Shown: positions 1-64,000 of the stretch, piece by piece
Layout of the letters: each line of letters begins with the position of its first letter
Numbering within the stretch: the first letter of the stretch is position 1
Assembly: GCA_030684575.1 (NCBI GenBank)
Contig: JAUXVD010000012.1
Span: forward strand, 1-64,000
DNA length: 64,000 nucleotides
Source of the DNA: Nitrospirota bacterium
GTDB lineage: Bacteria; Nitrospirota; Nitrospiria; Nitrospirales; Nitrospiraceae
Direction: 5' to 3'
Position numbers and translations under genes: made by a program
The notes under the pieces: model-generated
What the model was told of the DNA's origin: nothing
Database searches by the model: none
What the model saw: the letters and a program-made list of their open reading frames with translations, nothing else

Positions 1-141
1 GTACGGAATGTACTTGGCCATGCCCTTCTCCGCACAGACTTTCGTCAAGGCCGCGGTCAACGTCGTCTTGCCGTGGTCCACATGCCCGATCGTCCCGATA
101 TTCACGTGCGGCTTCCGCCGCTCATATTTCGCCTTCGCCAT
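1..141 (-). CDS. tuf: elongation factor Tu, N-terminal part (runs off window)
   Basis: Only the first 47 codons lie in the window; the rest continues to the left. EF-Tu is the GTPase that brings aminoacyl-tRNA to the ribosome. The translated start reads [20 protein letters not shown], followed by VDHGKTT, which together contain the G1 P-loop GHVDHGKT of EF-Tu. The ATG at 141 is the family's usual start. Three tRNA genes lie just upstream on the same strand, the common bacterial arrangement tRNA-Tyr, -Gly, -Thr, tuf, so one primary transcript is likely. Identification is very secure; whether this is the only tuf copy cannot be seen. Confidence 0.97.
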
Positions 142-229
142 GCCTCAACTCCCTTTCTGAAAATCTCCCAACGCACTATTCCCGTCGCGCTAACTAAATA
201 ATACGCGCACTGATCGAGCAAGCCCTACC

Positions 230-305
230 TGGAGCCCACGACGCGGATCGAACGCGTGACCTCGTCCTTACCAAGGACGTGCTCTACCAACTGAGCTACG
301 TGGGC
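230..305 (-). tRNA. tRNA-Thr (GGT)
   Basis: A complete 76-nt cloverleaf on the minus strand. The acceptor stem GCCCACG pairs with CGTGGGC, the discriminator is T, and CCA is encoded. The anticodon stem CGTCC/GGACG encloses the loop TTGGTAA, giving anticodon GGT (Thr). The T-arm has GTTCGATC. It lies between tRNA-Gly and tuf. Confidence 0.96.
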
Positions 306-368
306 CTTCACTTCACGCCTTTTCCCGTCGCGCCCATCGTATTCGCTCCGGGTCGAGCAAGCTCGGTT

Positions 369-443
369 TGGAGCGGGCGATGGGATTTGAACCCACGACA
401 GCCAGCTTGGAAGGCTGGAACTCTACCACTGAGCTACGCCCGC
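369..443 (-). tRNA. tRNA-Gly (TCC)
   Basis: A 75-nt cloverleaf on the minus strand. The acceptor stem GCGGGCG pairs with CGCCCGC and CCA is encoded. The anticodon stem CCAGC/GCTGG holds the loop CTTCCAA, giving anticodon TCC (Gly). It is the middle member of the Tyr-Gly-Thr-tuf group. Confidence 0.96.
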
Positions 444-539
444 CCATATTCTTCCCACAGTCTCAAACCTTGCAGCACACTTCACAACTGTCCTCAATCA
501 AGCCCCAACCCCTACGCCCCACAAGCTAAACTATAATGA

Positions 540-624
540 TGGTGGGCAGGCAAGGATTCGAACCTTGGAAGCCGATGGCAACAGATTTACAGTCTGCCCC
601 CTTTGGCCACTTGGGTACCTGCCC
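540..624 (-). tRNA. tRNA-Tyr (GTA)
   Basis: An 85-nt class II tRNA on the minus strand with a long variable arm. The acceptor stem GGGCAGG pairs with CCTGCCC and is followed by A and an encoded CCA. The anticodon loop CTGTAAA gives GTA (Tyr). It is the promoter-proximal member of the tRNA group upstream of tuf. Confidence 0.96.
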
Positions 625-940
625 AAAACGCCCCGCACAATAAATCTATTCTCACAATTATCAGCTTCTTTTTCATCGCATGATGATGAAAGAAGAATAA
701 GCTGGTCCACGCACATCTCCCCCTGTCCTTATAAATAAGGACAATTGCGGCGAGATGCGGGCACAGCCTTGTTCAGGAAACGCTCGATTCTATTGATGGG
801 GTATGGCGAAGTCAAGACCCAAAATCAGAATTGTCTTGTTTTTCTCAGACATACCCACAAGCGACCCTGCCGAATGACCATTCTTTTACGAGTTTCGGCA
901 CCACCAGCCTCACCTCTCCCCTACTATTCTTGAAACAATG
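625..940. other. intergenic region upstream of the tRNA-tuf transcript
   Basis: No convincing gene lies here. The region should contain the promoter driving the minus-strand tRNA-Tyr/Gly/Thr/tuf transcript, but I see no clear paired -35/-10 boxes. Short open frames exist on both strands but have neither ribosome-binding sites nor protein-like composition. Confidence 0.5.
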
Positions 941-1843
941 TCATGGCATGATGGAGTGCGAGCGCTTGCCGTCACATTGCCCCTCTCGCTGACCCCTCTC
1001 GTCCGGTCCAGCTAGCACTCCCACCGCGCGGGCAAGGAGACCGGGGGAGGCCCCCATCACATCCCTCATCAGCACCACCGCTTCCTCTGACGACAAGCGC
1101 GAGGCTGCCGCCAAGTATCGCTTGTGCGTCACGACCCTCTCAGCAGGGTCTTCAGGCTCGTAATATCCTCGGAGGGCCCCTTCACGATCGGCAATCCTGA
1201 GACGACGCACCCATTCGTCCTGACTCCTCCCGGACTTTTGGATCGACGGCCCTGCGCCCTTCGTCAATTCCAACTGATTCCACACCATCCACCCGACAAA
1301 CACCGCCCAGGTTTCGTTGAGGGCTTCCCACGATTCACGTTCCGTCAGAAATCGCTCCTCCGTTTCGCCCTTCCTCTGCACCACCGGCGTGATCAGGACC
1401 GCTCCATAGCGACAGCCCTGTTGCATTTTTGCGAACGTGAGAATCGGGTCCGGCAACGCCTCAGCCGCCGTCGTGGCCAAATAATCGACATAGGCGTGAA
1501 ACAATTCGTGGTACAGCGTCTCGATTTCGACATGCGTAAGCCGTCCGAGCGGACGCAACGTGGCGCCGGCGCCATTAAAGGACAACGCGCGGTTGAGCAC
1601 CATCCGATGCTCGCCGAGATGATACTCGGCGGCATAGGTGCGCAAATCGTCGAACTCAAACTGGATGAAGCTCGGCGGGATCGCCTTGAGGAACTTCGTC
1701 GGAAGACCCAGCGTCTGGGCCTCACTGAGCAGCTGACGCCACATCCGGTCCGTCAACGATGGCCGCTCCTCCGACAACCCCGCATTCGGCAGGGAGAGGA
1801 GTCCGCCCAACAGGAGGCCTATCAGGGCCACTCTACGCAACAT
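941..1843 (-). CDS. exported HExxH metalloprotease-like protein
   Basis: A protein of about 300 residues. Residues 1-25 form a signal peptide (MLRR, then a Leu/Gly-rich core and LPNAGLSEE), so it should be exported. Residues 111-120 read YHELFHAYVD, an HExxH zinc-protease motif (H112, E113, H116). A downstream Glu in the ESWEALNETWA segment is a candidate third ligand, gluzincin style. I do not recognise the family beyond that motif, so substrate and role are unknown. The ATG three codons upstream (1852) is an alternative start. The gene stands alone, with the helicase gene upstream on the same strand. The motif is clear; protease activity is inferred. Confidence 0.75.
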   Translation of the reverse strand: MLRRVALIGLLLGGLLSLPNAGLSEERPSLTDRMWRQLLSEAQTLGLPTKFLKAIPPSFIQFEFDDLRTYAAEYHLGEHRMVLNRALSFNGAGATLRPLGRLTHVEIETLYHELFHAYVDYLATTAAEALPDPILTFAKMQQGCRYGAVLITPVVQRKGETEERFLTERESWEALNETWAVFVGWMVWNQLELTKGAGPSIQKSGRSQDEWVRRLRIADREGALRGYYEPEDPAERVVTHKRYLAAASRLSSEEAVVLMRDVMGASPGLLARAVGVLAGPDERGQREGQCDGKRSHSIMP

Positions 1844-1900
1844 AGGCACCATCGATATTGATCCACTCGAGGGTGGGAAGGCTATCGCGGGAAGTATCGG

Positions 1901-3928
1901 TCACATCTCATGGTCATCGCGGCTATACCAGTCAGGCCGCCCACCTTCCTCCATGAGGGTCAGCTGATTCAGCAACGCAGGCGCTACAGGATCCAGGAAG
2001 CGAGAGGGATTCGAGAGCACCATGCCACTTCCCCGATCGAACACATTGATCGGATAGGTGAGGTACAGATGCCGCTTGGCTCTCGTCACGGCAACATAGA
2101 ACAGCCGCCGCTCCTCCTCCAGCTCCTCATCTTCACCGAACGCATAGACCGATGGAAACCGTCCATCCACAACCCACATGACGAATACACATTGCCACTC
2201 AAGCCCCTTCGCCGAATGGATGGTGGACAGCACGAGCCTCTCGTCATCGCGATCGGGAGCCCCATTGCCGGCGGCGCTCCCATCCGGGGGCTCCAGCGCC
2301 AGATCGGACAAGAAGGCTTCGAGCTCTTGATACCGCTCCGCGATCGTCTGCAAATGGTCCAGATCCCGTGCACGCTTGGGATAGTCGTCGTACTGGTCCT
2401 TGAAAATCGGCAAGTAATACTCATAGATCTGGCTCACCAAATTCGCCGGCCGCAGCGCTTCGTCTCCCGCAAGACTTTCGAGCGTCAACGCCAAATCCTT
2501 CAACCCCTTCCCCGTTCGCCCCGGCATCATAGAAAGGGCGCGATAGGGATTATCAGACTTCACCAACGCCGCCATGACATCCTGGGCCTTCTTCGGCCCG
2601 ACCCCTTCGATGAGCATGAGTACGCGATGCCAGCTGACAAGATCCAGCGGGTTCGCCACCACTCGTAAATGGGCCAACAGATCCTTCACATGTGCGGTCT
2701 CGATAAATTTAACCCCGCCACGCTTGATAAATGGCAGTCCGTGGCGCGACAGCTCAATTTCCAGATCGAAGGAATGGAAGCTCGACCGAAACAGCACCGC
2801 CATTTCGCCGAGCGGGACCCCTTCCTCCCGCAGCTCCAAAATTTTCTGCGCGATGAAACGCGATTGCGCATTCTCCCCTGCCGCTTCCACCAATGTCGGC
2901 AATGGCCCGTCCAACTTCCGAGTAAAGAGCCGCTTCGTATATTTCTCGGTTGCCACGTCGATAACGGCATTCGCCAGATTCAGGATCGGCTGGGTACTGC
3001 GGTAGTTCTCTTCGAGTTTATAGATCGTGGTGCCGGAAAAGAGAGACGGAAACTCCATGATGTTCTTGAACGTCGCACCACGGAACGCATAGATGGATTG
3101 CGAGTCGTCGCCGACGACCATGACGTTCCGATGAGTGGACGCAAGGTGCCGAATAACATCCGCCTGCAAGCGATTGGTGTCCTGATACTCATCCACCAGG
3201 ATGTACCGATACAGCGATGAAATCGTCCGTCTGACCGCGTCATCTTCCATCAAAAGCCGCCGCAGCAGCACCAGCAAATCGTCATAATCTACCAGCTGAC
3301 GCTGGCGTTTCGACACCTGATAGCCCTGCTGTAACTGCCCAAGCGCCTCCAGATGGTCCGCAAAATGATTGAACTCTTCGACGACGATCTCGTCGAGCGG
3401 GCGCAGGGTATTCTCCGATTTGCTGAACATCTCTGCAATCGTCCCCTTGCGGGGAAAGCGCTTGTCTTTTTCGTTCAAACCCAGCTGCACACGAACCAGG
3501 GCGATCAAGTCTTCGGCATCACCCCGATCCAGAATGGTAAAGCCGGGCTCCAGGCCGATCGATCGACCATAGCGCCTGAGCAACATATTGGCTACGGAAT
3601 GAAACGTACCGCCACGCACCCGCTCGCTACGCACGCCAATCAGCTCGCCCGCCCGCTCAAGCATCTCCTGCGACGATTTTCGCGTAAAGGTGAGCAGCAG
3701 GATGTGAGACGGATCGACCCCCGAGTCGATCAAATAGGCGACGCGATAGACCAGCGTTCGCGTCTTGCCGCTGCCGGCGCCGGCAATGACCAAAGCCGGC
3801 CCTTCGCCCGCAGTCACCGCTGCAAGCTGCTGGGCATTCAACGCCGCGGCATAGTTAAGCGAGAGCACGGAGGCCGGCCCTTGGTCCGGCGACCGCTTCA
3901 ACACATACGGGGTACTGTCTCGGTTCAT
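1901..3928 (-). CDS. UvrD/PcrA/Rep-type ATP-dependent 3'-5' DNA helicase (SF1A)
   Basis: About 675 residues. Superfamily 1A motifs appear in order: Q-motif/motif I LNAQQLAAV with AGAGSGKT (residues about 49-56), motif II VDEYQDTN, motif III VGDDSQSIYAFRGA, motif IV ENYRST, motif V STIHSAKGLEW and motif VI VAVTRAKRHLYLTYP. Such enzymes unwind DNA in repair and replication restart. The ATG at 3928 is chosen because homology-type sequence starts just after it. The open frame runs back to 4054, but that would cover the promoter of the divergent gene at 4102. The family is certain; whether it acts as UvrD, PcrA or Rep is not decided here. Confidence 0.92.
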   Translation of the reverse strand: MNRDSTPYVLKRSPDQGPASVLSLNYAAALNAQQLAAVTAGEGPALVIAGAGSGKTRTLVYRVAYLIDSGVDPSHILLLTFTRKSSQEMLERAGELIGVRSERVRGGTFHSVANMLLRRYGRSIGLEPGFTILDRGDAEDLIALVRVQLGLNEKDKRFPRKGTIAEMFSKSENTLRPLDEIVVEEFNHFADHLEALGQLQQGYQVSKRQRQLVDYDDLLVLLRRLLMEDDAVRRTISSLYRYILVDEYQDTNRLQADVIRHLASTHRNVMVVGDDSQSIYAFRGATFKNIMEFPSLFSGTTIYKLEENYRSTQPILNLANAVIDVATEKYTKRLFTRKLDGPLPTLVEAAGENAQSRFIAQKILELREEGVPLGEMAVLFRSSFHSFDLEIELSRHGLPFIKRGGVKFIETAHVKDLLAHLRVVANPLDLVSWHRVLMLIEGVGPKKAQDVMAALVKSDNPYRALSMMPGRTGKGLKDLALTLESLAGDEALRPANLVSQIYEYYLPIFKDQYDDYPKRARDLDHLQTIAERYQELEAFLSDLALEPPDGSAAGNGAPDRDDERLVLSTIHSAKGLEWQCVFVMWVVDGRFPSVYAFGEDEELEEERRLFYVAVTRAKRHLYLTYPINVFDRGSGMVLSNPSRFLDPVAPALLNQLTLMEEGGRPDWYSRDDHEM

Positions 3929-4043
3929 GTGGCAGCTCGTGAGGTGGTCGCGCTCTATAGCATACTGGGGTGGCCCTTTCAAATCGACCCATCGGTCCCG
4001 ACCCAAGCCTGACCGATCAAAAGACCTACCAGAGAGACGGCCC

Positions 4044-4073
4044 TTGGAGACCACGCCGTAACCTGTATATAAT
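4044..4073 (+). promoter_or_regulatory. sigma-70-type promoter for the 4102 gene
   Basis: TTGGAG (4044-4049) and a perfect TATAAT (4068-4073) are separated by 18 bases. Transcription would start near 4080, about 20 nt before the GTG at 4102, which is preceded by GAGG at 4093-4096. This arrangement supports the GTG start over the longer open frame. Confidence 0.7.
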
Positions 4074-4101
4074 GGCCCCTCTTTTTATATGTGAGGTCAT
4101 T

Positions 4102-4962
4102 GTGGGAACGTCCAAAAATCCTTATAGCGAACAACTCCGCGGAATCGCCGAACTCATACTCGCCGTCGCCGGCGAGTCCGTGACCGTCATGAAACGGAAC
4201 GCCCCGGAGCGAGCCTTGAAATTGAAGCGACACGATGAATGGGGCATCTACCTTGAATTCCTCAAAGTCATGTTCAACCTCACGGACCGGCTCTCCATTC
4301 TCTACTTGCCGATCAAGGACCAGCCTCTGTTTATGGACAGCCTCGAAGACGCCGTGACCCTGCAATTGAAAAGTGTGCTTGAGCCGGCATTCGGTACTGG
4401 CGCCGACCAAACGGAAATCATGCTCACCGTCGGCGCGGCGGTGGCAGAAAGCCGGCAAACCTATGAGCGATACCGGTTCCTGGTCACTGAGGATACCCCC
4501 GAGAAAACCGAGATGCTGAAAGACTTTGGCGGACGAGTCGCCGATGCGATGGGCATCGCAGGGAACGAGCACGTATCCTCGGCGGCAACCCTCTGCGCGA
4601 GCGCCGTCATTCCAGCCATCAAAGCCGTCTTAGCCGGAGACGCGCCACCAGCCGCTGCCGTCAATACCGCCGATCCAGCGACCGCGACCGCATCCACCCT
4701 GTCACCGCCCCCTGCGACACCTGAACCTCAGGGGCCAACAGGAACCGAAATCAAATTAGTCAGCGTGATGTCAACCGTCGAGGGAGAAGAAGTCGAAACT
4801 CGCTGGGGACTGCACCCGCGATTCCGACAAGATCTTCCTCCGGAGGACATGCAACAAGTCACCAGGCTAATGAATCGCGTGGCAAAAATCCTTGGTGAAC
4901 GTTATGCCTCCGTGGCATTCTCCGACGAATGGACGTCCTGGCATAAAGCCGGTCACGCCTAA
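4102..4962 (+). CDS. conserved hypothetical protein with Pro/Ala-rich linker
   Basis: A 286-residue protein of unknown function. The GTG start at 4102 is favoured because it follows GAGG (4093-4096) and lies just downstream of a good promoter. The N-terminal 180 residues look like one helical globular domain (starting GTSKNPYSEQLRG). A Thr/Ala/Pro-rich linker follows at about residues 185-220. The C-terminal segment of about 60 residues (TRWGLHPRFRQDLPPED onward) is charged and helical. No signal peptide or membrane segment is present, so it is probably cytoplasmic. It lies 72 bases upstream of glycogen phosphorylase on the same strand and may be cotranscribed with it. I recognise no domain. 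Confidence 0.8.
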   Translation: MGTSKNPYSEQLRGIAELILAVAGESVTVMKRNAPERALKLKRHDEWGIYLEFLKVMFNLTDRLSILYLPIKDQPLFMDSLEDAVTLQLKSVLEPAFGTGADQTEIMLTVGAAVAESRQTYERYRFLVTEDTPEKTEMLKDFGGRVADAMGIAGNEHVSSAATLCASAVIPAIKAVLAGDAPPAAAVNTADPATATASTLSPPPATPEPQGPTGTEIKLVSVMSTVEGEEVETRWGLHPRFRQDLPPEDMQQVTRLMNRVAKILGERYASVAFSDEWTSWHKAGHA

Positions 4963-5034
4963 CCGCTCTCGCCAGTTGCATCTGGCCGTTCCCACACGAC
5001 GACGCCAACTCCCCATCAGAAACTTGGAGGTGCA

Positions 5035-7194
5035 GTGGATACTTCGCAAACAGCAACCAGTGTACCGAATGGCATTCCATCCGGCCTCTCACGTCTCATG
5101 GAGCTGGCGCATAACCTCTGGTGGAGTTGGACCCCGGAGACTCGTCGACTGTTTGAGCACATCGATCCAACCCTCTGGGTACTGACCCACCACAACCCCG
5201 TAGAGCTACTGGCGAAAGTCAGGCCAGACCGGCTCATGCACCTCACCCAAGATCCCTCGTATATGCGGTTGTACTCTGCCGCCCTCAAGATATTTGACGA
5301 ATATCTGCAGAACAAACAAAGTTGGTTTAAAACACAACATGGCGACTTGAAAGCCCCCACCATCGCCTACTTCTCTGCGGAGTTTGGTCTACATCGATCC
5401 ATCCCGATTTACAGTGGTGGCCTGGGCATTCTTGCCGGGGACCATTGCAAGGAAGCCAGCGATCTGGGCGTGCCCCTGGTGGGAATTGGATTCATGTATC
5501 CACAAGGATATTTTCGACAACGGATCACGCCAGAAGGATGGCAAGAAGCAGCCTATGCTCCATTTAAACAAGCAGAGTCCCCGATTCATCCTGCCCTCAC
5601 TCCATCGGGAGAGCCCTGCCGGATTACGGTCGAGATCGGGAGTCGAGTCGTCACGGCTGCAGTCTGGAAAGTGCTTGCCGGACGGGTGCCCCTCTACCTC
5701 ATTGATACAGACGTCCCCGAGAACAGCCCTGAGAATCGAGCTCTTTCAGCTCGACTGTATGGCGGCGATCAAGAGATGCGCCTCTGTCAGGAATATCTGT
5801 TGGGTATCGGCGGTGTCCGCATGCTGCGTGCCTTGGGCATCGCACCGACGGTCTGGCATGCCAATGAGGGCCACTCTGCCTTCCTCACACTCGAACGCAT
5901 TCGCGAATTGACCCAAAAAGGATCGACGCATGCAGACGCCTGCGAAACGGTCCGCCAAAGCACCGTATTTACAACCCACACTCCGGTGCCAGCCGGCCAC
6001 GACGTGTTCCCCCATCACCTCATGGACCGGTACTTTACCGGCTATTGGGATCAACTGGGTCTCTCGCGGGAAGACTTCCTGCGATTGGGCGACACACCCG
6101 AGTCCCAGGGACAAGGGTTCAACATGACGGCACTCGCGATCCGAATGGCCGCGCATGTGAACGGGGTCAGCCGTGAACATGGACGGGTCTCGCGTGAGAT
6201 GTGGCACCATATGTGGCCGGGACTGGCCACCGAGCAGGTCCCCATCCGTAGCGTGACAAATGGCATCCATGCCCCGACCTGGATCGGACCAGAGCTCAAC
6301 CAACTCTATGGCAAATACCTGGGCCCGGAATGGACGGACAAATGCGACGACACGGCGATGTGGCAACGGGTTCTGGATATCCCCGATCAGGAACTCTGGG
6401 CCGTGCATCAAACCAGCAAACGAAAACTGATGAGCTTCATCCGGGAACGGGCGAGAAGCGGCTGGATGCAGGGCCACCTCCAGGCCTCGCAAGTCTTAAC
6501 GCGAGGCACGTTGCTCGATCCCGAAGCGCTCACCATCGGCTTCGCCAGGCGTTTTGCCACCTACAAACGAGCCACCTTGTTGTTCCGCGATCTCGAACGG
6601 CTCAAACAGTTGCTCCATAACCAATGGCGTCCCGTCCAATTGATCTTTGCCGGCAAGGCTCATCCAGCCGATGAGCCTGGTCGCTATTTCATCCATGAAG
6701 TATTGAGTTTTTGCGACGACCATAAATTGGGCGGACATGTGGCGTTTATTGAAAACTATGATATGCACATGGCGAAATTTCTCGTCCAAGGGGTCGATAT
6801 TTGGCTCAACACCCCACGTTTTCCCTTGGAAGCGAGCGGAACGAGCGGGCAAAAGGCCGCACTCAACGGCGTCATCAATCTCAGCGTCCTTGATGGCTGG
6901 TGGAAAGAGGGCTACAACGGAGCCAATGGATGGGGCATTGAACCATTGCTCGAAAGCCAGGATATTCAGGCCCAGGACGAGCATGATGCCCAACAGCTCT
7001 ATCGCATGCTGGAGCAAGAGGCCATCCCCCTCTACTATCAACGAGACCTAGATGGGATACCCCGCGGCTGGGTACAGCTCATGAAGGAAAACCTCCGGAC
7101 CAACGCGCCTAGATTCTGCACCAAACGAATGGTCAAGGAATACGTCGAAAAGCTCTATGCGCCGGCTATGGTTCACACACCCTCGACATGGTAA
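5035..7194 (+). CDS. glgP: alpha-glucan (glycogen/maltodextrin) phosphorylase, GT35
   Basis: A 719-residue cytoplasmic enzyme that releases glucose-1-phosphate from alpha-1,4-glucans. It belongs to the shorter bacterial/archaeal GT35 branch: it starts with LAHNLWWSW, has SAEFGLHRSIPIYSGGLGIL near residue 115 and VWHANEGHSAF near 277. The pyridoxal-phosphate site is EASGTSGQKAALNG at residues 599-612, with K607 as the predicted Schiff-base lysine. The GTG start follows GGAGG (5026-5030) by four bases. The next gene overlaps its stop. MalQ at 22450 supplies the partner disproportionating activity. Family assignment is secure; glycogen versus maltodextrin as main substrate is open. Confidence 0.95.
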   Translation: MDTSQTATSVPNGIPSGLSRLMELAHNLWWSWTPETRRLFEHIDPTLWVLTHHNPVELLAKVRPDRLMHLTQDPSYMRLYSAALKIFDEYLQNKQSWFKTQHGDLKAPTIAYFSAEFGLHRSIPIYSGGLGILAGDHCKEASDLGVPLVGIGFMYPQGYFRQRITPEGWQEAAYAPFKQAESPIHPALTPSGEPCRITVEIGSRVVTAAVWKVLAGRVPLYLIDTDVPENSPENRALSARLYGGDQEMRLCQEYLLGIGGVRMLRALGIAPTVWHANEGHSAFLTLERIRELTQKGSTHADACETVRQSTVFTTHTPVPAGHDVFPHHLMDRYFTGYWDQLGLSREDFLRLGDTPESQGQGFNMTALAIRMAAHVNGVSREHGRVSREMWHHMWPGLATEQVPIRSVTNGIHAPTWIGPELNQLYGKYLGPEWTDKCDDTAMWQRVLDIPDQELWAVHQTSKRKLMSFIRERARSGWMQGHLQASQVLTRGTLLDPEALTIGFARRFATYKRATLLFRDLERLKQLLHNQWRPVQLIFAGKAHPADEPGRYFIHEVLSFCDDHKLGGHVAFIENYDMHMAKFLVQGVDIWLNTPRFPLEASGTSGQKAALNGVINLSVLDGWWKEGYNGANGWGIEPLLESQDIQAQDEHDAQQLYRMLEQEAIPLYYQRDLDGIPRGWVQLMKENLRTNAPRFCTKRMVKEYVEKLYAPAMVHTPSTW

Positions 7195-8600
7195 ACGACC
7201 TTCACCCTAGTCCCACACCCGAGCGTCGCACCGCCACCATCTGGCTGCAAATACTGCTGCTGCTCACGCTTGGGGCTAGCGTCACTAGCCGCCCTTTAGC
7301 CGAAGCAGGCAAGCCAAACTCCCCGATAGGAGCTGCACTTGAGCGCGAAGCCACGAATGCGTTCAACCAGGCCGAGTACGACCAGGTGATGAAACTCTGG
7401 CAATCGATCCCGCCAGAAGCCACCCCATCGAAATCGCTCATCCGCCTCGCCTTCCACAGTGCCCTCAAGCTTGGACGGCCGGAAGAGGCCCTCACCCTCT
7501 ACCACCGGTTGGTCCCAGCTGACGCGCCAGACGATCGAGCCCTCTTACGGCCATTGGCCCTCAGCTTCGTCACCAGCCATGTCCGAGATTCACAGGAATA
7601 TGTCCGGATCACAGCCTACACCGTCTTAGCCGAACTCGGCCTCGCAGAGACACGAGCCGTACTGGAAGACGGGCTCCTCGATACATCGGTCTTAGTCCGA
7701 GCGCGCGCCGCTGAAGCGATCGGAAAGGCCGGCCTCGCAGGAAAGTCAGGCCCCCTACAACGGGCGATGAACGATGCCATGCCGGCCGTACGTATTGCCG
7801 CCATGAACGCGCTGAGCGAGGCCAAGGTCACGGCCATCATGCCTCAGCTCATCGCGATTGCCAGGACGGACGACGGACCGGAAGCCGTGTTCGCCTATGC
7901 CGCACTCTATCGGCTCGGCAAACGGGATATGCTGACCGACATTACCGGCGCGGCAACGCTTCCGGACCCCGAGGTCCGGATGGCGGCCCTGGGAGTGCTG
8001 GGACAACTGAAGCGCCCAGCCAGTCTGTCGGTCCTGAGCCAGGGGGTCTACGATCCCGAGCCATCGGTCCGCGCATTCGCCGCCGGGGCATTGGGTGACT
8101 TTGGGCAATCCGGTGGGGTCGCACCCTTAACCCATGCGCTGGACGATGACAACGCGCGTGTACGCGCCATCGCCGCCACGAGTCTTGGACGATTGGGGAT
8201 ACGGGAGAACCGACCATTGCTGCAGGCCCTCACGCGCGATGCCAGCATGCAGGCACGAGCCAGTGCGGCAGAAGGGCTACTTCGATTGGGCGACATATCG
8301 GCCATCTTGCTCGCGGCCGACTTAGCGAGACACCCGGATCCCTCTATACGCGCCGCTGCAGCCCATGCATTGGCCGCAACGCCCGATAAGCAAGCCGCCG
8401 TTATTTTACAAATGCTCTTGCAAGACCAGCAACCACAGCCGCGCCTCATGGCCGCGAAAGCCCTGGGAAAGAGCTCCGCTCCGGTGATGCCGTTGCTCAA
8501 GAAAGGATTGCAGGACTCAGACGTCGCCATTCGGCTGGCAGCCGCCGGAAGTCTCCTGCAACAACTCCGACGCTCCGCGCCATCCACCAAGTCCCATTAG
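7188..8600 (+). CDS. exported HEAT-repeat protein
   Basis: A 470-residue protein with an N-terminal membrane/signal segment (residues about 17-37, TIWLQILLLLTLGASVTS). A short helical region follows, and then from about residue 125 to the end a tandem array of roughly 30-residue HEAT/PBS-lyase-type repeats (for example VRARAAEAIGKAGLAG, VRAFAAGALGDFGQSGG, VRAIAATSLGRLG). Such solenoids bind proteins; no catalytic residues are seen. The ATG overlaps the glgP stop by 7 bases, indicating translational coupling. Export suggests a periplasmic scaffold, so a direct role with the cytoplasmic phosphorylase is doubtful. Function unknown. Confidence 0.88.
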   Translation: MVNDLHPSPTPERRTATIWLQILLLLTLGASVTSRPLAEAGKPNSPIGAALEREATNAFNQAEYDQVMKLWQSIPPEATPSKSLIRLAFHSALKLGRPEEALTLYHRLVPADAPDDRALLRPLALSFVTSHVRDSQEYVRITAYTVLAELGLAETRAVLEDGLLDTSVLVRARAAEAIGKAGLAGKSGPLQRAMNDAMPAVRIAAMNALSEAKVTAIMPQLIAIARTDDGPEAVFAYAALYRLGKRDMLTDITGAATLPDPEVRMAALGVLGQLKRPASLSVLSQGVYDPEPSVRAFAAGALGDFGQSGGVAPLTHALDDDNARVRAIAATSLGRLGIRENRPLLQALTRDASMQARASAAEGLLRLGDISAILLAADLARHPDPSIRAAAAHALAATPDKQAAVILQMLLQDQQPQPRLMAAKALGKSSAPVMPLLKKGLQDSDVAIRLAAAGSLLQQLRRSAPSTKSH

Positions 8601-8616
8601 TCGAAAGGATCTCGCC

Positions 8617-9072
8617 ATGTGGAAATTCGTTGGAGCCCTCCTCCTGGCCGCCACATCGTTCGGCCTCGGATTCTATTTCGGCCAACGCCCGGTCGGCACA
8701 TTACAACACACGATCTCAGACCTCCAACGTTCCATCACAGACATGTCGCGAAACATTTACGACACGACAAGAGGGATCGAATGGGACCTCCGAAGGCGAC
8801 AGGCACTACTCGACAGCAAATCGAGAGTGGTGCAGGCAAAAGCAGAACTGTTCGAGAAAAATGTTGGTGAAGCCGCGAAGCAGTTAAGTGCGGCGGTCGA
8901 AACCCTGGAGAATGCGATTAAAGGGGCGAAGCAAGACGAGTCGACCATCGCCGTGCGAGCACTCACCGCCACGATTCAAGAAGTCAGGCTGGAATTGTCG
9001 ATGGGGAAACCGGTCTCACTGAAGAAGATCGATGACATTCAACGGGAAGTCGACCGGCAACTGAGTAAATAG
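8617..9072 (+). CDS. membrane-anchored coiled-coil protein
   Basis: A 151-residue protein. Residues 4-24 form one hydrophobic segment (FVGALLLAATSFGLGFYFG); the rest is highly charged, long-helix sequence with heptad character and no cysteines. It is probably an inner-membrane anchor with an extended coiled-coil domain. It lies 16 bases downstream of the HEAT-repeat gene on the same strand, with AAGGA ahead of the ATG, and is likely the last gene of the glgP transcript. It ends 3 bases from the convergent HEAT-repeat gene. No family recognised. Confidence 0.8.
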   Translation: MWKFVGALLLAATSFGLGFYFGQRPVGTLQHTISDLQRSITDMSRNIYDTTRGIEWDLRRRQALLDSKSRVVQAKAELFEKNVGEAAKQLSAAVETLENAIKGAKQDESTIAVRALTATIQEVRLELSMGKPVSLKKIDDIQREVDRQLSK

Positions 9073-9075
9073 CCG

Positions 9076-9894
9076 CTACGCGCTGGCGGGCTGCTTCTTC
9101 CACTTCGCCAGGATCCGCTCCACCCGCATCCTGACCACCATATCCGAATCTTTCATCAATGGCTTAATCGCATCGCGGCCCCGGTCATCGCCGATCGCCT
9201 CGAGTGCCGCCGCGGATGTCAACCGGGTAAACCAATCCTTATCACCGAGCATCACGATGAGAGGATCAATCGCCTCGGCGCTCTTGATCCGGCCCAAGGC
9301 CATGATCGCCTGCTTCTGAACCATCTCATCCTTGTCCTTGAGCGCTTTGACCAACCGAGAGACTGACGGCTCCCCCAGTTCGACGAGCGCATTCGTGGCA
9401 TCGTCCTTAAACTCGTCATTTTTCAGCTGCAGCATCAACGGATCGAGCACGCGCTCGTCGCGAATCTTCCCTAACGCCGCAATCGCATACTTTCTGACAT
9501 CCCAATCGCGAAGCAACTTGATCAACAGTTCGACAGCAGGAGAACCGATCTGGCCCAACCCCTCGATGGCAACTTCCCTGACTTGCCAGTCGCCGTCACG
9601 CAGCGCATTACACAGCGGCTCCACGCAGCGTTCATCACCCATTTCCCCGAGTGTGATTGCGGCTTCGCGACGGACCACCCAATCGGAGTCCTTGAGCAGA
9701 TCAATCTGAATCTCGATCTCGTCCTTGACCTTCTCTTCTTCAAGGACCACTTCCTCGGTGAACTCCGCCATCGGAAAATCTGGGACTGGAAGTTCTCCGG
9801 TCAAATCCGCGGCTACCTGATCGGTGAATTCGTCGCTCACCGTCTCAGGAGCAATAGGGCTGGCAGATTCTTGTTTGTGCTGTGGTTGTTCCAT
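9076..9894 (-). CDS. cytoplasmic HEAT-repeat protein
   Basis: A 272-residue protein. The first 60 residues are acidic and low-complexity. The remainder is seven or so HEAT repeats of about 31 residues with the signature of PBS-lyase-type repeats ([54 protein letters not shown]). No signal peptide is present, in contrast to the other HEAT protein at 7188. It is a probable protein-binding scaffold. The family often gets labelled phycocyanobilin lyase-like, but nothing here indicates a bilin substrate. The gene is convergent with the 8617 gene. Confidence 0.88.
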
Positions 9895-9945
9895 AGGTAC
9901 TACCTTAATAATTCACTCGCCCATCACTGTCCCAAGCCGTGGACA

Positions 9946-10152
9946 TTACTTTGCGGGAGCAGCGGTTTTCTTGCTAGCCGAATTCTTCTTGCGTAACGTG
10001 ACCGTACGCCGTTTCCGTTGCGTCCGCCGCAGCCGCTTCTTCAACGAACGAAGGGCTTCGTCCTCTTTCGGGTTTTTGTGGCCGGTTAATTTCTCCGCCA
10101 CCTTCTTTTTAAGTCTGGTTTCGTCCGATTCAGTCGCCGTTTTCTTCGCCAT
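9946..10152 (-). CDS. small highly basic protein
   Basis: A 68-residue protein beginning MAKKTATESDETRLKKKV and rich in Lys/Arg through its length (LRSLKKRLRRTQRKRR), ending in an Ala/Lys tail like histone-H1-type or ribosome-associated tails. The ATG at 10152 is chosen over longer starts because GGAGG lies about 11 bases upstream and the extra N-terminus is not protein-like. It is possibly nucleic-acid binding, from charge alone. It is followed 51 bases downstream by the HEAT-repeat gene on the same strand. Confidence 0.7.
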   Translation of the reverse strand: MAKKTATESDETRLKKKVAEKLTGHKNPKEDEALRSLKKRLRRTQRKRRTVTLRKKNSASKKTAAPAK

Positions 10153-10277
10153 CCGGATTCGGGCCTCCATGTATACCAAATTGATCTGAATTATTTCCCG
10201 GCTCCCACCGGGAGTCGGCAGTCTAGTGGAGAGCTTCACGCCCTGTCAACCAGCGGTTCGACCGGCAGGCAGCAGAC

Positions 10278-10937
10278 CTAGGAAATGACGACCGTCGCCA
10301 CTTCGGTATGATCGGTATGATCGGCTGTCTGTAGCCCCGTCAACCGGCGTGCACGCCGCGAGACCCAGATATCGCCAGGAGAGAGTCGAACAGGATAGAC
10401 GAGAAGAGGGTCTGACTGGCCCCACGGGAATGCCAGCGCCTCCGAACCGAGTTGCTCTCGCCCAAGAAGAAGCGACGTCGAGACCGTCGCCATCGCTTCT
10501 GATGAGAGCAAAGCCACTGGCCGTCGTTCTCCAACCAACTGCACCCGAACCACGGAGAGCCCCCCTGATAACATCCCTATCCGAGCTGCGGCACCTCGTG
10601 AAAGATCGAGAATCCGCCCATTGATATAGGGCCCCCGGTCCGTAATACGAACATGAACATGCTTCCCGTTGACTAAGTTCACCACCCGAACCACACTGCC
10701 GAGCGGAAGGGTCCGATGGGCAGCGGTCAGACCATCCATATCGAACAGTTCTCCGTTCGCCGCTTGCTTGCCATGAAACGACTCGCCATACCAGGACGCC
10801 ACGCCACGATCCTCAGCCCCCACGTCCAAGTGAGACACCCCCGTAGGAACCCACGAGCAGGCCCCCATAAGTATCCCCAGGCTAAGACTCATCGCCCCTA
10901 GTAACTGGCGGCTATTTCCACGCATGTGATCGATCAT
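10278..10937 (-). CDS. rlpA: RlpA-like septal-ring lipoprotein (double-psi beta-barrel)
   Basis: A 219-residue probable lipoprotein. The N-terminus is hydrophobic and ends LGILMGAC, an acceptable lipobox. The RlpA double-psi barrel follows: GVASWYGESFHGKQAANGE, LTAAHRTLPLGSVVRV, VRITDRGPY and GRILDLSRGAAARIGM, including the Asp of the ITDRGP motif expected in catalytic RlpA lytic transglycosylases. A C-terminal region of about 90 residues lacks an obvious SPOR domain. The ATG at 10937 is preferred because GAGG sits 6 bases before it. It likely acts on naked glycan at the septum; activity is inferred from family. Confidence 0.88.
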   Translation of the reverse strand: MIDHMRGNSRQLLGAMSLSLGILMGACSWVPTGVSHLDVGAEDRGVASWYGESFHGKQAANGELFDMDGLTAAHRTLPLGSVVRVVNLVNGKHVHVRITDRGPYINGRILDLSRGAAARIGMLSGGLSVVRVQLVGERRPVALLSSEAMATVSTSLLLGREQLGSEALAFPWGQSDPLLVYPVRLSPGDIWVSRRARRLTGLQTADHTDHTEVATVVIS

Positions 10938-11297
10938 CGAAGACCTCATATCCCAGGTTGAACCAACTATCCCACAGGCCCTGGCCTGTGTACCCTCACA
11001 ATACGGTCCAACCGGCAGTCCAACAATACCGAGAGCGTAGCCCCACCCCCTACATTTGGATGAAGAAGGAAGGGAAAATCGAAGAGGGATTGTTCGAAAA
11101 AGAACGGACGTCCGAGCTTTGAAGATTACACGGCTCTATCCATATAGAAGAAACTACGTGCGATAGTCAACCCACATCAGCTCAAACTAGGATGGATGAA
11201 TGTGCCCGTACCTAAGAATGGGATACAACCCTTCGGGTCGAAACCGCCCCCGCCAGGGCATCACAGGCTGGTTGGCTGGCGAGGTACACCCGAAATG
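10938..11297. other. intergenic region with a short perfect palindrome
   Basis: No gene is supported in this stretch of about 360 bases. It contains a perfect 8-bp inverted repeat, CACAGGCC at 10973-10980 and GGCCTGTG at 10983-10990, 36 bases upstream of the RlpA-like start. It could be an operator or a small hairpin; there is no T-tract. The rest shows nothing I can name. Confidence 0.4.
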
Positions 11298-11621
11298 TTA
11301 TTGAACCTGGATAACCTGAGCAACCACCCCATCCCGCTGCTTGATATAGGTCAGCCACACCGCTTCACCCACTCGGATGGTCTGAAGCCCGACCCGCTTT
11401 CCCTTTCGGGTCACCTTGGTTTGACCTGTCACCCGGGCCCCCACGGTCATATCATTGTGCTTGCTCAAGGGTGTCTTAACGACAATCGTGTGCGGAGCCT
11501 GTGCGACGTTTACCGCCACGACCTGGCCATGAACCCGATAGCTGCGCCCAGCGGCCGCCCGACTCTCGATCGGCAGGCAAATGAACAGCACCAACGCAAC
11601 GACGGCGAATAGTCCCCTCAT
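11298..11621 (-). CDS. small exported protein of unknown function
   Basis: A 107-residue protein with a clear signal peptide (MRGLFAVVALVLFICLP then IESRAAAG, cleavage near residue 22). The mature part of about 85 residues is rich in Val/Thr beta-strand sequence (YRVHGQVVAVNVAQAPHTIV, GARVTGQTKVT), suggesting a small beta-barrel of OB- or SH3-like size. The ATG at 11621 is used. A TTG nine codons upstream is alternative, but its GAGGGG would be too close. Periplasmic location is inferred. Confidence 0.75.
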   Translation of the reverse strand: MRGLFAVVALVLFICLPIESRAAAGRSYRVHGQVVAVNVAQAPHTIVVKTPLSKHNDMTVGARVTGQTKVTRKGKRVGLQTIRVGEAVWLTYIKQRDGVVAQVIQVQ

Positions 11622-11734
11622 GCTTATGGCACCCAGATCATGGTTCAATCCCCTCTAGCAAAGAGACTCCGTACGCGCGCGGACTCTAACAGGATGGTGA
11701 AAACCTGTAAAGTTACAGAAGGCAGAGCCCGATA

Positions 11735-11763
11735 TTGACTGCCTCAATCCGACTGAGTAAGAT
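11735..11763 (+). promoter_or_regulatory. sigma-70-type promoter for the ABC/Gld operon
   Basis: TTGACT (11735-11740) and TAAGAT (11758-11763) are separated by exactly 17 bases. The predicted start site near 11770 leaves a leader of about 75 nt before the ATG at 11845. Confidence 0.65.
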
Positions 11764-11844
11764 GCCGATCTGTTGCCTGTTCGGGTGCGAATACACAACC
11801 CGCCGGCTGTGCGCCACAAACTCACACGATCCAAGTCAGCGCAT

Positions 11845-12825
11845 ATGATTGAAGTCCAACAGATCACGAAGCGGTATGGGCACCATACCGCGATCGATCG
11901 GGTCAGTTTTTCTGTCGCAAAAGGCGAGGTGTTGGCGTTCCTGGGTCCCAATGGGGCAGGGAAAACGACCACCATGCGTATCTTGACCTGCTTCATGCCG
12001 GCTACCGAGGGCACGGCACGAGTGGCAGGATTCGACTGTGCGGACCAGCCGCTCGAAGTAAAACGCCGGATCGGGTACTTGCCGGAGACGCCCCCGGTCT
12101 ACCTCGAATTGACCGTCACAGAATATCTTCAGTTTGTCGGCCGCCTCCGTGGCCTGACCGGGAAAACGCTCACCTCGGCCATGCAACGCGAAATCGAGCG
12201 GCTCGGCCTTGGCACGGTGCAGTACCGGCTCATCGGAAATCTGTCCCGCGGATACCGCCAGCGCGTCGGCTTAGCCCAAGCGTTGCTCCACGATCCTCAA
12301 GTATTAATCCTGGACGAGCCGACTGTCGGACTCGACCCGAAACAAATCATCGAGATCAGGGAGTTGATCAAGAATCTGGCCGGCTCTCATTCCGTGATTC
12401 TCAGCACCCACATTCTTCCTGAAGCCACCGCCGTGTGCCAGCGCGTCGTCATCATCAGCGGCGGACGGATCGTGGCCGAAGACACGCCGGACCAACTCTC
12501 TGCGCGGTTGCGCCAGTCCGAAAAAATCTCGCTCACGCTCAAATCTCCCGCGGCAGATACCGACAGCCGCCTGAAGGCCGTCCAAGGGGTCCAGAACGTG
12601 TTTGCGAGCGGCATCCCCGGCACCTTTCTTCTGGAATGCGACCTGGGCCGAGATGCAAGGGAAGAGGTGGCTCGGCTGGCAGTCATCAGTGGATGGGGAC
12701 TGCTTGAGTTAAAAGCCATCTCGATGACATTGGAAGACGTCTTTCTCCAATTGACAAAAGACGAAGCCGGCCTCGGACAAGACGAGGTGGTGACGCCAGC
12801 AGAACCATCAGGCCAGCCAGCATGA
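11845..12825 (+). CDS. ABC-2 type transporter ATP-binding protein (GldA-like)
   Basis: A 326-residue ATPase subunit. Walker A is GPNGAGKTTT (residues about 35-44), the signature is LSRGYRQRVGLAQAL, and Walker B LILDEPTVGLDP is followed by the switch His in STHILPEA. A C-terminal extension of about 100 residues is typical for this subfamily. The ATG at 11845 starts the domain (MIEVQQITKRYG); an upstream extension in the open frame is not conserved-looking. Its stop overlaps the permease start by 4 bases. With the next three genes it forms the widespread GldA-GldF-GldG-DUF4340 cassette, whose exported substrate is unknown. Confidence 0.93.
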   Translation: MIEVQQITKRYGHHTAIDRVSFSVAKGEVLAFLGPNGAGKTTTMRILTCFMPATEGTARVAGFDCADQPLEVKRRIGYLPETPPVYLELTVTEYLQFVGRLRGLTGKTLTSAMQREIERLGLGTVQYRLIGNLSRGYRQRVGLAQALLHDPQVLILDEPTVGLDPKQIIEIRELIKNLAGSHSVILSTHILPEATAVCQRVVIISGGRIVAEDTPDQLSARLRQSEKISLTLKSPAADTDSRLKAVQGVQNVFASGIPGTFLLECDLGRDAREEVARLAVISGWGLLELKAISMTLEDVFLQLTKDEAGLGQDEVVTPAEPSGQPA

Positions 12826-13589
12826 CACCAGTCCAAGCCATCATCGCCAAAGAGCTGCGCTCCTATTTCGTCTCACCCGTAGTGTATGTCGTAGGGGCGG
12901 TGTTTCTCTTAATTGTAGGACTGCTCTCCTATCTTTACGTCGTCTTTGCAGGAGCCCAGGCAATTCAGCTGATGCAGATGCAGGGAACAGCTCAGATCAA
13001 TCTGAACGACTTAGTCTTCCGGAATCTGTTCTCCAGCGTGCGATTCATCCTATTGATTATTCTGCCGATCCTGACGATGCGGCTCTTCGCCGAAGAACGG
13101 AAACTCCGCACCTTTGAATTCCTCTTGACCTCTCCGATCGGCATCAACGAAATTGTCGTCGGCAAATTCATGAGTGTCTTCCTCGTCTTTTTGGGGTTGC
13201 TCGGACTGACCGGGCTCATGCCGCTTGTACTCGCGCTCTTCTGCGACTTCGATTGGTATCCCGTGCTGACCGGCTACTTGGGACTGGTCTTGCTTGGCGC
13301 CCTCTTTCTCTCCGTCGGCCTGCTAGCCTCGGCCCTGACAGAAAACCAGATCGTCGCGGCCTTTATCAGCTTTGGCCTGCTACTGGTCCTCTGGCTCCTC
13401 GCCGGTGTCGGCTCACTCCTCGGAGAAACGGCCATTGGGCAGGCCATCTCATACTTGTCATTTATGGAACATTACGACCATTTAGTCCGTGGGTTGGTCG
13501 ACACGAAGGACCTCGTCTACTTTTTTAGCGGCCTCGCCTTGATGCTCTTTCTGTCTCACCGAGTCGTGGATTCATCACGATGGAAATGA
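12822..13589 (+). CDS. ABC-2 permease (GldF-like)
   Basis: A 255-residue integral membrane protein with six predicted transmembrane segments (first near residues 20-40, last near 232-248). The cytoplasmic motif RLFAEERKLRTFEFLLTSPI, with the EER and the TSP segment, is characteristic of ABC-2 permeases of the GldF family. Start ATG overlaps the ATPase stop (ATGA), and its own 3' end overlaps the next gene by 10 bases, so the genes are translationally coupled. It would form the membrane channel with the 11845 ATPase. Confidence 0.92.
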   Translation: MTPVQAIIAKELRSYFVSPVVYVVGAVFLLIVGLLSYLYVVFAGAQAIQLMQMQGTAQINLNDLVFRNLFSSVRFILLIILPILTMRLFAEERKLRTFEFLLTSPIGINEIVVGKFMSVFLVFLGLLGLTGLMPLVLALFCDFDWYPVLTGYLGLVLLGALFLSVGLLASALTENQIVAAFISFGLLLVLWLLAGVGSLLGETAIGQAISYLSFMEHYDHLVRGLVDTKDLVYFFSGLALMLFLSHRVVDSSRWK

Positions 13590-15109
13590 GCCTCAAAACG
13601 ATTCCACTTGGCGTAGTCGGAGTAGCCCTGGCCGTAGCCGGCGCGGTCGGCTACAGCCTCGCTCCGGAGAAACTCTGGCTCGTCACCCTCATGGAGGGAT
13701 CCGCGCTGCTCTGTCTCATCCTCTTCGCCGTCGTCCATTTCGGCAGCCTGAAAGCCTTCTCCACTCGCCGTTCGACACGTATGGGCGCCAACAGCCTGCT
13801 AATGATCCTTCTCTTCATCAGCATCCTCGCCATCGTGAACTTTCTCCCGGCCCGTCATTCCATTCGTTGGGACCTGTCGGAAAACCAAAACTTCTCCCTC
13901 TCCCCGCAAACACATCGCGTGCTCAGAAATCTCCCGCGCGAGGTGCTCGTCACCGTGTTCACCAGAGAAAAAGACCCCGGCTACCAGTCCTACAAGGAAC
14001 GGCTCGATAGCTATCGGCAGGCCAGCTCAAAGATTACCGTGGAATTCGTCGACCCGGAACGGCAGCCGAAAATTGCTCAAACCTATGGTATTTCCAGAAC
14101 TGACACAGCCGTATTCGAAAGCGGCGGACACATGGTTCGTATCACCGCTCCTTCGGAGGTGGAACTGACCGGAGCATTTATCCGCGTGTCTCAAGACAGC
14201 AAGAAGCGCGTACTCTTTCTCGAAGGGCATGGTGAACCAAGTCTCGACGATCGGGAACGAACCGGGTTGTCTACCGCCAGAGAAATCCTGGTCAAGCAGG
14301 GGTACGACGTCGGCACCGTCAGCCTGCTGAAAGAAACCGCCGTACCGGATCACACCGCCATCCTCGTCGTCGCCGGCCCCCGTCGTCCGGTGATCATCGA
14401 GGAGCAAGAACGTATTCATAGCTATGTGGAAAAAGGCGGCCATCTGCTGCTGCTGCTCGACCCGAATACGCAAGCAGACCTGAATCCCTTGCTCAAGCGG
14501 TGGGGCCTGGGAGTCGGCCCTGGATCTCTGGTCGATTTACAAGATCGACTGGCCCAAGGCGATCTCACCTCCCTGCTTGTCCGCACGTTCACCGAACATG
14601 AAATTACGCAGGACCTCTCCGCGGCCGTGCTCTTTCCCCTTGCACGGCATATCACCTTTGACGAACAGGTTGGCGCGGCATGGGACTACGTGCCGCTTGC
14701 CCGCACATCCCCAAACAGTTGGGCAGAAACCGACTTGAAGGGCCGTGTCGTCAACCTCGATGAAAAGGAAGACATCAAAGGCCCCCTACCGATGGCTGCG
14801 GCCCTTACACCAAAAATCACACCGGAAGAAGGCAAGCCCCGTCCAGCCATCGTGGTCATCGGCAATTCCACGTTTGCGACCAATGCCTTCGTCAACTTTC
14901 CCGGCAACAGCGATTTTTTCCTCCATACGGCTGGATGGTTGGCTGAAGAACGGAACATGATGGCGATCGCCCCGAGAGATTCCGCGCTTCGACCGTTTAC
15001 GCCCAACCCATTACAGGAACGAGCCCTGCTCTATCTACAAGTCATCCTCCTGCCGGCCACCATGTGTATCGCCGGCATCATGGTCTGGCGAAAACGTCGG
15101 CGCCTATAG
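13580..15109 (+). CDS. GldG-like ABC-associated protein with periplasmic domain
   Basis: A 509-residue protein. It has two N-terminal transmembrane segments (about residues 10-27 and 33-52) and a third at 70-90 (LLMILLFISILAIVNFLPA). A long periplasmic domain of the GldG/IFT52-like type follows (RWDLSENQNFSLSPQTHRVL, VTVFTREKDPGYQSYKERL, and the segment KGGHLLLLLDPN near 285). A C-terminal membrane helix (YLQVILLPATMCIAGIMVW) precedes a basic tail. It overlaps the permease gene and precedes the DUF4340 gene by 4 bases. In gliding Bacteroidota the homologue is needed for motility; outside them its role is unsettled. Confidence 0.9.
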   Translation: MEMSLKTIPLGVVGVALAVAGAVGYSLAPEKLWLVTLMEGSALLCLILFAVVHFGSLKAFSTRRSTRMGANSLLMILLFISILAIVNFLPARHSIRWDLSENQNFSLSPQTHRVLRNLPREVLVTVFTREKDPGYQSYKERLDSYRQASSKITVEFVDPERQPKIAQTYGISRTDTAVFESGGHMVRITAPSEVELTGAFIRVSQDSKKRVLFLEGHGEPSLDDRERTGLSTAREILVKQGYDVGTVSLLKETAVPDHTAILVVAGPRRPVIIEEQERIHSYVEKGGHLLLLLDPNTQADLNPLLKRWGLGVGPGSLVDLQDRLAQGDLTSLLVRTFTEHEITQDLSAAVLFPLARHITFDEQVGAAWDYVPLARTSPNSWAETDLKGRVVNLDEKEDIKGPLPMAAALTPKITPEEGKPRPAIVVIGNSTFATNAFVNFPGNSDFFLHTAGWLAEERNMMAIAPRDSALRPFTPNPLQERALLYLQVILLPATMCIAGIMVWRKRRRL

Positions 15110-15113
15110 AACG

Positions 15114-16487
15114 ATGCGTTATTGGCCCACATTCGTCATGGCACTCGTATTGGCTGGGCTCGGCCTCTACCTCTATGCCATCGAACTCCCCCAGCAAGAG
15201 TCGCACGAGCAGCAAGAGACTGCCGACAAGAAGGTCCTGCTCCTTGACCAGCAAATGCTCACAGGACTCACCGTCAAAACCGACCGGCACGAACTCGTCT
15301 TTGCCAGGACTCCTGAGAAGGGCTGGATGATGACCGCGCCCCTCAAGACTGACGCAGATCAGCGGGAACTACAGAATCTCATCAGAGCCTTAGTCACCGG
15401 TGCCGTGACCCGTATCGTCGAAGACCGCCCCGCGAACTTGGCCCCCTATGGACTCGACGACCCGATCACCACCATCACCATCATGGCCGGCACCGAACGG
15501 GAGACGCTCTCCATCGGAGATAGCGGACCTCTCTCCTCTACGCTGTACGTCCTTCGTGAATCGGATCGCAAGGTCCTGCTCACCAATCTGGCCCCCAAAG
15601 ACTTCGTCAACAAAACCTTGATGACATTTCGACGCAAAGACCTCTTGCGCCTCTCACAAGGCAACGTCGAACAGATCCGACTGACCTACCCGACCACAGA
15701 AATCGCGCTCTATCAGACACAGGAGAAACCCAAGAGCAAATGGAGGCTTCGCTACCCGATTGAAGCAGAAGCGGATCAAACGGAGGTGCGAACCCTGTTG
15801 TTCAGACTCGAAGACCTCAAAGCGTTGGGCATCGTCGATCCGGGCCCCGAACGAGACGCCTTGGCGAACACACTCACCGCGCCAAAAGTCAAAATCGCCA
15901 TCCATACGTCCGATGGGGATCAAACGGTCAAGCTCTACCAGCCGGACCCAGCCAGCGGCGAAGCCTTTGCGGAAATGACCCCCACTGGCCCGCTGTACCG
16001 CATCAATCCCACCGCGATCAAAGACCTGACCAAAGAGCTCTTTTCCTTCCAAGACAAGCGGCTGCTCGGCATCGATTACACGGATATCGCCATGCTCTCG
16101 GTGAAAACCGCAACCGAACACTATGTCTTGATCAATCAACAAAAAGAATGGGTCATGGAAGATCGGCCGGAACCATTGGACCAACAGGCCACCGATCTCT
16201 TTGTCAGCCGTGTCGCGAATGTGCCGGCAGAAGAACGGGTTATCAAACAGGCCGGACCATTGGCGCCCTATGGGCTCGTGGCACCGGCAGCGGAATTCAT
16301 CGCCACAGGGCGGGATGGAAAGATTGCCGGAAAACTCTTGATCGGGAGCCATGCCAACGGCCTGGCCTATGCGATGGGGCAACGGACCCCCGGCATCTTT
16401 CAGATTCGCGCCGACCTGCTCACGCAAATTCCTGAAAAGAGCGATCTCTTCGCTCAAAAAACCGGGAAGACGCCAACAACCCCGTAG
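15114..16487 (+). CDS. DUF4340 protein of the Gld-type ABC cassette
   Basis: A 457-residue protein with one N-terminal transmembrane segment (residues 6-22) and a large extracytoplasmic region built of repeated DUF4340-type units. Each carries a pattern such as GWMMTAPLKTDADQRELQNL, LAPYGLDDPITTITI, LSIGD, later repeated as WRLRYPIEAEADQTEVRTLL and LAPYGLVAPAAEFI. It is the usual fourth member of the ATPase-permease-GldG operon and is coupled to it by 4-base spacing. It probably forms the periplasmic partner of GldG. Function unknown. Confidence 0.9.
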   Translation: MRYWPTFVMALVLAGLGLYLYAIELPQQESHEQQETADKKVLLLDQQMLTGLTVKTDRHELVFARTPEKGWMMTAPLKTDADQRELQNLIRALVTGAVTRIVEDRPANLAPYGLDDPITTITIMAGTERETLSIGDSGPLSSTLYVLRESDRKVLLTNLAPKDFVNKTLMTFRRKDLLRLSQGNVEQIRLTYPTTEIALYQTQEKPKSKWRLRYPIEAEADQTEVRTLLFRLEDLKALGIVDPGPERDALANTLTAPKVKIAIHTSDGDQTVKLYQPDPASGEAFAEMTPTGPLYRINPTAIKDLTKELFSFQDKRLLGIDYTDIAMLSVKTATEHYVLINQQKEWVMEDRPEPLDQQATDLFVSRVANVPAEERVIKQAGPLAPYGLVAPAAEFIATGRDGKIAGKLLIGSHANGLAYAMGQRTPGIFQIRADLLTQIPEKSDLFAQKTGKTPTTP

Positions 16488-16718
16488 TCGCAGTCGATCG
16501 CGTTCGCTCCCTCAACACAGCCGCTCCCAGCGATTTCACAGGTACCAGCACCTGATAACACAGGAAGAAGCCACGGCTAGATCTCTATCCTCACTAGGCC
16601 CCTGCCTGCCCGTTTAAGTTTCCTGGAGCAAGACCGATAGAGACCTTGAACATCTACGACCTACAGATACGACGGTTGGCTCAACCCGTTCGGCGATTGA
16701 CCGAGCCAGGAGGTCCTC

Positions 16719-17225
16719 ATGAAGAAACAGGCACCTGTGCCCCCATCCTCCACCAAAATAATTCTGATCGTTGACGATGACCCGTCAATGCGCCTGATCT
16801 GCGTGAAAACCCTCCGAGCCGAGGGATTTACAGTCCTCGAAGCGGAGGGCAGCTCAGAATCATTAAAGATCTTAGCTACCCATACAGAGCCGATCGATTT
16901 ACTCGTGACCGATCTGATGCTTCCACCGCCAGGCCTTAAGTTTGCCTCCACCAAAAATCCCTATCCGCGGGTCCATGGTCACGAAATCATCCAACGAACC
17001 CTGGATATGAAAAAGACGCTCCGGGTGATCCTGATGTCGAGCTTGTCTGAACAAGATCGCAAGGCCTATCACCTCTCCACTGACCACGTCCCTTTTCTCC
17101 AAAAACCATTTTCCGTTGAAACCCTCCTGCAACTGGTCCATGAGGTGCTCGCCGCAGCACCACTTTCAATCGACGAATCCGCCGGCGCGTCGATTGCCAA
17201 GCAAGACGTTCGATGGTATGGCTGA
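16719..17225 (+). CDS. single-domain response regulator (CheY-like) with an insertion
   Basis: A 168-residue receiver protein. Acidic pocket D20/D21 (LIVDDDPS), phospho-acceptor D65 (LLVTDLMLPPPG), Ser in ILMSSLSEQD and Lys129 (LQKPF) are all present. Between the acceptor and alpha-3 there is an unusual insertion of about 20 residues (GLKFASTKNPYPRVHGHEI), absent from ordinary CheY-type domains. No output domain is present; the last 25 residues are a tail. GGAGG stands 7 bases before the ATG. No kinase gene is adjacent, so its partner is unknown. Confidence 0.88.
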   Translation: MKKQAPVPPSSTKIILIVDDDPSMRLICVKTLRAEGFTVLEAEGSSESLKILATHTEPIDLLVTDLMLPPPGLKFASTKNPYPRVHGHEIIQRTLDMKKTLRVILMSSLSEQDRKAYHLSTDHVPFLQKPFSVETLLQLVHEVLAAAPLSIDESAGASIAKQDVRWYG

Positions 17226-17362
17226 CCGCTCGTTCCAATGCACCTCAACTCCGCCCCTCCCAACCCCAGATCAATCTTCACGGAATCCTCTTGGAGCCAG
17301 GCCACTGTGACCACACTCCCCGCTAGACTTTCCTCGATTCCTGCAGTATCGTAGCCCCCGTT

Positions 17363-17439
<77 letters not shown>

Positions 17440-17542
17440 AATCAACCTCGCCCCTGCCTTCGCACCATCACCATTCAGTGAAACGAACCAACCTCCTCCC
17501 TCAACCGACGTCCAGCTGACCTGTTCACTTTCCTATGTTTTC

Positions 17543-17571
17543 TTGCCGCGTTGTAGCGGCTGGGCTAGACT
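17543..17571 (+). promoter_or_regulatory. promoter very close to the 17584 start codon
   Basis: TTGCCG (17543-17548) and TAGACT (17566-17571) are 17 bases apart. The expected transcription start near 17578 leaves only about 6 nt before the ATG at 17584 and no Shine-Dalgarno sequence, so the message may be effectively leaderless. Confidence 0.5.
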
Positions 17572-17583
17572 TTCTCCACACCT

Positions 17584-18798
17584 ATGCCACGCGCCAAAAC
17601 ATCGGACCAATCACGCGCTCGATCGAAAACTGCCACGGTTGAAGAGCTCACCCGTGGCGTTGGAAAGCTCCAGGAATTTCTCTCACAGGTGGAAGACCTC
17701 GGACGAGAAGGCTTTCCCTATATGGACGCAGCCAGGGCAAGAACAGAGTTACAATTCCGTGAATGTGTTCGCCGCACCTTCGGCGAGAAGTCCACGGAGT
17801 TTCAGGAACACCGCCAGCACAAACTTCTCATGGACAGTCCTGAGGAGACCCAACGGAGCATTGCCCTGATCAAGACGCTAATTGCCAAGATTGAGCAAAA
17901 GAAACATGAGCTACAGGGAGGAGGGCCTCCACAGATGACGCTCGTGCCGGCATCGATTCCAACGGTCCAGATGGCCATGCTGCACACGGCACCAGTTGCG
18001 TCACCGCCACTGATCATGTCTGTCGCCATGACGACCCCTCTCGATCCATCATCAGCCACCGCAGCACCGGATGTGCCCCCGCCGCTGACGGATCCTCTGG
18101 CACAGACTCAGACAGCGACATCGTCTGCGCCACCTCACCCGGTGATTCTCCCTGCCCCGGCAGCCCTTCATCCGTCAACATCGACTCCGCAGACCGCTCC
18201 GCCACGACATGCCACCGAGACTGTCGTTCCTCCAATGCTCTCGGCCAGACCAGCGCAGGAGGCGCAACAGCCTTCTCCCTCAATGCCGGCTACCCCTGCC
18301 CGCACCCAAGCGACAATGCCTCAATCTCTTCTGGCTGAGTCGGATCCGCTCGACCTCGTCAAGGGACTCTGCAGTCGATTCCATGCTGTGGCTCGGCAAT
18401 TGCGGCTCCGTGGGGAGCACCGCGCAACGTTAAGTGTGGAGGACGAGTTCGACGCACAAGATCTGCTGCACGCAATCTTGCGGACCCATTTCGACGATAT
18501 CGGCACGGATGAATGGGCCCCGAGTTATGCCGCGGGATCCCCGCGCACGACATTCTTGTTGAACAACGGCCGGCTGGCTGTGCTTGTCAAAAAAACACGC
18601 CCAGGCCTCAGCGCGAAAGACCTCACAGCCCAACTCAAGATTGATGCAGACCGGTATCGATCCCACGAGCGCTGCGCGACGCTTCTCTGTTTTATGTACG
18701 ACCCCGAAGGCCGCATCGGGAATCCGCGAGGCCTTGAAGCGGATCTCACCAGTGTCAGTGATTCATTTATCATCGACGTACTCGTCGCCCCGAAATGA
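17584..18798 (+). CDS. DpnII/MboI-family nuclease-like protein with degraded active site
   Basis: A 404-residue, three-part protein. Residues 15-120 are a helical domain (VEELTRGVGKLQEFLSQVED; TELQFRECVRRTFGEKS). Residues 120-250 are a long Pro/Ala/Thr/Ser-rich linker. Residues 255-404 match the PD-(D/E)XK domain I remember as the DpnII/MboI-like C-terminal family: CSRFHAVARQLRLRGEHR, DEFDAQDLLHAILRTHFDDI, DEWAPSYAAGSPR, VKKTRPGL, CFMYDPEGRIGNPRGLE. In active members the core reads roughly RMDFLL...EVKKTR. Here the same positions are R321-T-T323-F-L-L and L334-V-K336-K, so the Asp and the Glu of the D...ExK triad are replaced by Thr and Leu. Cleavage is therefore unlikely; DNA binding may remain. 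Confidence 0.82.
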   Translation: MPRAKTSDQSRARSKTATVEELTRGVGKLQEFLSQVEDLGREGFPYMDAARARTELQFRECVRRTFGEKSTEFQEHRQHKLLMDSPEETQRSIALIKTLIAKIEQKKHELQGGGPPQMTLVPASIPTVQMAMLHTAPVASPPLIMSVAMTTPLDPSSATAAPDVPPPLTDPLAQTQTATSSAPPHPVILPAPAALHPSTSTPQTAPPRHATETVVPPMLSARPAQEAQQPSPSMPATPARTQATMPQSLLAESDPLDLVKGLCSRFHAVARQLRLRGEHRATLSVEDEFDAQDLLHAILRTHFDDIGTDEWAPSYAAGSPRTTFLLNNGRLAVLVKKTRPGLSAKDLTAQLKIDADRYRSHERCATLLCFMYDPEGRIGNPRGLEADLTSVSDSFIIDVLVAPK

Positions 18799-18962
18799 GG
18801 ATAGCAATGAAGAGGTCGAAGTCTGCCGACGTCACACTCAGCAAATCGACAGGACGCGCTCCAGGATTGACAGAGACGACGGGCATCCGCTACGTTGGCA
18901 ACGAACCCGCTATTCCTGCGGTACCCTGTACGATTCATGCTCCAGTCGATGGCGGGATCATT

Positions 18963-19217
18963 ATGTCGGATCGGGCCTATGTGCTCATCAATGTCATGCC
19001 GGGACAGACCAGCGAAGTGGTGCGGGCATTATCCGCCATCAAGCAGATCAAGACCATCGACCCCTGCTGGGGCAAGCCGGATATTATTGTGGTGGTGGAA
19101 GTGACCGACCAGGATGCCTTGACCCAGCTAGTCCTGAAGCGAATTCATGAGATCGACGGCGTCTCGCAAACCGACACCCATCTCGTCTATCGATTGAAAG
19201 ACAGCAAGGCCAAGTGA
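18963..19217 (+). CDS. stand-alone Lrp/AsnC-type ligand-binding (RAM) domain protein
   Basis: An 84-residue protein equal to one RAM domain, without the DNA-binding helix-turn-helix of full Lrp. It has AYVLINVMPGQTSEVVRAL, PCWGKPDIIVVVEVTDQDAL and IDGVSQTDTHLVYRL, the typical alpha-beta sandwich that oligomerises and binds amino acids or other small ligands. The ATG at 18963 fits the domain start; the longer frame upstream (from 18795) is not protein-like. The following lipoprotein gene overlaps its stop by 4 bases. A regulatory or sensing role is inferred from the family. Confidence 0.85.
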   Translation: MSDRAYVLINVMPGQTSEVVRALSAIKQIKTIDPCWGKPDIIVVVEVTDQDALTQLVLKRIHEIDGVSQTDTHLVYRLKDSKAK

Positions 19218-19660
19218 CCGGCACCTTTCGCATACTCAGCCTCGCCCTCCTCGTCATCTGGGCATCGGCTTGCGCTGGCCCTCCCATCCCCCATGAACCG
19301 GACGTGATCGATGTCACGCTGCACGCGACGTCCGATCAGGTAAAAACAGCCGTGACCCAGGTCCTGACCGAGGGAGGCTACATCGTCGATCGAACGGATG
19401 ACGAGAACCTGACAACCGGCTATCGAGAGGAAATTAACGGCCCCTGGGACTGGTTGCTACGCTGGCGTTTCGGTACCGGACGAAGCCGTGTGGACGTACT
19501 GGTGACGTCGGCATCCGAGAACAGCAGCCGACTTCGACTGCACGTGCGGTATGAAGGGAAAGACGGGATTTTTACCAGGTGGGAAGAGTCACCCTCCGCA
19601 ACACCCCAAAGCGCAGAAAATCAATTGCGGCTGATCAAGAACGCACTCCAAATTCTGTAG
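19214..19660 (+). CDS. putative lipoprotein of unknown function
   Basis: A 148-residue protein starting at a GTG that overlaps the previous stop (GTGA). The N-terminus is a lipoprotein signal ending IWASAC, with C20 as lipidated residue. The mature part has VTLHATSDQVKTAVTQVLTE and GYREEINGPWDWLLRWRFG, a small alpha/beta fold reminiscent of outer-membrane-associated lipoproteins with a repeated beta-strand core. No named family is assigned. It is coupled to the RAM-domain gene. Confidence 0.8.
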   Translation: MTGTFRILSLALLVIWASACAGPPIPHEPDVIDVTLHATSDQVKTAVTQVLTEGGYIVDRTDDENLTTGYREEINGPWDWLLRWRFGTGRSRVDVLVTSASENSSRLRLHVRYEGKDGIFTRWEESPSATPQSAENQLRLIKNALQIL

Positions 19661-19662
19661 CC

Positions 19663-21069
19663 CTACTCTTTCTCTCCGCTATCGGCATCGTCGCCGAGGT
19701 CCAATCCAAACCGCTCAGCCATCCGATAGAGCGTCCGCCGATCGATGCCGAGAATCTTAGCCGCTTTGACTTTATTCCCCTTGGTTTCCTTCAGCACGCG
19801 AACCAGATGCCGTTTCTCGACCTCCTCAAGCGTCAAACAGACCTCATCTTTGTGATCGATCGCTCCGGCGGTCTCCTTCGACGGCAGCTCGGTCTGGCGT
19901 AACGACGCCGGCAAATCGTCCGGCGTGAGCAGTGGACCATGGCTCAACGAGACAGCCCGCTCAATGGCATTTTCCAACTCGCGCACATTGCCGGGCCACC
20001 GGTACTGCGTCAACAACGTCATCGTCTCGGGCAGCACTCCACGCACCGCATGCGCCGCCCCCGCCGCGCATTTCTGCAAGAAGTGATGCACCAACATCGG
20101 AATATCTTCACGCCGCTCCACCAGCGACGGCAACGTGATCCGTACGACATTGAGCCGATAAAATAAATCGTCTCGAAACTTCCCTTCTTTGACCAGCTGC
20201 TCGAGATCTCGATTCGTTGCCGCGATGATACGGACGTCGACCTTCGCCGATGTCGTGCTTCCGACACGGCGAACTTCGTGATCCTGCATCACCCGCAACA
20301 ACTTCACTTGCAATGCCTGGCCCATCTCGCCGATTTCGTCGAGAAACAACGTACCGCCGTTCGCGGATTCGAACAGGCCGATCTTATTCCCCACCGCGCC
20401 GGTAAATGCGCCCTTTTCGTATCCGAACATTTCAGATTCCAGCAGAGAATCGGGCAACGCTCCGCAATTCACCGGAATGAACGGCTTGTCACGACGGGAT
20501 CCATTCGCGTGAATCGCCCGTGCAATCAACTCCTTGCCGGTCCCGCTTTCCCCTTGTAGCAGTACCGTGCTCTTACTTTCAGTCACCCGCGCGACCAGCT
20601 TATACACCTCCAACATGGCGGTACTGCTCCCCACTAACGGGGACCAATCATCCTTGCTCTTCAACTCTTCCCGGAACCTGGCATTTTCACGGACAAGTTG
20701 ACAGTGATCGAGACTCCGCTTGACCACCAGCTTGATGTCTTCTTTCTTAAACGGCTTGGCCAGGTAGTCGTAGGCTCCTTGCTTGATCGCTTCGATCGCC
20801 CCTTCAAGCGATCCGAAGGAAGTCAGCACGACCACCGCCGTGTCCGGGCTCATCCGTTTGAACTCACGCAACACGGTCAATCCGTCGACCGCGCCCATTC
20901 GAATATCCGTCAGCACCAAATCCACGCGCCCCTGGCGTCCACGCGCAATGACTTCTTCTCCGCTGGCAAAGGCCTCAACAGCATATCCTTCCTTCTTCAA
21001 GGCCTCCGCCAAGAGCTCCCGGGCAACTGCATCGTCATCAACTACGAGAATATTCGCTGGTGGCATCAA
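19663..21069 (-). CDS. sigma-54-dependent response regulator (NtrC/AtoC/ZraR type)
   Basis: A 468-residue regulator with three domains. The receiver (residues 5-118) has D11-D13, acceptor D55 (LVLTDIRMG) and Lys in AKPFKKEDI. The AAA+ domain (about 145-380) has Walker A GESGTGKE, the sigma-54 contact loop GAFTGA, and Walker B LFLDEIGEM. The Fis-type helix-turn-helix (about 420-455) contains NKVKAAKILGIDRRTLYR. It should activate sigma-54 promoters after phosphorylation by the kinase at 21066, whose stop it overlaps by 4 bases. Target genes are not visible. Confidence 0.95.
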   Translation of the reverse strand: MMPPANILVVDDDAVARELLAEALKKEGYAVEAFASGEEVIARGRQGRVDLVLTDIRMGAVDGLTVLREFKRMSPDTAVVVLTSFGSLEGAIEAIKQGAYDYLAKPFKKEDIKLVVKRSLDHCQLVRENARFREELKSKDDWSPLVGSSTAMLEVYKLVARVTESKSTVLLQGESGTGKELIARAIHANGSRRDKPFIPVNCGALPDSLLESEMFGYEKGAFTGAVGNKIGLFESANGGTLFLDEIGEMGQALQVKLLRVMQDHEVRRVGSTTSAKVDVRIIAATNRDLEQLVKEGKFRDDLFYRLNVVRITLPSLVERREDIPMLVHHFLQKCAAGAAHAVRGVLPETMTLLTQYRWPGNVRELENAIERAVSLSHGPLLTPDDLPASLRQTELPSKETAGAIDHKDEVCLTLEEVEKRHLVRVLKETKGNKVKAAKILGIDRRTLYRMAERFGLDLGDDADSGEKE

Positions 21070-22229
21070 TCCCTCTTTCTCACGCTCGTCGAGCCGTCCT
21101 CTAGTCCAGGCAAGATCACCGTGACCGTAGTGCCGCGCCCCAGTTCGCTCTCAAGCGACAGACTGCCGCCATGAGCCAAGACCGTTTCGCGGCTCAAGAA
21201 TAGCCCTAATCCGGTGCCCTTGCCAACCGCCTTGGTCGTGAAAAATGGCTCAAAGGCTTTTTGCACATTGGCCTCTGGCATGCCGCATCCGGTATCCCGC
21301 ACCGCAACCGTGATCACCAGAGGGGACATCGCCTCGGCCACTCGCCGACCGAGGTCCAGTTCATCCGAGGAGGCGGCACGAGTCCCGACGACGACGCTCA
21401 CCGCGCCATGCGGTGGGGTAGCTGCTAGGGCGTTAGCCAACAGATTGACCAACACTTGGTGTATTTTCTCTGCATCAGCCCACACGTGTGGAAGGTCCAC
21501 GGGAATCTCAACCGTCAAGGAGATCCCTTTTGCATGAAAAGCCGGCTCCATGAGCACGGTCGCCGGACTGATCACCTGCTCCACGGGCAACCACGTCGGT
21601 TCAGGCTGACGAGGTCTGGTGGAGGAGAGCAAATCCTGAATGATCCGAACCACCCGTGTGAGCTGCTCATCAATGATTGTCACCCGCTTCTTCATCTCCG
21701 GCGTGACACCCGGCTCTTCAGCCAGCGCTTGCACATGCCAGGCAATCGAATGCAGCGGCGTACCGACCTCATGCGCCACGGACGCCACCAGCTGCCCCAC
21801 TGCGGCTAACCGTTCCGAGCGATTCAGCTGGTCTTTCGCATCGACCAGCTGCGTATTGGCCTTCAGAAGATTTTCCGTTTCCTGGGCCAGCGCGGCACGC
21901 GCCGCCTCCTCTCGCGCCTTGCGTTCTTCCCAGGTCATTCCGATATAGGCCACGACCAGCAGCACCCCTGCAACCAGGCTGCGATTGATCACCGCCGCCT
22001 GAAACCGCCCCGGCTTGGTCGGTTGCATCAGCCCCAAATAGGTCGCCCCCACACAGGCGACCACCGTGACGAGCATCAGGATGCGACTGCGCACCGTCGC
22101 CACCAGCAAAATCGGCAACACAAAGCCATACGCGCCGACTACATTTGCCGGAGCAACCGTTTCAAGCACCATGATCGCCAGGAACACCGCCCCTGCGATC
22201 GCCAATACAATGCGATTGTGTTTCAGCAT
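21066..22229 (-). CDS. membrane sensor histidine kinase
   Basis: A 387-residue kinase. Four or so hydrophobic N-terminal segments lie within residues 5-110, followed by a coiled linker ([17 protein letters not shown]). The HisKA box [15 protein letters not shown] carries the phospho-His. The HATPase domain has N-box [12 protein letters not shown]1 [10 protein letters not shown]-box AFEPFFTTK and G2 GTGLGLFLS. It has little periplasmic sequence, so the signal is probably sensed in or near the membrane. It is the first gene of a two-gene operon with the NtrC-type regulator downstream. The ATG at 22229 is preferred; 22250 is alternative. Confidence 0.92.
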
Positions 22230-22315
22230 GGAAGTGGGGAATCCGCACACAGAAGATGAATCATGGCTAGGTCTCTAGCAAGCGGCGAACGATCATTTCA
22301 TCACAGCAGAACGTT

Positions 22316-22440
22316 GCCGGATCCTCACACAGGCTGTCAGCAAGGCCGCAGGCGAGTCGAAACCGGAGGCGTACCCTCTGGGTACGTTGAGGATTTCGAT
22401 GAGTCGAGAACGAAGCTGGCGGCCTGTTTCAGCATCCGGC
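22316..22440. repeat. dispersed palindromic repeat, copy A
   Basis: A 125-bp element able to fold over its whole length. The outer arms GCCGGAT (from 22316) and ATCCGGC (ending 22440) are complementary, then ACAGGC pairs with GCCTGT. The inner hairpin is GTACCC-TCT-GGGTAC. It shares GCAAGGCCGCAGGCGAGTCG and TTGAGGATTTCGATGAG with copies at 28261 and 58106. It ends 9 bases beyond the malQ stop codon. Confidence 0.88.
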
Positions 22441-22449
22441 CTAAAGGTC

Positions 22450-24699
22450 TTACCCTAGCGGGCGCACCGAACGCAACACAGCTCCGAGCTCTCGCATCCG
22501 TTCATCCTCCAGGATTTTCTCCACTGGAACCGCATACTTGCGGGTCCAGTTCGGATGACTGTCTACCGTCCCGGGAAGATTCGTTTGCGAAAGCTCACCC
22601 AAGCCATCTTCGAGATTTGCCAACACGAGCCAGGAGGGCGTGCGAGCCAGATAGAGATGAATCGCCCGGCAGAGCTCGTTCGTCATGGCAGGCACGGTCG
22701 CCAGATCCTCGGTCACGCCATTCGGCAGAAGGCCCTCCCGCTTGAGAGCACTGAGAATCCCCCCTTTGTCGCGCAGCCGTTCCTCCCAAGCCCGCTGGCG
22801 CGCCGCGTCATCGGGGAACGCGCCCAATCCTGCCCGGACTTGGAGATCCTCCCCGGACCAAAACCCTGTGAGTGTCGGCAAGTCGTGCGTCGTGGCGACC
22901 GCCAATGATTGTGCAGGATAATCGCCCGGCGACTTCCATCCACCGTCCCCACCGCGCTCGAAGTAGAACACGCGATACGAGAGCACTCTCGCCTTGCCCA
23001 AATGCTCTCTCACCCAATCGGGGACTGTACCCAGGTCTTCCCCGATCACCAAGGTCTTCGATCGCACGCTCTCCAATGCCACAATCGCCAACAAATCTTC
23101 AAAGGGATACTGCACATAGGTCCCCTCGGATGCAGGCCTGCCTCGTGGGATCCAGAACAGACGGCAGAACGCCATCACATGGTCCAAGCGAATGGCTCCG
23201 CCCGAACGAAAATTATGCCGTAACAGCTGAATCATCATCTCATAGCCGCTGGCACGGAGTGCGTGAGGGTTGATCGGGGGCAAGCCCCAATTCTGCCCCT
23301 CTGGAGCAAAGGCATCGGGCGGAGCGCCGCAATCGGCCCCGAACGCCAGCACCGATTGATAGACCCAGGCTTCGGCCCCATTCCGATCAGCGCCAAGCGC
23401 CAGGTCGTGATACAGCCCGATCGGCATCGCCTGCTGCTCGGCCGTCTGCCGAACCTCGTTCAGCTGTTCACTCGCGACCCACTGGATGTACTGAAAAAAC
23501 CGAATGCGCTTCCGGTGCCGTTTCGCATATTCACGCACCGGCGGGCCCGGGGTGAGGAATTGTTTCGGCCACTCATGCCAGGTGGTGGACTTGGATTGAA
23601 TCAGCCGGCGTTCTTCTTCTAACGTTTGGAAGGTGGCATACAATTCGAGCGGCGTGCCTTCCGCCTGGATAAATCGTTCCAAGAGCCAAGCGCGGGCCGT
23701 CTTCGGTTGAAGATTCGGTTCCTCTCCTTCATAGGCATCGTTGAGAAACTTGCGGTACGCCAAATCGAGCATCGTGCGCTTGGCCGTCGCAACCGCATCG
23801 TAGTCCACCCGCCGACTCTCACGCTGCGCCTGAAGTCTGGCTTGAAACTCGGGAGCGCGGAACTGTGCTTGCGCCTCCTCCGACCCAAAAAACTCCGGCA
23901 ACCGCTCAAGATCGATATAGAGTTCGTTGAGATAGAGCCGGCTAAACGGTGCATAGGGACTGATGTGATAGGGCGTGGTATTCCGCAAGGCATGCAACGG
24001 ATTCAGCCCGATGACTCCAGCCCCGAGCCCCTTCCCGGCCCACGCCACAATCCGTCCAAGGTCCGTAAAGTCCCCGCAGCCCCAATTCCGATTGGAGGAT
24101 AACGAATAGAGCTGCAAGGCCAATCCCCACAACCGCTGATTCGCTTCGAGCGACGGAGGAACATAACATTGGCGAGGCGCCACGATGATACGCATCGTCC
24201 CCACAGTCCCGCCCACTAAACCTTCGGCCCGTACCGTGAGACTGTAGTACCCGAGCGAGAGCCCCTTCGGGGTCGGGATCTCAACACGCACATGCCGTCG
24301 ACCATTGAGGAAACGCACCTCTACGGCAGGGAGACCAGGCCCTGCCAGCCCTTCCTGCACCACAGCGTTCGCTTCATCGCGAAGCTGCCACTCCACCGCA
24401 ACCGATTGTTCTTTCCCATCTTCAAAGGCGAGACAACAGGACAGGGGAGCGCCCGGGTCATCGTCACGCAGAATCCGCACCGGATCGCAGGGCCGCTGCC
24501 ACGGTGCCTCATCCCATTCTCGCAGCGCCTGTGTCAGGGATGCGGTCGAATCGACCGTCACGCCCATGGCAGTCAAAATAGCGCGCCTGGTGTCATCGGA
24601 GGTGAGGTGCCGCGTCCCTGCGATATCGTGATACTCAGCCGCGATGCCGACTCGCTCAGCGAGTCTGGCAAGAAGGGTCTGTTCGGTCTGGTCCTGCAT
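22450..24699 (-). CDS. malQ: 4-alpha-glucanotransferase (amylomaltase), GH77
   Basis: A 749-residue enzyme that transfers alpha-1,4-glucan segments and releases glucose. The N-terminal 180 residues are the extra domain of the long MalQ form (Escherichia coli type). The GH77 barrel shows WGCGDFTDL, GAGVIGLNPLHAL, SPYAPFSRLYLNELYIDLE, GLYHDLALGADRNGAE, RLDHVMAFCRLFWIP (nucleophile Asp), VIGEDLGTVPDWVRE (acid/base Glu) and TTHDLPTLTGFW. The ATG at 24699 is chosen because the extra nine upstream residues are not conserved-looking. It works with the phosphorylase at 5035, although the genes are 15 kb apart. Copy A of the palindromic repeat follows its stop. Confidence 0.95.
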   Translation of the reverse strand: MQDQTEQTLLARLAERVGIAAEYHDIAGTRHLTSDDTRRAILTAMGVTVDSTASLTQALREWDEAPWQRPCDPVRILRDDDPGAPLSCCLAFEDGKEQSVAVEWQLRDEANAVVQEGLAGPGLPAVEVRFLNGRRHVRVEIPTPKGLSLGYYSLTVRAEGLVGGTVGTMRIIVAPRQCYVPPSLEANQRLWGLALQLYSLSSNRNWGCGDFTDLGRIVAWAGKGLGAGVIGLNPLHALRNTTPYHISPYAPFSRLYLNELYIDLERLPEFFGSEEAQAQFRAPEFQARLQAQRESRRVDYDAVATAKRTMLDLAYRKFLNDAYEGEEPNLQPKTARAWLLERFIQAEGTPLELYATFQTLEEERRLIQSKSTTWHEWPKQFLTPGPPVREYAKRHRKRIRFFQYIQWVASEQLNEVRQTAEQQAMPIGLYHDLALGADRNGAEAWVYQSVLAFGADCGAPPDAFAPEGQNWGLPPINPHALRASGYEMMIQLLRHNFRSGGAIRLDHVMAFCRLFWIPRGRPASEGTYVQYPFEDLLAIVALESVRSKTLVIGEDLGTVPDWVREHLGKARVLSYRVFYFERGGDGGWKSPGDYPAQSLAVATTHDLPTLTGFWSGEDLQVRAGLGAFPDDAARQRAWEERLRDKGGILSALKREGLLPNGVTEDLATVPAMTNELCRAIHLYLARTPSWLVLANLEDGLGELSQTNLPGTVDSHPNWTRKYAVPVEKILEDERMRELGAVLRSVRPLG

Positions 24700-24930
24700 G
24701 AGCGAGAGTCTGCGTGAAGACAATCGTCATGTCAAGCTATCCTATTGTTCTTGCAGAAGAATTACTCGAAACCCCCTTTCCAGCCCACACCTCAATCCCT
24801 CTTCGATGTAGCACCAGTTCCTTTGCCTATGGTGGGAGGATGAGTTGGTTGACCACCAGACCAATTCACACGCCATGTCCAGGCTCGTGAACAACTGAAA
24901 ACAGGCCGCTTCTCACCGAGCAGCCTTCTT

Positions 24931-25143
24931 ATGTACTCCATCCGCGTACAGTGTGGGCTGAGAGAATCGGCCGGTATCATGGTGGACTTCTACGACGGCC
25001 AGGGTCTGCTGATCCGAACCGATCGGTTTCCAGCACGACGCACCGCATCCGGCGACGATGTCCTAAGCCCCGGAACCACCGCGATCCTGAAAGTGGCCAA
25101 ACCAACCGGAGCCGACACCCATCGTGTCTGGCTGGTGAAATAA
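24931..25143 (+). CDS. small protein of unknown function
   Basis: A 70-residue open frame starting MYSIRVQCGLRESAGIMVDF and ending HRVWLVK. Its composition alternates beta-strand-like and charged stretches and it has no signal peptide. No clear Shine-Dalgarno sequence precedes the ATG. It sits between malQ (divergent) and the HDOD gene. It is kept because its amino-acid use resembles real protein, but it could be spurious. Confidence 0.45.
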   Translation: MYSIRVQCGLRESAGIMVDFYDGQGLLIRTDRFPARRTASGDDVLSPGTTAILKVAKPTGADTHRVWLVK

Positions 25144-25270
25144 TGCCAGACCCCTGCTTCAATCCCACCGCAAGAACACTTTCGGCCTCACCCCTTTAGT
25201 TCGAATGAGTAACAACCGATAACGATAACCGAACGCCTCTTCGAATCAGACGCAGGGAGGATGCACGGTC

Positions 25271-26128
25271 ATGTCGTCAGCACAAGAACTTGTTCGCTCA
25301 TGTTCGAATATTTTCACCCTCCCGGAAATCTATCTTCGCGTCCGGGACGTGGTCGACGCCCCGCAGTCGACGATGGACGATTTGGCCGATGCATTGAAGA
25401 TCGACCCGGCTATTTCCGCCCGGCTGCTGAGAATCGTCAATAGCCCCCTCTACGGCTTCCCCAAACAAATCGACACCGTTACACGCGCCGTCAATCTAAT
25501 CGGGATGCAGGCCGTCAGTGACCTGGTAGCGGCCAGCACCATCGGGCGGACCTTTACCGGCATGACCTCCAACCTCATGGATCTGTCAGCCTATTGGCAC
25601 AAGAGTGTCTTGTGCGCGCTGATGGCTGGGAAAATTGCTAAAGCCAGTGGCATCGAGGATAGTGAGCGGTTCTTTATCGCGGGGCTATTGCGCGATATCG
25701 GACACCTGGTGCTCTATCAAACCGTGCCGCAACGGGCCCAATCGGCCCTCGTGGAAGCCGGGAACCTGAGCGCACCGTTAGCGGAAGTGGAGCAAGCCAA
25801 CATCGGGTGCGACTTCACCGAAGTCGGCGCGGAACTGATTCGTTTCTGGAGCATGCCGAGCCAGATCGAGCAATCGATTCGCCACCAACTGAGCCCCAAC
25901 GAAGCCGGCGAATTTACGCTCCATGCATCGATCGTTCACCTAGCCGGTGCCACAGTCGATCACGCCGAATTAGTCCAGGCCAAGGCAAGCCAACCGCCCG
26001 CATTCGATGCGTTCGCCCTCGCCTGCACGCAATTCAAAGCCGACAAACACCCCGCCCTGCTCAAAGAAGCGCAAGCTCAGCTCCAGGACACCCTTGCCTG
26101 TATCTATCCGTTAGCAAAGGCGGCATAG
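25271..26128 (+). CDS. HDOD-domain signalling protein
   Basis: A 285-residue cytoplasmic protein. The HDOD domain covers about residues 15-210: IFTLPEIYLRVRDVV, DALKIDPAISARLLRIVNSP, VNLIGMQAVSDLVAAST, FFIAGLLRDIGHLVLYQ, then EVGAELIRFWSMPSQIEQSI. The HD pair that would bind metal in true HD-GYP phosphodiesterases is replaced (RDIGH), as usual in HDOD proteins, which lack enzymatic activity and act as regulatory modules. AGGGAGG lies about 11 bases before the ATG. It has no partner gene nearby; a role in signalling is inferred from family. Confidence 0.9.
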   Translation: MSSAQELVRSCSNIFTLPEIYLRVRDVVDAPQSTMDDLADALKIDPAISARLLRIVNSPLYGFPKQIDTVTRAVNLIGMQAVSDLVAASTIGRTFTGMTSNLMDLSAYWHKSVLCALMAGKIAKASGIEDSERFFIAGLLRDIGHLVLYQTVPQRAQSALVEAGNLSAPLAEVEQANIGCDFTEVGAELIRFWSMPSQIEQSIRHQLSPNEAGEFTLHASIVHLAGATVDHAELVQAKASQPPAFDAFALACTQFKADKHPALLKEAQAQLQDTLACIYPLAKAA

Positions 26129-26280
26129 ACCTTCCTCGCTCCTCCGCATGAAAGACCTCGATACGGGCATTGCCCCGATCGATACCCCGTACAGCCCTTG
26201 CATACCCCTCAGCTCACACCCCCTGCCTCGATCGACAATTCAGAATGGCCCTCTGTTTCTTCCCAGAGATTCGTCGCCAC

Positions 26281-26530
26281 TCAGGAGCGATGGAAGAGCC
26301 GTTTACGCAAAAGCTCTTGCATGGGCATTTCGAAATAGCGATGGCTGGCCAACGACAAAGTCAGCAGAACCACAAAGGACCCTGCCATGGCCCAACCGGA
26401 ATAGCATAGAGAATGGTCGACGTTGAATCGCATGGCCAGAATCACGACAAATAGCTAACGTGGGAAATGAAGGGGATACGACGAACAGGAGATGTCCCCG
26501 AGAAACGACAGCGATGATCTAAGCCGTTGG
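26281..26530 (-). pseudogene. remnant of an acyltransferase-3 (OafA/YrhL-type) C-terminus
   Basis: The minus strand reads LSFLGDISCSSYPLHFPR, then a stop (TAG at 26455-26457), then in the same frame LFVVILAMRFNVDHS, then GWAMAGSFVVLLTLSLASHR and YFEMPMQELLRKRLFHRS, and a stop at 26281-26283. LGDISYSLYLLHFP followed by a hydrophobic helix and S.RYFE.P is the typical C-terminal end of membrane acyltransferase family 3. The N-terminal 250 or more residues are absent. It is thus a truncated gene with one in-frame stop. Such enzymes O-acylate cell-surface sugars. The stop could be checked for sequencing error. Confidence 0.72.
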
Positions 26531-26686
26531 AGCGATGTCCACAAGGCTGGTCTTAACCAGGACTGATTCCACGCCGCCGTGACTGAAGAAAATAGGCTTC
26601 TCGACCAACACCCCTTCAGTCCCTGCATCGACCGCACCTACGGCACAAACGGAGGACATCAGAAGCAAAACAGACGCCGCCGACAC
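26519..26686 (-). CDS. possible small exported peptide (weak)
   Basis: A 55-codon frame starting at GTG (26686) just after GAGAGGGGGGATGGA. Its first 22 residues resemble a signal peptide (SAASVLLLMSSVCAVGAVDA), followed by TEGVLVEKPIFFSHGGVES and a stop at 26519-26521. It is embedded next to the acyltransferase pseudogene in a decayed region, so it may be a chance frame or part of the same decayed locus. No similarity recognised. Confidence 0.25.
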   Translation of the reverse strand: MSAASVLLLMSSVCAVGAVDAGTEGVLVEKPIFFSHGGVESVLVKTSLVDIAPTA

Positions 26687-26856
26687 TCCATCCCCCCTCT
26701 CACTGAGCGCGTGATAACCGCCTCATCTGGTGCAGGCCATCACGCAATGACAGCCTCAAGAAGATGAGTTGGTGCCCACGCAGTAACCTACGCACTACCT
26801 TGCGAACCAGCTATTTGGAATGTCAAACGAATGGAAAACTGAAGAGGAGGGAGAGC

Positions 26857-27243
26857 CTACTGGATGCCGGCCTGGCGCTGAAGCCATCGCACATACTTCA
26901 CGATCTGATCGACGTCATCAGCCGTGGCGCCCTCAATCTTCGGCATGTTGCCATATTCCCAATGGTGCGCCTTGACGCCGTTGGCGGCAGCCCGCTGAAA
27001 CGCGGCATCGCCATGATGGTTCGGTTCGTAGATTTTATGCACCAACGGAGGGCCATGGTCGGTCCCCGCCGCTTGTTTCCCATGACAGGCTGCGCAGTTG
27101 GCGGTGAACTTCGCCTCACCGGCCTGGAATTCCATTGGTACAGGGGCCCCTCCAACCGCTTGCTTCGGCTGCGAGGAATCGCAGGCCACGAGGAGGCCCA
27201 CGAAGAACAGCCACATTCCGATATGAGACCGTGATGTTGTCAT
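26857..27243 (-). CDS. class I c-type cytochrome lipoprotein
   Basis: A 128-residue protein. The N-terminus ends GLLVAC, a lipobox with C21 as lipidated Cys. The haem motif CAACH is at residues 50-54, and the axial Met is probably M100 in YGNMPKIEG. The fold length (about 85 residues after the signal) fits a mono-haem class I cytochrome. It is expected on the outer face of the inner membrane or in the periplasm, carrying electrons. The ATG at 27243 lies four bases after the stop of a 51-residue membrane peptide, so the two are cotranscribed. Partners are not identified. Confidence 0.92.
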   Translation of the reverse strand: MTTSRSHIGMWLFFVGLLVACDSSQPKQAVGGAPVPMEFQAGEAKFTANCAACHGKQAAGTDHGPPLVHKIYEPNHHGDAAFQRAAANGVKAHHWEYGNMPKIEGATADDVDQIVKYVRWLQRQAGIQ

Positions 27244-27247
27244 GTCA

Positions 27248-27403
27248 TCAAGACCGCTGGTCCGGCCCCTTCTGTTGTCCAAACTGATCGCGCAGCATCT
27301 GTTGCGTACGGTGAAGCGTCGTTCGGCGATAGATCCTGGCACCGATCGGCACAAGCACGATCAGGCCAATCGTGAGATACATGAAAAATTCTTCAGGAGA
27401 CAT
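27248..27403 (-). CDS. 51-residue single-pass membrane protein
   Basis: A 51-residue protein, MSPEEFFMYLTIGLIVLVP and onward, with one transmembrane helix (about residues 7-23, LTIGLIVLVPIGARIY) and a basic C-terminal tail (RRTTLHRTQQMLRDQFGQ). It ends 4 bases before the cytochrome c start, and a GGCACG context precedes the ATG without a strong Shine-Dalgarno. Size and topology recall small accessory subunits of respiratory complexes, such as CcoQ-type peptides, but sequence identity to them is not evident. It is probably linked to the cytochrome. Confidence 0.7.
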   Translation of the reverse strand: MSPEEFFMYLTIGLIVLVPIGARIYRRTTLHRTQQMLRDQFGQQKGPDQRS

Positions 27404-27416
27404 CGTGCCACATAGC

Positions 27417-28112
27417 TTACGTTATCGCATATGCGATGGGGTCCACAACCCCAACCTTCGCAAACCCTTCCCGCCGGATCACACAACTATCGCATCGCCC
27501 GCAGGCCTGCGCCCCGACCGGATCGTAACAGCTATGGGTCAAGTGAAACGGCACATGCAGTTCGATGCCCAGCCGGATGATGTCTGCTTTCGTCAGCATC
27601 AGCAAGGGGGCTTTTACTTGTAACTGGCTCCCTGCCACGCCGGCTTTCGTCCCTTCCTTCACCGCCGCTTCAAATGCGCGAATGAATTCGGGCCGACAGT
27701 CCGGATAACCGGAATAGTCCAACACGTTCGCGCCAAAATAGATACTCGACGCGCCGACGACTTCCGCATGCGCGGCCGCAATCGAGAGAAAGATGAGATT
27801 CCGGCCCGGCACATAGGTGACTGGAATGCCCTGGCTGCGCTCGTGACCTGCTCGATCCTTGGGCACGGCCTCCTGGCCGGTCAGCGCCGACCCGCCAATG
27901 GCGCGCAGGTCCAGATACATCACCAGATGGTTCGCCGCGCCCAAAGCGGCGGCAACCTGCCGAGCCCGCTCCACCTCGACGGCATGGCGTTGTCCATAGT
28001 CGATCGTGAGGAAGAAGAGCTCGCCCCCCTCCTGCTTGGCGATCGCCGCGGTGACGGTGGAATCCAGCCCTCCGCTTGCCAGCACGACCGCTCGATGACT
28101 CGGTAGCTTCAT
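27417..28112 (-). CDS. queC: 7-cyano-7-deazaguanine synthase
   Basis: A 231-residue enzyme that converts carboxy-deazaguanine to preQ0 in queuosine synthesis, using ATP and ammonia. The N-terminal PP-loop is VVLASGGLDSTVTAA. Further motifs are TIDYGQRHAVEVERA, YVPGRNLIFLSIAAAHAE, GANVLDYSGYPDCRPEF and the zinc site at the C-terminus, HSCYDP...CGRCDSC. ATG 28112 is chosen because GGGAG lies 8 bases upstream; ATG 28121 would sit too close. It has no other queuosine genes nearby. Confidence 0.95.
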   Translation of the reverse strand: MKLPSHRAVVLASGGLDSTVTAAIAKQEGGELFFLTIDYGQRHAVEVERARQVAAALGAANHLVMYLDLRAIGGSALTGQEAVPKDRAGHERSQGIPVTYVPGRNLIFLSIAAAHAEVVGASSIYFGANVLDYSGYPDCRPEFIRAFEAAVKEGTKAGVAGSQLQVKAPLLMLTKADIIRLGIELHVPFHLTHSCYDPVGAQACGRCDSCVIRREGFAKVGVVDPIAYAIT

Positions 28113-28260
28113 TTCATCCACTCCCGCATACGACGCAGGGTACCAAGGGTGGTCATAGAACGCGAGGCTCGCCTAACGAGAGAACAACCAGCAGGCAGGG
28201 AAAGGACAATTGTGGAAGGGTGAAAATTCAATGATCCCCGCGTATGGGGCAAGGGAGAAT

Positions 28261-28392
28261 ACCGGTCAGGATGCTCAAAAAGCCCGTCCAGCAAGGCCGC
28301 AGACGAATCGAAACCAGAGGCGTACCCTCGGGGGTACGTTGAGGATTTCGATGAGTCGAGAACGAAGCTGGCGGACTTTTTCAGCATCCGGT
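28261..28392. repeat. dispersed palindromic repeat, copy B
   Basis: A 132-bp element of the same family as 22316 and 58106. The outer arms ACCGG (28261) and CCGGT (ending 28392) pair, followed by GGATGCTCAAAAAG against CTTTTTCAGCATCC. The central hairpin is GTACCC-TCGG-GGGTAC. It lies between queC (upstream end) and the 3' end of the DksA-like gene. Confidence 0.88.
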
Positions 28393-28428
28393 GAGGGGAA
28401 GTACTAGACCGATCGCGTGGAGGATCGG

Positions 28429-29007
28429 CTAGTCGCGATCTTCTTCTCGCTCGATTTTCTCCAGCAGCTCTTCTTTCGACTGACATTCGACACAGAGCTT
28501 CGCAAAAGGCACGGCTTCCAATCGTCGTTCGCTGATCTCTACACCGCATTCGGCGCAGATGCCGTAGGTACCTTCGGTCAACCGCGTCAACGCTTCATCG
28601 ATAGCCTGCCGACGGCGATTGCGCATTTCCATCAAGGAAATGCCCAGCTCACGATCGAGGTCCATGAGGGCTTGATCGCCCACGTCGCGTGCAGACTCAA
28701 GCCGCCGCTGCTTATCTTCAATGAGGGATTGCCCCAGACTCCCCTCGATCTCTTTAATGATCTCTTGGCGCTTCCGCATCAGCATCTGCTGAAGAACTTG
28801 GCGGCGGCGCTCCCGGTCTTCGCGTTCTTTGGGCGATTCTTTGGGTTTGGCAGCCAGGGGAGAGACAGCCATGCTGATGGGCTTTTCAACCACCACGACT
28901 TCAGCAGGCTTCGATTTGCTGGCAGGCTTCTCAGTCTTCGCCGCCACCTTAGCCGTCGCCTTCACTGTCGCCACCGGTTTCTTCTTGGCGGGGGTTTTTG
29001 TTGCCAT
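28429..29007 (-). CDS. DksA/TraR-family zinc-finger protein with basic N-terminal tail
   Basis: A 192-residue protein. Residues 1-60 are a Lys/Ala/Pro-rich tail (ATKTPAKKKPVATVK and similar), followed by a coiled-coil (REDRERRRQVLQQMLMRKRQ). The DksA-type C4 zinc finger has CAECG at about residue 157 and CVECQ about 20 residues later. Family members bind the secondary channel of RNA polymerase and modulate initiation. The acidic coiled-coil tip LMDLDRELGISLMEMRNRRR differs from the DxxDxA tip of classical DksA, so true DksA activity is uncertain. The long basic tail is unusual. Confidence 0.88.
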   Translation of the reverse strand: MATKTPAKKKPVATVKATAKVAAKTEKPASKSKPAEVVVVEKPISMAVSPLAAKPKESPKEREDRERRRQVLQQMLMRKRQEIIKEIEGSLGQSLIEDKQRRLESARDVGDQALMDLDRELGISLMEMRNRRRQAIDEALTRLTEGTYGICAECGVEISERRLEAVPFAKLCVECQSKEELLEKIEREEDRD

Positions 29008-29116
29008 GACAGATCCTACTCCTGGGGTAAACGTCGAATAGCCGAAAAAAGTTCGGCATTCATATCACGGCGCTAGGATCTTTGACAAGACCTTGTAGTG
29101 TGGGTGCTGGGAGGCC

Positions 29117-29641
29117 CTAGGGGTAGAGGATCGTTGAATGGATGGGGTGACCGGCCAGCTTGTCTCGGCCTTTCAGGCCCTTAAGCTCGACGAGAAAATC
29201 GAGCCCGGCAATCTCGCCGCCCAATTGTCGAATGAGAGACACCGTCGCAGCTGCCGTGCCCCCCGTGGCCAGTAAGTCATCCACAATCAAGACGCGCTCC
29301 CCCACCGCAATCGCATCGCGGTGGATGGCCAGGGAGTTCGATCCGTATTCAAGACTATATTTGACTTCAAAACAGTCAGCCGGTAATTTCCCAGGCTTCC
29401 GGACCAGCACGAACCCGGCGTTCAATCGGTCCGCCAAGATCCCACCAAAAATAAACCCACGCGATTCAATCCCGATGACTTTGGTGATTCGCTGCCCCTG
29501 ATAAAAGGCGGTCAACTCATCGGCAATCGACGACAAAGCGCGAGCATCTTTGAGCAGCGTGGTGATGTCGTAGAAGAGGATCCCAGGCTTGGGAAAGTCG
29601 GGAACTTCGCGGATGAGGGCGTGATAATTGATAGCGGACAT
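29117..29641 (-). CDS. apt: adenine phosphoribosyltransferase
   Basis: A 174-residue salvage enzyme that makes AMP from adenine and PRPP. Motifs: [20 protein letters not shown] at the N-terminus, [12 protein letters not shown], the [10 protein letters not shown] loop and the PRPP-binding [16 protein letters not shown]. The length equals the normal Apt. The start ATG lies 3 bases after the stop of the sigma-factor gene, so the two are cotranscribed. Confidence 0.96.
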
Positions 29642-29644
29642 CGA

Positions 29645-30616
29645 TCAGAGCAAATCGGATTGTGTCATGGTTCTGCGCTCAATGGTATGGCGCAAACGCG
29701 CCAAGGCGGCCATTTCAATCTGCCGGACCCGCTCACGGGTCAACCCCATCTCCCGGCCGATTTCTTCCAACGTTTTGGCCTCACTCCCATCGAGCCCGAA
29801 GCGCGACACAATAACAGTTTGCTCCTTCTCAGGCAACTCCTTTACCCACTCCATCATCTCGGCCCGGCGCATGACCCCTTCGGCCGTATCGGCAGGCGAA
29901 ATACAGGACGAGTCTTCAATCACATCGCGCAAGAATGTATCCGCGCCGTCGTTGATCGGACTATCCAACGAACAGGTCGTGCGAACCACTTGCCTCAGAT
30001 CCAACACCTCTTCGTCCGTCGTCTTCATCTTGGCCGCGACTTCCGATGCGGTCGGTTCTCGCCCAAGTTCCTGAACCAGCGCCTCCACTTTGCCCAGATA
30101 ACGATTCAGCCGCTCGACGACATGCACCGGCAGCCGCACGAGTTTGCCCTGATTGATGATGGCGCGTTCGATGTATTGCCTGATCCACCAGGAGGCGTAG
30201 GTACTAAACCGAAACCCGCGCTTGTAGTTGAATTTCTCGACGGCCTTGATGAGCCCGAGATTGCCCTCTTCGATGACATCGGAAAAGGGGAACCCTCGAT
30301 GCATATACCGTTTGCCGATGCTGATCACCAGACGGAGATTCGATTCGATCATCTCTTGGCGCGCCTGCTCGTCGCCCGCCATGACGCGCTTACCCAATTG
30401 TTGTTCTTGCTTAAACGTCAGCAAGGTCGAGTGGCGAACCTCGCGCAAGTAACACTTGAGGGTATCTAGTCCTTCGGAGCGTTGGCTTGTCCGTTCTTCT
30501 TCCACCGACGATTCATCCACTTCCGGCGACGACGCGGCGACTTCCTCGTCGTCACGATCGGCGACGTGTCGGCGCGCTTCGCCCGAACTATGTAGCTCCT
30601 CGCCTCCTCGCGCCAT
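29645..30616 (-). CDS. sigma-70 family factor, group 2 (RpoS-like)
   Basis: A 323-residue sigma factor. An acidic 45-residue N-terminus precedes region 1.2 ([17 protein letters not shown]). Region 2 has [39 protein letters not shown] and [20 protein letters not shown]. Region 3 has [17 protein letters not shown], and region 4 has [17 protein letters not shown] with the helix-turn-helix [17 protein letters not shown]. The long region 1.1 of RpoD is missing, so it is a group 2 alternative sigma rather than the housekeeping factor. It is first in an operon with apt. Confidence 0.92.
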
Positions 30617-30643
30617 CTGTTCCTTCGCTCCTACGTTGTTCGC

Positions 30644-30940
30644 TCAGTACCACACTTGAAAATCTGAAAATCGCCCGGTCGCCGGACTCCACTCCACTTC
30701 GACCTCTGTTACTCGCGACGCCGGCGGTCCAACCTTGGCCTCTTCGATCAGCAACACAATCTGTTCTTTGGTGCCTTCAACTTCAAGCTCGACTCGGCCA
30801 TCATCAAGATTCCTGACACCACCGTAGAGGCCTCGTTGCGAGGCCACCCGAAACGCAAATGCTCGATACCCGACCCCCTGCACTCGCCCCTTCACATACA
30901 ACTTTGCCCGGCATGCTATCGGTTCAGTCGGTTCGGCCAT
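30644..30940 (-). CDS. acyP: acylphosphatase
   Basis: A 98-residue protein with the acylphosphatase signature: KLYVKGRVQGVGYRAF (phosphate loop with Arg) and GGVRNLDDGRVELEVEG (catalytic Asn in RNLDDG). It hydrolyses carboxyl-phosphate bonds in the cytoplasm. The ATG at 30940 is preferred; an upstream TTG start would add nine residues. It ends 27 bases before the sigma-factor start and could share a transcript with it. Confidence 0.93.
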   Translation of the reverse strand: MAEPTEPIACRAKLYVKGRVQGVGYRAFAFRVASQRGLYGGVRNLDDGRVELEVEGTKEQIVLLIEEAKVGPPASRVTEVEVEWSPATGRFSDFQVWY

Positions 30941-31226
30941 ACAACCAGGTAGACGCGGGGTTTCCAAATCAGTCTATCCAACGAACGGATACTCTCACAC
31001 CTCTACAGAGGCGTCACGCGATTTGCGATTCGGCGCGAGTAAATTTCACATACTGGTTCACAAAATAAAAAATGGATGGGCGGCGAGACGTTCGATCTGC
31101 GTGAAACGCACAGGCAACATTCGGGGCGAGATCACTGGAGAAGGAGAACGGAAACGTTGGAGGGGGTTATTCGCCCGCATCAGGTGTGCGAACACAACCA
31201 TGAGCGAACGATACAAACCGGTTCTG

Positions 31227-31305
<79 letters not shown>

Positions 31306-31343
31306 ACAAAAAGAACAGCACCACCGAGCGAGGGGGGATTGTC

Positions 31344-32447
31344 TTACATCAGAGGGTCAAAACGCAAGCCATGCGCATCGGCCACTCCCCGGCAAGTAAC
31401 TTTTCCGCCTGACAGGTTCACACCCTTCGCCAAACCAGCGTCTGCCCGGGTGGCTTCCGCCACGCCCAGCGAGGCCAACCGCAGCAGATACGGGAGCGTT
31501 TCGTTCGTCAAGGCGACGGTCGATGTGCGAGGAACGATCCCCGGCATGTTCGCCACGCAATAATGGAGCACCTCATCCACGACATAGACCGGGTCAGAAT
31601 GGGTCGTGGGTTTCGTCGTCTCGAAGCATCCGCCTTGATCGACCGCGACATCCACCACCACAGATCCTGGTTTCATGCGCGCGACCAATGCCCGTGAGAC
31701 CAGCTTGGGCGCGAGAGCTCCAGCCACGAGCACCGCCCCGATCACCAGATCGGCAACCATCACGGATTCCTCAATCGCAGCCTGGGAGGAGGCACGCGTC
31801 ACAATGCGGCCCCGATACAATTCATCGAGTGCCCGCAGCCGTTCAAGGTCGAGATCGATCACGGTCACCTGAGCCCCCATCCCAACCGCAATCCGAGTCG
31901 CGGCACTCCCGACCACCCCAGCCCCCAACACTACGACCTTTCCCGGCTCCACGCCAGGCACACCGGCCAAGAGCAGCCCGCGCCCGCCTTGCGTCTTCTC
32001 CAGATAACGCGCGCCGATCTGCACCGACATGCGCCCCGCGATTTCGCTCATCGGCTTGAGCATCGGCAACGCGCCGTCTTTAGCCTCGATCGTTTCGTAC
32101 GCAATCGCCGTAATCTTTGTATTCAACAGGGTCTTGGTCAGCTCTGGAAGAGAGGCCAGGTGGAGATAGGTGAATAGAACGTGGCCGGGACGAAAGAGCG
32201 CACATTCGGACAGGAGCGGCTCCTTGACCTTTACAATCAGCGTCGAGCGCTCAAACAATTGCTCTTTTGATGTGGCCAGGGTCGCGCCCGCGCTCTGATA
32301 ATTGACGTCCGAGTATCCGCTGCCGACTCCAGCCGAGGGCTCAACCACAATTTCGTGGCCGGCCTGACGCAAGGCCCGCACCCCATCGGGCGTGACACTG
32401 ACTCGATATTCATGATCCTTAATCTCTTTTGGCACCCCGATGACCAT
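31344..32447 (-). CDS. ald: alanine dehydrogenase
   Basis: A 367-residue NAD-dependent enzyme interconverting alanine and pyruvate plus ammonia. It begins [20 protein letters not shown]. It has [22 protein letters not shown], the nucleotide-binding [20 protein letters not shown], and [20 protein letters not shown] with the [20 protein letters not shown] segment that defines Ald. The ATG at 32447 follows GGAGGGA and matches the family start; the open frame extends 77 codons further but over non-coding sequence. Stand-alone gene; likely used in ammonium assimilation or alanine use. Confidence 0.95.
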
Positions 32448-32550
32448 GGTCGTTCCCTCCTCGCAAAACTCCTTCGCCGACATCTCAGTCCATTCTGCTA
32501 CAACGCTGATAAAAATGCACCGACTGTCTCTCGCGAACCGGCCCATCGGG

Positions 32551-32580
32551 TGGACAGTGCGCGCGGGCCTAGTGTAAGAT
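32551..32580 (+). promoter_or_regulatory. promoter of the iron-sulfur gene cluster
   Basis: TGGACA (32551-32556) and TAAGAT (32575-32580) are 18 bases apart. The predicted start near 32587 gives a leader of about 33 nt ending in GGAGG (32611-32615), four bases before the ATG at 32620. Confidence 0.55.
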
Positions 32581-32619
32581 TCGCCCCTCTTCAGCTCACG
32601 ATCGACAGAGGGAGGCTCT

Positions 32620-33006
32620 ATGGATTCCGCAGCTGGATCATCCTGCAACGCCTGCGGCGCGACCGGCACCGCACTCATGAAATTATCGCTCGGGAAGGAC
32701 TTTTTTGGCCGGACCTACGACCGCCTGTCCCCCTCGACCGATCAAAGCCCGAAATGGTACTGCGAAGGCTGTTCGATGCAGAAAAATCTCCAGCGAGACT
32801 TTCGCGATATCAGTGGGGAATTCGATAAACTTTCAGCCGGGCAGGGCTCAGCCCTGTCCGACCAAGAAGAGTTTCAACGGGCCTCGCTACGGCTACGTGA
32901 AATCACCGCGATTCTCACCGGCACGTCGACGCACTCCCCATTTCTGACCTCTGCCGACGTTACCCAACTCATCGGCCGCATGCACACCGTCACGATGCCT
33001 GCCTAA
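32620..33006 (+). CDS. zinc-ribbon-like protein, first gene of iron-sulfur cluster
   Basis: A 128-residue cytoplasmic protein. It has two CxxC knuckles, CNAC (residues 9-12) and CEGC (about 48-51), separated by about 35 residues, which could form a zinc ribbon or hold an iron-sulfur cluster. The C-terminal half is helical (EFQRASLRLREITAILTG). A GGAGG site precedes the ATG. It is the first of four same-strand genes with short gaps or overlaps, two of which are ferredoxins. No family recognised. Confidence 0.78.
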   Translation: MDSAAGSSCNACGATGTALMKLSLGKDFFGRTYDRLSPSTDQSPKWYCEGCSMQKNLQRDFRDISGEFDKLSAGQGSALSDQEEFQRASLRLREITAILTGTSTHSPFLTSADVTQLIGRMHTVTMPA

Positions 33007-33020
33007 CTGGGAGTCAATTC

Positions 33021-33371
33021 ATGCCCGGATTCAAGAGACATATTTTCGTCTGCACCAACCAGCGTTCACCGGACGATCCCCGTGGGAGCTGCTCCAAACT
33101 GGGGTCCGAAGCCCTCCATGCCCACTTCAAGCAAGAAGCGAAACGTCTGGACCTGAAAGACGTCGTCCGCGCCAATAAAGCGGGGTGCCTGGATCGTTGT
33201 GCAGAAGGGCCGAGCGTGGTGATCTATCCTGAAGGCGTGTGGTATCAAGTCAAGACCAATGCCGACGTGACAGAAATCATGGAGCACCACGTCGTCAAGG
33301 GCGAAGTCGTGACCCGTCTCGTCATGCCCGACCACCCAATTCCCACGATACTCCCTCCGCTCACATTGTAG
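33021..33371 (+). CDS. thioredoxin-like [2Fe-2S] ferredoxin
   Basis: A 116-residue protein of the Clostridium-pasteurianum-2Fe-type/NuoE-like fold. It begins KRHIFVCTNQRSPDDPRGSC (first Cys pair of the cluster), with NKAGCLDRCAEGPSVVIYP giving the second pair, and YPEGVWYQVKTNADVTEIME, the usual C-terminal part of this family. It binds one [2Fe-2S] cluster and transfers electrons in the cytoplasm. GGGAG lies 7 bases before the ATG. It shares the transcript with the Zn-ribbon gene and the [4Fe-4S] gene. Confidence 0.93.
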   Translation: MPGFKRHIFVCTNQRSPDDPRGSCSKLGSEALHAHFKQEAKRLDLKDVVRANKAGCLDRCAEGPSVVIYPEGVWYQVKTNADVTEIMEHHVVKGEVVTRLVMPDHPIPTILPPLTL

Positions 33372-33392
33372 CGTCGACCGAAAAGGATGCTG

Positions 33393-33806
33393 ATGGCCGT
33401 CGAAGAAAAATGGAAAGCCAACCTGGAAAAGGTGGCCTTCATGAAGCAGTTTCCAGGATTGCTCGGGAACTGGGAAACCTTGGCGGAGAAGACCGTCAAA
33501 GCCGTCATCCCCCTCAAGGGGAAACAGGGAGCCGCGGTGCTCGTCTTCACCGACGGCACCTTTACGATCGTCCCCCCAATGGCGCCGGAGCCCTATGAGA
33601 TCGGCGAGGCCCTGACGGTGGCACGGGCACTCCTCGAACCAGCGCACCAGCAGGCCTATATGGAATACGATCGGCTGGCCAAGAAAGACAAAGACGCCCT
33701 GATGTCTGCCAGAGCCGACAAGATCCTGGGAGCGATTCAGAACAATCTGGAACAGATTCCAGAACTGAAGGATCGCCTGAAGGAACTTGTGAAGGAGTGG
33801 AAGTGA
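33393..33806 (+). CDS. conserved protein of unknown function in the iron-sulfur cluster operon
   Basis: A 137-residue protein without cysteines, signal peptide or membrane segments. Its N-terminus is VEEKWKANLEKVAFMKQFPG. A beta-rich middle (GAAVLVFTDGTFTIVPPMAP) is followed by a long helical tail (ADKILGAIQNNLEQIPELKD). The ATG at 33393 is chosen because AAAGG lies 6 bases upstream. Its stop overlaps the next start by 4 bases. It probably accompanies the two ferredoxins, but its task is unknown. Confidence 0.8.
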   Translation: MAVEEKWKANLEKVAFMKQFPGLLGNWETLAEKTVKAVIPLKGKQGAAVLVFTDGTFTIVPPMAPEPYEIGEALTVARALLEPAHQQAYMEYDRLAKKDKDALMSARADKILGAIQNNLEQIPELKDRLKELVKEWK

Positions 33807-34102
33807 GCGACAGCCTCCCCAACAGAAACATGTTCGACATCTTTTCCCAAGGTCTCTTTGAAGGAGTCAAGCCTATGATGATCATTCGCGATCACCTCGT
33901 CCGCCATCCAGACCGCTGCACGCACCAGGGTATTTGTATGCCCATCTGCCCAACCGGCGCCTGGCTCTCGACCCCTCCCTACAAGTTCGATCCTTCCCGC
34001 TGCCTGGAGAGCTGCCGCCTCTGTTTGGACGCCTGTCCCTCGCAAGCGATCTACGGGGTGTTCAAGAAGGGCGAGAAGATGTTGGAGCCGCAAAAAAAGT
34101 AG
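33803..34102 (+). CDS. two-cluster 4Fe-4S-type ferredoxin with one Cys replaced
   Basis: A 99-residue protein starting at a GTG (overlapping the previous stop) with AAGGAG five bases before it. The N-terminal 30 residues are an extension. The first cluster motif is RCTHQGICMPICP, the second CLESCRLCLDACP. In ordinary two-cluster ferredoxins the first reads CxxCxxCxxxCP; here the second Cys is Gln, which suggests a [3Fe-4S] centre or no cluster there. The second motif has an extra residue between its first two Cys. An electron carrier role with the [2Fe-2S] ferredoxin is inferred. Confidence 0.87.
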   Translation: MSDSLPNRNMFDIFSQGLFEGVKPMMIIRDHLVRHPDRCTHQGICMPICPTGAWLSTPPYKFDPSRCLESCRLCLDACPSQAIYGVFKKGEKMLEPQKK

Positions 34103-34103
34103 C

Positions 34104-34280
34104 GTCTGGCGAAAAGAGTTCGAGGCTTCCACGCCTCCGGAGCGGCTGAGGCAGCGAGGGGGAGCGGAAGCCTTCGGAATTTCCCTCGCGGACTCGGTCA
34201 GTTTCCGCTTTCCTTCTCCCTCGCCGCCTCAACTCCTTCGCTCCTTCGGCAAAATCGCCTCGAAACTCTTCTCGCCAGAC
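34104..34280. repeat. large imperfect inverted repeat after the ferredoxin operon
   Basis: The sequence GTCTGGCGAAAAGAGTTCG at 34104 reappears as its near reverse complement ending at 34280 (CGAAACTCTTCTCGCCAGAC). Inside, AGCGAGGGGGAGCGGAAG is mirrored by CTTTCCTTCTCCCTCGC, so about 70 bases of each arm pair imperfectly around a GC-rich centre. It begins 2 bases after the stop of the 33803 gene and may act as a terminator-like or mobile palindromic element. The following 290 bases to 34570 hold no gene I can support. Confidence 0.75.
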
Positions 34281-34570
34281 ATACATGGAAAACACGAACG
34301 AAACTCTTACCCCTGGTTGGACGCGCGCAGTGGGGGATCAGCCAATCCACCCCTTGAAAGAGACAAAGAGAAAAGAAAGAGCCCTGTCAGCTTCCGCCTT
34401 CCTACCCCCTAACCCAAGCTCACGATTAAGCACTTCCGGCGGGAGTCCTCGCCAGGGCCCTACCACAACCTTGTGAGAGTCCTATGGAGAAAACACAGGC
34501 AGAAATCAGAACGGCTCTGATCAGCAGGGCTGCCAGATGGGTAGCCCTGCTAGCTCACGTGAAGCTTGGG

Positions 34571-35695
34571 CTAAGGGATGGTCGAGTCATAGACCTGACC
34601 ATCGTCGATCGCGGTTAGCCCCTTCCCCAGGCTGTGGGGAACGCCAACCCTAACCGCACCGGAGCAGGACTCTCCCTTGCCGTCTTCGGCACGGAACGAA
34701 ACTTGATAGACACGGCCGTTGCCTTTCCCGGATCGCTCAGCTCGAACCGATACGGCACCGGCCTGAATCACCGCGTCGGGGCTCGTGTTGCCATCGCCCT
34801 GTCCATTGACTGGCTCATCCTGGGTCACGCTGGTGACGGTGATCGTCACCGCATCACCGTCTGGATCGGTCACGCCCATCACGACGATCGGGACAAACTG
34901 ATGCTTGGGCGACCAGAGGACAGCAGGAAAAGCCTGCGCATCCCTACAAACTGGTGGAGCGGATACTGGGGCAGTATTGTAGCGGATCGTATCGATACCC
35001 ACAGGAACGTCGGTAGGGATTCCTCCGATGATGACGGTCCTGATATTCGGAGCAGAATCCAAACTGCCGACTTGCAACATACTGTAACCACCAGCAGCAC
35101 CGTACCGGTAATTTAAAATACGTGCAGCACCGATACAGTCTGTCCCAAAGGTATTACACGAGCCCACCAATTGGTGACTCGCATCATAGACAGAAAAAGC
35201 AAAAATTGCAGAGGGGTCTGATTGCCAAAACGTCTCAACCTCAAAGAAATTAGTCGGATTGGCAAATTGGACAATCAACGCATGAAAATCGCTATTTGAA
35301 GATCCAGAACATTGCCCCGTACTCCAGCAAGAAACTGCATAAGACGCATTGGTGTACGCACCAAAGTAATGCGTCCCTGTGGGTGGCACCAAGCCTCGGA
35401 AAGAGGTGTCAGTCACATAGACTGGCCCGTACGTCGGTGGATCAACGCTACGAAAGTTATGGTCAAATGTATTGATCGTCACCCCTTCAAATAGATTGGA
35501 CAGGTTTATCCCAACCGCGTAGTTATCCGCTTCGATTTCTATGAGAACGGCCTCGGACGTGGAGCACAGGACGCTCCCGACCAATAGCACTAGTCCACCA
35601 ACTACCGTGGTTGCTTGTAGTCTTGTTTTAGTTTTTCCCCATGCCCGCTCATTCTCCTTACGCCAGTTCAAGGCAATCTGGGTGATCCGCTGCAT
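34571..35695 (-). CDS. exported protein with C-terminal Ig-like domain
   Basis: A 374-residue protein. An N-terminal 30-residue basic segment precedes the hydrophobic stretch TTVVGGLVLLVGSVLCSTSE, so it is probably secreted. The middle (about 60-240) is a Thr/Asn/Gly-rich beta domain with four cysteines. The C-terminal 110 residues (CRDAQAFPAVLWSPKHQFVP; TDPDGDAVTITVTSVTQDEP; NGRVYQVSFRAEDGKG) match a common Ig-like module of secreted bacterial proteins. AAGGAG lies 6 bases before the ATG. The base composition of its middle part is more AT-rich than neighbours, suggesting acquisition. A structured leader precedes it. Confidence 0.82.
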   Translation of the reverse strand: MQRITQIALNWRKENERAWGKTKTRLQATTVVGGLVLLVGSVLCSTSEAVLIEIEADNYAVGINLSNLFEGVTINTFDHNFRSVDPPTYGPVYVTDTSFRGLVPPTGTHYFGAYTNASYAVSCWSTGQCSGSSNSDFHALIVQFANPTNFFEVETFWQSDPSAIFAFSVYDASHQLVGSCNTFGTDCIGAARILNYRYGAAGGYSMLQVGSLDSAPNIRTVIIGGIPTDVPVGIDTIRYNTAPVSAPPVCRDAQAFPAVLWSPKHQFVPIVVMGVTDPDGDAVTITVTSVTQDEPVNGQGDGNTSPDAVIQAGAVSVRAERSGKGNGRVYQVSFRAEDGKGESCSGAVRVGVPHSLGKGLTAIDDGQVYDSTIP

Positions 35696-35741
35696 GGTGA
35701 TCTCCTTGTGAAGTTTCCGAACATGGTACTGCCGGAATAAG

Positions 35742-35819
35742 TGAGGGCAGGGGAGTTGCTGCTTACGGACCTGGCCGCAGGTTCCTAGCTCACGGCAACG
35801 GCGAGCGTGAGGCCCCTCA
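35742..35819 (-). promoter_or_regulatory. candidate structured RNA leader (three-stem) of the 34571 gene
   Basis: On the minus strand, an outer stem (35814-35819 with 35742-35747, TGAGGG/CCCTCA) encloses two hairpins. One is CTCACG/CGTGAG (35806-35811 with 35789-35794). The other is GGAACCTG/CAGGTCC around a CGGC loop (35778-35785 with 35767-35773). The single-stranded joiner GTAAGCAGCAAC follows. It ends 46 bases before the start codon. No riboswitch class that I know fits the joiners (compared mentally with c-di-GMP-I, TPP, cobalamin, fluoride). Confidence 0.45.
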
Positions 35820-36188
35820 AATCTATGACAGCGTACTTCCTCATTTTCATAGTACCCCTTGGTGATGGTCGGTGGTCGAGAGGCTCCCGCTCAACTCGGT
35901 CGAGTGAACCGTGATCCCCTGTCTCGGCGAAGCGCGGAAACGGACTCTCTCACGCAGGCAGACGTCTGTGAATGCAAGCAAGCCAGAAATGAGGGGTGAG
36001 TGGAGACTACTCCTTGGCTGACTCTGCATCTAAGAGTGCTCCAAGACCTGAGGACATCAGCAATTCATGTGAATCAGGTTATGACCCCTCATTCTAGTGC
36101 CGTCAAGCCCCCCTACAAACGAGGGGGATACCTAAATGAGTAATTCGTCACGCTGCGACAATCCTTGTTGTCGAGACCCTGATGACGG
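35820..36188. other. intergenic region with inverted repeats
   Basis: No gene is supported. A 12-bp near-perfect inverted repeat, AGAAATGAGGGGT at 35985-35997 and ACCCCTCATTCT at 36084-36095, flanks about 85 bases and resembles the ends of a small decayed element. CGACAA (36156-36161) and TTGTCG (36168-36173) form a hairpin 15 bases beyond the stop of the membrane-protein gene at 36189, possibly aiding termination, although no T-tract follows. Confidence 0.4.
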
Positions 36189-37058
36189 CTATGTCGACTT
36201 GGCGACAAAGGACGCGTCGAGCAGCTCGCGGTCGAAGCCAGGGGTGATGGTGCCTGTGCTGGCATAGAGGTAGAGGACGACGTCGAAGATGGTCGACATG
36301 GTGGAGAGGACGAGGCCTAGGAGCGGAAAATAGAGGATGGCAAGGACCATGATCGCAATGGCGAACATGGGCTGAGTCGCAATCATGCCTGCGCCGATGA
36401 TGAGGGCAAAAACGCCTGGGATGGCCCAGAAGTAGTAGAGCAGCCCGAATCCGAGACCGGCCAAGAGGTCTTCGCCCCAAGTTCGCCTGAGGAGCTGTAC
36501 CGACGTTTGAATGGCGTCGAGCGGGCCTTTTCGTTCCGCCACCAACACCGGCACCACGAGAAATGTGGCGACGGTCCAGACCAGACCCAGCATGCGCGCC
36601 ACCAGGTTCCCGACAAAACCGGACCTTCGTTCGATCGTTTTGAGGACCACTCCAATGGTGGCAGAGACCAGGGCCCAACCGAGGATCTGGGGGAAGCAGG
36701 ACAGGGCTTCGCGCAGCCCGTCCAGTATCGTCGCCTGTTTTCCTTCCAGTTTCCGCAAGACACAGATCGCGAGGGCGGCATTAAAAAAAATGGCGACGCC
36801 ATAGGCCACCACATAGAATAGAAACATGCCGACGTAGGACCAGGACTCCATCTCTTGACGCCCATCAGTCATTGAGGCCCCGGTCAATGCTCCGAGGATC
36901 GCAGGCACGGCAAACGACGCCGTGAGCAACATGAGGCTGGCAGACGAAGCAATGGGCAGGAGCAACAGGGTCTTGTCTTCCCAGAGAATCTGCCAGGCAG
37001 CCGACATGATGGCCTGCGTTCGCGCGATCCTCTGAGTCCACCCAGTTTGAGTCTGCAT
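36189..37058 (-). CDS. multi-pass membrane protein (DUF6159-like)
   Basis: A 289-residue integral membrane protein with six predicted helices, grouped as pairs near residues 30-60, 75-100, 130-180 and 205-265. Conserved-looking elements are WQILWEDKTLLLLP near the N-terminus, LVWTVATFLVVPVLVAE, and the motif IQTSVQLLRRTWGEDLLAG, which I recall from DUF6159 proteins. The ATG at 37058 is chosen because AAGGG lies about 5 bases upstream. It follows squalene synthase by 21 bases on the same strand. Function unknown. Confidence 0.82.
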   Translation of the reverse strand: MQTQTGWTQRIARTQAIMSAAWQILWEDKTLLLLPIASSASLMLLTASFAVPAILGALTGASMTDGRQEMESWSYVGMFLFYVVAYGVAIFFNAALAICVLRKLEGKQATILDGLREALSCFPQILGWALVSATIGVVLKTIERRSGFVGNLVARMLGLVWTVATFLVVPVLVAERKGPLDAIQTSVQLLRRTWGEDLLAGLGFGLLYYFWAIPGVFALIIGAGMIATQPMFAIAIMVLAILYFPLLGLVLSTMSTIFDVVLYLYASTGTITPGFDRELLDASFVAKST

Positions 37059-37079
37059 GAAAGCCCTTCGTGCCAAGCG

Positions 37080-38126
37080 CTAGATGATTTGCTTCCGGAG
37101 CCGACCCCAGTAGGCCGTCCCTACATGGCCACAGGCGCCGGTAAATGTCGTGAGCGCCATGATCTGGTAGACCTTGCTTCGGGGGATTTTCACTTTGACG
37201 GCCGGGTTCAAGAGGTCAGGTGACTGCATGACCAGCTTCAGCGATTCGCCGGCGGAGAGAATCGGCCACATACAGGAGAGCCGCAGCCGCATTTCGTGGC
37301 GCGGGATCGACATGGCGTAGAGCCAGCCTTGATCGAGATGTTCCACCGCCATACGAACCAGTTTACTCAGGACTGGCTGAAAACGCGTACGGTTTCGTTG
37401 GTCCAGTAAGTCTCGTGCGGTGAGCCCAGCTTCGGCCAGCAGGGGCGCAGGCACATAGCAGCGGCCATTCTGAAGATCCTGTGCAATATCTTTCACGATG
37501 TTTGTGAGTTGGAGTCCCTTCCCAAACCGCACCCCGACCTCAGCCATGTCCCGCACCTTCCACGAAGCCAGGGCCTTCCGATGTGCGCACATCAAATCAG
37601 TCCAGAACTCGCCGACACAACCAGCCACGTAATAGGTGTAGCGATCCAGATCGTCCAGCGTCTTCAACGCTGTAAGATCTGCTGCCGATCTGCCGGGAAA
37701 GGCCATGAGATCCATCTCCATGCCTTGCGTCAGCGTGGTCATGAGCCGTTGAATGCGGTGTCTATCGTCCGGCGAAAAAGTCAGGAAGAGCCTGAAGCAA
37801 TCTTCAAGCCGTTCAAGCAGGACACGCTCGGCAGAGTTCTGTTGGACTGGTCCCACGGCTCGCTGGATCTCTTGCACCTGAGTCCAGACGATCTGGTCGC
37901 TCGCGAACTGCGCTTTGAGTTGGCTAAGTAAATCCAACCGCCGCGGACGGTCGATCAAATCCGTGTCCGCAATCGTATCCGCGGCTCTGGCAAAGAGGTA
38001 GCCGAGGCTGACTTGATCGCGCACATCTGCCGGAACTACAACCAAGGTCGTATAGAAGAGACGGGAGACTTGCTTGAGGAGATCGCGGAGCAGTTCCTGC
38101 TTCGAAGCTTCTACGTTCGTCGCCAC
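37080..38126 (-). CDS. squalene synthase-type trans-isoprenyl diphosphate synthase
   Basis: A 348-residue enzyme of the squalene/phytoene synthase family. The first Asp-rich motif is RAADTIADTD (about residue 47) and the second is LTNIVKDIAQDLQNGRCYVP. RYTYYVAGCVGEFWTDL is the YxxxVAGxVG motif typical of squalene synthases rather than phytoene synthases. It condenses two farnesyl diphosphates to squalene, feeding hopanoid-type lipids. The GTG start is 2 bases after the cupredoxin stop, so translation is coupled. Whether the product is squalene or an intermediate needs biochemical proof. Confidence 0.9.
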   Translation of the reverse strand: MATNVEASKQELLRDLLKQVSRLFYTTLVVVPADVRDQVSLGYLFARAADTIADTDLIDRPRRLDLLSQLKAQFASDQIVWTQVQEIQRAVGPVQQNSAERVLLERLEDCFRLFLTFSPDDRHRIQRLMTTLTQGMEMDLMAFPGRSAADLTALKTLDDLDRYTYYVAGCVGEFWTDLMCAHRKALASWKVRDMAEVGVRFGKGLQLTNIVKDIAQDLQNGRCYVPAPLLAEAGLTARDLLDQRNRTRFQPVLSKLVRMAVEHLDQGWLYAMSIPRHEMRLRLSCMWPILSAGESLKLVMQSPDLLNPAVKVKIPRSKVYQIMALTTFTGACGHVGTAYWGRLRKQII

Positions 38127-38128
38127 AG

Positions 38129-38569
38129 CTATCGCACTTCCAACTTCCCTTCCATCCCTTTGTCGCGATGGCTGGGCAATGGCCAGAGACGTTTGTCACA
38201 GTAGATGGGAAAGGTGCCAGGCTGAGTCGGCGTGAATTTAATGGTGACGGTCTTGTCGGCGCTCACATCCTGTTCGACGAATAGGCTGCCGGCCGGGTCC
38301 TTGATGATAAAATTGTGCGGGGTAATCCACGTCACGCTGGTCAGCGTCAACTCGACCGGCTTCCCGGCTTCGACAATCAAATGTTTTGGCGTATACGAGT
38401 AACTATCGAGTGTGACCGTGGCTCGCTGCACCCCATCTGCGGCCACCGGGACCACGACGGGGACCTGGGACAGAAGCGGTTCCGCTGCAGACAGGACCGT
38501 CAGGCCGACAGACGCGAGCCATCCGACCGTCACCAACAGCTGAAACAGTTGTCCTGGTGCCTTCCGCAT
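38129..38569 (-). CDS. exported cupredoxin-like copper protein
   Basis: A 146-residue protein. A signal peptide covers about residues 1-28 (LLVTVGWLASVGLTVLSA). The mature beta-sandwich has the type 1 copper ligands in order: His in WITPHNFII, Cys in FPIYCDKR, His in PLPSHRDKG and Met in KGMEG. The loop between Cys and the second His is about 10 residues, longer than in plastocyanin. It should be periplasmic and carry electrons or bind copper. It is the first gene of the squalene synthase operon, and its ribosome-binding site lies in a perfect hairpin. Confidence 0.88.
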   Translation of the reverse strand: MRKAPGQLFQLLVTVGWLASVGLTVLSAAEPLLSQVPVVVPVAADGVQRATVTLDSYSYTPKHLIVEAGKPVELTLTSVTWITPHNFIIKDPAGSLFVEQDVSADKTVTIKFTPTQPGTFPIYCDKRLWPLPSHRDKGMEGKLEVR

Positions 38570-38570
38570 G

Positions 38571-38588
38571 ATCCTGTTCTAACAGGAT
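38571..38588 (-). promoter_or_regulatory. perfect hairpin covering the cupredoxin ribosome-binding site
   Basis: The minus strand reads ATCCTGT-TAGA-ACAGGAT, a 7-bp perfect stem with a 4-base loop, ending one base before the ATG at 38569. The only Shine-Dalgarno-like bases (CAGGA) are in the 3' arm. It could block translation until melted, or be a protein operator. Confidence 0.5.
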
Positions 38589-38789
38589 GGGCTGGAATGG
38601 GTCAACTTTGCCTAGGAGTTTCATGGACTTCCAGCGCCTTGACCTTGGCAACTTCGGAGTTATTACACCATGACATCGTCACTGGTTGCTTTGATTGAGA
38701 TGCAATTCGGGGAACCGGTTAGTATAATCACCCTCAGTGATGACTCGCCCGATGAGGGGGCGAGAACGTGGTCTTGAAGGAGGATCTCG

Positions 38790-39677
38790 ATGAAGTGGAT
38801 GAAGGGTACGTTCTTGTTGTTGGCCGCCAACATTCTGATCATGGTGACGCTGTCGCTCACCGTGCCGTTAATTATCAACATCGTCCTGCCGATGTTCGGG
38901 ATCGATCTCCGGGGATCGGTCGATCTCAGCTCGCTGGTCTGGGCTCTCGTGCTCGGCTTCGGCGGCGCCTTTATTAGTTTGGCCTTCTCCAAACAAATGG
39001 CGCGGGCCATGTTGGATTGCCGCCAGATCACACAACCACGGACCCAAGCGGAGCAGGTCATTTACGGGTCAGTCCAGGAAATCGCACAGCGGCTCCAGAT
39101 CACGATGCCTGAGGTCTGGGTCTACGAATCTCCCGACCCCAACGCCTTCGCAACCGGCCCCAGCAAGAACAACTCGATGGTCGCGGTCTCGACTGGCTTG
39201 TTAAGCAACTTACACGAGCAGGAAGTGCGCGCCGTCCTCGCCCACGAAATGGGACATGTCTACAACGGGGACATGTTCGCAACGACCGTGCTGGCAGGAT
39301 TGATGAATACCTTCGTGTACTACATCGCCATGTGGGTGCGCCGGTTCTTTGCAGATCGCGATCAGGCGATGCTCGGATTTGGTCTGTCGATCGTGCTCCA
39401 GATCATCGTCAGCATCCTCGCCTCAGTCCTGATCAGCTGGTTTTCGCGGCAACGTGAATTTGGCGCGGATGCCTTCTCAGCCAAGGTGTACGGCAAGGAC
39501 TCGATGATTTCGGCTCTGCGCGCGATCGATCGGTGGGTCAGCCGTTCGCAAGTGGAATATTCCTCGCAAGATGCGCTCGCCACCATGAAGATTTCCGGTA
39601 AAACCACAGGGTTCATGCATATTTTCGCCACCCATCCGCCGATTGAAGCGCGTATCGATGCCTTGGAGCGACTCTAA
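38790..39677 (+). CDS. htpX: membrane zinc protease HtpX
   Basis: A 295-residue M48 protease of the inner membrane that removes misfolded membrane proteins. Two N-terminal helices are at about residues 5-30 and 40-65. The zinc motif HEMGH is in VRAVLAHEMGHVYNGDM, two further helices are at about 180 and 200, and the third zinc ligand Glu is in SRQREFGADAFSAK. The substrate-groove motif PNAFATGPSKNNSMVAVSTG is typical. AAGGAGG lies 7 bases before the ATG. It is normally induced by envelope or heat stress; no such site is visible here. Confidence 0.95.
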   Translation: MKWMKGTFLLLAANILIMVTLSLTVPLIINIVLPMFGIDLRGSVDLSSLVWALVLGFGGAFISLAFSKQMARAMLDCRQITQPRTQAEQVIYGSVQEIAQRLQITMPEVWVYESPDPNAFATGPSKNNSMVAVSTGLLSNLHEQEVRAVLAHEMGHVYNGDMFATTVLAGLMNTFVYYIAMWVRRFFADRDQAMLGFGLSIVLQIIVSILASVLISWFSRQREFGADAFSAKVYGKDSMISALRAIDRWVSRSQVEYSSQDALATMKISGKTTGFMHIFATHPPIEARIDALERL

Positions 39678-39690
39678 CCGAGAGGTCCCG

Positions 39691-40311
39691 ATGGAACAAC
39701 TGCGTCAGAGTCTGGTGGGATTACTCATAGGAATGAGTTCGATCGTCGGCATGGGCTCAAGCGACCTGCTTGAGCCAAGCTCCGCTCAGGCGAGAGAAGA
39801 AGGGAGCATACTCATGGCAGCACAGACGCCCATGGTCTACGACTTTACGCTGAACGATATCGATGGCAAACCGGTCTCACTAAGCCAGTTCCGTGGCAAG
39901 GTGCTGTTGTTGATCAACACGGCCAGTTTCTGCGGCAATACGCCGCAATATACGGATCTGGAAAAAATGTACGAGCAGTATCGGGAGAAGGGCTTTGAGA
40001 TCCTGGCGTTCCCTGCCAACAACTTCGGACAGCAGGAGCCGGGGACGAATGCTGAGATCAAAACGTTTTGCTACACTAAATACAGCTTGTCGTTTCCACT
40101 CTTTAGCAAAATCAGCGTGAAAGGCGACGACAAACATCCACTCTACCGGTACCTGACCGAACAGAGCCCGTTCCCCGGTGAAGTGGAGTGGAACTTTCAG
40201 AAGTATCTGGTCGACCGGTCAGGAAAAGTCGTTGCGCGATACCCGCACCGCACGAAGCCCTTGGCCTCCGAGATCGTCCAGGATGTCGAACGTATGCTCG
40301 CGGCCCGCTAA
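39691..40311 (+). CDS. glutathione peroxidase-family thiol peroxidase, possibly exported
   Basis: A 206-residue protein. The peroxidase core begins near residue 48 (MVYDFTLNDIDGKPVSLSQF). It has the active Cys81 in NTASFCGNTPQY, Gln114 in FPANNFGQQEPG and the Trp/Asn segment VEWNFQKYLVDRSG. It is a cysteine enzyme, more likely thioredoxin- than glutathione-dependent. The first 36 residues look like a signal peptide (LVGLLIGMSSIVGMG...AQA). A second start at ATG 39814, with GGGAG 7 bases before it, would give a cytoplasmic form. Which start is used is unresolved. It follows htpX by 13 bases and may be cotranscribed. Confidence 0.88.
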   Translation: MEQLRQSLVGLLIGMSSIVGMGSSDLLEPSSAQAREEGSILMAAQTPMVYDFTLNDIDGKPVSLSQFRGKVLLLINTASFCGNTPQYTDLEKMYEQYREKGFEILAFPANNFGQQEPGTNAEIKTFCYTKYSLSFPLFSKISVKGDDKHPLYRYLTEQSPFPGEVEWNFQKYLVDRSGKVVARYPHRTKPLASEIVQDVERMLAAR

Positions 40312-40315
40312 CGCC

Positions 40316-40600
40316 TCACGTTTTTCGATAAAAAGAAATATTGGCTCGGTATTCCTGAATCGCGGCGGCCAGACTCTGGCTGCCGCGAGGGATATTTGCA
40401 TCCAGCGCATCTTCAATCGCCTGATCGTCGATTTCCACATCATACCGGTCTTGGACGTTCGTCCTGACCGGCCCCTGCGTAATATCCCGCGGCATGAAAA
40501 TCTCTTTCCACACTTCCTTCTCGACCAGGCACACGTCTCTGAATCGTTCATAGAGCAGCGCCAGCTTCTCCGCATCCGTCACTTTAATACGCTCTCCCAT
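40316..40600 (-). CDS. small conserved hypothetical protein
   Basis: A 94-residue acidic cytoplasmic protein, starting MGERIKVTDAEKLALLYERF. It contains RDVCLVEKEVWKEIFMP and ends SLAAAIQEYRANISFYRKT. No signal peptide or metal motif is present. AAAAGGAG lies 7 bases ahead of the ATG. It is convergent with the peroxidase gene, ending 5 bases from its stop. No domain recognised. Confidence 0.8.
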   Translation of the reverse strand: MGERIKVTDAEKLALLYERFRDVCLVEKEVWKEIFMPRDITQGPVRTNVQDRYDVEIDDQAIEDALDANIPRGSQSLAAAIQEYRANISFYRKT

Positions 40601-40783
40601 CCTGCTCCTTTTCTCCGTTTAATGACTATGGCCGTCGCCGCTATATTTCCCGCCGCCCGGCATCTGTGACGGGGCAGGAATGCCTGTCAGGTCCAAACCG
40701 GCCGGCGCAGGACTCGAGCCCCCCACCGCGCCGGATCGCGTCGCAAACGAGGAAAAGACGCGACGTATAACCGCTCCCCATGC

Positions 40784-41422
40784 TTACTGGTGCGGATTTA
40801 TACCGGCAGGAGCAGCCTGCTCCACAATAACAAACCGCATGGTGCCTACTTGATTGGCCGCGTGAAACGGCTGCTGTCCGAGCGGCGTGATGAAAATCTT
40901 CGCCACATAATTTCCCACGGCCCATCTCTCGCCCGACTTCTTCAACTCAAGATAGCCGTACCGTTCATGGCCCGGCAGCTGAATGGCATCTTTCCCTACC
41001 GGCATCTCGCTCAACTGTTCCCCCGGTTGATCCAGAAACCATTGCACGCCGAACAGCGCGGGATCTTCTAACGGAGCCACCTCAAACACAATGTAGACCA
41101 CTGGCGTCTCAGGCGTAAAGATCGCGCCAGGCTCAACGGGCTTCAAGCGGGGATCCTGGGTATACCAGCCTTTGCGGCCGAACGTATCCCACTCGACCTC
41201 ATATCCTCTGGCCATCTTGATCCAGGTAAACAGGGATTGCGGGATGCCCTTCTTTTGTACGTCGAATGACGGGCTCTGCGTGGGATCAGCCTCGGTGCTG
41301 GCCTGCTCTTTCGAGACGAATGAATCCCGCGCTTCGACTCCGTCCCAGGCACAGAGTCCAAATCCCACAGCGGCCAATATGCTCAGCAGAACCTGCGTAC
41401 TACTGTTGCTTCGCGTACACAT
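40784..41422 (-). CDS. exported protein of unknown function
   Basis: A 212-residue protein with a signal peptide (about residues 9-32, QVLLSILAAVGFGLCAWDGVEA). The mature region is mixed beta, with WIKMARGYEVEWDTFGRKGW, PETPVVYIVFEVAPLEDPAL and YVAKIFITPLGQQPFHAANQ. ATG 41422 is preferred because AAAGGTGG lies 5 bases upstream; the open frame starts 10 codons earlier. A protein-like reading frame continues in phase for 53 codons beyond the TAA stop to 40622 (see findings). No family recognised. Confidence 0.78.
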   Translation of the reverse strand: MCTRSNSSTQVLLSILAAVGFGLCAWDGVEARDSFVSKEQASTEADPTQSPSFDVQKKGIPQSLFTWIKMARGYEVEWDTFGRKGWYTQDPRLKPVEPGAIFTPETPVVYIVFEVAPLEDPALFGVQWFLDQPGEQLSEMPVGKDAIQLPGHERYGYLELKKSGERWAVGNYVAKIFITPLGQQPFHAANQVGTMRFVIVEQAAPAGINPHQ

Positions 41423-41576
41423 GGAAGCCACCTTTAACGGCTGTTTGCTCATGTAGTTATGGTATCGGGAGCGCCGCTATGGGTCAATGGTCGACTGACG
41501 GCGTGGCTCATCTTTATACGCTCAGACCCAGCGTCTATGCTACGCTTAATCAGATATCCCTCTCGAAAAGGACCCA

Positions 41577-42980
41577 GTGCCGCTGACGTCGACCACCACC
41601 CTTCACGAAACTACGCCAACCACTCCCCGATCTCCGAGTGCAGGCGAACAGGGCCTTCGATATGGCCTTCGGGATGGAGCCTGCCAGGCCATCACGCAAG
41701 GCAGCGGAGAGCAATACCTCTCTGCCTTTGCGCTGCTCCTGCATGCCAGCCCATTCCAGTTGAGTGCATTGTCGGCGCTACCCCAACTCATCGGAACGGG
41801 GGCTCAACTTGCCTCCGTCAAACTCTTGCAATGGTTCCCCAATCGCAAAGTGCTCATCTCTGTCGGCACCGTAGGGCAAGCCCTCGCGTGGATCCCCATC
41901 CTGCTCCTGCCGCTGCTGCTTCCGCAGTGGGGGCCATGGCTCATCGTGGGCGGTGCCGCCGCCTATTTCGCATGCGCCCACTTCACGACACCGGCTTGGA
42001 ACAGCTTGATTGCCGACTGGATCGATCAGCATGAACGGGGTGCCTACTTCGCGCGCAGAGCTCAAATCATCGCCATCCTCAGCTTCTTCGCACTCTGCGG
42101 AGCCGGATGGGTCCTCAGCCTCTGGCAGGATTCCACTGCGGCCTGGTGGGGGTTCGTCGTCATCTTCTCCATTGCGGGAGCCGCTCGCCTGCTCTCGGTC
42201 CTGGCCCTGTCGCCTATTCAGGATATACATCCGACCGCCCATCGCGAGGCACAACAAGGATTTCGCGTTTTTTTCCGTCAGCGGCTCACGAAAGACTTTC
42301 GCCGTTTCCTGCTCTTCGCAGGACTCATGCATGCCGCCGTGTTAGTAGCCGGCCCATTTTTCGTCCTGTACATGCTGCAAGAAATCCATCTGTCCTATTT
42401 CGGGTACGGAGGATGGCTGGCGGCAGGACTTCTCGGTCAGCTCATGACCCTACAGGCTTGGGGCCAATTCGGAGACCGCTTCGGCAACAAGGCATTGATG
42501 TCCATCACCGGATTCACTGTGCCGTTTCTTCCCATGCTCTACCTCGTGAGCACGAACTTCGGCTTTCTGATGGCAGTCAATTTCTTGGGCGGTGTGATCT
42601 GGGCAGGCCTGGCCTTGAGTCTGCAGAATTATGTATTCGATTCGGTCGGTCCTGAGGACCGCGCGAAAGCCATTGCCTTGTACAGCACGGTCAATGCCGT
42701 AGGATGGTCGGTGGGAGCCTTGCTCGGCAGTCGGTTGGTCGAAGGCCTGCCCTCGCACGTCGAATGGGCCGGTGTCACACTCACCTATGCATCAAACTTG
42801 CCCTTCGTCTTCTTTCTCTCAGGCCTCCTGCGGCTGCTGGTTTCGGCCTGCCTTCTTGGCACCTTCCATGAAGCACGGCAAGTGGAGGCGCTGCCGCGGC
42901 AACAACTCTTCTGGGAGTTGCCGCTGGTGAAACCCCTTGCTCAATTTGCGACCTGGACGCGCCCCAAAACAACTCGCTAG
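41577..42980 (+). CDS. major facilitator superfamily transporter
   Basis: A 467-residue membrane protein with about 11-12 transmembrane segments in two halves, broken by a cytoplasmic loop near residues 215-240 (HPTAHREAQQGFRVFFRQRL). The first half begins LRYGLRDGACQAITQGSGEQ and has LPQLIGTGAQLASVKLLQWF. The second half has LGQLMTLQAWGQFGDRFGNK, the MFS A-like motif (GQFGDRFGNK), and ends with a polar tail. The GTG start follows AAAGGA. Substrate unknown; no adjacent functional partner. Confidence 0.88.
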   Translation: MPLTSTTTLHETTPTTPRSPSAGEQGLRYGLRDGACQAITQGSGEQYLSAFALLLHASPFQLSALSALPQLIGTGAQLASVKLLQWFPNRKVLISVGTVGQALAWIPILLLPLLLPQWGPWLIVGGAAAYFACAHFTTPAWNSLIADWIDQHERGAYFARRAQIIAILSFFALCGAGWVLSLWQDSTAAWWGFVVIFSIAGAARLLSVLALSPIQDIHPTAHREAQQGFRVFFRQRLTKDFRRFLLFAGLMHAAVLVAGPFFVLYMLQEIHLSYFGYGGWLAAGLLGQLMTLQAWGQFGDRFGNKALMSITGFTVPFLPMLYLVSTNFGFLMAVNFLGGVIWAGLALSLQNYVFDSVGPEDRAKAIALYSTVNAVGWSVGALLGSRLVEGLPSHVEWAGVTLTYASNLPFVFFLSGLLRLLVSACLLGTFHEARQVEALPRQQLFWELPLVKPLAQFATWTRPKTTR

Positions 42981-42993
42981 AACGTCGGTCCCG

Positions 42994-43215
42994 CTACCGT
43001 GGAACCGGTGGCTGGGCAGCTCGCTCTTGCTCCTCATGTTTGAGTTTCTCGAACGTCCGATCGGCATGACCACGAACTTGATCCGCAGTCGGCTGTGGCG
43101 TGGGTTTGGGTTGGTCACCGGCGCAGGCCCCAACGACCGAGCAGAGAACGAAGCCCATCAAGCCCGCACCCGCCACTCGCTGCCATTGCTTCACGCTTGT
43201 ACGATCGATCACCAT
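42994..43215 (-). CDS. small putative lipoprotein
   Basis: A 73-residue protein. The N-terminal signal ends VLCSVVGAC, with the lipobox Cys at residue 31, followed by a Pro-rich then charged helical segment (QVRGHADRTFEKLKHEEQE). GGGAGGA lies about 5 bases before the ATG. It is convergent with the MFS gene. Expected in the inner or outer membrane; function unknown. Confidence 0.72.
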   Translation of the reverse strand: MVIDRTSVKQWQRVAGAGLMGFVLCSVVGACAGDQPKPTPQPTADQVRGHADRTFEKLKHEEQERAAQPPVPR

Positions 43216-43394
43216 ATCGTTCCTCCCGCATTGAGACCCATGACTTCAACGGCATATTTGCTTACTTTACGCCCCTCACAGTCGGAACACTACCTCCCCC
43301 CTGGCCTCCGCGCTCGCCCTAGATGCGTCCGCATTGACTGGGTCAGACCGACAGGGTATTGTGCCCGACATACCACCTGAACCCCCGAGGATCC

Positions 43395-43841
43395 ATGTCG
43401 CTACACGACCGCCTGACAGAAGATCTCAAGCTCGCCATGAAGGCCCGCGACCAACTGCGCATGGACGTCATTCGCATGGTCAAAGCCGCCGTCATGAACA
43501 AGGAGCTTGAGCTCAAAAAGGACCTCGACGATGCGGAAATGAGCCGCGTCATGACGACCATGATCAAGCAACGTCGTGAATCCGTCGAGCAATTCGAAAA
43601 GGGTAACCGCGTCGAGCTCGCGGCTAAAGAGCGACAAGAAATCACCATCCTCGAATCCTATCTCCCGCAAGCCATTTCGCCTGAACAACTTGCCACCATC
43701 GTCGACACCGCCATTCAACAAACCGGCGCGCACTCGCTCAAAGAAATGGGAGCGGTGATGAAAGCGGTAATGGTCCTAGTGGCCGGTCAAACGGTGGACG
43801 GCAAACAGATCAGCGAACTCGTGCGCGCCAAGCTCCAGTAG
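43395..43841 (+). CDS. YqeY/GatB C-terminal-like domain protein
   Basis: A 148-residue helical protein with the YqeY pattern: LHDRLTEDLKLAMKARDQLR, VIRMVKAAVMNKELELKKDL, MTTMIKQRRESVEQFEKGNR, YLPQAISPEQLATIVDTAI and MGAVMKAVMVLVAGQTVDGK. It resembles the tRNA-binding tail domain of GatB, and is often encoded near rpsU/dnaG, though not here. The ATG at 43395 follows GAGG. The role is probably in tRNA amidation or binding; unproven. Confidence 0.93.
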   Translation: MSLHDRLTEDLKLAMKARDQLRMDVIRMVKAAVMNKELELKKDLDDAEMSRVMTTMIKQRRESVEQFEKGNRVELAAKERQEITILESYLPQAISPEQLATIVDTAIQQTGAHSLKEMGAVMKAVMVLVAGQTVDGKQISELVRAKLQ

Positions 43842-43854
43842 CCCGACCGGCACC

Positions 43855-43863
43855 TGCTATACT
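43855..43863 (+). promoter_or_regulatory. extended -10 promoter ahead of the receiver/GGDEF genes
   Basis: TGCTATACT is an extended -10 element (TG at 43855-43856, TATACT at 43858-43863). No good -35 is seen at the right distance, as is usual for extended -10 promoters. The expected start near 43870 gives a leader of about 43 nt before the ATG at 43913. Confidence 0.45.
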
Positions 43864-43912
43864 CGAAGGTAATTGCTCACACATTCCGTGTAAGCGCCTG
43901 ACAGGACACAGC

Positions 43913-44551
43913 ATGGGTATTCTTATCGTCGACGATTCCCCGGACCAGCAAGTACTCCTCCGAGCCATCCTCGGAAAAGCCGGCCATACGGATCTCCAGA
44001 GTGCCGACTCAGCACAGGCGGCGTTTCTCCTGCTCAACATGGAGGGCCAGGGACCGCCACCCCAGATCGACTTGGTCCTGATGGACGTCATGATGCCCGA
44101 ACTGGACGGAGTCGAAGCCTGCCGTCAGATCAAAAAGCGACCGCATCTTCGTGACATTCCTATTATCATGGTCACGGCCAAGAGCGACCTTTCCAATCTC
44201 CAAGAAGCCTTTGCGGCCGGAGCCGTCGATTTCATCACCAAACCCGTAACGAGCGTAGAACTCCTCGCCCGTGCCGCCTCCGCGCTGGCGCTGAAGAAGG
44301 AAATGGACTGCCGTAAAGCGCGGGAAGAAGAGCTCCGTCGAAGCAATGATGCGCTACAGAAGGCGATGGGGGAGGTGAAAGTCCTCAGAGGACTTATCCC
44401 CATCTGCGCTTCCTGCAAAAAAATCCGGAATGACGGTGGATTCTGGCAACAATTGGAAGAATATATCGGTGAACATTCCGAGGCTGAATTCAGCCACGGC
44501 ATCTGCCAGCCCTGCGTCAAAAAGCTTTATCCTGGAGTTTATCAGGAGTAG
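43913..44551 (+). CDS. response regulator with C-terminal Cys-pair domain
   Basis: A 212-residue protein. The receiver (residues 1-125) has D7/D8, acceptor D58 ([13 protein letters not shown]) and Lys in [11 protein letters not shown] coiled-coil follows ([18 protein letters not shown]). The last 50 residues, [20 protein letters not shown] to [15 protein letters not shown], carry two CxxC pairs. This module is known from many Nitrospira and Deltaproteobacterial sensor proteins but has no settled function; it could bind zinc. The gene is first in a run of four signalling genes. Confidence 0.9.
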
Positions 44552-44601
44552 TTGCTACGCTTTCTCAGGCTCACCACTTGTATTCACGGGACACCGCACG
44601 C

Positions 44602-45606
44602 ATGGCAATTTTAATCGTTGATGATTCGGCGGACGACCGACTCCTGCTTCAATCGATTCTCTCAGCAGCCGGCTACGACCATATCCTGGTCGCCGATTCT
44701 GCCGCCTCCGCATTCAGTCTGCTCGGGCTCGATGACGGGAAACACAGCGCCTCGCGAGTCGACCTGATCCTCATGGACATCATCATGCCTGAGATGAACG
44801 GCATCGAAGCCTGCCGCCAAATCAAAGCGGTCGAGCGATTCCGTGACACCCCCATTATGATGGTCACCGTCAAAACCGATCCTGTCGATCTCCAGCTCGC
44901 CTTTGCCGCAGGCGCACTCGACTATATCGGGAAACCCATCAACAAGATTGAACTGCTGACGCGCGTCCGATCTGTCCTACGGCTGGTTCACGAAATCGAT
45001 CGCCGGCAGGCGCGCGAGCAGGAGCTCCTTGAGGTCATGCGCCAACTCCAGGAAGCGAACCAGATGCTCCTACGCCTCTCCTGCCTCGACGGCCTCACCG
45101 GCATTACCAATCGCCGGCAATTCGACGACTTCCTGGATCAGGAATGGCGCCGGGCCGTTCGCGAATCGACGCCGCTCTCCCTGATCATGCTCGACATCGA
45201 TCGCTTCAAATCCTATAACGATGCCCATGGCCATACGTCGGGCGACGAATGCCTTCGGCAAGTGGCGGCTGCGATCTCGGGAGCCGTCAATAGACCGGGA
45301 GACCTGGTCGCTCGATACGGCGGCGACGAATTCGTAGTCGTCCTCCCCGGCACCCGCACGGACGGAGCGGCCCAAGTGGCGGAGACACTGCGCCAGCGTA
45401 TTCAAGCCCTCGGGGTGACACATTCTGACGGCAAATTCATCACGATCAGCGTCGGCTTTGCCAGCATCATCCCAAGCCGAACCGCCTCCCCCACCGATTT
45501 AATCAAAGCCGCGGACCAAGCGCTGTATCAAGCGAAACAAGAAGGCCGCAATCGAGCCAAGCAGGCCGGTATGCTCACGCTCGTCCCGCATTCCCACGAG
45601 GATTGA
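44602..45606 (+). CDS. response regulator diguanylate cyclase (REC-GGDEF)
   Basis: A 334-residue protein. The receiver has D7/D8 (IVDDSADDR), acceptor D59 ([13 protein letters not shown]) and Lys in [11 protein letters not shown] linker coiled-coil precedes the GGDEF domain (about 175-330), which contains [34 protein letters not shown] and the intact GGDEF signature (240-244). An inhibitory RxxD site (RPGD) stands five residues upstream of it, so product feedback is likely. It makes c-di-GMP, presumably controlled by phosphorylation. It resembles PleD/WspR types. It lies 50 bases after the receiver gene. Confidence 0.93.
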
Positions 45607-45666
45607 CCATCACGAGGATCCAGACCCACACGTAGCAATAGCCTTGATCGTGATAGCCTGCTGACC

Positions 45667-47418
45667 ATGCCCCGAACCACGACCAAGTCCACACTCGCCC
45701 CCACCGCGAAAACGCCTAAACCAAAAACGTCCTTGGCACGGGTCCAAGCCTCTCTCAACCGGGAGCGGGCGGCCCGAAAGCGTGAAACCCTCAAACGGCA
45801 CGAGGCCGAACAGGCCCTTGTCCTTGCAACAGAAGCGGCGGAAGTCGCCAGCCACGCCAAGAACGAGTTCCTCGCCAGCGTGAGTCATGAGATCCGGACA
45901 CCGATGAACGCGATTATCGGTATGGCCGATTTGTTATGGGAAACAGACCTCACCCCCGATCAGCGGAAGTATTTGCGAATTTTCCGCCGAGCCGGCGGCA
46001 ACCTCCTAAATCTAATCAACGACATTCTCGATCTCTCGAAAGTCGAAGTCGGCCGTCTAGAATTGGAATTGATCGACTTCGATTTGAGTGATTTGATTGA
46101 AAAGGCCATCGAAATACTTGCCATGCGGGCCAATGAAAAAGGCCTCGAACTGGCCTGTCATCTGTCGCCTACCGTTCCCTGCGCCTTGATCGGAGACCCC
46201 CACCGGCTCCACCAGATACTCCTCAACCTCATCGGCAACGCGATCAAATTCACCGACAGCGGGTCTATCACCATGCGGGTCCTACAAGACCCTGATTCCC
46301 CCATGCCTGGAGCGATTCGTTTCTCTGTCAGCGATACCGGCATTGGCATTCCCTCCGACAAACTCGATGGCATTTTTGAGAGCTTCACCCAAGGCCATGC
46401 CTCCATGACGCGTAAGTATGGAGGCACCGGGTTAGGCCTCACCATTTCGAAGCAGTTAGCTGAACTCATGAACGGACGCATCTGGGTCGACAGTACCCTT
46501 GGGCAGGGCAGCACGTTCCATTGCTCTGTGCAGTTAGCGGTGCAATCCAGTCCTCTGCCCACACAGGAGGAGGTTCTCGTCAATCTTCAGGGGATCAGAA
46601 CCCTTGTGGTGGATGACCATGCCACCAACCGCCTGATCCTTCGCGAAATCCTGGCTGCCTTGGGAGCAGAGGTGACAGATGTTGCGTCTGGCCGCGACGC
46701 TATCGCTGAATGGCAGCGCGTCTCTACGTCGGCACGCCCCTACCAGCTCTTGCTTCTCGACTGTCGCATGCCGGAGATGGACGGATTCCAGGTCGCTGAA
46801 ACCATCCGGCAGGCCAGCCCTTCACGTGACCTGACGATTGTCATGCTGGCCTCTCACCATTGGGCCGACGACATTGCCCGCACCTATGACATGGGACTCG
46901 GCGGCTATTTGATCAAACCCATTAGAAAATCGGATCTGCTGCAGACCGTCAGCATCGCCCTCGACCGTGCTGCGGGTATCCCACATACCACTGGTTCAGC
47001 ACCCCCGACCTCCTCACCTTCGGTCGAAATCAGAGGGCTTCGTATCTTATTGGCCGAAGATTCCCCTGACAATCAAGTACTCGTCCGCTCCTATTTGAAG
47101 CAGACGCCCTATCGCCTCGACATCGCGGATCACGGAGCCATCGCGTTTGATCTATTCAAAAATGGCCATTACGATCTGATCCTCATGGACATACAGATGC
47201 CGGTCATGGACGGCTATGACGCCACCAAGGCCATCAGGGCCTGGGAGCGGGAGCATGATCTCCCTCCGACACAGATCATTGCCTTAACCGCACTAGCTCT
47301 GAAAGAAGACGGGATCAAGATTCTCGACGCCGGCTGTAATGCCCACATGACCAAACCCATCAAGAAGCACACGCTCCTAGAAGTGCTCCAGGCTTGTAAA
47401 GGACGCTGCACCTCATGA
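45667..47418 (+). CDS. hybrid sensor histidine kinase (HisKA-HATPase-REC-REC)
   Basis: A 583-residue cytoplasmic protein without membrane segments. A basic coiled region (residues 20-60) leads to the HisKA motif [15 protein letters not shown] with His74. HATPase motifs are [25 protein letters not shown] and [12 protein letters not shown]. The first receiver (about 313-430) has the acceptor in [13 protein letters not shown]. The second (about 458-575) has [14 protein letters not shown] and the Lys in MTKPIKKH. It lacks any visible sensor domain, so input probably comes from a partner. The Hpt gene overlaps its stop by 4 bases, indicating a phosphorelay. Confidence 0.94.
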
Positions 47419-47744
47419 CAAGGGGACAGAACGAACGCGCAGAGGGACCCATTACCGTGCAGATCGACGAGGGACTCAAAGAGATTGTGCCAGGCTTTCT
47501 AGCAAATCGTCGACGTGACGTGCAGACCCTCGAACGTGCGTTGAAAGAGAATGACCTGCCCGCGATTCATCTGATCGGTCATCGCCTGAAGGGGGATGGA
47601 GGAGGATACGGGTTCGACGCCATCAGTGTCATCGGAGGCATCCTGGAGCAAGCGGCAGCACGAGAAGACCGTGATGTAATCCAACGACAGATCGCCGAAC
47701 TTGTCGACTACCTCGCCCGCGTGACAGTGGTGTATCGGACGTAA
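47415..47744 (+). CDS. histidine phosphotransfer (Hpt) protein
   Basis: A 109-residue single-domain Hpt protein. The phosphorylatable His is H56 in [20 protein letters not shown], which fits the HxLKG(S/N)xxxxG pattern, with Gly-Asp replacing Gly-Ser. The preceding segment [20 protein letters not shown] and the following [16 protein letters not shown] complete the four-helix bundle. Its ATG overlaps the hybrid kinase stop, so it most likely relays phosphate from that kinase to a receiver, perhaps the receiver or GGDEF proteins upstream. Confidence 0.9.
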
Positions 47745-47780
47745 GAGGAAAGAGGAACAAACGACACAGCTAGCTTGGTT

Positions 47781-47856
47781 TGGTGGAGGGCAGGGGAATT
47801 GAACCCCCGACCCCTACGTTGCGAACGTAGTGCTCTCCCAACTGAGCTAGCCCCCC
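47781..47856 (-). tRNA. tRNA-Ala (CGC)
   Basis: A 76-nt cloverleaf on the minus strand. The acceptor stem GGGGGGC pairs with GCCCTCC (one G-T pair), the discriminator is A, and CCA is encoded. The anticodon stem CTACG/CGTAG encloses TTCGCAA, giving CGC (Ala, GCG codon). Confidence 0.95.
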
Positions 47857-47957
47857 ACGCAACCAACCGACAACCGGCGAGACGAACGCCTCACCAATCG
47901 ACGCATTATACACAACCATTCCTTGAGACTCTACCGGAAGTTCGTTCCACGACGGAG

Positions 47958-48632
47958 TTAGAATGGGCCGATCACCGCATCGCCGACCGGCTTCCCCTGC
48001 TCGATCAACACACGGCGCCCCTCAACCAGCAATCGCCCTTCGGCGAAGAGCTGAACCGCTCGCGGGTAGAGCTTGTGTTCCTGGACAAGAATCCGAGCCG
48101 CCAAGGTGTCGGAGCTATCCTCGTCGAGAATCGGCACCGCCGCCTGCAGAATGATCGGTCCTTCGTCCACACCTTCCGTCACAAAGTGCACGGTACATCC
48201 AGCAAGCTTACAGCCCCACTCGATCGCTTTCTTCTGCACATCCAACCCCGGGAACGAGGGCAACAGCGACGGATGGATATTCATCATGCGGTTGGCGAAG
48301 GCCTCCACCAAAACTTTGGTCACGATCTTCATATACCCGGCTAGTAGTACCAACTCCACGTCGTGCTGCCTGAGCACATCGAGGAGCGCGAGATCGTACG
48401 CCTCGCGGCTATCGGGTCTGCCTGCATAGGGTTTGGGATCGATAAAAAGACCGGAGAGTCCGTGCCGGCTGGCTCGTTCGAGCGCCGGGGAATCTTTCTT
48501 ATTGCTGATGACGGCGACGATCCTGGCCTGAACGGTCCCCGCTTCAATCGCGTCGATCACCGCTTGAAGATTCGATCCGCGCCCGGATGCCAACACGGCG
48601 ACTCGCAGCGCATCCGTCCGCTTAGTCGACAT
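47958..48632 (-). CDS. purN: phosphoribosylglycinamide formyltransferase
   Basis: A 224-residue enzyme that formylates GAR with 10-formyl-THF, third step of purine synthesis. It shows [20 protein letters not shown], the catalytic Asn/His/Asp in [12 protein letters not shown] and [12 protein letters not shown], and [21 protein letters not shown] 48632 overlaps the purM end by 11 bases. The open frame has 28 further upstream codons that are in purM coding sequence and not conserved. It is cotranscribed with purM. Confidence 0.95.
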
Positions 48633-49659
48633 ACTCCACCAATGGTCCATCGCCGGTCGATGACACGATGGTCCCGATCTGACAGGCCGGATCGCCCAAC
48701 GCCGTGGCCCGCGCAATAACCGCCTCAGCAGCCGACGCCGGCACCACGAGAATCATCCCGATCCCCATGTTGAAGACACGATACATTTCTTCCCGTTCGA
48801 CCTGTCCAAGCCGGGCAATCGCCTGAAAAATAGGCGGCATGGTCCAGGCACTCCGTTGCACCTGAGCCCGGACACCGGAGGGAAACACGCGCGGGAGATT
48901 TTCGGTAATGCCACCGCCGGTGATATGGGCGATGCCCTTGATGGGATATTCCTGAATCAACGTGAGAACCTGTTTGGCATAGATTCTGGTCGGTGTCAGT
49001 AAGACATCCCCGAGCGGCCGATCGAGTTCCGGCAGGCGACTGGTCATGTCCAGCTTCGCCTTGTCCAACAAAGCCCGGCGGGCCAGGGAATAGCCGTTAC
49101 TATGCAAACCGGTTGAGGCCAGTCCAATCAGCACATCGCCCGGCGCGATGCTGCGGCCATCGATCATCTTGGGCCGATCCACCACGCCGACGGCGAACCC
49201 TGCCAGGTCATACTCGCCCTCGGCATAGAAGGACGGCATCTCGGCGGTTTCTCCGCCGATCAAGGCGCAGCCGGCCTGGCGGCAGCCCTCAGCGATCCCC
49301 TTGAGCACAGACTCAGCCTTGGGAACAGCCAGTTTCCCCGTCGCGAAATAATCCAAAAAGAACAGCGGCTCCGCGCCGCTGACCACGATGTCGTTCACAC
49401 ACATGGCCACCAGATCGATCCCGACGGTATCGTGGCGATCCGTGAGGAAAGCAATCTTGAGCTTCGTCCCGACTCCGTCGGTGCCGGAGACCAGGACGGG
49501 CTCGGCATAACGATGGGCCTGCAGCCGGAACAATCCCCCGAACCCGCCGATGTCCGTCAGGACTTCAGGACGGAATGTGGAACGTACCAACGGCGAAATA
49601 CGGTCGACGAATTCGTCGCCCGCATCAATATCGACTCCGGCATCTCGGTAGGTTGTCAT
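48622..49659 (-). CDS. purM: phosphoribosylformylglycinamidine cyclo-ligase (AIR synthase)
   Basis: A 345-residue ATP-dependent enzyme of purine synthesis that closes the imidazole ring of FGAM. It begins [20 protein letters not shown]. It has [85 protein letters not shown] and [12 protein letters not shown], the standard PurM motifs. ATG 49659 fits the family start. The purMN pair is a common operon. Confidence 0.96.
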
Positions 49660-49723
49660 AAGAGGGCGCATCTTAGCGGACGACCCTTGCAGAGGTCAAC
49701 GCACAGATCCCCGATCGCAGAAG

Positions 49724-49752
49724 AAGACATCAGGCCTAATTTCGCCTATACT
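49724..49752 (+). promoter_or_regulatory. promoter for the DUF4197 gene
   Basis: AAGACA (49724-49729) and TATACT (49747-49752) are 17 bases apart. The expected start near 49760 leaves about 60 nt to the ATG at 49819. The -35 is one half-match, so strength is uncertain. Confidence 0.5.
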
Positions 49753-49818
49753 GTCCTGGCCCCTTGATCACAGGGCATACAGATGCGACTTCCCCTCATC
49801 TTACGAAGGAACAGGCCT

Positions 49819-50541
49819 ATGCTCTATCGCCTTGCACTCATTGGATGGCTCCTCCTCACCCTTCCAGCCTGTGCTGAACTTGACCAATCGTTGAACGTGC
49901 TCGGGCTCCCATCAGGGAAAGGCCTCCTGGACGAGAACAGAATCGCCGCGGGCCTCAAGGAAGCCCTGCAGATCGGGACCGGAAACGCGGTGAATGTGAC
50001 GGGTACGGTGGATGGCTACTTTCACAACCAAGCGATCAAGATTCTGATGCCGGACCAACTGCAGGCCTTCGAGAAAGGACTCCGTACGTTTGGCTTCGGT
50101 CCGAAGATCGACGATTTCGTCATGAGTATGAATCGGGCTGCAGAACGGGCCGCACCACAGGCTAAACAGATTTTCCTGGGAACGATTCGAGAGATGTCCT
50201 TCGCCGATGCCAACCAGATTCTAGAGGGAAGTCAGACTGCTGCCACCGACTACTTTAGAGGCAAGACGACCGAGAAACTGACCGCCGCCTTCCGACCGGA
50301 AGTAGAAAAAGCGATGAACGACGTCGGCGTGACCAAGCAATACAAAGAACTGGTCGGCCACTTCAAGGCTATTCCGTTCGCCAAAAGCGACTCCGTCGAC
50401 ATCGATCGCTACGTGGTGGGAAAGAGCCTCGACGGCCTCTTCCTCATGCTCGCCGAGGAAGAACGGAAAATCAGGACGAACCCTGCCGCACGGGTCACCG
50501 ATCTGCTGAAAGAGGTCTTTGCAAAGGCCGGTCGCTCCTAA
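49819..50541 (+). CDS. DUF4197-family probable lipoprotein
   Basis: A 240-residue exported protein. The signal ends LLLTLPAC, with the lipobox Cys at residue 18. The mature part has the DUF4197 pattern: RIAAGLKEALQIGTGNAVN, VTGTVDGYFHNQAIKILMP, FVMSMNRAAERAAPQAKQIF, MSFADANQILEGSQTAATDY and VTKQYKELVGHF. DUF4197 proteins are periplasmic or lipid-anchored; function unknown. ATG 49819 is preferred over 49783 because it begins the signal peptide. Confidence 0.9.
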   Translation: MLYRLALIGWLLLTLPACAELDQSLNVLGLPSGKGLLDENRIAAGLKEALQIGTGNAVNVTGTVDGYFHNQAIKILMPDQLQAFEKGLRTFGFGPKIDDFVMSMNRAAERAAPQAKQIFLGTIREMSFADANQILEGSQTAATDYFRGKTTEKLTAAFRPEVEKAMNDVGVTKQYKELVGHFKAIPFAKSDSVDIDRYVVGKSLDGLFLMLAEEERKIRTNPAARVTDLLKEVFAKAGRS

Positions 50542-50593
50542 GTCCCCGCACAACTCCAGCACAGACCCCCAAGACTGCCTCTGCAATGTCCCT

Positions 50594-51988
50594 CTAAATT
50601 TCCGGCCGCATCTCCACTTCAAGCAGCTTGATCTTCCGGTGGAGATGGCTCCGCTCGATTTTCAAATCTTCCGCCGTACGGGAAATGTTCCAATGGTGCT
50701 CGCGCAGCTTTCGCCCAATATAGTCCTTTTCAAACGCATTGCGCGCGTCCCGAAGCGAGTCATACGACTGAGTAAAGATCGGATTCACTGCAGGAATGGC
50801 CGCATGGCTCCCCGACCCGCCTGGGCGCGCCTGCAACGAGTTGGCCGCCTGTGCCGCCTCAATGACCGGTCCCGGCACCATGATCATCAATCGCTCGATC
50901 AGGTTTCGTAGCTCCCGAATGTTCCCCGGCCATTCATATTGCTGAAAGACCGCCATCGCATCCGGTGCGATGTCTTTACTCCGCAATCCCTGCTCCTCCG
51001 CATGGACCCTCATGAAATGGCGAATAAGCAGCGGGATATCGTCCCGGCGCTCCCGGAGAGGCGGCACCACGATCGGCACGACGTTGAGCCGGTAGAAGAG
51101 ATCTTCGCGAAACGTGCCTTTCTCGATTTCTTTGAGCAAGTCCTTATTGGACGCGGCTAAGACCCGCACATCCACCTTGAGGAGCTTCGTTCCTCCGACA
51201 CGAGTGAATTGCTGTTCCTGTAACGCCCGCAAGACCTTCGCTTGGGTGCTCAGGCTCATGTCGGCGATTTCGTCCAGAAACAGCGTCCCTCCGTCCGCCT
51301 GCTCGAACTGTCCGCGTTTCATCGAGGTCGCGCCGGTGAAGGAGCCCTTTTCATGCCCGAACAATTCACTCTCGATCAAGGTCTCAGGAATGGCCGCGCA
51401 GTTCACCGCCACAAACGGTCGAGCGGACCTGGCACTCTGCATATGAATCGCTCTGGCGACCAGTTCCTTCCCCGTCCCGTTCTCTCCTCCGATCAACACC
51501 CGGCTATTCGTGGGGCCAGCCGTCTCGATCAATTGCCGCAGCTGTTGCATCGCGAACGACTGTCCCACCAGCTCGAACTTCCGTTGAACCGTCGTCCGGA
51601 GCGTCCGATTCTCTTGCTCCAGCCTATATTGGTCTAACGCATGTTTGACGCGGAGAATGACGTTCTCGAGCGACAGGGGCTTTTCAATATAATCGTAGGC
51701 CCCCAGCTTGATCGCCTTGACCGCCGTTTCAATCGAGCCATGCCCGGACATCATCATCACTTGTGCCGTCGGCGCCAATTCCCTGATCCGGCGCAAGGCT
51801 TCCATGCCGTCCATTTCAGGCATCCAGATATCGAGAATCATGAGGTCGGGCGGGTCCAGCGTAAAGGCGCGCAACGCCTCCACGCCGTTCTTCGCCACCG
51901 CAACCTCATACCCTTCATCCCGCAGAATACTGCTCAAGGATGAGAGAATCGCCTCTTCGTCATCTACCACTAAGATCGATGCAGACAT
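50594..51988 (-). CDS. sigma-54-type response regulator, NtrX-like
   Basis: A 464-residue protein. The receiver has D9-D10 (LVVDDEEAI), acceptor D53 (LMILDIWMPEMDG) and Lys in IEKPLSLENV. The AAA+ domain has GGENGTGKE, the loop GAFTGA as GSFTGA, and LFLDEIADM. A C-terminal Fis helix-turn-helix is present (NISRTAEDLKIERSHLHRKI). Its S in place of A in the GAFTGA loop and its position downstream of a large membrane kinase match NtrX of the NtrYX system. GGGGG lies 4 bases before the ATG. Regulon unknown. Confidence 0.93.
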   Translation of the reverse strand: MSASILVVDDEEAILSSLSSILRDEGYEVAVAKNGVEALRAFTLDPPDLMILDIWMPEMDGMEALRRIRELAPTAQVMMMSGHGSIETAVKAIKLGAYDYIEKPLSLENVILRVKHALDQYRLEQENRTLRTTVQRKFELVGQSFAMQQLRQLIETAGPTNSRVLIGGENGTGKELVARAIHMQSARSARPFVAVNCAAIPETLIESELFGHEKGSFTGATSMKRGQFEQADGGTLFLDEIADMSLSTQAKVLRALQEQQFTRVGGTKLLKVDVRVLAASNKDLLKEIEKGTFREDLFYRLNVVPIVVPPLRERRDDIPLLIRHFMRVHAEEQGLRSKDIAPDAMAVFQQYEWPGNIRELRNLIERLMIMVPGPVIEAAQAANSLQARPGGSGSHAAIPAVNPIFTQSYDSLRDARNAFEKDYIGRKLREHHWNISRTAEDLKIERSHLHRKIKLLEVEMRPEI

Positions 51989-52057
51989 GAATCCCCCGTA
52001 AAACGTGATCGATGCTCGGCGAGGCGACGCGCGTCCTGCCTCTCAGCACTTCTTCAG

Positions 52058-54397
52058 CTACACCGGTAATTCGAACGTGAACACGGCCCCTTTCGGCTGG
52101 TTCTGGCCGGCCTGGATCTGTCCGTCGTGATCGGTAATGATGCGCCGCACGATGGCCAGCCCTAGCCCTGTCCCCGTCTTCTTCCGTGTAAAGTATGGCA
52201 CAAAGAGCTTCTCCTGGTCTTCCGGCGCAATCCCCACCCCTTCGTCCGCCACGCTCACCACGGCCCGCCGACGCTTCGTATCGTACTTGGTCGACAGCCA
52301 CACCCGCCCTTTTTGCTGCATCGCCTGAATCGCATTGTCGAGCAGATTGACCATGACCCGCTTAAGCTGCTCCCGGTCGAAGTTGAGCGACGGGAGGTCT
52401 TCATCCAGCGCCACGACCAACTCAATATCCTTATGGCCTCCTCGATAAAGTGTCGTGACTTCATTGATCACATCGTGAAGCGACTGATGCGCCATCTGCG
52501 GAGTCGGCAGCCGGGCAAACTTCGAAAATTCGTCGACCATATGTTTGAGGCTCGTCACTTCATTCACGATCACGTTCGTGGTCTCATCGAAGATCGCATC
52601 GAAGTCCGGCGACTTCTCGTAATATTTCTTCCGTAACCGCTGCGCGGACAATTGGATCGGCGTCAACGGGTTTTTGATCTCATGGGCCACCCGCCGCGCC
52701 ACTTCCTGCCAGGCCGCCACCTTTTGCGCTTTGATCAACTCTGTCAGATCTTCGAACACCAGCACGATACCGAGATCCTTATTCGCCTCATCCTTCATAC
52801 GCGAACCATGAAGCCCAATGGTCAAAAATCGTCCTTCGACCTCCATCGGTCCCTCGAGCGCCAGCGTATCGCGCTGATCGGCCAACATCCGATCGTAGAC
52901 CGTCTGGAACAGACCGAGGCCAAACTCCTTGAACGCCTCATTGGCCGGTCTGCCACGGAGTCGATCCGCCGCAAGCCCGAGGATCCGTTCACCGGACGGA
53001 TTGAAGTTCGTGATCAGCCCGTGCTTATCGATGGACAGTAAGCCCGCCGCAATCGTATCGACCACGGTTTCGATATAGGCACGACGGCGGTCGAGTTCAA
53101 GATTGTTGTGACGCAACGAGATATTGGCCTCTTCGATCTTGGATTTGCTCCCCTGTAGATCTGCCGTCATGCGGTTGAACGACTCGATCAACGTGCCGAT
53201 TTCATCCGTGGCCTTGGCATCGATCCGGACTGAGAGATCGCCTTGCGCAATCGCCTCCGTGGCTTCAGCCAACCGTTGAATCGGCACCGTAATACTCCGC
53301 GCCACATAGAATCCAAACCAGGTCGCCCCGAACAAAATGAGCACCGTGATCACGGCGACAAACAGATAGGCCCCGGCCTTGATCGGGTTTTTCATCGCCT
53401 TGGTCTGTTTGTATTCGTCGTACTGACGGCCGATGCCTTCCATCTTGGCCAGCAACGATTCGGGAACGAAGGCCTCCACCACCACCACGCCACTGATCTC
53501 GCCGCTCCGCCCGGTCGCGGCGATGGGTGCCGCAGCCCGCACCAAGCGCCCGGTTTGGGCCTCCTGCACCGCGTTCACTTCCTGCTTTCCGTTAATCACT
53601 TGGAGCACCAGCTGCCCGATCGGTAAATCGAGCACCGATGAGGGCACGTCAGGATCCAGGGCCTTCGTCAGCGTTTCCATTTTGGACGAGAAGACTTCAA
53701 TGCCGGCCACGCCGAACTCCGCCCGCTTGCGCGCCATGGCCGCCACCAGTAAATCTCGCTGCTCTGCCAGCAGCATATCCTCACGGTAGATTTCATGGCT
53801 GATGGCTCTGGCGCTGTTCACCGCCAGGGTAATGTGGCCGGCATGCTGCATCCGCGCCACGTCATACGAATCCCGCATGACCTGTTCGATCTGATCGCTG
53901 AACCACACATCGACCGCTTTATTGACCAATCCGCTCGCGACCAACGCCAGGAGCACGGTTGGAATGAGCGAGAAGCCAATGAAGGACGCCACCAATTTAG
54001 TTCGAAATCCAGACCCGAAGAGCCGATGCCTTCGTTCGAAGTAGGCCTTGATGAGGTTGCGGGAGAGCAGCAGCAGCAGCACCACAAACCCGATCAGATC
54101 GAGGTTGAGGAGCAGGAGCACAAACGCGTAGCTCGTTGTAGGCAGAAAGGAATCTGTTTCCTCGCCGCCGGGAATCACGATCTGGAGATAGTACAGCGTC
54201 AGCGCCAGGCAGGGGAGCAGGAAAAGCAGGACAATCCAGACCGGCCGTAAATGCCCCTTCCGCCGTTCAGGCCCAGGACTCGGTCCGGATCGCTGAGAAG
54301 ACTTCGCCCCGGCAGGAGAGACCTCACCCCCGGGTACGGAACCCGTCACCGTCTTTACCGAAAACAAGGGGCCTGTTTCTTTCGTACGCTCACTCAC
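52058..54397 (-). CDS. membrane sensor kinase, NtrY-like
   Basis: A 779-residue kinase. N-terminal helices at about residues 50-70, 85-110 and 130-155 and another near 345-365 bracket a periplasmic region. A HAMP domain (about 370-425, ITVPIQRLAEATEAIAQGDL) and a PAS domain (about 440-550, GLLSIDKHGLITNFNPSGER) follow. Then come HisKA (VARRVAHEIKNPLTPIQLSA, with the phospho-His) and HATPase (VMVNLLDNAIQAM, VADEGVGIAPED, GTGLGLAIVRRI). It pairs with the NtrX-like regulator 69 bases downstream. In proteobacteria NtrYX senses nitrogen or redox state; that function here is an inference. Confidence 0.93.
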   Translation of the reverse strand: MSERTKETGPLFSVKTVTGSVPGGEVSPAGAKSSQRSGPSPGPERRKGHLRPVWIVLLFLLPCLALTLYYLQIVIPGGEETDSFLPTTSYAFVLLLLNLDLIGFVVLLLLLSRNLIKAYFERRHRLFGSGFRTKLVASFIGFSLIPTVLLALVASGLVNKAVDVWFSDQIEQVMRDSYDVARMQHAGHITLAVNSARAISHEIYREDMLLAEQRDLLVAAMARKRAEFGVAGIEVFSSKMETLTKALDPDVPSSVLDLPIGQLVLQVINGKQEVNAVQEAQTGRLVRAAAPIAATGRSGEISGVVVVEAFVPESLLAKMEGIGRQYDEYKQTKAMKNPIKAGAYLFVAVITVLILFGATWFGFYVARSITVPIQRLAEATEAIAQGDLSVRIDAKATDEIGTLIESFNRMTADLQGSKSKIEEANISLRHNNLELDRRRAYIETVVDTIAAGLLSIDKHGLITNFNPSGERILGLAADRLRGRPANEAFKEFGLGLFQTVYDRMLADQRDTLALEGPMEVEGRFLTIGLHGSRMKDEANKDLGIVLVFEDLTELIKAQKVAAWQEVARRVAHEIKNPLTPIQLSAQRLRKKYYEKSPDFDAIFDETTNVIVNEVTSLKHMVDEFSKFARLPTPQMAHQSLHDVINEVTTLYRGGHKDIELVVALDEDLPSLNFDREQLKRVMVNLLDNAIQAMQQKGRVWLSTKYDTKRRRAVVSVADEGVGIAPEDQEKLFVPYFTRKKTGTGLGLAIVRRIITDHDGQIQAGQNQPKGAVFTFELPV

Positions 54398-54507
54398 ATC
54401 CGGTATTCCCTCTTGTCAGCAACTCGACACAGGAACGGTTCTCTCCGTACGATCCTTGAATCAGGGTAACTGACAGACAGGTCTGGAGTCGACCGGCGGG
54501 AGCGGGG

Positions 54508-54903
54508 CTACGATTTGGCAGTGAGACTCACGTACTTCATCCGAAGAGCGTAGAGCATATCCCGCAGCACCGCTTGTTCTTCTGTCGTGAGGTTGCCCGT
54601 GGTCTTCTGCTCCAAGACCGAGAGCAAATCGATAATGTCTTTGGCTTGCGGTAGATTCGGCGGCATCGGAGGCTGCTGAGGATCCAGCTGTTCCCCCATC
54701 AACATCATCGAGGAACTGCCCAACGAAATGACGAACGATGAAAAGGAGACGGGAATGCCGGAGCCCTGGGGCGAATCGGAGGACGGCGCATGCTGGTGAG
54801 GCTGCGCCTCGGGAGCGGCAGGCGACGTGGAAGCAGGACGGTCTGGGGCGCTCCCTCCCCGCCGATCACGAACGACAAATCCTTCTTCAGATTCCGTAGC
54901 CAC
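54508..54903 (-). CDS. DUF1844-domain protein
   Basis: A 131-residue protein starting at GTG. A Pro/Ser/Ala-rich N-terminus of about 50 residues precedes the DUF1844 domain (SFSSFVISLGSSSMMLMGEQ; NLPQAKDIIDLLSVLEQKTT; EEQAVLRDMLYALRMKYV), a helical unit found in many Nitrospirota, Deltaproteobacteria and Planctomycetes. No function has been assigned to it. GAGAG lies about 8 bases before the start. No operon partner. Confidence 0.9.
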   Translation of the reverse strand: MATESEEGFVVRDRRGGSAPDRPASTSPAAPEAQPHQHAPSSDSPQGSGIPVSFSSFVISLGSSSMMLMGEQLDPQQPPMPPNLPQAKDIIDLLSVLEQKTTGNLTTEEQAVLRDMLYALRMKYVSLTAKS

Positions 54904-55132
54904 AGGCTTCTCTCCCGCTCCAGATGCAGCGGCGGTACCCTATCATAGGCCCTCAATCGGCGCAAGACACGCAGAAAGTCGCGCAGCCGATTCGCGCATG
55001 GCAACGACTCAGGCAGGTAGAAACCGAGAAGACGTTGCATGGCATGAGCGTTCCTTGTGAGATCATTGACAGTCTTTACACTTCAGCCTTCAGCCTGAAC
55101 ACCTGATAGTAGTGAGCCTCACCAGAACCGGG

Positions 55133-55138
55133 TATAAT
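55133..55138 (+). promoter_or_regulatory. possible -10 box ahead of mazG
   Basis: A perfect TATAAT at 55133-55138 preceded by GG, with a weak TAGTGA-type -35 about 18 bases upstream (55109-55114). The predicted start near 55145 would give a 28-nt leader containing AGGA before the ATG at 55173. Confidence 0.4.
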
Positions 55139-55172
55139 GGGCGCCCAACCCTGCGGCAGAAAAAGGATGGCA

Positions 55173-56051
55173 ATGTCTGAACGATTTCACAAACTAGTCG
55201 ACCTCATGGCGGCGTTGCGCGCCCCGAACGGATGTCCGTGGGACCGCAAACAAACACATGAATCGCTCAAGCCCTATCTGCTTGAGGAAACCTACGAAGT
55301 CTTAGAAATTCTGGACCGGCAGGACCGGAAGAAACTGCCGGAGGAGCTCGGCGATGTCTTGCTCCAAGTGCTCTTCCATAGTCAGATCGCCGCAGAAGCC
55401 GGCAGCTTTACCATCGAGGATGTGCTGGAGCAATTGGCCGACAAGCTGACGCGGCGGCACCCACACGTCTTTGGAAACGGGGCGGCAGACCCAACCCCGA
55501 CGAATGCCGACCAGGTGGTCGCGAAATGGGAAGACATCAAACGCACGGAACGGCAGGCGTCTGGCAGACCCGACTCGGTCCTCGACGGCGTACCGCAGAT
55601 GCTGCCGGCCCTCCTGAGAGCCTACCAGGTTCAAGCACGTGCCTCACGCGTCGGCTTCGACTGGACCCACGATGCCAAGGGCTTCGATCACGTCCTCGGT
55701 AAAATCGAAGAGGAGATCCAGGAACTCCGCGTCGCCATCCGCCCCCTGGCATCGAATCAGACAGAGCCCAACGCCAAAACGACGACCGCACGGCAAGAGG
55801 AGATCGTCGCGGAGTTCGGCGACGTGCTGTTTTCGCTCGTGAACCTCGCCCGCTTTATCAAAGTGAACCCAGAGGATGCCCTGCGCCAAGCCGTCAACCG
55901 ATTCGTCGAACGATTCCAATTCATCGAAGCCAGGGCCACCGCGTCGAGCCGAACGGTCGGCGAGCTTTCATTCGAAGAAATGGATCGACTGTGGAACGAA
56001 GCCAAACGACAGAAGTCTGCGACCCATACTGAGGAACGCCGCCATGAGTGA
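55173..56051 (+). CDS. mazG: nucleoside triphosphate pyrophosphohydrolase
   Basis: A 292-residue enzyme hydrolysing NTPs/dNTPs to NMPs. The N-terminal MazG domain has LMAALRAPNGCPWDRKQTHE and LKPYLLEETYEVLEIL (EExxE metal site). The middle has LPEELGDVLLQVLFHSQIAA, and RHPHVFGNG follows. The C-terminal MazG repeat has FDHVLGKIEEEIQELRVAI and EFGDVLFSLVNLARFI. The segment RQEEIVAE between them is longer than in E. coli MazG (an insertion of about 25 residues). ATG 55173 follows AAAGGA. The next gene overlaps by 8 bases. Confidence 0.94.
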   Translation: MSERFHKLVDLMAALRAPNGCPWDRKQTHESLKPYLLEETYEVLEILDRQDRKKLPEELGDVLLQVLFHSQIAAEAGSFTIEDVLEQLADKLTRRHPHVFGNGAADPTPTNADQVVAKWEDIKRTERQASGRPDSVLDGVPQMLPALLRAYQVQARASRVGFDWTHDAKGFDHVLGKIEEEIQELRVAIRPLASNQTEPNAKTTTARQEEIVAEFGDVLFSLVNLARFIKVNPEDALRQAVNRFVERFQFIEARATASSRTVGELSFEEMDRLWNEAKRQKSATHTEERRHE

Positions 56052-56661
56052 TGAGCCGAGTCCCTACGAAGAAGGCAAACGTGCCGGAATCCACCCCCTG
56101 ATCGTCATCTTCAGCATTTTGCTCGGCATTTGGCTCTTTGTCGCCCTGATCGTGCCGAGCTCAAAAAATAAGCAAGCCGCCGGGACAGAAGGACCGGCCG
56201 GGCCGATCATCGAAGACCCAGAGGCGGCGCCGGTGCTGTTCAAAGTCCACACCACCGTCCCGGATATGAACGCTATCAGTCTCATCGTCCCCCCGGAAGC
56301 GACCGAGAGCCAAGTGGCCGGACTCTTAAAACAGTTTAAACGGGACCGGCTCGCCGGCACCCTGACCGAACTCCTCCCCGCGACCACAGCCGGCCACACC
56401 CTCGGGGACCATGCCGTCGCCGACATCTACATTGTCTCCGATGCCCAATATGCAAAAGCCGACGTGATCCGCACCCTGACCAGAGGCGCACATGCCCCCG
56501 GCGACCTCTATCCCCAAGCCGTTCCCTTTGAAGTGGCGATGGAAGCTATCCGCGGACATTATCGAATCGATCTCAACAACACCAGTAATCCGGACAGCGC
56601 CTCGCTCGGCTTTGCCGATGAGTCTGGGGTGCATTCGAAGCAATATCGAAAAATCTTCTAA
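56044..56661 (+). CDS. membrane-anchored hypothetical protein at an insertion site
   Basis: A 205-residue protein overlapping the mazG end by 8 bases. One helix spans residues 18-38 (HPLIVIFSILLGIWLFVAL), then a soluble, probably periplasmic domain (VLFKVHTTVPDMNAISLIVP; TTAGHTLGDHAVADIYIV) to the C-terminus. Its last 20 codons (SLGFADESGVHSKQYRKIF) are echoed in diverged form at 57991-58060, downstream of a foreign gene. This means its present 3' end was probably supplied or reshaped by an insertion. Function unknown. Confidence 0.82.
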   Translation: MSDEPSPYEEGKRAGIHPLIVIFSILLGIWLFVALIVPSSKNKQAAGTEGPAGPIIEDPEAAPVLFKVHTTVPDMNAISLIVPPEATESQVAGLLKQFKRDRLAGTLTELLPATTAGHTLGDHAVADIYIVSDAQYAKADVIRTLTRGAHAPGDLYPQAVPFEVAMEAIRGHYRIDLNNTSNPDSASLGFADESGVHSKQYRKIF

Positions 56662-56692
56662 TTAACCGGCTGCTGAAAAAGTGGGCGGGGCA

Positions 56693-56772
56693 GCCTGGCT
56701 GTCCTCCTGCTCGCGGAACGCGCACGATAAGAATGTGCTCGTTCGACGCGCGCAATCGAGGATCAACCAGGC
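56693..56772. repeat. second-class palindromic element
   Basis: The left arm from GCCTGGCTG (56693) to CGCGCAC pairs with the right arm from GTGCTCG to CAACCAGGC (ending 56772), around GATAAGAAT. Pairing is imperfect but extends over about 33 bases per arm. A fragment of the first repeat class (GCTGCTGAAAAAG) stands just before it at 56669-56681. It lies between the 56044 gene and the foreign gene at 56959. Confidence 0.7.
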
Positions 56773-56958
56773 TACCCTTGAAAGTGAAATAGGGAACTGG
56801 GAAGCCGCGCGCAGTTAGAATCATCCCAGCCACCCCTTATGAATTATAGTTTACTGAGGCTTTACTGACAGCCCTTTTGAGCATCCTGCTGGAGTCTTCT
56901 TCTGTCGTGTCTTATATGAGGGTTATCGTATTTCTCGCGGTCCAAAATAGAATGAAAG

Positions 56959-57990
56959 ATGTCAAAGCTAACAATGTTTGACCGTGATTCAGCCTTCTCA
57001 ATGGAAATCAGAGACCCTGCCGATCCTGACAATAAGGCTCCTATTGTCCGGGCGCTTACAATTGAGGATGAGCTGCTACTTTTCAAGACAACCAGCATCC
57101 ATCGATTGATTACAGCAGATACCATCGACCCCCAAAAGAGCGACCTTAGTACCCGCCATTCAAGCGAGATTCTCTATTCTGTAGGAGCAGCTAATTCATT
57201 CGTGGCGAGAATGATTCTGCAATTCAGGGATATGATCGGCCTGGCCATCTCCCAAACAACGCGTGAAAATGAAGTTGTCCAATACGTCTGGGAAGCCAAC
57301 AAATTGTTGCTGGGATGTGAGAAAGCCTACTTCCATATATATAAACACACGATGGAGTTGATGCCGAAATGCGACGAAATTGTTGAAGCGCACAAAAAGA
57401 AACTGGCCATACCGGCAATGCCAAAGATCCCTGATTTGGAGACACACATTTCTGACTTTTTAATAAGCGGGAAAAAGTTCCTGGTATTCGCCTATGGGTT
57501 GCTGCATTTATTCTACGGGATGCCCCTGAAGGAAAGGCAAGAGGCTCATTTCGACAATCATCGAAAATGGATAAAGGAAAAGTTGGGCGAAGAACATCCT
57601 ATACACAAAACTCTGGAGGCTGATGAACCGTGGATTCGTCTGATTGCCGAGTGCAGTAATGCTGTCAGGCATGAAGAAAAGGGATTGAAACTTGAAATCA
57701 AGAATTTCTCCCTTCAACCGGGCAACAAGATTGCTTCCGCGGGATGGAGATACGATCTGACGAAAAAGAAACTCGGGCGCCAGGACGAGTATACAGATTT
57801 AATATCCGACCTGGATGTAAGAATTTATAACATGCTGACATTTTTCGAAGAGGTCTTGGTTTTTTGCTTACAAGATGAGCTAAAAAAATGTAACAACCAG
57901 CTTGAAATATTCCGGATACCGGAAGAGAAAATAAACCCGAAGTATCCCATCCTATATGAAGTTCATCGGAGATCTTCTGCTTCACCATGA
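56959..57990 (+). CDS. foreign-looking protein, possible HEPN-like fold
   Basis: A 343-residue protein with AT-rich codon use (AAT, ATT, AAA frequent) unlike its neighbours. It is largely helical and has no signal peptide or membrane segment. The C-terminal third contains ECSNAVRHEEKGLKLEIKNF and LQPGNKIASAGWRYDL. This resembles a large family of uncharacterised proteins with the motif RNAVEHP...IxNF...P.W, which I recall as HEPN-like. Here the R of RxxxxH is Ser233, while N234 and H238 remain. RNase activity, if the family has it, is doubtful. The gene is flanked by repeats, consistent with transfer. Confidence 0.7.
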   Translation: MSKLTMFDRDSAFSMEIRDPADPDNKAPIVRALTIEDELLLFKTTSIHRLITADTIDPQKSDLSTRHSSEILYSVGAANSFVARMILQFRDMIGLAISQTTRENEVVQYVWEANKLLLGCEKAYFHIYKHTMELMPKCDEIVEAHKKKLAIPAMPKIPDLETHISDFLISGKKFLVFAYGLLHLFYGMPLKERQEAHFDNHRKWIKEKLGEEHPIHKTLEADEPWIRLIAECSNAVRHEEKGLKLEIKNFSLQPGNKIASAGWRYDLTKKKLGRQDEYTDLISDLDVRIYNMLTFFEEVLVFCLQDELKKCNNQLEIFRIPEEKINPKYPILYEVHRRSSASP

Positions 57991-58060
57991 TGCCTCGCTA
58001 TCTCTCGGCTTTATCGACGAATCTGGCGTGCATTCGAAGCAGTGTCGAAAAGTCTTCCAG
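57991..58060 (+). pseudogene. diverged duplicate of the 3' end of the 56044 gene
   Basis: In the +3 frame relative to the preceding gene the sequence encodes SLGFIDESGVHSKQCRKVF, against SLGFADESGVHSKQYRKIF at the end of the 56044 gene. Over about 55 bases, roughly four of five positions are identical and most changes are silent. It has no start codon and runs on without a stop into the repeat. It is a displaced or second 3' end, not a gene. Confidence 0.75.
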
Positions 58061-58105
58061 CAGGATACCGAAAGGAATATGTGGGTACGGCAAAAGGCTA
58101 TTCCC

Positions 58106-58232
58106 GCAGGCTGCTCAAAAAGGCCGTCCAGCAAGGCCGCAGGCGAGTCGAAACCGGAGGCGTACCCTCAGGGGTACGTTGAGGATTTCGATGAGCTGAG
58201 AACGAAGCTGGCGGTCTTTTTCAGCAGCCTGC
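58106..58232. repeat. dispersed palindromic repeat, copy C
   Basis: A 127-bp element of the same family as 22316 and 28261. The outer arms GCAGGCTGCTCAAAAAG (58106) and CTTTTTCAGCAGCCTGC (ending 58232) are complementary except for one base. The central hairpin is GTACCC-TCAG-GGGTAC, with TCGAAA/TTTCGA beside it. It lies 9 bases before the stop of the 58242 gene. Confidence 0.9.
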
Positions 58233-58241
58233 TAGCCGCGA

Positions 58242-58649
58242 CTACAGTCCGACCAGCTTTGTAATCTCTGCTCTCAACGCTTCTTGTTGTGCATCCGCCC
58301 AGGCATCGAGTCGTGGAAACAAATAGGCCATGGGTCCGGTGAAGGGAGCGACGACGGTGTCGCGGCGTTCGGACAACATACCGTCGGCCTCGGCGATGCG
58401 AATTTTCTCGTCCGAGATCTGGCGCGATAAGAATTTCGAAATCATCAACTGCTGCCCCGGCGTCCCGACGACGTCCCCTAAGACCTTCCCCCGCACGAAA
58501 TCCAACTCCTCCGGGATCGCGACCTTTACGCGAATGGCCTGGGCCGTCGGCCACGAGGCGCGATGGATCGAATAGTCGTAGGAGAACACCTGCTCTCGAG
58601 GCTCTCGGAAAGGTCCTGTCACATTCGCAATTTGCATCCGGGCATCCAT
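58242..58649 (-). CDS. conserved hypothetical protein downstream of hem operon
   Basis: A 135-residue protein starting MDARMQIANVTGPFREPREQ. It contains YDYSIHRASWPTAQAIRVKV and ends LDAWADAQQEALRAEITKLV. No signal peptide, membrane segment or metal motif is present. The ATG at 58649 is 17 bases after the end of hemY, so it is probably the fourth gene of the hem transcript. Start choice: the open frame begins at 58727, within hemY. No family recognised. Confidence 0.8.
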   Translation of the reverse strand: MDARMQIANVTGPFREPREQVFSYDYSIHRASWPTAQAIRVKVAIPEELDFVRGKVLGDVVGTPGQQLMISKFLSRQISDEKIRIAEADGMLSERRDTVVAPFTGPMAYLFPRLDAWADAQQEALRAEITKLVGL

Positions 58650-58665
58650 CCTGTGTCCTCGTTTC

Positions 58666-60117
58666 TTATGACGGTCGTTCTCCGGACAGATAACGCACGA
58701 CCCGATCGGCCGCAATCGCCCCGTCACGGATACAGTCCGGAATTCCGACGCCCCGATAGCCGGCGCCGGTCAGCACCAGGCCCCCGTAGCGACTGAGGGC
58801 CCCCTCGATCTGATTGAGCCGATCGAGATGTCCCAACGTATACTGCGGCATGGCCTTCGTCCAGCGATTCACTTCCACGTACCCTGGTTCCGCCGTCACA
58901 CCGCACATACTGGCCAACTCTTCTCTGACCCGCGCCACCAACGCCTGGTCGTCCAATTGCAAAATAGCCTCTCGTCCGACTCCGCCAACGTAACAGCGAA
59001 CCAATAGCTGGTCCGACGGAGCGCGATGGGGCCACTTGAGCGAGGTCCAGGTCGCCGCAATGAGGTCGCGCCCTTCGGCCCGCGGGACGACAAAGCCAAA
59101 CCCTTCGGCCGCGCCGGAAACTGCCGCACGCGGGAAGGCCATCGCGATCGTTGCCGTGGAGGCATAGGGAATCATCTCCAGCAACCCGCCGGCAATCGGC
59201 GTCAGTGGACGGACCAGCTCGGCGGACACATAGGCCGGAGTGGCCAGGACGAGACTGTCCACGGACAGAGCCGAGCCGTCGTTGAGGATGACATCATACA
59301 TCCAACGGCCGAGCTGGTGGGACCGCACGCGAAGCGCCTCGACGCCGCAGCCGCCCCTCAGCGTCACGCCCTGCTCCGTCAGTCGAGCCACCAGGGCCGT
59401 GACTAAATCGGACAACCCGTTCTTGAGACTCACGAACATCGTGCGCTTCGGACCCGCAAGACTGGCCGAGGAGCCGGCCTTCCTGGCCGTCATCATCCCA
59501 CGAATCACACTGCCATACTGTTGCTCCAACTCGACAAAACGCGGGAACGTCGCCTGCACACTCATCTGCTCCGCATCACCGGCATAGATACCGGCCATCA
59601 AGGGTTCGAGCATCCGCTCGAAGGCCTGTCGGCCCATCCGCCGTCTGAAGAACGCTGCCAGCGATTCATCATCCGGTGAGCGCTTCACCGGCATGGCCAG
59701 ATCCAGTCCCATCCTCGCAAGCCCGGACCAACTCAGCAGACCGCTTCGGAGAAAGGGCCCCAATTGATTGGGCGAGATGACGACCAATCCCTCAGGAAGT
59801 TCGCGCAGACGGCCCTGCGAAAACACACAGGCCCTCTTGCTGGTCTCATTGGTATTGATGAGTTGATCGGCCAGCCCCAACTTAGTGCAAAGTTCAACGG
59901 CTGCCGTTTTCTGAGACAGGAAGGAATCAGGACCTGCTTCCGTGACGAGATCGCCGACTCGATGAGTCACGATCTTGCCTCCCCAATCCGAAGCGGCATC
60001 CACCACCGCGCAGCGAATCGGTATACCGGCGGCGGCCGCTTTTTCGTGAAGGGCATAGGCCGTCGAAAGGCCTGAGATCCCTCCACCGATGACTGCCACT
60101 GTACGAGGAGTCGTCAC
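58666..60117 (-). CDS. hemY: protoporphyrinogen/coproporphyrinogen oxidase (oxygen-dependent, FAD)
   Basis: A 483-residue FAD enzyme. The dinucleotide fold is VAVIGGGISGLSTAYALHEK, followed by VVDAASDWGGKIVTHRV, GPDSFLSQKTAAVEL, PLMAGIYAGDAEQMSVQATF and the C-terminal FAD motif GLVLTGAGYRGVGIPDCIRD. It oxidises the porphyrinogen before iron insertion. The start overlaps the hemH stop by 4 bases. Whether it acts on protoporphyrinogen IX or coproporphyrinogen III cannot be decided from motifs alone. Confidence 0.94.
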   Translation of the reverse strand: MTTPRTVAVIGGGISGLSTAYALHEKAAAAGIPIRCAVVDAASDWGGKIVTHRVGDLVTEAGPDSFLSQKTAAVELCTKLGLADQLINTNETSKRACVFSQGRLRELPEGLVVISPNQLGPFLRSGLLSWSGLARMGLDLAMPVKRSPDDESLAAFFRRRMGRQAFERMLEPLMAGIYAGDAEQMSVQATFPRFVELEQQYGSVIRGMMTARKAGSSASLAGPKRTMFVSLKNGLSDLVTALVARLTEQGVTLRGGCGVEALRVRSHQLGRWMYDVILNDGSALSVDSLVLATPAYVSAELVRPLTPIAGGLLEMIPYASTATIAMAFPRAAVSGAAEGFGFVVPRAEGRDLIAATWTSLKWPHRAPSDQLLVRCYVGGVGREAILQLDDQALVARVREELASMCGVTAEPGYVEVNRWTKAMPQYTLGHLDRLNQIEGALSRYGGLVLTGAGYRGVGIPDCIRDGAIAADRVVRYLSGERPS

Positions 60118-61064
60118 GAGATACTGCAGTGGGATGATTCATGTGCCTTGAGCACCGAGGCGAGCGTATCGATGAGGGCGGGTGAATCGTTCAGCATAGC
60201 GATGCGCTCAAGTTGGAGACCACGACCAGCCGCATACTGTTTCAGTTCGATATCGATATCGTAGAGCGTTTCCACATGGTCGCAGAGAAAGCCGATCGGC
60301 GCGACCAATACCTGCCGGTGGCCCTCACGCGCCAGCTCATCCACCGCCGACTCCACCGTCGGCCCCAGCCATGGCTCGCTCGACCGGCCCTGGCTCTGAT
60401 AGGCAAACCGTGTCGGCTGGGATCCCAGCAACATCTTGACGGCATCGACCGTGCCCTTGACCTCGTCGGGATAGGGATCCTTCATCGCGACGATACGCTC
60501 GGGAAGGCTATGGGCCGTAAAGAGCACCGGCACTGTCGCTCGTACATCTGCCGGAAATTTCAGCAACGCCTGCCGGATGTTCTCGACGATCCCTGCAATC
60601 AGTCCGGGATGTCGATGCCAACTGCCGACGTAACTCACCGGGGCGTCACCCAGCAGCGCAGCCTGTGCCTCTTCGACTTTTTTCCGATAGGCGCCGGTAC
60701 TCAGCGAGGACTGTTGCGGCGCCAGACAAAGCCCGATGATCTGTTGCGGCCCCTCGCCTAACAGGTCGGCATAGGTCTCCTTGATAAACGGATGCCAATG
60801 CCGCAACCCGACGTAGACGCGATATCGCTCGCCACCGGCCTCGTTCAATCGCTGTTCGAGCTTCTTCGCCACATCCTTGGAGATGCCAACCGCCGGGGAC
60901 TTCCCGCCCGTGGCTCGATACCGTTCCCGAATTTCTTCGACCAGTTCAGGTGGCGTGGGGCGACCGCCCCGCACATCCAGCAGAAACGGCTCCACATTCT
61001 CCAAACTATCCGGCCCACCCATGGCCATGAGCAGCACGGCAGTAGGGCGTTTCGATTCAGGCAT
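60114..61064 (-). CDS. hemH: ferrochelatase
   Basis: A 316-residue enzyme inserting iron into the porphyrin. It has VLLMAMGGPDSLENVEPFLL, IGLCLAPQQSSLSTGAYRKK, PVLFTAHSLPERIVA (catalytic His) and PIGFLCDHVETLYDIDIE (catalytic Glu). ATG 61064 has GAGGA 5 bases upstream. The longer frame starting at GTG 61118 runs through a hairpin. It overlaps the hemY start by 4 bases. Its sequence style is close to the ferrochelatases that act late in both haem routes, and the substrate (proto- versus coproporphyrin) is open. Confidence 0.95.
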   Translation of the reverse strand: MPESKRPTAVLLMAMGGPDSLENVEPFLLDVRGGRPTPPELVEEIRERYRATGGKSPAVGISKDVAKKLEQRLNEAGGERYRVYVGLRHWHPFIKETYADLLGEGPQQIIGLCLAPQQSSLSTGAYRKKVEEAQAALLGDAPVSYVGSWHRHPGLIAGIVENIRQALLKFPADVRATVPVLFTAHSLPERIVAMKDPYPDEVKGTVDAVKMLLGSQPTRFAYQSQGRSSEPWLGPTVESAVDELAREGHRQVLVAPIGFLCDHVETLYDIDIELKQYAAGRGLQLERIAMLNDSPALIDTLASVLKAHESSHCSIS

Positions 61065-61086
61065 CGTTCCTCGTCGTCCGTGAAAC

Positions 61087-61118
61087 GTGAAGCGTCTCGG
61101 ATGTAAGAGACGCTTCAC
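61087..61118 (-). promoter_or_regulatory. perfect 12-bp hairpin between hemE and hemH
   Basis: GTGAAGCGTCTC and GAGACGCTTCAC form a perfect 12-bp stem around the 8-base loop. It sits 6 bases after the hemE stop and 22 bases before the hemH ATG. No T-run follows, so it is more likely an mRNA-processing or stability element, or a partial attenuator, than a terminator. Confidence 0.7.
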
Positions 61119-61123
61119 CGCTC

Positions 61124-62152
61124 CTAGCGTTGACTGAGCTTGTGCACCATATCGATGGTGGCAGCCACATGCTCGATCGGAGTCGTCGGCAAGATTCCAT
61201 GGCCCAGATTGAAGATATGGCCTGGCCGGCCAGCGGCTCTGCGCAAAATATCGGCGACGCGGCGTTCGATTTCTGGCAATGGCGCATAGAGCGCTAAGGG
61301 GTCGAGATTCCCCTGCACCGCCACATCATGCCCCACCATGGCCCAGGCCTCATCGAGATGGATGCGCCAGTCGACCCCGATCACATCCCCGCCCGCTTTC
61401 CGCATCTGACGAAGCATCGCCGAGGTGCCCGTACCGAAATGAATCATCGGGACGCCTTCCCGCTTCAACCCTTCAAAAATCAATTGGACATGCGGCATCA
61501 CATATTCTTCATAGTCGCCGATGGAAAGGCAGCCGACCCAACTGTCGAACAGCTGAATCACCTGCGCGCCGGCCTTGATTTGCCGCCGCAGATAGCCGGT
61601 AATCACCCGCGCAAACTTGTCCATGAGCAGATGCCAGGTCTTCGGCTCGCCATACATCATCTGTTTGGTGAGGAGATAGTTCCGCGAACTCCCGCCCTCA
61701 ATGGCATAACTCGCGAGCGTGAACGGTGCCCCGGCAAACCCGATCAACGGCACGCGCCCGTTCAATGCGCGGCGCGCTTGACGGATGGCTTCGGCCACAT
61801 ACTCCAGTTCATCCCCGTCGATCACCTTGAGCCGCTCCACGTCCGCCTGGGTGCGAACCGGATTGTGGATGACCGGCCCCTCGCCTTCCGCGAACTCTAG
61901 ATTGAGGCCCATCGGTTCGAGTGGCAACAGGATGTCGGCAAAAATAATGGCCGCATCGAGCGGAAAACGATCGATCGGCTGCATCGTAACCTGCGCCGCC
62001 AACTCCGGCGTCTTGCACAGCTCCAGCATCGAATGCTTCGCGCGAAGCGCACGGTATTCCGCCATATAACGGCCCGCCTGGCGCATGAACCAGACCGGCG
62101 TACAATCAACCGGTTCGCGCCGGCACGCTTTGAGAAAACGATCATTCATCAT
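61124..62152 (-). CDS. hemE: uroporphyrinogen III decarboxylase
   Basis: A 342-residue enzyme converting uroporphyrinogen III to coproporphyrinogen III. It has VWFMRQAGRYMAEYRALRAK, MQPIDRFPLDAAIIFADILL (active Asp), LIGFAGAPFTLASYAIEGGS, VIQLFDSWVGCLS, IGVDWRIHLDEAW and FNLGHGILPTTPIEHVA. It is the first gene of the hemE-hemH-hemY run. No clear promoter is seen within the 20 bases before it. Confidence 0.97.
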   Translation of the reverse strand: MMNDRFLKACRREPVDCTPVWFMRQAGRYMAEYRALRAKHSMLELCKTPELAAQVTMQPIDRFPLDAAIIFADILLPLEPMGLNLEFAEGEGPVIHNPVRTQADVERLKVIDGDELEYVAEAIRQARRALNGRVPLIGFAGAPFTLASYAIEGGSSRNYLLTKQMMYGEPKTWHLLMDKFARVITGYLRRQIKAGAQVIQLFDSWVGCLSIGDYEEYVMPHVQLIFEGLKREGVPMIHFGTGTSAMLRQMRKAGGDVIGVDWRIHLDEAWAMVGHDVAVQGNLDPLALYAPLPEIERRVADILRRAAGRPGHIFNLGHGILPTTPIEHVAATIDMVHKLSQR

Positions 62153-62516
62153 TTCTGCATTCTAGAGACGAGGGGGCGAGGGTGTCAATTCGCAATGGAA
62201 CGAGTGCCGTGGCACGAGGTCGTCCTGACATCGCGTCTGCATAAACAGTAGACAACCCCTCTGATTTCTATAGAATACAAGGGAAGGTTCATGCTGCCGC
62301 TGACGTCCTGTTTCACTTTTCAAACGGTTCTGTGTATAATGACTCGTTCTTGCACCGCTGGAGTCCCAAAGTCGTAGTCTTTGCACTCTAGTATCTGCGG
62401 CCTGCCTAACGAGTTATATTCACACGCGCCGCGATCTCACTCAGCCTTACCGGGGCAATCTGTGCCTTGCACCACGTCCCAGTAACGCATCGCCCCCTGA
62501 TCTTGGAGGTAAGCGA
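62153..62516. other. intergenic region between hemE and desaturase, with promoter
   Basis: A divergent regulatory region. It holds the desaturase promoter at 62312-62340 and a long 5' leader. An ACTCGTT (62342-62348) and its complement AACGAGT (62408-62414) could pair in that leader. Nothing else is recognised. Confidence 0.5.
62312..62340 (+). promoter_or_regulatory. promoter of the desaturase gene with long leader
   Basis: TTCACT (62312-62317) and a perfect TATAAT (62335-62340) are 17 bases apart. The start would fall near 62347, giving an untranslated leader of about 170 nt before the ATG at 62517. A leader this long is unusual here and may carry control. Confidence 0.55.
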
Positions 62517-63491
62517 ATGTCAGATGTATCCGTCCTACAGACAACGAAAGCCCAGAACCTCAAGCTCACGGTACTCCGTTGGTTCGATTCCTGGGCCGGC
62601 ATTGAGAATATGAAGGTCGAAGGCCCTCCAAAAATGGACTGGATCCGTTGCATCCCGCTCATCGCCGTCCATGTGATGTGTCTCGGAATTATCTGGGTAG
62701 GATGGAGCTGGACAGCCGTTGCTGTGGCGACGGCCTTTTATTTTGTGCGCATGTTCGCCATCACCGGCTGGTACCACCGTTACTTTTCGCACCGAACCTT
62801 CAAGACGTCACGCGCCTGCCAATTTGCCTTCGCGGTCCTGGGAGGCTCCTGCGCCCAGCGCGGTCCGCTCTGGTGGGCCGGGCACCATCGCCATCACCAC
62901 ATCGCATCAGATACACCGGATGACGTCCACTCCCCTCTGCACGGAGGATTTCTCTGGTCACATATGGGCTGGTTCACTTCACAGACGCACTTTGCCCCTC
63001 GGTTGAAGAACATTGCAGACTTCGCGAAGTTCCCCGAGCTCCGCTTCCTGGATCGATTCGATATCCTCGTGCCCACCCTCGCCGGGTTCGGCATGTTCGG
63101 ACTGGGGATGCTGCTCGAAGCCTATGCCCCAGGCCTCGGCACGAATGGCCCCCAGATGTTGATCTGGGGCTTCTTCGTCTCAACCGTTGTGCTCATCCAC
63201 GGCACCTGCACCATCAACTCCCTTTCTCATGTCTACGGCTCTCAGCGATACGAAACGGGAGACACCAGCCGCAACAATTTCATTCTTGCGCTGATCACCA
63301 TGGGGGAAGGCTGGCACAACAATCACCACTACTATCCGGCATCCACCCGCCAAGGATTTTATTGGTGGGAAGTCGATATGACCTACTACTGCCTCAAGCT
63401 GATGGAACGGCTCGGGCTGGTGTGGGACATCAAGGATGTGCCGATCTACGTGCGTGAAGGCAAGAGCAAGCAGGACGCCATCGCGGTATAA
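62517..63491 (+). CDS. membrane fatty acid (acyl) desaturase
   Basis: A 324-residue integral membrane di-iron enzyme. Two hydrophobic regions are near residues 45-80 and 195-235. The three His boxes are WYHRYFSHRTF (HxxxxH), AGHHRHHH (HxxHH) and GEGWHNNHHYYPAS (HxxHH), as in acyl-CoA/acyl-lipid delta-9 desaturases. GGAGG lies 7 bases before the ATG. It introduces double bonds into membrane fatty acids, with oxygen and an electron donor (a ferredoxin such as that at 33021 is possible but unproven). Confidence 0.94.
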   Translation: MSDVSVLQTTKAQNLKLTVLRWFDSWAGIENMKVEGPPKMDWIRCIPLIAVHVMCLGIIWVGWSWTAVAVATAFYFVRMFAITGWYHRYFSHRTFKTSRACQFAFAVLGGSCAQRGPLWWAGHHRHHHIASDTPDDVHSPLHGGFLWSHMGWFTSQTHFAPRLKNIADFAKFPELRFLDRFDILVPTLAGFGMFGLGMLLEAYAPGLGTNGPQMLIWGFFVSTVVLIHGTCTINSLSHVYGSQRYETGDTSRNNFILALITMGEGWHNNHHYYPASTRQGFYWWEVDMTYYCLKLMERLGLVWDIKDVPIYVREGKSKQDAIAV

Positions 63492-63496
63492 CGTGC

Positions 63497-63532
63497 GAAC
63501 CGCCGCTTGTGACTCGTTACAAACGGCGGTTC
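63497..63532. terminator. probable bidirectional terminator hairpin
   Basis: GAACCGCCG (63497-63505) and CGGCGGTTC (63524-63532) form a perfect 9-bp stem, extended inward by TTGT/ACAA. It sits between the desaturase stop and the stop of the convergent gene at 63535. No T-tract follows on either strand. Confidence 0.6.
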
Positions 63533-63534
63533 CT

Positions 63535-64000
63535 CTACACCCACTCCGTCGACTCTCGAGAGGGGCCTTCAGTCACCCGCCCAACGAGCGCTGCACGAAT
63601 CTCTCGGCTCACCTGATCGATGTCCCCAAGATCCGAGGCCGCAACGATCCAGGCCTCTGCCGGTTCAAGTTCAATTCGGTAATGGTTCTTCCTCGCCGAA
63701 AACCATTCGATGTAGGGATGCGGCACGAGGTTCGGGTGGGGGTCGAACGAGATCAGATTCACCGTTCCGATTTGTGGATTTTCCATGTCCCCGATGATCT
63801 GCCCGGCAAGATCCTCGTCTTCAAACCGGGAATTCCGAAACTGAATGACCTGCCCCGCGATATCGGGTTTAAAATTTCCACGCAAATACACATCGACTGG
63901 ACCGATCACGGCAAACAAGATCCGCCCCACGATCGTTCCCTCGACGCGATTGTCCAGAAACCCTTCCTGCACCCAGCGCCCATTGCCAAATTTTTGTGAC
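63535..64000 (-). CDS. conserved hypothetical protein, C-terminal part (runs off window)
   Basis: The open frame continues through the window end, so the start is outside. The visible 154 residues read KFGNGRWVQEGFLDNRVEGT, then RILFAVIGPVDVYLRGNFKP, then a polar C-terminus. The NGRW..GFLDNRVEG opening looks like a beta-strand-rich domain. No signal peptide can be judged. No family recognised. It is convergent with the desaturase gene. Confidence 0.75.
   Translation of the reverse strand, partial: SQKFGNGRWVQEGFLDNRVEGTIVGRILFAVIGPVDVYLRGNFKPDIAGQVIQFRNSRFEDEDLAGQIIGDMENPQIGTVNLISFDPHPNLVPHPYIEWFSARKNHYRIELEPAEAWIVAASDLGDIDQVSREIRAALVGRVTEGPSRESTEWV

Follow-up and report, generated by a model that had tools for sequence, protein, structure and literature searches.

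The nuclease EcbAgaN of the long-B Argonaute BPAN systems (PADLOC Aga_Helical-REase) cuts DNA in the presence of Mn2+ with the help of residues D298 and E309/K311, and its D298A and E309A-K311A mutants have lost DNase activity (PMC10620215). In the archaeal COG1395/PAB2104 family, the second domain has been described as a PD-(D/E)XK domain that has lost its active site, and such active-site-less domains are presumed, without proof, to bind nucleic acids (PMC1189080). A third group comprises stand-alone proteins of the PADLOC candidate type PDC-S35, composed of a helical N-domain and a C-terminal PF18742 (DpnII-MboI) domain. Our literature search found no paper on PDC-S35 or on the Nitrospira gene described below.

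This gene lies in a 64,000-nucleotide stretch of contig JAUXVD010000012.1 from a genome of the Nitrospiraceae (hereafter, the window). From its sequence alone, the product had been read as a DpnII/MboI-like protein in which both catalytic acids are replaced.

Layout of the gene and its catalytic columns

The gene and its parts are as follows.

17584..18798, + strand: whole pseudo-nuclease gene, 404 aa; helical N-domain, disordered linker (as predicted) and inactivated DpnII-MboI domain
17608..17919, + strand: N-terminal four-helix domain, residues 9-112 (from AlphaFold2 and dN/dS)
17920..18339, + strand: Pro/Ala/Thr/Ser/Gln-rich linker, residues 113-252 (from composition, pLDDT, dN/dS and lengths)
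17932..17970, + strand: short recurrent linker motif PQMTLVPxSxPTxQ, residues 117-129 (read off orthologue linkers)
18010..18042, + strand: second short recurrent linker motif xMSVAMTTxL, residues 143-153 (read off orthologue linkers)
18340..18795, + strand: DpnII-MboI domain (PD-(D/E)XK fold), catalytically disarmed, residues 253-404
18550..18552, + strand: T323 (codon ACA), catalytic Asp column, EcbAgaN D298
18583..18585, + strand: L334 (codon CTT), catalytic Glu column, EcbAgaN E309
18589..18591, + strand: K336, retained Lys of the catalytic motif, EcbAgaN K311

The reading frame and residue numbering given by the sequence-only reading were exact. Its family assignment was equally sound: PF18742 is the single Pfam match of the protein (residues 258-404, profile positions 2-150 of 150, E 4.7e-50), with 169.5 bits against a gathering cut-off of 27 bits. 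The PADLOC Aga_Helical-REase profile PDLC02411 matches residues 243-401 (E 2.2e-23), and the PDC-S35 profile, which matches 13 of 21 active relatives, did not match the window protein at E<=1. A full-length orthologue, 87% identical, is present in genome G009.

The phmmer alignment with EcbAgaN is gapless from query residue 274 (chain residue 249) through 336 and places T323 on D298, L334 on E309 and K336 on K311. By itself, this pairwise match is weak (E 0.74); a profile built from active relatives recovers EcbAgaN with E 1.8e-5 and identical D/E columns. The metal-binding Asp of the second core strand is thus absent, being replaced by T323, and the (D/E)xK motif of the third core strand reads L334-V-K336, with the acid lost and the Lys retained. 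Both catalytic acids are indeed replaced, and the window protein probably no longer cleaves DNA.

The AlphaFold2 model of the window protein contains four N-terminal helices (residues 9-39, 47-66, 71-76 and 86-110, pLDDT about 80-92) and a C-domain with an REase-like fold; the model of an active relative has the same helix order. The linker between them, which had been recognized from the sequence together with the helical N-domain, consists of 68% P/A/T/S/Q, has a pLDDT mostly below 55 and is probably disordered. Its length ranges from 44 to 309 residues across orthologues. Both linker motifs recur in many orthologues of the Nitrospira clade and are missing from deep branches; they persist inside an otherwise fast-evolving linker and could possibly be partner-binding motifs.

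Similarity of the N-domain to that of active stand-alone relatives is weak but recurrent. The hhalign comparison gave E 0.0012 with a probability of only 19%, and the N-domain of a deep orthologue (L121) weakly matches positions 5-99 of the PDC-S35 profile (E 0.0015). In genome G049, a protein (L190:7080-7895, - strand) combines a helical N-domain of similar kind with a Hypoth_Ymh (PF09509) domain and matches PADLOC profiles Aga_HEPN, PD-Lambda-3_B and PDC-S35 (E 0.0005 for the last), and for this reason the N-domain seems to be a module common to conflict-type proteins. VIA-align matches of the N-domain were generic helical bundles, and a Foldseek search of the PDB with the full-length model gave no match with E<=0.001. 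In three active relatives (L089, L093 and L163), a Cys-rich, zinc-ribbon-like N-domain replaces the helical one.

Distribution and genomic neighbourhood

PF18742 was found in 146 of 175 Nitrospiraceae genomes, including 101 of the 114 good ones. Two genomes, G052 (L033 and L080) and G102, have two PF18742 matches each; both G052 copies are disarmed and diverged, one lacking both acids and the other keeping D. The gene occupies a fixed chromosomal location, with two recurrent neighbours in the window.

17363..17439, + strand: tRNA-Arg(CCT), upstream of the pseudo-nuclease gene
18966..19217, + strand: gene for a stand-alone Lrp/AsnC ligand-binding (RAM) domain (PF01037, 48 bits), the most constant neighbour

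The order that recurs in different genera of the Nitrospiraceae is tRNA-Arg(CCT), pseudo-nuclease, Lrp/AsnC domain gene, small lipoprotein, NtrC/histidine kinase and malQ, the tRNA-Arg gene being missing or further off in some neighbourhoods. Just upstream of the tRNA-Arg gene, a short response-regulator receiver domain is encoded at 16719-17225 (+ strand); its Pfam match comes in two parts, and there seems to be an insertion after DLMLP. No methyltransferase was seen among the neighbouring genes typed, and no homologue was matched in the phage collection.

The Lrp-type gene adjoins the pseudo-nuclease gene on the same strand in nearly every complete neighbourhood examined, in many genera. In the window, the ATG of its frame overlaps the pseudo-nuclease stop codon (ATGA), the frame running over 18795-18966 before its conserved part begins at 18966. 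This adjacency speaks for a regulator that acts as operon partner of the Lrp-type ligand-binding protein. However, several reduced genomes (e.g., G001, G015 and G020) lack the pseudo-nuclease and show a clean junction between tRNA-Arg and the Lrp-type gene. It thus follows that the pseudo-nuclease is dispensable and, since the Lrp-type gene stays where the pseudo-nuclease is lost, that any partnership is one-way at best. We consider an operon-partner role unlikely, at about one chance in several.

The sequence-only reading had also suggested inhibition of an active relative, and this finds no counterpart in the same cell: the source genome holds one PF18742 copy, the intact paralogue that was looked for there was not found, and no Piwi protein or long-B Argonaute partner was matched at E<=1. 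In a wider form, the protein would pair with active relatives, whether encoded by the host itself or by incoming plasmids, and block them as an inhibitor or decoy, thereby making the host immune to these nucleases. EcbAgaN is a dimer (PMC10620215), active relatives are found on conjugative plasmids, and Ca. Nitrospira defluvii carries both the disarmed and the intact form, all of which would suit such a role. Against it stand the missing active paralogue of the source genome, the rarity of intact copies in the Nitrospiraceae, where they were seen in three genomes (G059, G125 and G166, the last being a separate Ago-type nuclease), and an identity to active relatives of only ~50%, which is poor for hetero-dimers across phyla. 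We therefore regard inhibition as distinctly unlikely. The plasmid-borne relatives L165 (NZ_CP058745.1), H5, H14, H15 and H20 are annotated as "malate dehydrogenase", almost certainly a propagated misannotation; D and E are intact in L165.

Repeated acid loss and selection on the domain

We collected 147 distinct domain sequences, 112 of which belong to a long-linker clade that is monophyletic (support 100/99) when the two catalytic columns are left out of the tree. Both acids are present in every one of the other 35 sequences, which come from many phyla and plasmids and include one Ago-associated nuclease and two stand-alone copies associated with Nitrospira. In the clade, 100 sequences lack both acids, 10 have D only, 2 have E only and none has both, so that acid loss, as had been asked of the orthologues, is common to them. 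By column, D at 323 occurs in 35/35 intact relatives vs. 10/112 clade members and E at 334 in 35/35 vs. 2/112, while K or R stands at 336 in 108/112 clade members. One apparent long clade member with both acids, L226 of the Nitrospiraceae genome G166, proved to be a true Ago-associated nuclease (Aga_Helical-REase, E 6.8e-105) and thus lies outside the clade; its catalytic residues are intact, and the adjoining ORF looks Piwi-like by eye.

When regain is barred (Dollo parsimony), D was lost 3 times and E 4 times on the tree, with 4-7 losses of E in most bootstrap trees. Two sister sequences, joined with support of 100/93 and 91/90 in two trees, have lost opposite acids: L025 keeps D and has Q in place of E, whereas L121 has Y in place of D and keeps E. 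It follows that their ancestor had both. Unordered parsimony allows fewer losses of E (3 changes, one early loss and two regains); this course is less likely, since E would have had no evident use after the loss of D. By this reconstruction, the catalytic acids were lost several times independently.

Median dN/dS (Nei-Gojobori, 119 pairs over 16 orthologues) was 0.124 for the nuclease domain and 0.099 for the N-domain; the value for the linker was 0.52. Mean column entropy of the nuclease domain was 1.32 bits in the clade vs. 1.30 bits in the active set, a rough comparison, as the active set spans many phyla and the clade spans less divergence. These sequence comparisons indicate that the fold and the noncatalytic residues are maintained by purifying selection.

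The earlier statement that the remainder of the domain shows no decay held only in part. Active relatives have 37 near-invariant columns; of these, the clade keeps 17 (>=85%), and 12 are down to <=50%: Y289, H296, D305, R307, E309, A316, G317, D323, F324, E334, L351 and H361. The F-H-x-V-A-R-Q-L-R-L-R helix, D287/D290/D293, T338 and YDP at 372-374 are kept, and many of the relaxed columns are close in sequence to the catalytic residues. Aligned sequences thus place the relaxation in the catalytic neighbourhood, as judged by sequence and secondary structure rather than by distances, and much of the remaining domain outside it. Because of this relaxation, it is unlikely that the protein is just a nuclease that has kept its grip on DNA in the old cleft; reuse of that cleft is mildly disfavoured, and a DNA-reading role is unproven because residues round the cleft are relaxed too.

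PD-(D/E)XK enzymes can relocate their acids. The protein might then still be a nuclease with a metal site rearranged from other acids, e.g., D287/D290/D293 together with K336; D287 and D290 are invariant in the clade, D293 is present in 111/112 sequences, and position 336 keeps its basic residue almost throughout. However, the three Asp residues, which lie in the first helix, are about equally conserved in active relatives that keep D and E, and hence they are not substitutes. E288, which does not vary among active relatives, can be D, N, Q, I or V in the clade, and Y289, H296 and R307 are relaxed. The window protein has no acid near 323 or 334. Over all 112 clade sequences, column 334 and the 4 columns on either side of it contain only 3 acids, 2 of which are at 334, and near column 323 the sole frequent acid is at the +4 position (36/112), the window protein not being among these. 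A shift of the acids to neighbouring positions, which would have overturned the sequence-only reading, is thereby ruled out, and a rearranged site of any other kind is very unlikely. Least probable is that a captured defence nuclease is decaying here as a pseudogene: lost acids and absence from reduced genomes would fit it, but dN/dS is 0.12 over the 119 pairs, not near 1, frames are open in nearly all orthologues listed, and the gene is kept across the family.

Proposed domestication and comparison with known systems

Selection for a non-cutting function, as originally suggested, is well supported: such a function is likely because the acids are lost, the loss is common to orthologues, and the domain is kept by selection. 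The pseudo-nuclease has probably been turned to a task that does not involve cutting DNA. The starting point would have been a stand-alone anti-phage-type nuclease with a helical N-domain and a DpnII-MboI domain (PDC-S35 / Helical-REase type), taken up into the chromosome beside tRNA-Arg and the Lrp-type gene, on or close to the basal branch of the Nitrospiraceae. It would then have acquired the disordered Pro-rich linker and been passed on vertically, and the catalytic acids would have been lost repeatedly while the fold and noncatalytic residues stayed under purifying selection. The end state may be a non-catalytic binding or scaffold protein, whose N-domain and dead nuclease domain, spaced by the linker, would each bind a partner, either nucleic acid or protein. 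Taken as a whole, the explanation we favour with reasonable confidence is a captured defence-type nuclease that was retained in a non-cutting role, as a binding or scaffold protein. As to the partner, the dead domain could plausibly bind DNA or RNA by analogy with the active-site-less domains mentioned above (PMC1189080), though we put nucleic-acid binding at somewhat below an even chance, and protein-protein scaffolding is a little more doubtful still.

Defence nucleases usually turn over fast. For the specific course in which an anti-phage suicide-type nuclease became a near-universal, vertically inherited non-cutting protein with its acids knocked out several times, the odds appear evenly balanced. 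If it is correct, a dead enzyme has gained a new cellular role that no PF18742 member is known to have: it would bind the chromosome, RNA or protein as a scaffold, with a long disordered tether. A syntenic, disarmed nuclease present throughout a family makes a clean natural example of domestication in which catalysis was lost repeatedly under purifying selection, and it suggests that a conserved uncharacterized Nitrospira gene serves some purpose other than cleaving DNA. Matches of PF18742 or Aga_Helical-REase profiles in Nitrospira should not be counted as active defence systems.

Compared with known systems, the window protein shares with PDC-S35-type proteins, such as the second copy in Ca. 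Nitrospira defluvii (L032/L082), the helical N-domain and C-terminal PF18742 domain, with ~50% identity in the nuclease domain. Unlike it, these proteins have D, E and K intact, lack the Pro-rich linker, are mostly 240-310 aa long and are scattered over phyla and plasmids, whereas the family of the window protein sits at one chromosomal place. The best nuclease structural match of the C-domain is the type II restriction enzyme BstYI, whose fold is related, with ~10% identity, Z 7.6 (values below 8 being only suggestive) and an rmsd of 4.3 over 121 residues; the same enzyme matches an active relative with Z 7.8. With EcbAgaN the window protein has the C-terminal nuclease domain in common, but its own copy has neither acid, and a search of the source genome turned up no Piwi protein. 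The COG1395/PAB2104 family belongs to the same superfamily, but there the degenerate domain is a second domain inside a nuclease, whereas the window gene is family-wide and syntenic, carries the dead domain only and has lost its acids repeatedly and independently.
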